Below, piece after piece: positions 1 through 17,013 of a DNA stretch of 17,013 nt. Source of the stretch: Candidatus Sumerlaeota bacterium (GTDB taxonomy: Bacteria; CG03; SLGR01); NCBI GenBank assembly GCA_007136585.1, contig SLGR01000199.1, positions 1 to 17,013 on the forward strand, given 5' to 3'. A program made the position numbers and the translations under genes. The notes under the pieces are model-generated. The model made no database searches and was not told the origin of the DNA. It saw only the letters and a program-made list of their open reading frames with translations. How positions within the stretch are numbered: position 1 is the first letter of the stretch; each line of letters opens with the position of its first letter.

Positions 1-45
1 CGGGGTTCAACTAGGTAAACCCTGCGGATTTTTAAATAACTATGA

Positions 46-51
46 TATAAA
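46..51 (+). promoter_or_regulatory. possible -10 box upstream of the exbB operon
   Basis: TATAAA at 46-51, next to an overlapping TATGAT at 41-46, sits in the A/T-rich stretch before the first gene. No good -35 hexamer lies 16-18 bp upstream (the best is TGCGGA at 23-28). This is therefore only a candidate promoter for the operon that begins at 102. The real promoter could lie left of the window. Confidence 0.3.
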
Positions 52-101
52 AAGGCAGTCAGGGAAAAGGAAAAAAGACAGATAAAGGAGGTAAAGAAAA
101 T

Positions 102-713
102 ATGTTGGAATTTTTTTTAAGCGGAGGGTTCATGATGTGGCCGCTTCTCGCGGCCTCGGTTCTTACGGTGGCCATAATAATAGATAAGTTCATCTACTTT
201 AGAAACGCGGAGGTTGATGAAGAGGAACTTTTTGTCACGATCAAGGATAAGCTGAGGTCCCAGGGAGCAGAGGCGGCCATAGCCTACAGTGAGGAGGCCG
301 GAGGGCCCATAGCCGCGATCTTAAGGGCCGGGCTTGTCCAGTCCGGAAGGGACCGTTCCAAGATAGAAGAAGCTATAGAGAGAGAGGCTCTGATAGAGTT
401 TCCGAGAATGAAAAAGTTTCTTCCGGCTTTAAGCACCATAGGGAGCGTCTCTACCCTGATGGGTTTTACGGGAACCGTTATGGGTATGATAAGGGCTTTT
501 AATTCCATAGCCCGGGCGGGGACCACCTCCCCCTCCATAGTGGCGGGGGGGATAGCAGAGGCCCTTACCACCACGGCAACCGGACTTATAATCGCAATCC
601 TTGCCCTTGTCGCCTACCACTATTACACCCACCGGGCTGACCGGATACTTCTTGAGGTTGAGAAAGCCTCCAGGAACCTTATAGATATTATGGAGGAGGC
701 TTCAGGTGTTTGA
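102..713 (+). CDS. exbB: ExbB/TolQ/MotA-family proton channel protein
   Basis: Inner-membrane subunit of a proton-motive-force motor that works with ExbD and TonB (or TolR and TolA). The 203-residue protein has three predicted membrane helices: about 10-30, 108-133 and 148-172. The family signature MGFTGTVMGMIRAF lies in the second helix, and AEALTTTATGLIIAI, with its conserved Thr residues, lies in the third. Length is normal for the short ExbB/TolQ group. The ATG follows a strong ribosome binding site, AAAGGAGGT, at 84-92. The end overlaps exbD by 8 bp and tonB follows, so ExbB is a better name than TolQ; no tolB or pal is seen nearby. Family assignment is firm; the ExbB versus TolQ choice rests on context. 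Confidence 0.9.
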   Translation: MLEFFLSGGFMMWPLLAASVLTVAIIIDKFIYFRNAEVDEEELFVTIKDKLRSQGAEAAIAYSEEAGGPIAAILRAGLVQSGRDRSKIEEAIEREALIEFPRMKKFLPALSTIGSVSTLMGFTGTVMGMIRAFNSIARAGTTSPSIVAGGIAEALTTTATGLIIAILALVAYHYYTHRADRILLEVEKASRNLIDIMEEASGV

Positions 714-1116
714 CAGGTTCAAGAGACAGGAAGAATCCGGGAGCATTTTCTCCACAATGGCTCCCATGGCGGATGTGGTCTTCCTTCTTCTTATTTTCTT
801 TATGATAACCTCCGCTTTCGTTCTTGAACCCGGGATTGACGTGACACTCCCAAGGGCTGTTACTGCCGATGAACAGGCCCGGGACAGGTATGTTCTTACC
901 ATAACAAGAGACCGCACGCTTCTTCTGGATGACGAGATAGTAACTTTTGAGGAGCTTCAGGGAGAGCTGGAGAGGGCCTTTGCCGGAGACGCGGCGAGGT
1001 TCCTGGTGATAAGGGCTGACCGGGATGTTCCTCACGGTCTGGTTGTAAGGGCACTTGATACTTCCAGAAACGCCGGTGTGGATTCCCTGGCCATAGCCAC
1101 GGAGTTCCTGGACTGA
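706..1116 (+). CDS. exbD: ExbD/TolR-family biopolymer transport protein
   Basis: Partner of ExbB in the proton-driven motor, anchored in the inner membrane by one helix with a periplasmic C-terminal domain. In this 136-residue protein the helix is about residues 20-40. It carries the family pattern MADVVFLLLIFFMI, whose Asp23 matches the conserved proton-carrying aspartate. The segment after it, EPGIDVTLPRA, is the usual ExbD/TolR juxtamembrane motif. The start is GTG at 706, preceded by GGAGGAG at 692-698. It overlaps the exbB stop by 8 bp, which suggests translational coupling. Its length (about 135-140 aa) is typical. Confidence 0.9.
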   Translation: MFDRFKRQEESGSIFSTMAPMADVVFLLLIFFMITSAFVLEPGIDVTLPRAVTADEQARDRYVLTITRDRTLLLDDEIVTFEELQGELERAFAGDAARFLVIRADRDVPHGLVVRALDTSRNAGVDSLAIATEFLD

Positions 1117-1129
1117 GATCCGGGGGGTA

Positions 1130-1810
1130 ATGAGCTTCACAAAAAGCATACTCATATCTGCTGCGATACACGGAGCGCTTATTGCGCTTATCCCGGGTAT
1201 CGGGTTTCGGGACGATACCCCGGAATGGGTGGAGGTCTCGCTCATTACCTTTCCCGACACCAGGGAGAGGGTGCCCGATATGCCCCCGGGTGACGAGGTT
1301 CCCCCGGAGCCTTTAAGGAGCCTTCCTGACCCGGAGCCCCCGGATATTCCCGATCCGCCTGAAGATGCGGTTATGGGGGTTCCGATGGAAGAAAGTCACG
1401 CGCGTATGCCGGAGTTTGATGAAGAAAGGGATATATCTCCCGTAAGGAGTGAGCCCCGGCAGCGTCCCCTTCCCGGAAGAAGAGAGAGGGAGGGTGTGCT
1501 GGACACGGAAGGAACTGACGCGGAGGAGATTGTCTCCGGACCGGTCTCAAGAAGGAATATACTTAGAAAAATAAAACCCGATTACCCTGCCTGGGCTGAA
1601 GAGGCCGGGGTTGAGGGTGAGGTTAAGCTGAGGTTCTGGGTATCCCCTGAGGGAAGGGTGACTGAGGTGGAGCTGGAGAGGACATCCGGGTATCCGGATT
1701 TTGATTCCAGGGCGATGGAGGCCCTGAAGAAGTATATCTTTTCTCCGCTCTCAGCCGATGAGGAAAGAAAGGACCAGTGGGGAACGATAACAATAATGTA
1801 CAGGCTCTGA
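1130..1810 (+). CDS. tonB: TonB-family energy transducer
   Basis: TonB-type protein that links the ExbBD motor to outer-membrane transporters across the periplasm. The 226 residues show the classic order. A short cytoplasmic start leads into a membrane helix (about 5-22). A Pro/Glu/Asp-rich stretch (about 42-90, with repeated P-E-P and D-P pairs) and a charged linker follow. The C-terminal TonB domain (about 143-226) contains PDYPAWAEEAGVEGEVKLRF and a TSGYPDFDSRAMEAL segment. The start ATG at 1130 has a G-rich binding site (GGGGGGT) just upstream and lies 13 bp after exbD. No TonB-dependent receptor is in the window, so the cargo is unknown; a TolA-like role is possible but less likely. Confidence 0.88.
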   Translation: MSFTKSILISAAIHGALIALIPGIGFRDDTPEWVEVSLITFPDTRERVPDMPPGDEVPPEPLRSLPDPEPPDIPDPPEDAVMGVPMEESHARMPEFDEERDISPVRSEPRQRPLPGRREREGVLDTEGTDAEEIVSGPVSRRNILRKIKPDYPAWAEEAGVEGEVKLRFWVSPEGRVTEVELERTSGYPDFDSRAMEALKKYIFSPLSADEERKDQWGTITIMYRL

Positions 1811-2580
1811 GACCTGTTTTCCGCCGTGCGGCAGAGGAGATGGCGGAGAGAGCCGGAGAGCTTCTTCTTAGAGAATTCCTGAAACCCAGGAATATATCCT
1901 TCAAGGGGAGAATAGATCTTGTTACTGAGATGGACCGGGAGAGCGAGAACCTTATAAAAAGAATGGTAAGTGAAAGATTTCCGGACCACGGGGTCCTGGC
2001 AGAGGAGACCGGGGAAAGTTTAGGGTCTGCGCCCTTCAGGTGGGTAATTGATCCACTTGACGGTACGACCAATTATGCTCACGGGTTCCCCTTTTTCTGC
2101 GTCTCGGTAGCTGTTGAAGAGGAGAGCAAAGGAACGGCTGCCGGGGCCGTATACGCCCCTTACCTGAGGGAAATGTACTCGGCTTCCTCAGGGGGCGGTG
2201 CGACCCTTAACGGAGAACCTGTGAGAGTCAGCCTCAGCAGTTCTCTGGAGGAATCGGTCGTTGCCACGGGGTTTCCTTATAATATAAGAGAGACGGGAGC
2301 GAATATTGAGTATTTCACCCGGTTTCTGTACCGGGCCCGCGCGGTAAGGCGCCCCGGCTCCGCGGCCTTGGATCTATGCGCGGTGGCGGCGGGGCGTTTT
2401 GACGGGTTCTGGGAGCTTGACCTTAACCCCTGGGATACCGCCGCCGGGGAACTTATCGTGAGGGAGGCCGGGGGAGAGATCACGCGTATTGATGGTTCTC
2501 CCTATACCCCGTACGATAAGACCGTACTGGCCTCAAACGGCTTAATACACACTCAGATGCTGGAGGTTTTGAAAGGATAA
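1777..2580 (+). CDS. inositol monophosphatase-family phosphatase
   Basis: Mg2+-dependent, Li+-sensitive sugar-phosphatase fold (SuhB/IMPase/archaeal FBPase family). Motifs are clear. AEETGES (about 75-81) supplies metal-binding acidic residues, IDPLDGTTNYAHGFP (91-104) is motif 1, and NPWDTAAGELIVREAGG (217-233) is motif 2. The 267-residue length is normal. The start given is GTG at 1777 with AAAGGA just upstream, so the gene overlaps tonB by 34 bp. The first ten residues (MGNDNNNVQA) look like out-of-frame tonB tail, so CTG at 1807, overlapping the tonB TGA as CTGA, is a real alternative. The substrate cannot be read from sequence; myo-inositol-1-phosphate and fructose-1,6-bisphosphate are both known in the family. 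Translation continues into trxB one base after the stop. Confidence 0.88.
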   Translation: MGNDNNNVQALRPVFRRAAEEMAERAGELLLREFLKPRNISFKGRIDLVTEMDRESENLIKRMVSERFPDHGVLAEETGESLGSAPFRWVIDPLDGTTNYAHGFPFFCVSVAVEEESKGTAAGAVYAPYLREMYSASSGGGATLNGEPVRVSLSSSLEESVVATGFPYNIRETGANIEYFTRFLYRARAVRRPGSAALDLCAVAAGRFDGFWELDLNPWDTAAGELIVREAGGEITRIDGSPYTPYDKTVLASNGLIHTQMLEVLKG

Positions 2581-2581
2581 A

Positions 2582-3517
2582 ATGGATAAAAAAATATATG
2601 ATATCGCTGTTATAGGAGGCGGTCCGGCGGGGCTTACCGCCGCCCTGTACTCTTCAAGGGCCGGTATGAAGACGGTTCTTCTGGAGAAAGCGCAGCCCGG
2701 GGGACAGCTCTGGTGGTCAGAGAAGATTGAAAATTATCCAGGGTTTCCCGAGGGGGTGGCAAGCGGGGAGCTGGCCTCACGTATGAGGGAGCAGGCGGAG
2801 AAGTTCGGCGCCGAGGTGCTAACCGCTGAACTCCTGGAGATCGGCGATGCGGAGGAGGGGGTTTTTACCCTGCGCGTCTCAGGCAGCGGCGGGGAAATCC
2901 TCTCCCGCTGCGTTATAGCCGCCTGCGGGGCGAAGATGAAACAGATCGGCGTTCCGGGAGAGAAGAAGCTCTCCGGTAAAGGGGTCTCCTACTGCGCCGT
3001 ATGCGACGGGCCTCTTTTTAAAGGAAAGAAGGTGGCGGTCATAGGGGGCGGAACCGCGGCCTGCGAGGAAGCCGTATTCCTATCAAGGTTTGCCTCCGAG
3101 GTATACCTTGTGCACAGACGCCCGAGACTCCGGGCTGTCGGAAGAGCGGTTGACCGGGTAAACGAAACGGATAATATAAAGCTTATGCTTGATAAGAGGC
3201 TCGTAAGGATAAACGGGGGAGAAACCGTGGAGTCCCTTGAATTTGAAGACGGATCCCTTCTGGAGACAGACGGGGTTTTTATATTCGCGGGTCTGGATCC
3301 TTCCACCGGCGCTCTGGAGAAAACGGTAGATACCCGCGAAGGTTTTATACTTACGGACGAATCTTTAAGGAGTTCGCGCTCCGGTATATACGTTGCAGGA
3401 GACTGCAGGTACGGGGCCCTCAGGCAGGTGGTCTCGGCCTGCGGCGAGGGCGCGGCGGCGGCGGAGCAGGCAAGGGCATACGTGGAAAAACTGAAAGGTG
3501 AGGCTTATGATTGGTGA
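2582..3517 (+). CDS. trxB: thioredoxin-disulfide reductase (NADPH)
   Basis: Cytoplasmic flavoprotein that passes electrons from NADPH through FAD and a disulfide to thioredoxin. The 311 residues carry the FAD-binding GGGPAG (12-17), the redox pair CAVC (Cys137/Cys140) followed by DG, a second dinucleotide fold GGGTAACEEA (154-163), the NADPH 2'-phosphate motif HRRPRLRA (177-184), and the FAD-contacting AGDCRYGALRQVV (271-283). The usual acidic residue of GGGDSA/GGGDTA is absent, giving GGGTAA, but HRRxxxRA supports NADPH use. ATG at 2582 is preceded by AAAGGA and lies one base after the preceding gene. The gene overlaps apgM by 11 bp. Confidence 0.95.
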   Translation: MDKKIYDIAVIGGGPAGLTAALYSSRAGMKTVLLEKAQPGGQLWWSEKIENYPGFPEGVASGELASRMREQAEKFGAEVLTAELLEIGDAEEGVFTLRVSGSGGEILSRCVIAACGAKMKQIGVPGEKKLSGKGVSYCAVCDGPLFKGKKVAVIGGGTAACEEAVFLSRFASEVYLVHRRPRLRAVGRAVDRVNETDNIKLMLDKRLVRINGGETVESLEFEDGSLLETDGVFIFAGLDPSTGALEKTVDTREGFILTDESLRSSRSGIYVAGDCRYGALRQVVSACGEGAAAAEQARAYVEKLKGEAYDW

Positions 3518-4715
3518 AGAAAAAATAAGGCGGCTGGCGGTTAAGAACAGCGCAAAGATACTACTTATAGTATTAGACGGCGTAGGAGATATCCCGTCTG
3601 CGGGGGGAGGGACCGCGCTTGAGGAAGCCAGCACCCCCAATCTTGATGCTCTGGCGGGCGAATCCCAGCTGGGACTTACGGTCCCGGTTGATATAGGCAT
3701 AACACCGGGCTCCGGCCCCGCGCATGTTTCGCTTTTCGGGTACGACCCGCTCAAACACGAGATAGGAAGGGGAGTCCTGGAGGCGCTCGGGGTTGGGGTT
3801 GAGCTCACCCCGGAGGATCTCGCGGCCCGGGCGAACTTTGCCACCCGAGACGAAAACGGGGTAATAACCGACCGCCGGGCAGGGAGGATCCCGACTAAAG
3901 AGAACGAGCGGCTCTGCGCGATGATAAACGGATCCATGGGAGATATAGGGGACGTGAGAGTAAAGGTCTATCCCGGGAAGGAACACAGGTTTGTCGTTGT
4001 CTTTTCCGGCCCGGGTCTTTCAGACAGCCTTTATGACGCTGATCCCCAGGAGACCGGAAAGAAAGAGAAGTTCGTAGAGTCTTCCGACCCCGCCTCTGAG
4101 AAGGCCCGGGATACGGCAAACGAGTTCATAAAGCGGCTTCAGGAAATACTGAAGGACGAAGCTCCGGCAAACACCTGTCTTCTTAGGGGGATAGCGAAAT
4201 CTCCGGACATACTTAAGATGCAGGAACTGTACGGTCTAACTCCCTGCGCTATAGCCACCTACCCGATGTACAAGGGGCTGGCCAGGCTGGTGGGGATGGA
4301 TATAGCCGAAGGTGTCAGTACCGTGGAGGAAGAGATAAGGGAACTCTCAAAGAGGTTCAGCGAATATGATTTTTTCTATATGCACGTTAAAAAGACAGAT
4401 TCATACGGGGAGGACGGGAACCTGGAATCAAAGATAAAGGAGATAGAGGAGTTTGACAGGCTTCTTCCCCGTATACTTGAACTGAACCCCGAAGTGCTTT
4501 GTATAACCTCAGACCATTCTACCCCCGCTGTTATGAAATCGCATTCCTGGCATCCGAACCCGATCCTTATAAAAGGACCTCATATGCGTAGGCAGGAGGC
4601 TTCAGGGTTCAGCGAGAACAGCTGCCTGAAGGGTGTGCTGGGGAGTTTTTACGCTAAGGATGTCATGCAGCTCCTGATGTCCCATGCGGGTAAACTCAGT
4701 AAATACGGGGCATAA
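3507..4715 (+). CDS. apgM: 2,3-bisphosphoglycerate-independent phosphoglycerate mutase, archaeal type
   Basis: Interconverts 3-phosphoglycerate and 2-phosphoglycerate in glycolysis/gluconeogenesis; a metalloenzyme of the alkaline phosphatase superfamily. Visible motifs are the metal-binding LLIVLDGVGD and TPNLDALA near the N-terminus, GITPGSGPAHVSLFGYDP holding the expected phosphorylated Ser region, FFYMHVKKTDSYGEDGN, and the C-terminal metal site CITSDHSTPAVMKSHSW. At about 402 residues it has ApgM size, shorter than the ~510-residue GpmI type. I chose ATG at 3507 over GTG at 3498 because it is the stronger codon and has GGTGAGG/AAAGG just upstream. It overlaps trxB by 11 bp. Enolase, which acts next, is at 12737 in a separate transcription unit. 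Confidence 0.93.
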   Translation: MIGEEKIRRLAVKNSAKILLIVLDGVGDIPSAGGGTALEEASTPNLDALAGESQLGLTVPVDIGITPGSGPAHVSLFGYDPLKHEIGRGVLEALGVGVELTPEDLAARANFATRDENGVITDRRAGRIPTKENERLCAMINGSMGDIGDVRVKVYPGKEHRFVVVFSGPGLSDSLYDADPQETGKKEKFVESSDPASEKARDTANEFIKRLQEILKDEAPANTCLLRGIAKSPDILKMQELYGLTPCAIATYPMYKGLARLVGMDIAEGVSTVEEEIRELSKRFSEYDFFYMHVKKTDSYGEDGNLESKIKEIEEFDRLLPRILELNPEVLCITSDHSTPAVMKSHSWHPNPILIKGPHMRRQEASGFSENSCLKGVLGSFYAKDVMQLLMSHAGKLSKYGA

Positions 4716-4734
4716 AAAGGCGCGGGAAAATATC

Positions 4735-4766
4735 TTGATAGATAATAATCTTTATGTTAGTATAAT
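4735..4766 (+). promoter_or_regulatory. possible promoter for the PPIC lipoprotein-surA operon
   Basis: A consensus TATAAT lies at 4761-4766 in the 148-bp gap after apgM. The best -35 match, TTGATA at 4735-4740, is 20 bp away, wider than the ideal 17. The A/T-rich setting and the position before a new tight gene group support a promoter, but the spacing lowers certainty. Confidence 0.45.
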
Positions 4767-4797
4767 GTTTCGGTTGGTTGAGTAGAAATATATATAC

Positions 4798-4840
4798 CCG
4801 CTGCTTTGGCGCCGGTATCTGCCGGAAACCGCGCAGCGGG
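4798..4840 (+). repeat. inverted repeat in the 5' leader of the PPIC lipoprotein gene
   Basis: CCCGCTGC at 4798-4805 pairs perfectly with GCAGCGGG at 4833-4840. The loop itself can form a smaller GC-rich helix (two CCGG copies around 4812-4825). No T-run follows, so it is not a typical terminator. It lies downstream of the possible promoter and 23 bp before the start codon, so it would be a stable hairpin in the mRNA leader. Confidence 0.55.
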
Positions 4841-4863
4841 GCGGCCTTAAAGGGTATTTTATA

Positions 4864-5727
4864 ATGAAAGAGATAAAAATTTTTACGGTTATTGCTGCAT
4901 TTCTTCTTGCAGGTTCAGGGTGCGCTGAACGCGAACCCGCGGTTGCCCATGTCGGGCGCCGCAGGATAACCGTTAGTGATTTTAAACAGCGACTTGAAGA
5001 GGTCCCGTCTTATTACAGGGGTTTTATCGCGACTGAGGGAGGTAAACGCCAGTACCTCTCGGGTATGATAAAGGAGGAGATACTTCTTCATAAGGCCCTG
5101 GATGAGAACCTGCACAGAAGGCCGGATATAGCAAGGCGCCTTGAGGAAGTTAGGCGGGAGGTTCTTCTGGCCGCCGCGATAAACCACCTCCATAATGAAG
5201 AGATAAAGGTCTCAGATCAGGAGATAAGGGATTATTTTGAGAAGCACAGGGAGGAGTTTGCGGACCCGGTTCAGCTAAAGGTAAGCCATATACTTTTAAG
5301 TAACGAGAACCGCGCCCGTGAGGTGCTTCAGAAGCTTAGAAGGGGAGCTTCTTTTGAGAAACTTGCCCGGGAGAACTCCATAGATACCTTTACCGCAGTA
5401 AACGGAGGGGATATGGGGTTTATCGAGAGAGGGGATATGCCCCCGGAGTTTGAGGAACCGGTATTCAGTCTTCAAAGCGTTGGGGAAATAAGCGATGTCA
5501 TAAAGACACCTTACGGATATCATATAGTTAAACTTACCGGAAGGAAGCGGGGCCGGGCTGAATCATTTGAAGATGCCAGGGAGAATATAAAAAGACGGCT
5601 TGAACAGCAGAAGATAAACGAACTTCTGGACAGATACCACAGGGAACTGAACGTAAGGATAGATAACAGCGTATTAAGAGAGGTTGAGATAGAGGACGGC
5701 AGATCTGAGGAGTCACCCGGAGATTAA
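4864..5727 (+). CDS. PPIC-type peptidyl-prolyl isomerase, probable lipoprotein
   Basis: Exported folding helper of the parvulin type (PrsA/SurA-like). The N-terminus has the charged-hydrophobic pattern of a lipoprotein signal, with LLAGSGC putting Cys20 at the anchor site. The lipobox is imperfect because Gly sits at -3. Residues about 30-130 form a helical SurA_N-like region. The parvulin domain spans about 136-228, with VSHILLSNENRA, a GGDMGFIERGDMPPEFE loop and TPYGYHIVKLTGR. At 287 residues it is a normal single-domain member. ATG at 4864 follows AAAGGG. The SurA-like gene lies 40 bp downstream, so the two probably act on the same envelope clients. Confidence 0.87.
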   Translation: MKEIKIFTVIAAFLLAGSGCAEREPAVAHVGRRRITVSDFKQRLEEVPSYYRGFIATEGGKRQYLSGMIKEEILLHKALDENLHRRPDIARRLEEVRREVLLAAAINHLHNEEIKVSDQEIRDYFEKHREEFADPVQLKVSHILLSNENRAREVLQKLRRGASFEKLARENSIDTFTAVNGGDMGFIERGDMPPEFEEPVFSLQSVGEISDVIKTPYGYHIVKLTGRKRGRAESFEDARENIKRRLEQQKINELLDRYHRELNVRIDNSVLREVEIEDGRSEESPGD

Positions 5728-5767
5728 GAAACTCCGGAATTTATTTCAGGAGGAAATTCTTATAGCT

Positions 5768-6763
5768 ATGAATATAAAAGTAAAAAAAAGAAACCTTTCA
5801 GGGGCTCTCTACGCAGCCCTGCTTATAGGGTTGCTTTCATTAACCCCTTCCGAGGGAAGTGCGGAGGAGGTTGTAGACAGGGTTGTGGCCAGGGTAAATG
5901 ACGAGGTAATACTTCTCTCGGAGTTCAATCAGCGGGCCGCACCCGTTTTAGGGGAGTTTGAACAGATGTTTGAAGGCCCCGACAAGGAGGAGCGTTCCAT
6001 AGAGCTTCAAATGGAGATGCTTGACCAGATGATAGATGAAAGGCTTCTCCTTCAGAAGGCCCGGGAGAAAGATATCAGTGTCTCTTCTTCCGAGATAGAC
6101 CAGGGGGTTGATGAGATAAGGAACAGGTTTTCAAGCGAGATGGAGTTTCAGAACGAGATAACCCGCCAGGGGTTTACCGAACAGGAGTTCCGCGAGAATA
6201 TCAGGGACCAGATGATGGTCATAAAACTCATCAACCAGGAGGTAAGGGACAAGATTCCCCCTCCGACTGAGGAGGAGGCACGTGAGTACTACGAGGCCAA
6301 TAGAGAGGATATGGTTACCCCTGAGAGGGTGGGAGCCAGGCATATCCTCATAAGGATAACAGACGACAGGCCTCAGGAGGAGGCGCAGGAGAAGGCCCGG
6401 GAGGTATATGAGAAAGTCGCAGAGGATCCGTCTATGTTCAGCGATTACGCTGAAGAGTACTCCGAAGGTCCTTCCGCCCAGGCCGGTGGCGATCTTGGTT
6501 ATTTTGCCAGAGGCGAGATGGTCAGCGAGTTTGAGGATGTGGCATTCGGCCTTGACGTAGGGGATATCTCGGAGCCGTTTATGACCAGGTTCGGGTACCA
6601 TATCGTAAGGGTTACCGGGCGCGAAGGAAGCGAAAGACGGACGTACTCCGAGGTACGGGACAGGCTCAAGAATATGCTTTACCAGATGCGTATGGAAGAG
6701 GAGTATGAAAAATTTCTAAGGGACCTCCGTGATGAGGCCAGGATAACAAGGAGCCTTTTCTGA
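5768..6763 (+). CDS. surA: SurA-like periplasmic chaperone with one PPIC domain
   Basis: Periplasmic chaperone and prolyl isomerase, expected to help outer-membrane proteins fold. The 331 residues begin with a basic, then hydrophobic signal peptide (about 1-32, likely cut after EGSA). A SurA_N domain follows, opening with VARVNDEVILLSEF (40-53) and continuing with helices to about 180. One parvulin domain spans about 187-285 (GARHILIRI, AGGDLGYFARGEM, TRFGYHIVRVTGR). E. coli SurA has two parvulin domains, so this is the shorter form. AGGAGG precedes the ATG. The symbol rests on domain order and on the pdxA-rsmA neighbours downstream. Its TGA stop overlaps the probable CTG start of the next gene. 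Confidence 0.85.
   Translation: MNIKVKKRNLSGALYAALLIGLLSLTPSEGSAEEVVDRVVARVNDEVILLSEFNQRAAPVLGEFEQMFEGPDKEERSIELQMEMLDQMIDERLLLQKAREKDISVSSSEIDQGVDEIRNRFSSEMEFQNEITRQGFTEQEFRENIRDQMMVIKLINQEVRDKIPPPTEEEAREYYEANREDMVTPERVGARHILIRITDDRPQEEAQEKAREVYEKVAEDPSMFSDYAEEYSEGPSAQAGGDLGYFARGEMVSEFEDVAFGLDVGDISEPFMTRFGYHIVRVTGREGSERRTYSEVRDRLKNMLYQMRMEEEYEKFLRDLRDEARITRSLF
6748..6762 (+). promoter_or_regulatory. ribosome binding site and CTG start of the UDPGP-family gene
   Basis: AAGGAG at 6748-6753 stands 6 bp before CTG at 6760-6762, which overlaps the surA stop as CTGA. The downstream reading frame is open from 6736, after an in-frame TGA at 6733-6735. It contains no ATG, GTG or TTG until 6988. The spacing and overlap make CTG the best start; ATT at 6766 or 6775 would be alternatives. 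Confidence 0.6.
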
Positions 6764-7833
6764 ACATTCCTGATATTCTCAGTAAATATAATTACCCCCG
6801 CGATGAGATAGAGAGACTCATAGAGCTCTACCGGCAGGGGAAGCTTACCCTAAAGGATAACATAATAGACGGCAGGGTAGAGGTCCCGGATGAGAGAAGT
6901 TTTGAGTCTCTTCCGCCTGAAGGGTCTGCTGAGCTCAGAGAGCTGAAAGAGACAGGCAGAGAGGCCATAGAGCGCGGCCGGCTGGGTATGGTCATATTAA
7001 ACGGGGGGATGGCGACCCGGTTCGGGGGGGCGGTAAAGGGAGCCGTTGAGGTCTTTGACGGTAAGAGTTTCCTTGAGCTTAAGATAAGAGTTGCTGACCG
7101 GGTTTCCGAAAAGATAAGGTTTTTTATAATGAACTCCTTTGCTACGGAAGAAAAGACAGAGGAGCATTTCCGTGATAAAGGGTATTTCGGGGTAGAGGAC
7201 CGGGTAGAGATGTTCAACCAGTTCATAGCCCCGAGGATTGATAAAAACGGCGGATATTACACTCCCGGTGATGATCCGATGAAAGCTTTCTACGGGCCCG
7301 GGCACGGAGATTTTCCCTACGCGTTCAGGGAAAGCGGACTGCTTGAAAGGTTTGAAGAATCAGGGGGCAGGTACATTTTCTTTTCAAACGTGGATAATCT
7401 GGGCGCCGTTCCGCTTCCGGAGATACTGGGGTATCATATAAAAAGCGGCGGTGAACTTACTTCCGAGGTGGCTGAAAAATCTCCCGGAGACGAGGGCGGG
7501 GCTCCCGCCCTGGTAAACGGTCGTATTCAACTGGTGGAGGGGTTCTGTTTTCCCCCCGGGTTTGACTCTTCCGCCATACCTGTTTTTAACTGTAATTCCT
7601 ACTGGGTTACCGCGGAATCTCTCAGGAAGGATTTCCGCCTGCCCTGGTATGTTGTTGAGAAAAAAACCGGGGGGGATACCGTAATACAGTTTGAGCATCT
7701 TTCCGGGGACCTTAGCGTCTTTCTGGAGACTTCTTTCCTGAAGGTTCCCCGCAACGAGAGGTTCTTCCCGGTGAAGAGGCCTGAGGACCTGGACTCCGGC
7801 AGGGAAGAACTCAGAAAAATTACCGGGTTTTAG
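6760..7833 (+). CDS. UTP--sugar-1-phosphate uridylyltransferase, UDPGP family
   Basis: Probable UDP-glucose (or UDP-N-acetylhexosamine) pyrophosphorylase joining UTP and a sugar-1-phosphate. NGGMATRFGG (81-90) is the nucleotide-binding loop of the family, followed by a Lys (VKG). FFSNVDNLGAVPLPEILGYH and the later FNCNSYWVT stretch are also family-like. About 357 residues are read if translation starts at CTG 6760. The first conventional codon, ATG 6988, would begin the protein four residues before the binding loop and drop 76 residues. Those residues read as natural helical protein (PRDEIERLIELYRQGKLTL), so a non-ATG start is preferred. The gene follows surA with a 4-bp overlap. The phosphohexomutase at 9805 could supply its substrate. 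Sugar specificity is unknown. Confidence 0.85.
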   Translation: MNIPDILSKYNYPRDEIERLIELYRQGKLTLKDNIIDGRVEVPDERSFESLPPEGSAELRELKETGREAIERGRLGMVILNGGMATRFGGAVKGAVEVFDGKSFLELKIRVADRVSEKIRFFIMNSFATEEKTEEHFRDKGYFGVEDRVEMFNQFIAPRIDKNGGYYTPGDDPMKAFYGPGHGDFPYAFRESGLLERFEESGGRYIFFSNVDNLGAVPLPEILGYHIKSGGELTSEVAEKSPGDEGGAPALVNGRIQLVEGFCFPPGFDSSAIPVFNCNSYWVTAESLRKDFRLPWYVVEKKTGGDTVIQFEHLSGDLSVFLETSFLKVPRNERFFPVKRPEDLDSGREELRKITGF

Positions 7834-7838
7834 TATAG

Positions 7839-7883
7839 CCTCACTTATTTTCGTACCCTTACGCGTTATTCTTTTTGGTGAGG
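7839..7883 (+). repeat. weak inverted repeat after the UDPGP-family gene
   Basis: CCTCAC at 7839-7844 pairs with GTGAGG at 7878-7883, and a smaller CGTA/TACG pair lies inside the loop. The T-run (CTTTTT at 7871-7876) comes before the right arm rather than after it, so this does not match an intrinsic terminator. It is only a candidate for 3'-end structure. Confidence 0.25.
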
Positions 7884-7907
7884 GATAGGATGAAACGCCC
7901 ATGATTA

Positions 7908-7913
7908 TATACT
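7908..7913 (+). promoter_or_regulatory. possible -10 box for pdxA-rsmA
   Basis: TATACT at 7908-7913 is a good -10 match within the gap before pdxA, but no convincing -35 lies 16-18 bp upstream. If used, transcription would begin near 7920 and the leader would contain the whole structured block at 7935-8034. Confidence 0.3.
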
Positions 7914-7934
7914 CAAAAAAAGGTATGAGAATAT

Positions 7935-8034
7935 CCTCGGAGACGCTGCCGGAATCCGTTTCCTCATTCTCGCCTACGGCTCCGAGGGTTCCGTCCGAAG
8001 GACGGAGCAAACCCGGAAACCCGTACCACCGGGG
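7935..8034 (+). promoter_or_regulatory. structured 5' leader of pdxA, candidate cis-regulatory RNA
   Basis: Three consecutive GC-rich pairings fill this block. CCTCGGAG (7935-7942) pairs with CTCCGAGG (7980-7987). TCCGTCC (7990-7996) pairs with GGACGGA (8000-8006) across a GAA loop, nested inside GGGTT/AACCC (7986-7990 with 8010-8014). CCCGG (8012-8016) pairs with CCGGG (8029-8033). Some arms share bases, so alternative folds are possible. The block ends 29 bp before the pdxA start, which has no good ribosome binding site. I compared it with common riboswitch classes from memory (cobalamin, TPP, SAM-I, c-di-GMP-I, c-di-AMP, guanidine-I) and found no convincing match. The pairings are seen; the regulatory role is inference. 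Confidence 0.4.
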
Positions 8035-8063
8035 ACTGTAAATATATTGATGGGTATTTTTAA

Positions 8064-8963
8064 ATGAAAAAGATTATCTTTACAATGGGAGACCCCAGGG
8101 GTATAGGCCCGGAGATCATATTGAAATCCCTGGCTTGTATCGGGGAAAAGTTTTCATTTACCGTAGCCGGAAGCTCCAAACTGATGCTGAAAGAGGCGGA
8201 GAAACAGGGGTACCCCCTGAAAAGGGGTGATATAAAAGATCCCGGCGCTTCAGGAGACCCTGCCCGGGATGCCCTTGAGTATATAAAAGCGGGGTTTTCT
8301 CTGGTTAAGGAAAACCCCGGCAGCGTCCTTGTTACTTCCCCGGTTGAAAAGAAAAGTATAGCCGATCTCTGCCCGGGGTTCAGCGGACATACCGGGTACC
8401 TTGCTGAGCTCAGCGGTCTTTCCGGTGCTCTTATGTGTTTTATAGCCTCCCGGGCAAAAATGTCGCTTCTGACTCAGCATATACCTCTCAGGGAAGTTCC
8501 GGAAACCGTTTCCGGGGAACTGATAGTATCCCATATAAGGCTCTTAAGAAAGGAGCTAAGCAGGTGGTTTCCGTCGGTGCCTTCCCGTATGGTTATATGC
8601 GGGCTGAACCCCCATTCCGGGGACGGAGGTCTGCTGGGCAGGGAGGAGATAGAGGTTTTCACCGGCGCTATCCGGGAACTTGGAGAAGAAGGGGTAGAAC
8701 TTCTCGGCCCCTGCGCCCCTGCGGCAGCCCTGCGCGGCGCGCTTGAAGGAAGGTATGATTTTATTGTTTCAGTATACCACGATCAGCTGCTTCCGGCCTT
8801 CAAGGTGCTTCTTGGTCCTTCCGTAAATGTTACCCTGGGGCTCGGGTTTGTCAGGACCTCTCCCGATCACGGCCCGGCTTTTGACCTGGCCGGAACAGGG
8901 CGGGCGGATTTTACTTCAATGCAGGCGGCCGTAGAGCTTGGTCTGGAGCTTGCGGGTGGCTGA
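8064..8963 (+). CDS. pdxA: 4-hydroxythreonine-4-phosphate dehydrogenase
   Basis: NAD(P)-dependent enzyme of the DXP-dependent pyridoxal phosphate pathway; it oxidises 4-phosphohydroxy-L-threonine ahead of PdxJ. The 299 residues show GDPRGIGPEI (9-18), GHTGYLAEL (108-116), HIPLREVPETV (139-149), LNPHSGDGG (181-189), VYHDQLLPAFK (237-247) and VNVTLGLGFVRTSPDHGPAFD (254-274). His157, His239 and His269 fit the three metal-binding histidines of the family. Length is slightly below the usual ~325. The ATG lacks a clear ribosome binding site; a five-codon frame (8050-8067) ends on the start codon as ATGA. It overlaps rsmA by 8 bp. No pdxJ is present here. Confidence 0.95.
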   Translation: MKKIIFTMGDPRGIGPEIILKSLACIGEKFSFTVAGSSKLMLKEAEKQGYPLKRGDIKDPGASGDPARDALEYIKAGFSLVKENPGSVLVTSPVEKKSIADLCPGFSGHTGYLAELSGLSGALMCFIASRAKMSLLTQHIPLREVPETVSGELIVSHIRLLRKELSRWFPSVPSRMVICGLNPHSGDGGLLGREEIEVFTGAIRELGEEGVELLGPCAPAAALRGALEGRYDFIVSVYHDQLLPAFKVLLGPSVNVTLGLGFVRTSPDHGPAFDLAGTGRADFTSMQAAVELGLELAGG

Positions 8964-9720
8964 GCGCCTGGGTCAGCATTTTCTCAATAACCCCGATACC
9001 GCCAGGCGCATAGCGGATCTGGTATCCCCTCAGCCCGGGGAGAGGATACTGGAGATAGGGCCCGGTAGAGGGGCCCTTACGGAGTTCATAACCGGCAGGG
9101 GTGCTTCGGTTACAGGGATAGAACTTGACGGAGAGCTCTGCGGGTTTCTTGAAAAAAGGTTCGGGTCAGAACTTGAGGTAATTAACGGGGATTTTCTTGA
9201 TTCCGACCTTTGCTGTCTTAAACCGGATAAGATATGCGGGAATATCCCCTACCAGATCACCGGAGCGGTTCTGGAAAAGATATCTTCTTCGGCATGGCTC
9301 TGGAGTAAGGCGGTCCTTATGATACCTTCGGCAGTAGCCCTGAGGGCCGCGGCCCCTCCCGGAACCGCCTGCCGGTCAGCCGTATCTGTTCTATGCAGGG
9401 TATCAGGGCGCTGCCGGGTGGAATTTAAGGTTCCCCCGGCTGAGTTTGACCCTCCGCCAAAGATTGAGTCCGCTCTTATAACCATTGAAAGAACCGCCCC
9501 GCCGGTCTCCGCGGAGTTGAGGAACCTGGTAAGGGATATTTTTAAAAACAGGAGAAAGAAAATTAAAAACGCTCTCTCAAGGTCGGTATCAGTTTCCGCA
9601 ACTGATGCGGAGGCGCTTCTACTGGACGCGGATATAGACCCCGGGTTGCGTCCGCAGGATCTTACCTGTCGTCAGTATAAAAATCTTGCAGAAATTATTG
9701 TAAAACGCGGGCTCTTTTGA
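8956..9720 (+). CDS. rsmA: 16S rRNA (adenine-N6,N6)-dimethyltransferase, divergent
   Basis: KsgA/RsmA dimethylates two adjacent adenines in the 3'-terminal loop of 16S rRNA using S-adenosylmethionine. The 254-residue protein opens with LGQHFLNN. The SAM-binding motif is EIGPGRGALTEFI (33-45), with the acidic GIELDGE next, and the catalytic NIPY is at 96-99. PPPKIESALITIE (166-178) and FKNRRKKIKNAL (196-207) are family signatures. I chose GTG at 8956 because GGAG at 8945-8948 is well spaced and the family motif follows directly; TTG at 8938 is also open. The segment normally like QKEVAxRL reads PSAVALRAAA (124-133), a notable departure. The start overlaps pdxA by 8 bp, giving the known pdxA-rsmA order. 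Confidence 0.9.
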   Translation: MAERLGQHFLNNPDTARRIADLVSPQPGERILEIGPGRGALTEFITGRGASVTGIELDGELCGFLEKRFGSELEVINGDFLDSDLCCLKPDKICGNIPYQITGAVLEKISSSAWLWSKAVLMIPSAVALRAAAPPGTACRSAVSVLCRVSGRCRVEFKVPPAEFDPPPKIESALITIERTAPPVSAELRNLVRDIFKNRRKKIKNALSRSVSVSATDAEALLLDADIDPGLRPQDLTCRQYKNLAEIIVKRGLF

Positions 9721-9726
9721 TATAAT
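9698..9726 (+). promoter_or_regulatory. promoter for the phosphohexomutase gene
   Basis: TTGTAA at 9698-9703 and TATAAT at 9721-9726 are separated by exactly 17 bp, a strong sigma70-type arrangement. The box straddles the end of rsmA and would start transcription near 9733, about 70 bp before the next gene. Confidence 0.7.
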
Positions 9727-9752
9727 CCTGCCCTGAAAAATAAAACCCGGAA

Positions 9753-9765
9753 AACACAGTGTGTT
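9753..9765. promoter_or_regulatory. palindrome, possible operator
   Basis: AACACA-G-TGTGTT is a perfect 6+1+6 inverted repeat about 20 bp downstream of the predicted transcription start and 40 bp before the coding region. Position and symmetry fit a site for a dimeric repressor, but no regulator gene is nearby and I cannot name a family. Confidence 0.35.
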
Positions 9766-9804
9766 CACCTGTAAGAAATAATGGAATAAAAGAAAGGACT
9801 TAGG

Positions 9805-11226
9805 ATGAACGGCAGGAAAAAAATAAGTTTCGGAACGGCGGGATGGCGCGGTATTATAAGCGATGATTTTACCTTTGACGGGGTCCGGCTGGTATCCCAG
9901 GCGATAGCAGATCTTTTAAAAGAAGAGAGTGGCGAGCCTTCGGCTGTTACGGGATATGATACCAGGTTTCTTTCGGAAGAGTTCGCCCGGGCGGCTTCGG
10001 AGGTTCTTGCGGCAAACGGAGTGAAAGTTATCTACTCCAGAGAGGATGCTCCTACTCCCGTTATATCTGATTACATCATACGCAAAGGTCTTTCCGGGGG
10101 CATAAATATCACTGCCTCCCATAACCCTCCCGAGTATTCCGGGATAAAGTTCTCTCCCTCCTGGGGAGGGCCGGCCTTGCCCGAGACAACTGACAGGATA
10201 GAGGAGAGCTGCCTGAAACTTCAGGATAACCCTGAAAAGATAAAGCGTATGGAGTTTGAGCGCGCCCTGAAAGAAGGGCTGATAGAGACAGCTGATATAT
10301 ACCCCGAGTACGAAGAATCTCTCCGACAGAAGGTCGATACAGGGCTTATAAGCGGAATATCCGTAGCCTTTGACTGTATGTACGGGACCGCCAGAAAATA
10401 TATTCCGCGTATACTTGACGGAGGTAAATTAAAGCTCATAAACAGCCGCCGTGATGTTCTTTTCGGGGGGCATCACCCGGAGCCGGCAGCCGAGTTCCTG
10501 GGCTCCCTGATCCGGGAGGTTTCCTCCGGGGGGTTTGATATCGGAGTTGCCGTTGACGGAGACGCCGACAGGTTCGGGATCATAGACAGTGACGGGACTT
10601 TTATTACTCCCAACCAGGTTCTGGGTCTTGCCCTTTACCATCTTCACAGGAAAGGGCTGAGAGGAGCCGCCGTCCGTTCAGTAATGACCTCCTCCTTCAT
10701 AGACGGTGTTGCCGGGCTTCTCGGGGTTGAGCTGATAGAGACCCCGGTGGGGTTCAAGTATATAGGGGATATCTTTGTTAAAAGGGATATAATAGTAGGC
10801 GGGGAGGAGAGCGGGGGGCTCACGACAGGAGGTCATCTTCCCGAGAAAGACGGGATACTTGCCTGTCTTATAATGGCCGAACTGAGGGCTTATGAGAAAC
10901 GCCCTCTTTTAGCGCTTCTTGACGAGCTGCAGGAGAAAACAGGCAGGTACGTGACTGTGAGGAAGAACTATAAACTTTCGCCCGAGGATATGGAAAGGGT
11001 CCGGGAGAGAATGAGAAAGGATCTTCCGGAAGATTTCGGCGGGGTAAAGGTGGAAGAGGTTATTACCACAGACGGGTACAAATTTATGCTCAGTGAGAAA
11101 AATTCCTGGATAGGTTTCAGGTTTTCCGGGACCGAGCCCGTTGTCCGCCTCTATGCGGAAAGCACCTCCGATGAAAAGGTCGCCGGGATTATAAGATCGG
11201 CCGAGAAGATATTCTCCCTCTCGTAG
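9805..11226 (+). CDS. phosphoglucomutase/phosphomannomutase family protein
   Basis: Alpha-D-phosphohexomutase that moves phosphate between C6 and C1 of a hexose. All four family landmarks are present in the 473 residues: TASHNP with catalytic Ser105, the Mg2+ loop DGDADRFG (251-258), the sugar-specificity loop GEESGG (333-338), and the phosphate-binding RFSGTEP (439-445). Ser and Glu in GEESGG suit glucose/mannose-type substrates rather than glucosamine, though this is only a guide. ATG at 9805 follows AAAGGA. A well-formed promoter and a palindrome precede it, so it is probably transcribed separately from rsmA. It could feed glucose-1-phosphate to the uridylyltransferase at 6760. Confidence 0.93.
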   Translation: MNGRKKISFGTAGWRGIISDDFTFDGVRLVSQAIADLLKEESGEPSAVTGYDTRFLSEEFARAASEVLAANGVKVIYSREDAPTPVISDYIIRKGLSGGINITASHNPPEYSGIKFSPSWGGPALPETTDRIEESCLKLQDNPEKIKRMEFERALKEGLIETADIYPEYEESLRQKVDTGLISGISVAFDCMYGTARKYIPRILDGGKLKLINSRRDVLFGGHHPEPAAEFLGSLIREVSSGGFDIGVAVDGDADRFGIIDSDGTFITPNQVLGLALYHLHRKGLRGAAVRSVMTSSFIDGVAGLLGVELIETPVGFKYIGDIFVKRDIIVGGEESGGLTTGGHLPEKDGILACLIMAELRAYEKRPLLALLDELQEKTGRYVTVRKNYKLSPEDMERVRERMRKDLPEDFGGVKVEEVITTDGYKFMLSEKNSWIGFRFSGTEPVVRLYAESTSDEKVAGIIRSAEKIFSLS

Positions 11227-11237
11227 GGACCGTTTTA

Positions 11238-11265
11238 TTGACAGCAGGCTTATATTTTTTAAAAT
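11238..11265 (+). promoter_or_regulatory. promoter for gdhA
   Basis: A perfect TTGACA at 11238-11243 is followed, after 16 bp, by TAAAAT at 11260-11265. This sits just after the phosphohexomutase stop and about 70 bp ahead of gdhA. It fits an independent sigma70-type promoter for gdhA and possibly for eno-ftsB. Confidence 0.65.
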
Positions 11266-11334
11266 CCGGGTAGTAGAAGAGACTCCCGGCACCGGCGGGA
11301 AAAGGTTTTAATATAACAGGAAGGGGATTTTAAA

Positions 11335-12690
11335 ATGGAATATATAAGTAAGGCGCTCGGTGAAATTAATGAGAAGAACAGGGAACAGCCTGAGTTTCTC
11401 CAGGCTGTAAAGGAAGTCCTTGAAAGCGTTTCTCCCGCTCTGGAAAGGTACCCGGAGTTCAGGAAAGCAAAAGTGGTTGAAAGGCTTGCGGAACCGGATC
11501 GCGTCATAATATTCAGGGTCCCCTGGGTTGACCGTAACGGGGAGGTGCAGGTTAACAGGGGGTTCAGGGTGCAGTTTAGTAACGCGATAGGCCCCTACAA
11601 AGGCGGGCTGAGGTTCCACCCCTCCGTAAACCTGGGGATAATAAAGTTCCTGGGGTTTGAACAGATATTCAAAAACGCCCTCACCACCCTGCCCATAGGC
11701 GGCGGTAAAGGCGGCGCAGATTTTGACCCCAAAGGGAAGACCGATATTGATATAATGAATTTCTGTCACTCTTTTATGAGAGAGCTCAGAAGGCACATAG
11801 GAGAGAATATTGATGTTCCGGCAGGTGATATAGGCGTCGGTTCAAAGGAGATAGGTTACCTTTACGGGTACTATAAGAAGATCTCGGGTGAGCATACGGG
11901 TGTTCTTACGGGGAAATCCCCTGAATGGGGCGGAAGTTTTATACGCCCCGAGGCTACCGGGTACGGGCTGGTATACTTTGTGGCGGAGATGCTTGCTGCC
12001 CGCGGTATTGACCTTAAAGGGAAGACCGTAGCAGTGAGCGGCGCGGGGAACGTTGCCCAGTACGCGGCAGAGAAAGCTATGCAGTTGGGAGCCAGGGTCA
12101 TAACCCTCTGTGACTCGGAAGCCACCATAGTTGACGAAGGGGGGATAGATTCCGATAAACTTGAGTTTGTCAAAGAACTTAAGAATATAAGAAGGGGCCG
12201 GATCAAGGAGTACGCTGACAGGTTTCCCGCTTCCTGTATAATAGGCAGATCTGTCTGGGAGGCCGTAAGGGAAGGGGGGATCAAGGTGGACGTGGCTCTT
12301 CCCTGCGCCACGCAGAACGAGATAACCTCCGAAGATGCCTCCGCTCTTGTTAAAAACGGATGTGTTTGTGTCGGGGAGGGGGCTAATATGCCCTCAACGC
12401 CTGAGGCGATAGCGGTTTTTAAAGAAAATAATATTCTTTACGGACCCGGAAAAGCCGCAAACGCGGGAGGGGTGGCGGTCTCGGCACTTGAGATGGCCCA
12501 GAACAGTATGCGCCTTACCTGGAGCCGGGAGAAAGTAAACCGCAGACTTATTGAGATTATGAAGGAGATTCACAGGAGTATTCTAAGCGCCGCCCGGGAG
12601 TACGACCTTAAGGGAGATTACGCCTCGGGGGCCAATATAGCAGGATTCGTAAAGGTGGCCCGGGCGATGGTCTCCCAGGGCGTGGTTTAA
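11335..12690 (+). CDS. gdhA: glutamate dehydrogenase, hexameric class, probably NADP-dependent
   Basis: Reversibly aminates 2-oxoglutarate to glutamate, linking ammonia to carbon metabolism. The 451-residue length fits the 50-kDa hexameric class. Active-site residues align without gaps to the well-studied clostridial numbering: Lys89 in PYKGG, Lys113 in FKN, catalytic Lys125 in PIGGGKGGADFDP, and Asp165 in VPAGDIGVG. The dinucleotide fold is SGAGNVAQYAAEKA (about 226-239). The CDSEAT segment after the second strand resembles NADP-using members more than NAD-using ones, but that is tentative. An AGGAAGGGG ribosome binding site precedes the ATG. It has its own promoter and is followed by eno after 46 bp. 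Confidence 0.95.
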   Translation: MEYISKALGEINEKNREQPEFLQAVKEVLESVSPALERYPEFRKAKVVERLAEPDRVIIFRVPWVDRNGEVQVNRGFRVQFSNAIGPYKGGLRFHPSVNLGIIKFLGFEQIFKNALTTLPIGGGKGGADFDPKGKTDIDIMNFCHSFMRELRRHIGENIDVPAGDIGVGSKEIGYLYGYYKKISGEHTGVLTGKSPEWGGSFIRPEATGYGLVYFVAEMLAARGIDLKGKTVAVSGAGNVAQYAAEKAMQLGARVITLCDSEATIVDEGGIDSDKLEFVKELKNIRRGRIKEYADRFPASCIIGRSVWEAVREGGIKVDVALPCATQNEITSEDASALVKNGCVCVGEGANMPSTPEAIAVFKENNILYGPGKAANAGGVAVSALEMAQNSMRLTWSREKVNRRLIEIMKEIHRSILSAAREYDLKGDYASGANIAGFVKVARAMVSQGVV

Positions 12691-12712
12691 GAAGCTGAGG
12701 GTACAGGGTTAA

Positions 12713-14301
<1,589 letters not shown>

Positions 14302-14312
14302 TTGTAGCCGAC

Positions 14313-15494
14313 TCAGGTCTCCGGGGAAAGAAGAAACGCGGCGCAGCTTGCCGAGACCAGGAAAAAACAGATAACAAATAACATACCGTAGCTGAACCTT
14401 AGCGAGAAAAACCCCATCACCGGAGGAGCGGTGAGGTATGCCGTATCAAAGATGACGCTGTAGAGTGTTACGGGGGATCCGCCTGAGCGGCTCTCGTATT
14501 TTTTCATAAGATAAGGAAGCAGGTTGGAATCCGCCATTGCAAACCCCGCCCCGTAGACCAGTGAAGCAAAGATAAGGAAGTTAAGAGTCATCCCCGAGAT
14601 AATGAGTATTCCTGCAGCGGAAAATCCCGCGCCCAGTCCGATAAATAATCTTTTAGAGTGCCGGTCAAATGCCCGTCCCAGAATGAGCCGGGCGGTTATG
14701 GTTGAAACGGCAAAGAAGGTGAAGAAAAGGGAAAACCCCGGGATATTGTAATGCTGCGCCGCTATGGGAAGGAAAGTTATGATCCCGGCATCCGCGAATA
14801 TGATAAAGAAAAGAAGCAGGTAGGGGGCCAGTACCGCCTTAACGGGTATTTTTGATATGCCGGGCGGGTGCGCCGGGAGAGGGGCGCGGGTTTTAACCGG
14901 TGATATATTGAGGCAGAGAAGGAAAGCGGCTCCAAGGAGAAGGGAGGATACACGGGTCACCGCTTGGAAGGAAAGGGTTTCGGCTATAGCGGAACCCGCA
15001 AGCGGGGCAAAGAGCAGGGGGAATATGAAAACTGTAGTATAGACGGCAAAGAGCTCCCCCCGCCTGCTCCGTGGAAGGATCCGGCTTACCATTGTTACAG
15101 AGGCGAAGAAAAAGATTATAAGCCCGCTACCCTGGAGCATCCTTGCTGTTAGAAGAGGAAGGAAACCAGACATATGAGGGTAAAGCAAAGTTCCAGCGGC
15201 GTTGGCGGCGGTCCCATAGAGGATGAACTCCCGGGACCCTTTACTAAGTATGAGCCGGCCCAGGCGGCGCCTGAAAAGCAGTGTAATAACCGGGGCGCTC
15301 CCCATTATTATCCCGGTTTCCGCCGGTGACCCGGTCCTCATCATAAGATAAGGGGAGAGGACCGGTATGAGGATATCCCACGCGGCCTTGGTCAGAATCC
15401 CGGAGGCTATAAGAAGCAGGAAATTCTTTTTTATCAGAGGTATTTTTCTATCAGCCCGGTTCGCCGGTTGAACTCTTTTATCTTTTCGTCCCAC
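14313..15494 (-). CDS. major facilitator superfamily transporter
   Basis: Multi-pass inner-membrane carrier, probably an efflux or metabolite transporter. The 393 residues contain about twelve hydrophobic segments. A loop like the MFS signature occurs in each half: RRRLGRLILSKGSRE after helix 2 and ARLILGRAFDRHSKRLF after helix 8. The substrate cannot be told from sequence. The GTG at 15494 gives a 61-bp overlap with the upstream PLP-enzyme gene and a basic N-terminal extension (GRKDKRVQPANRADRK). It has no well-placed ribosome binding site. A CTG at 15437, overlapping the upstream TGA as CTGA, would start the protein just before the first helix. The real start is uncertain. The gene ends 11 bp from the convergent ftsB-like gene. 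Confidence 0.85.
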   Translation of the reverse strand: MGRKDKRVQPANRADRKIPLIKKNFLLLIASGILTKAAWDILIPVLSPYLMMRTGSPAETGIIMGSAPVITLLFRRRLGRLILSKGSREFILYGTAANAAGTLLYPHMSGFLPLLTARMLQGSGLIIFFFASVTMVSRILPRSRRGELFAVYTTVFIFPLLFAPLAGSAIAETLSFQAVTRVSSLLLGAAFLLCLNISPVKTRAPLPAHPPGISKIPVKAVLAPYLLLFFIIFADAGIITFLPIAAQHYNIPGFSLFFTFFAVSTITARLILGRAFDRHSKRLFIGLGAGFSAAGILIISGMTLNFLIFASLVYGAGFAMADSNLLPYLMKKYESRSGGSPVTLYSVIFDTAYLTAPPVMGFFSLRFSYGMLFVICFFLVSASCAAFLLSPET

Positions 15495-16900
15495 TCCCTG
15501 TAGCTTTCAAGCTTTGAGAGCCAGTAATTATCATCGTACCACTGGCTGTCAAGTTCTTCCACGGTCTTGCCCTGCTGCTCAACCCAGGTGAAGTACTTAA
15601 GGTTATGCATACGCTTCCTGTCATAGTAGGAAGTCTCAAGCATATGATCCGCCGAGATACCGCGGAGGTACCTTTCAAAATCAGCTGCCGCGTTATTTGA
15701 AGTGTACTGGCCCCTTGCGGAAGTAAGTTCACTGAGCCTTGAGCCGTACATCTCCATTGAATCAGTGCATACTGAAAGAATAACGTCACTGTTTTTCAGT
15801 TCATAGTATTTCGCTGTCTTTATGCACGCGGAGAGGTTGGCTATAGAGGATATGCCCATCATATCCAGCGCCGATACAGTCTCTCCGGGGACCCCGGCCT
15901 CTTTAAGGAACCGTCTCCCCGCTTCCTCGTTGAAGAGACGCATAAGTGATATGGATGATTCGTCATCAATATCTATCACCAGATCTGTGTTTTTAAGGTT
16001 ATGAACCCAGGGAACGTGCTTATCGCCTATACCCTCTATCCTGTGGGCCCCGTACCCGTTTAAAAGCAGGGTCGGGCACTGCAGGGCTTCGCATGCCGCC
16101 ACTTTTACCAGCGGGAACTTTGTCTTAAGGTAATCCCCCGCGGCAAGAGTTCCGGCCGAACCCTGGGTGACGCAGAAGGCTGCCAGGCGCTGGCCGGTTT
16201 CCTTATTTTGGGTAAAAAGCTCCTCCAGCGCGGAACCCGTTACGGCGAAATGCCACATGGGGTTTGCCATCTCGTCAAACTGGTTGAGGATGACCACATC
16301 GTCGCCTCTTTCTTTTTTCAGTTCGTGGCATTTATCAAAGATTTCCTTTACGTTTGATTCGCTTCCTTTCGTGGCAAAAACCTCCGCCCCTATATCCTCA
16401 AGCCAACTGAACCTTTCCCGGGACATTTCTTCCGGGAGTATGGCTATGGACCGGCAGCCCAGAAGGTGGGAGTCGTATGCTCCGCCCCGGCAGTAGTTTC
16501 CGGTTGAGGGCCATACCGCTTTCTGTCTTGTCGGGTCAAACTCGCCGGTGAGAAGACGGGTGACCAGGGGTCCGAAAGTGGCCCCGACTTTATGCGAGCC
16601 TGTGGGAAAAAATTTTCCAACAAGCATAAGTATACGGGCTTCAACCCCTGAGAGCTCGGGGGGTATTTCAATAAAGTTTACATTCCCGAACCCTCCCCCT
16701 TTTTCCCGAGGCTCGTTTTTCCAGGTTATCCGGAAAAGGTTCCTGGGGTTAAGGTCCCATAGCCCTATCTCTTTCAGTTCCTCCTTTATCCCGGGAGGGA
16801 TCTCCTCAGGGTGCTGCATCTGGCGGAATGTTGGGATGATTATGTTTCTCTGGCGGCATCTTTCAAGAGTATTTTCAATTATCCGGTTTTTTTCAGACAT
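15434..16900 (-). CDS. fold-type II PLP-dependent enzyme (TrpB/cysteine synthase superfamily), function unknown
   Basis: Pyridoxal phosphate enzyme related to tryptophan synthase beta and cysteine synthase, but at 488 residues far longer than a cysteine synthase. Lys104 in FFPTGSHKVGATFG is the expected Schiff-base lysine. PSTGNYCRGGAYDSHLLGC (131-149) matches the substrate-binding loop. TQGSAGTLAAG (245-255) is the phosphate-binding glycine loop. GIGDKHVPW (290-298) resembles the segment seen in cysteine synthases. The C-terminal ~150 residues (from about 340) are outside the core and unrecognised. ATG at 16900 follows AAAGGAG at 16906-16912 on this strand, and a promoter lies just beyond. 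It shares a transcript with the MFS gene. A lyase or beta-replacement reaction on an amino acid is likely; the substrate is unknown. Confidence 0.85.
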   Translation of the reverse strand: MSEKNRIIENTLERCRQRNIIIPTFRQMQHPEEIPPGIKEELKEIGLWDLNPRNLFRITWKNEPREKGGGFGNVNFIEIPPELSGVEARILMLVGKFFPTGSHKVGATFGPLVTRLLTGEFDPTRQKAVWPSTGNYCRGGAYDSHLLGCRSIAILPEEMSRERFSWLEDIGAEVFATKGSESNVKEIFDKCHELKKERGDDVVILNQFDEMANPMWHFAVTGSALEELFTQNKETGQRLAAFCVTQGSAGTLAAGDYLKTKFPLVKVAACEALQCPTLLLNGYGAHRIEGIGDKHVPWVHNLKNTDLVIDIDDESSISLMRLFNEEAGRRFLKEAGVPGETVSALDMMGISSIANLSACIKTAKYYELKNSDVILSVCTDSMEMYGSRLSELTSARGQYTSNNAAADFERYLRGISADHMLETSYYDRKRMHNLKYFTWVEQQGKTVEELDSQWYDDNYWLSKLESYREWDEKIKEFNRRTGLIEKYL

Positions 16901-16927
16901 GGCTGCTCCTTTCGTCTAATACCAGAA

Positions 16928-16955
16928 ATTATAGCACTTAAGGGGGGTTTTGCAA
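16928..16955 (-). promoter_or_regulatory. promoter of the PLP-enzyme/MFS operon
   Basis: Read on the minus strand, TTGCAA (16955-16950) and a perfect TATAAT (16933-16928) are separated by 16 bp. Transcription would begin near 16921, giving a short leader of about 20 bases with AAAGGAG and then the ATG. No operator-like repeat is obvious. Confidence 0.65.
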
Positions 16956-17013
16956 ATTTTAGGTATTTTCGTCGAAGCAAGAAAAACTTTGTGGTATCAA
17001 ACCGGCACACCCC

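Follow-up and report, generated by a model that had tools for sequence, protein, structure and literature searches.

CUG is seldom used as a start codon, accounting for 20 ORFs (0.024%) in 69 genomes (PMC9845219), and a switch from AUG to CUG was recorded for 2 of 61,358 ancestral AUG starts (PMC5622118). The 30S and 70S complexes that form on CUG are less stable, and changes to C1, to the G-C pairs of the anticodon stem, or to the anticodon of the initiator tRNA cause E. coli to discriminate less strongly against CUG (PMC11497404). The commonest geometry of coupled genes in prokaryotes is a -4 overlap (PMC10666635). Here, we analyzed a window of 17,013 nucleotides, a single 17 kb contig of a draft MAG (1.88 Mb in 257 contigs, 88% complete), in which a UDPGP-family gene follows a surA-like gene and appears to combine a CTG start with a -4 overlap of the upstream stop codon (Table 1).

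Table 1 Features at the surA/UDPGP junction (positions are those of the window)
Feature	Position	Strand	Remarks
surA-like peptidyl-prolyl isomerase gene	5768..6763	+	ATG start; TGA stop 6761-6763
Shine-Dalgarno-like AAGGAG	6748..6753	+	6 nt before CTG 6760, 12 nt before ATT 6766
UDPGP-family nucleotidyltransferase gene	6760..7833	+	357 codons if the start is CTG 6760
CTG, most likely start codon	6760..6762	+	spacing; CTGA overlap with the surA stop, -4 geometry
ATT, rival start codon	6766..6768	+	opposite the ATG of the nearest relative, L002, in the nucleotide alignment
ATG, first conventional start codon	6988..6990	+	inside the first beta-strand; not a likely start

The UDPGP frame is preceded by the in-frame stops TGA TGA at 6730-6735, is open from 6736 to 7830, and closes with TAG at 7831-7833. 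The original prediction described a frame open from 6736 with no ATG, GTG, or TTG before ATG 6988, a CTG at 6760 six bases downstream of an AAGGAG, and an overlap of that CTG with the surA TGA as CTGA, all of which we could confirm in the sequence. From CTG 6760 up to ATG 6988, the frame spans 76 codons, and it also holds two near-cognate ATT codons, at 6766 and 6775, that the prediction had not listed. A run of 75 coding codons free of ATG, GTG, and TTG is not extraordinary in itself, with about 5% expected by codon frequency. In the sampled stretches of this genome, each strand has one AAGGAG per roughly 2,000 bases, so the chance of finding it 4 to 10 bases before one given codon is roughly 0.4%. 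The predicted RNA structure at the surA/UDPGP junction is not unusual (z -0.71), and Rfam gave no match anywhere in the window.

The prediction further held that the 76 upstream codons read as natural protein and that members of this family normally extend N-terminally beyond the nucleotide-binding loop. This agrees with the homologues, the coding signal, the order of the genes, and a structure model. We identified five relatives, all Elusimicrobiota genes from five other genomes (four of them Elusimicrobia MAGs), that are 54-67% identical to the protein over its full length; wider phylum searches returned the same five and no conspecific genome. Upon alignment, all five carry the N-terminal 76 residues before the loop, and their ATGs lie at the surA junction, not at the position of ATG 6988. 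Identity to the relatives is 39-52% in the extension vs 58-71% in the rest of the protein. Within the extension, 16 positions are invariant across the five relatives (L7, Y10, Y12, I17, L20, I21, G27, N34, P43, F48, L51, P52, G66, I70, G73, and L75, counting CTG as 1), and nucleotide differences concentrate at codon position 3, for instance 24/28/52 with L002. In frame, the extension reaches a coding score of 0.171 bits per codon, much like the rest of the UDPGP gene (0.181 bits per codon), vs -0.09 to -0.51 for the five remaining frames; the 99th percentile of false frames is 0.018, and the median of true genes is 0.22. In every relative, the UDPGP gene comes directly after surA, whose orthologue is in the same position, and ahead of pdxA, and ksgA comes next in all relatives whose stretch reaches far enough. 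The AlphaFold2 model is modest overall (mean pLDDT 63), yet it contains a confident helix at residues 57-71 (pLDDT 88-95) that leads into the first strand at 75-81, inside which lies residue 77, the residue encoded by ATG 6988. Taken together, the N-terminal 76 or so codons clearly belong to the protein.

Two other features of the locus deserve mention. Between the UDPGP gene and pdxA (7834-8063) lie 230 nt here vs about 14-16 nt in L002, with no Rfam match and no repeat found within this gap. Upstream, the surA-like gene, whose product has Pfam SurA_N and Rotamase domains, is part of a tandem pair of SurA/PrsA-type PPIase genes at 4864-6763 that are roughly 26-30% alike, a tandem that is conserved in the relatives.

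The product is probably a short PF01704 uridylyltransferase of about 357 residues that resembles UDP-glucose pyrophosphorylase. The PF01704 match has 169.9 bits (E=1e-49; gathering cut-off 22) and extends only to profile position 341 of 413. Its best sequence matches are eukaryotic UDP-glucose pyrophosphorylases, the motifs NGGMATRFGG, GHGD, and SNVDNLGA resemble those of UDP-glucose enzymes, and a Foldseek search with the structure model, despite its mean pLDDT of only 63, gave E values of 3.6e-18 to UAP and 1.9e-17 to human UGP. The best PDB alignment reaches no further than residue 409 of 514, and the protein ends 12 residues later. Ending so soon after the catalytic domain, it is without the C-terminal beta-helix domain of eukaryotic UGPases, which is also absent in all five relatives; this domain is not needed for membership in Pfam PF01704. 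In a sample of the phylum, PF01704 was present in 6/8 genomes of this order and in 0/8 other genomes, and in those six, the short UDPGP gene always lies between surA and pdxA. No GalU-type match was seen in the genome, which is 88% complete, among proteins other than NTP_transf_3, and the sole PF00483 match (contig C40, L097) resembles a mannose-1-phosphate guanylyltransferase. The organism may therefore rely mainly on the UDPGP gene for its UTP-sugar-phosphate enzyme.

As for where translation begins, we favor CTG 6760, served by the AAGGAG and aided by coupling to surA, with a probability of about 0.52. This codon has the best-placed ribosome-binding site and overlap geometry: its spacing of 6 to the AAGGAG lies within the distances at which GGAG most often precedes starts in this genome, and it lies at -4 from the surA stop, as does the ATG of relative L003, in which the equivalent junction reads ATGA. 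The ATGs of the five relatives lie at +1, -4, +7, +10, and +1 nt from the surA stop and 9-12 codons before a shared KYNYP-type motif. CTG 6760 is 11 codons from the YN of this motif, a distance equal to that in relative L015. The original prediction of a CTG start therefore holds in part, as the extension is real and CTG is the best single candidate, but two other explanations also fit.

The first of these, which we consider unlikely but the strongest competitor, is that translation starts at ATT 6766, two bases past the surA stop, and that this codon descended from an ancestral ATG. Both the nucleotide and the protein alignment place ATT 6766 opposite the ATG of L002, and the nucleotide pairing also counts against CTG 6760. 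The same AAGGAG is conserved in place in L002, 11 nt before its ATG, and ATT is among the known rare starts (infC; table 11). However, the AAGGAG spacing of 12 is longer than usual, and AUU is a weak start, at about 0.3% of the best codon in E. coli according to a value quoted in PMC10666635. CTG 6760 is better placed with respect to the Shine-Dalgarno sequence as well as to the overlap, and we favor it over ATT 6766 as the probable start.

Slightly less probable again is an ordinary start in the true sequence that is masked by an assembly base error at 6760 or 6768 or by another small error at the junction. A single substitution at either position would explain everything, the assembly is a draft, and the start is ATG in 5/5 relatives. 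On the other hand, the surA and UDPGP frames are intact on both sides, which gives no hint of an indel. To this explanation also belongs our survey of start codons in sampled stretches of the genome (174 kb), in which the UDPGP gene was the only one of 88 coding-like open frames without a usual start near its beginning; over 87 such frames, the first usual codons were 53 ATG, 20 GTG, and 14 TTG. This implies that true rare starts are scarce enough for base errors to compete. Likewise, the published rarity of CUG starts (0.024%; 2/61,358) suggests that a true CTG start is a priori hardly more likely than a base error in a draft assembly, for which the probability is our own estimate.

The same survey bears on whether the organism uses CTG starts in general. 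The genome contains 62 AAGGAG-N4-9-CTGA sites, and among the 34 distinct ones that we read, only the UDPGP site leads into a long frame that has no usual start close by. We also looked at the initiator tRNA gene (L053), which is canonical in retaining C1, three GGG/CCC anticodon-stem pairs, and the CAT anticodon. This lack of a relaxing change counts against CTG 6760, as do the rarity of CUG starts and the lower stability of ribosomal complexes on CUG. With a single case among the 88 frames sampled and a canonical-looking initiator tRNA, we saw no sign of a relaxed initiator tRNA or of genome-wide use of CTG and rejected both.

A protein that starts at ATG 6988, the first conventional start and the choice of gene callers restricted to ATG, GTG, and TTG, would leave the upstream codons untranslated; we reject this highly improbable reading because those codons carry coding signal and residues conserved in five relatives with upstream ATGs, the gene order is shared, and the start would fall inside predicted strand 1 of the nucleotide-binding fold. 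Just as improbable is a -1 slip at T TTC TGA that fuses SurA to the enzyme, since, although tRNA-Phe can pair with either TTC or TTT and a -1 shift from surA at that point leads into the enzyme frame, the site is no full slippery heptamer, stops and ATGs separate both genes in the relatives, and SurA is an exported chaperone whereas the enzyme is expected in the cytosol.

If CTG 6760 is the start, the AAGGAG six bases upstream would drive initiation there, and because the surA TGA overlaps the start as CTGA, a ribosome terminating at surA could re-initiate with fMet. This geometry would suggest translational coupling of surA and the UDPGP gene. We put forward more tentatively the fuller proposal that this is a functional natural CTG start in an uncultured bacterium, where the weakness of the codon is offset by termination-reinitiation at the surA stop, making enzyme output dependent on surA translation. 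A CTG start here is plausible as a rare start of a known kind and, if true, would add a rare case to an already known phenomenon. The correction to the N-terminal annotation is real: it restores the N-terminus of a conserved enzyme that callers limited to ATG, GTG, and TTG would truncate to a probably misfolded protein. The junction also offers a compact natural test of whether overlap with a stop codon can rescue a CUG start despite its weakness.

Compared with the UDP-glucose and UDP-GlcNAc pyrophosphorylases of PF01704, the enzyme is alike in the region before the NGGxxTRxG loop, the GHGD and SNVDNLGA motifs, and its predicted fold. It differs in being only about 357 residues long, with the C-terminal part short or missing in its clade. 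By analogy with bacterial genes that start at CUG or AUU, namely infC with AUU and scattered CUG genes, the locus would use a near-cognate start read by fMet-tRNA with a Shine-Dalgarno sequence upstream. In infC, the start serves autoregulation, of which there is no sign here, and unlike in those genes, the candidate start overlaps an upstream stop as CTGA. The junction resembles -4 nt ATGA coupled pairs, of which L003 has a true example, in that stop and start share four bases downstream of a Shine-Dalgarno sequence, and it differs from them in its first base, which is C instead of A or G.
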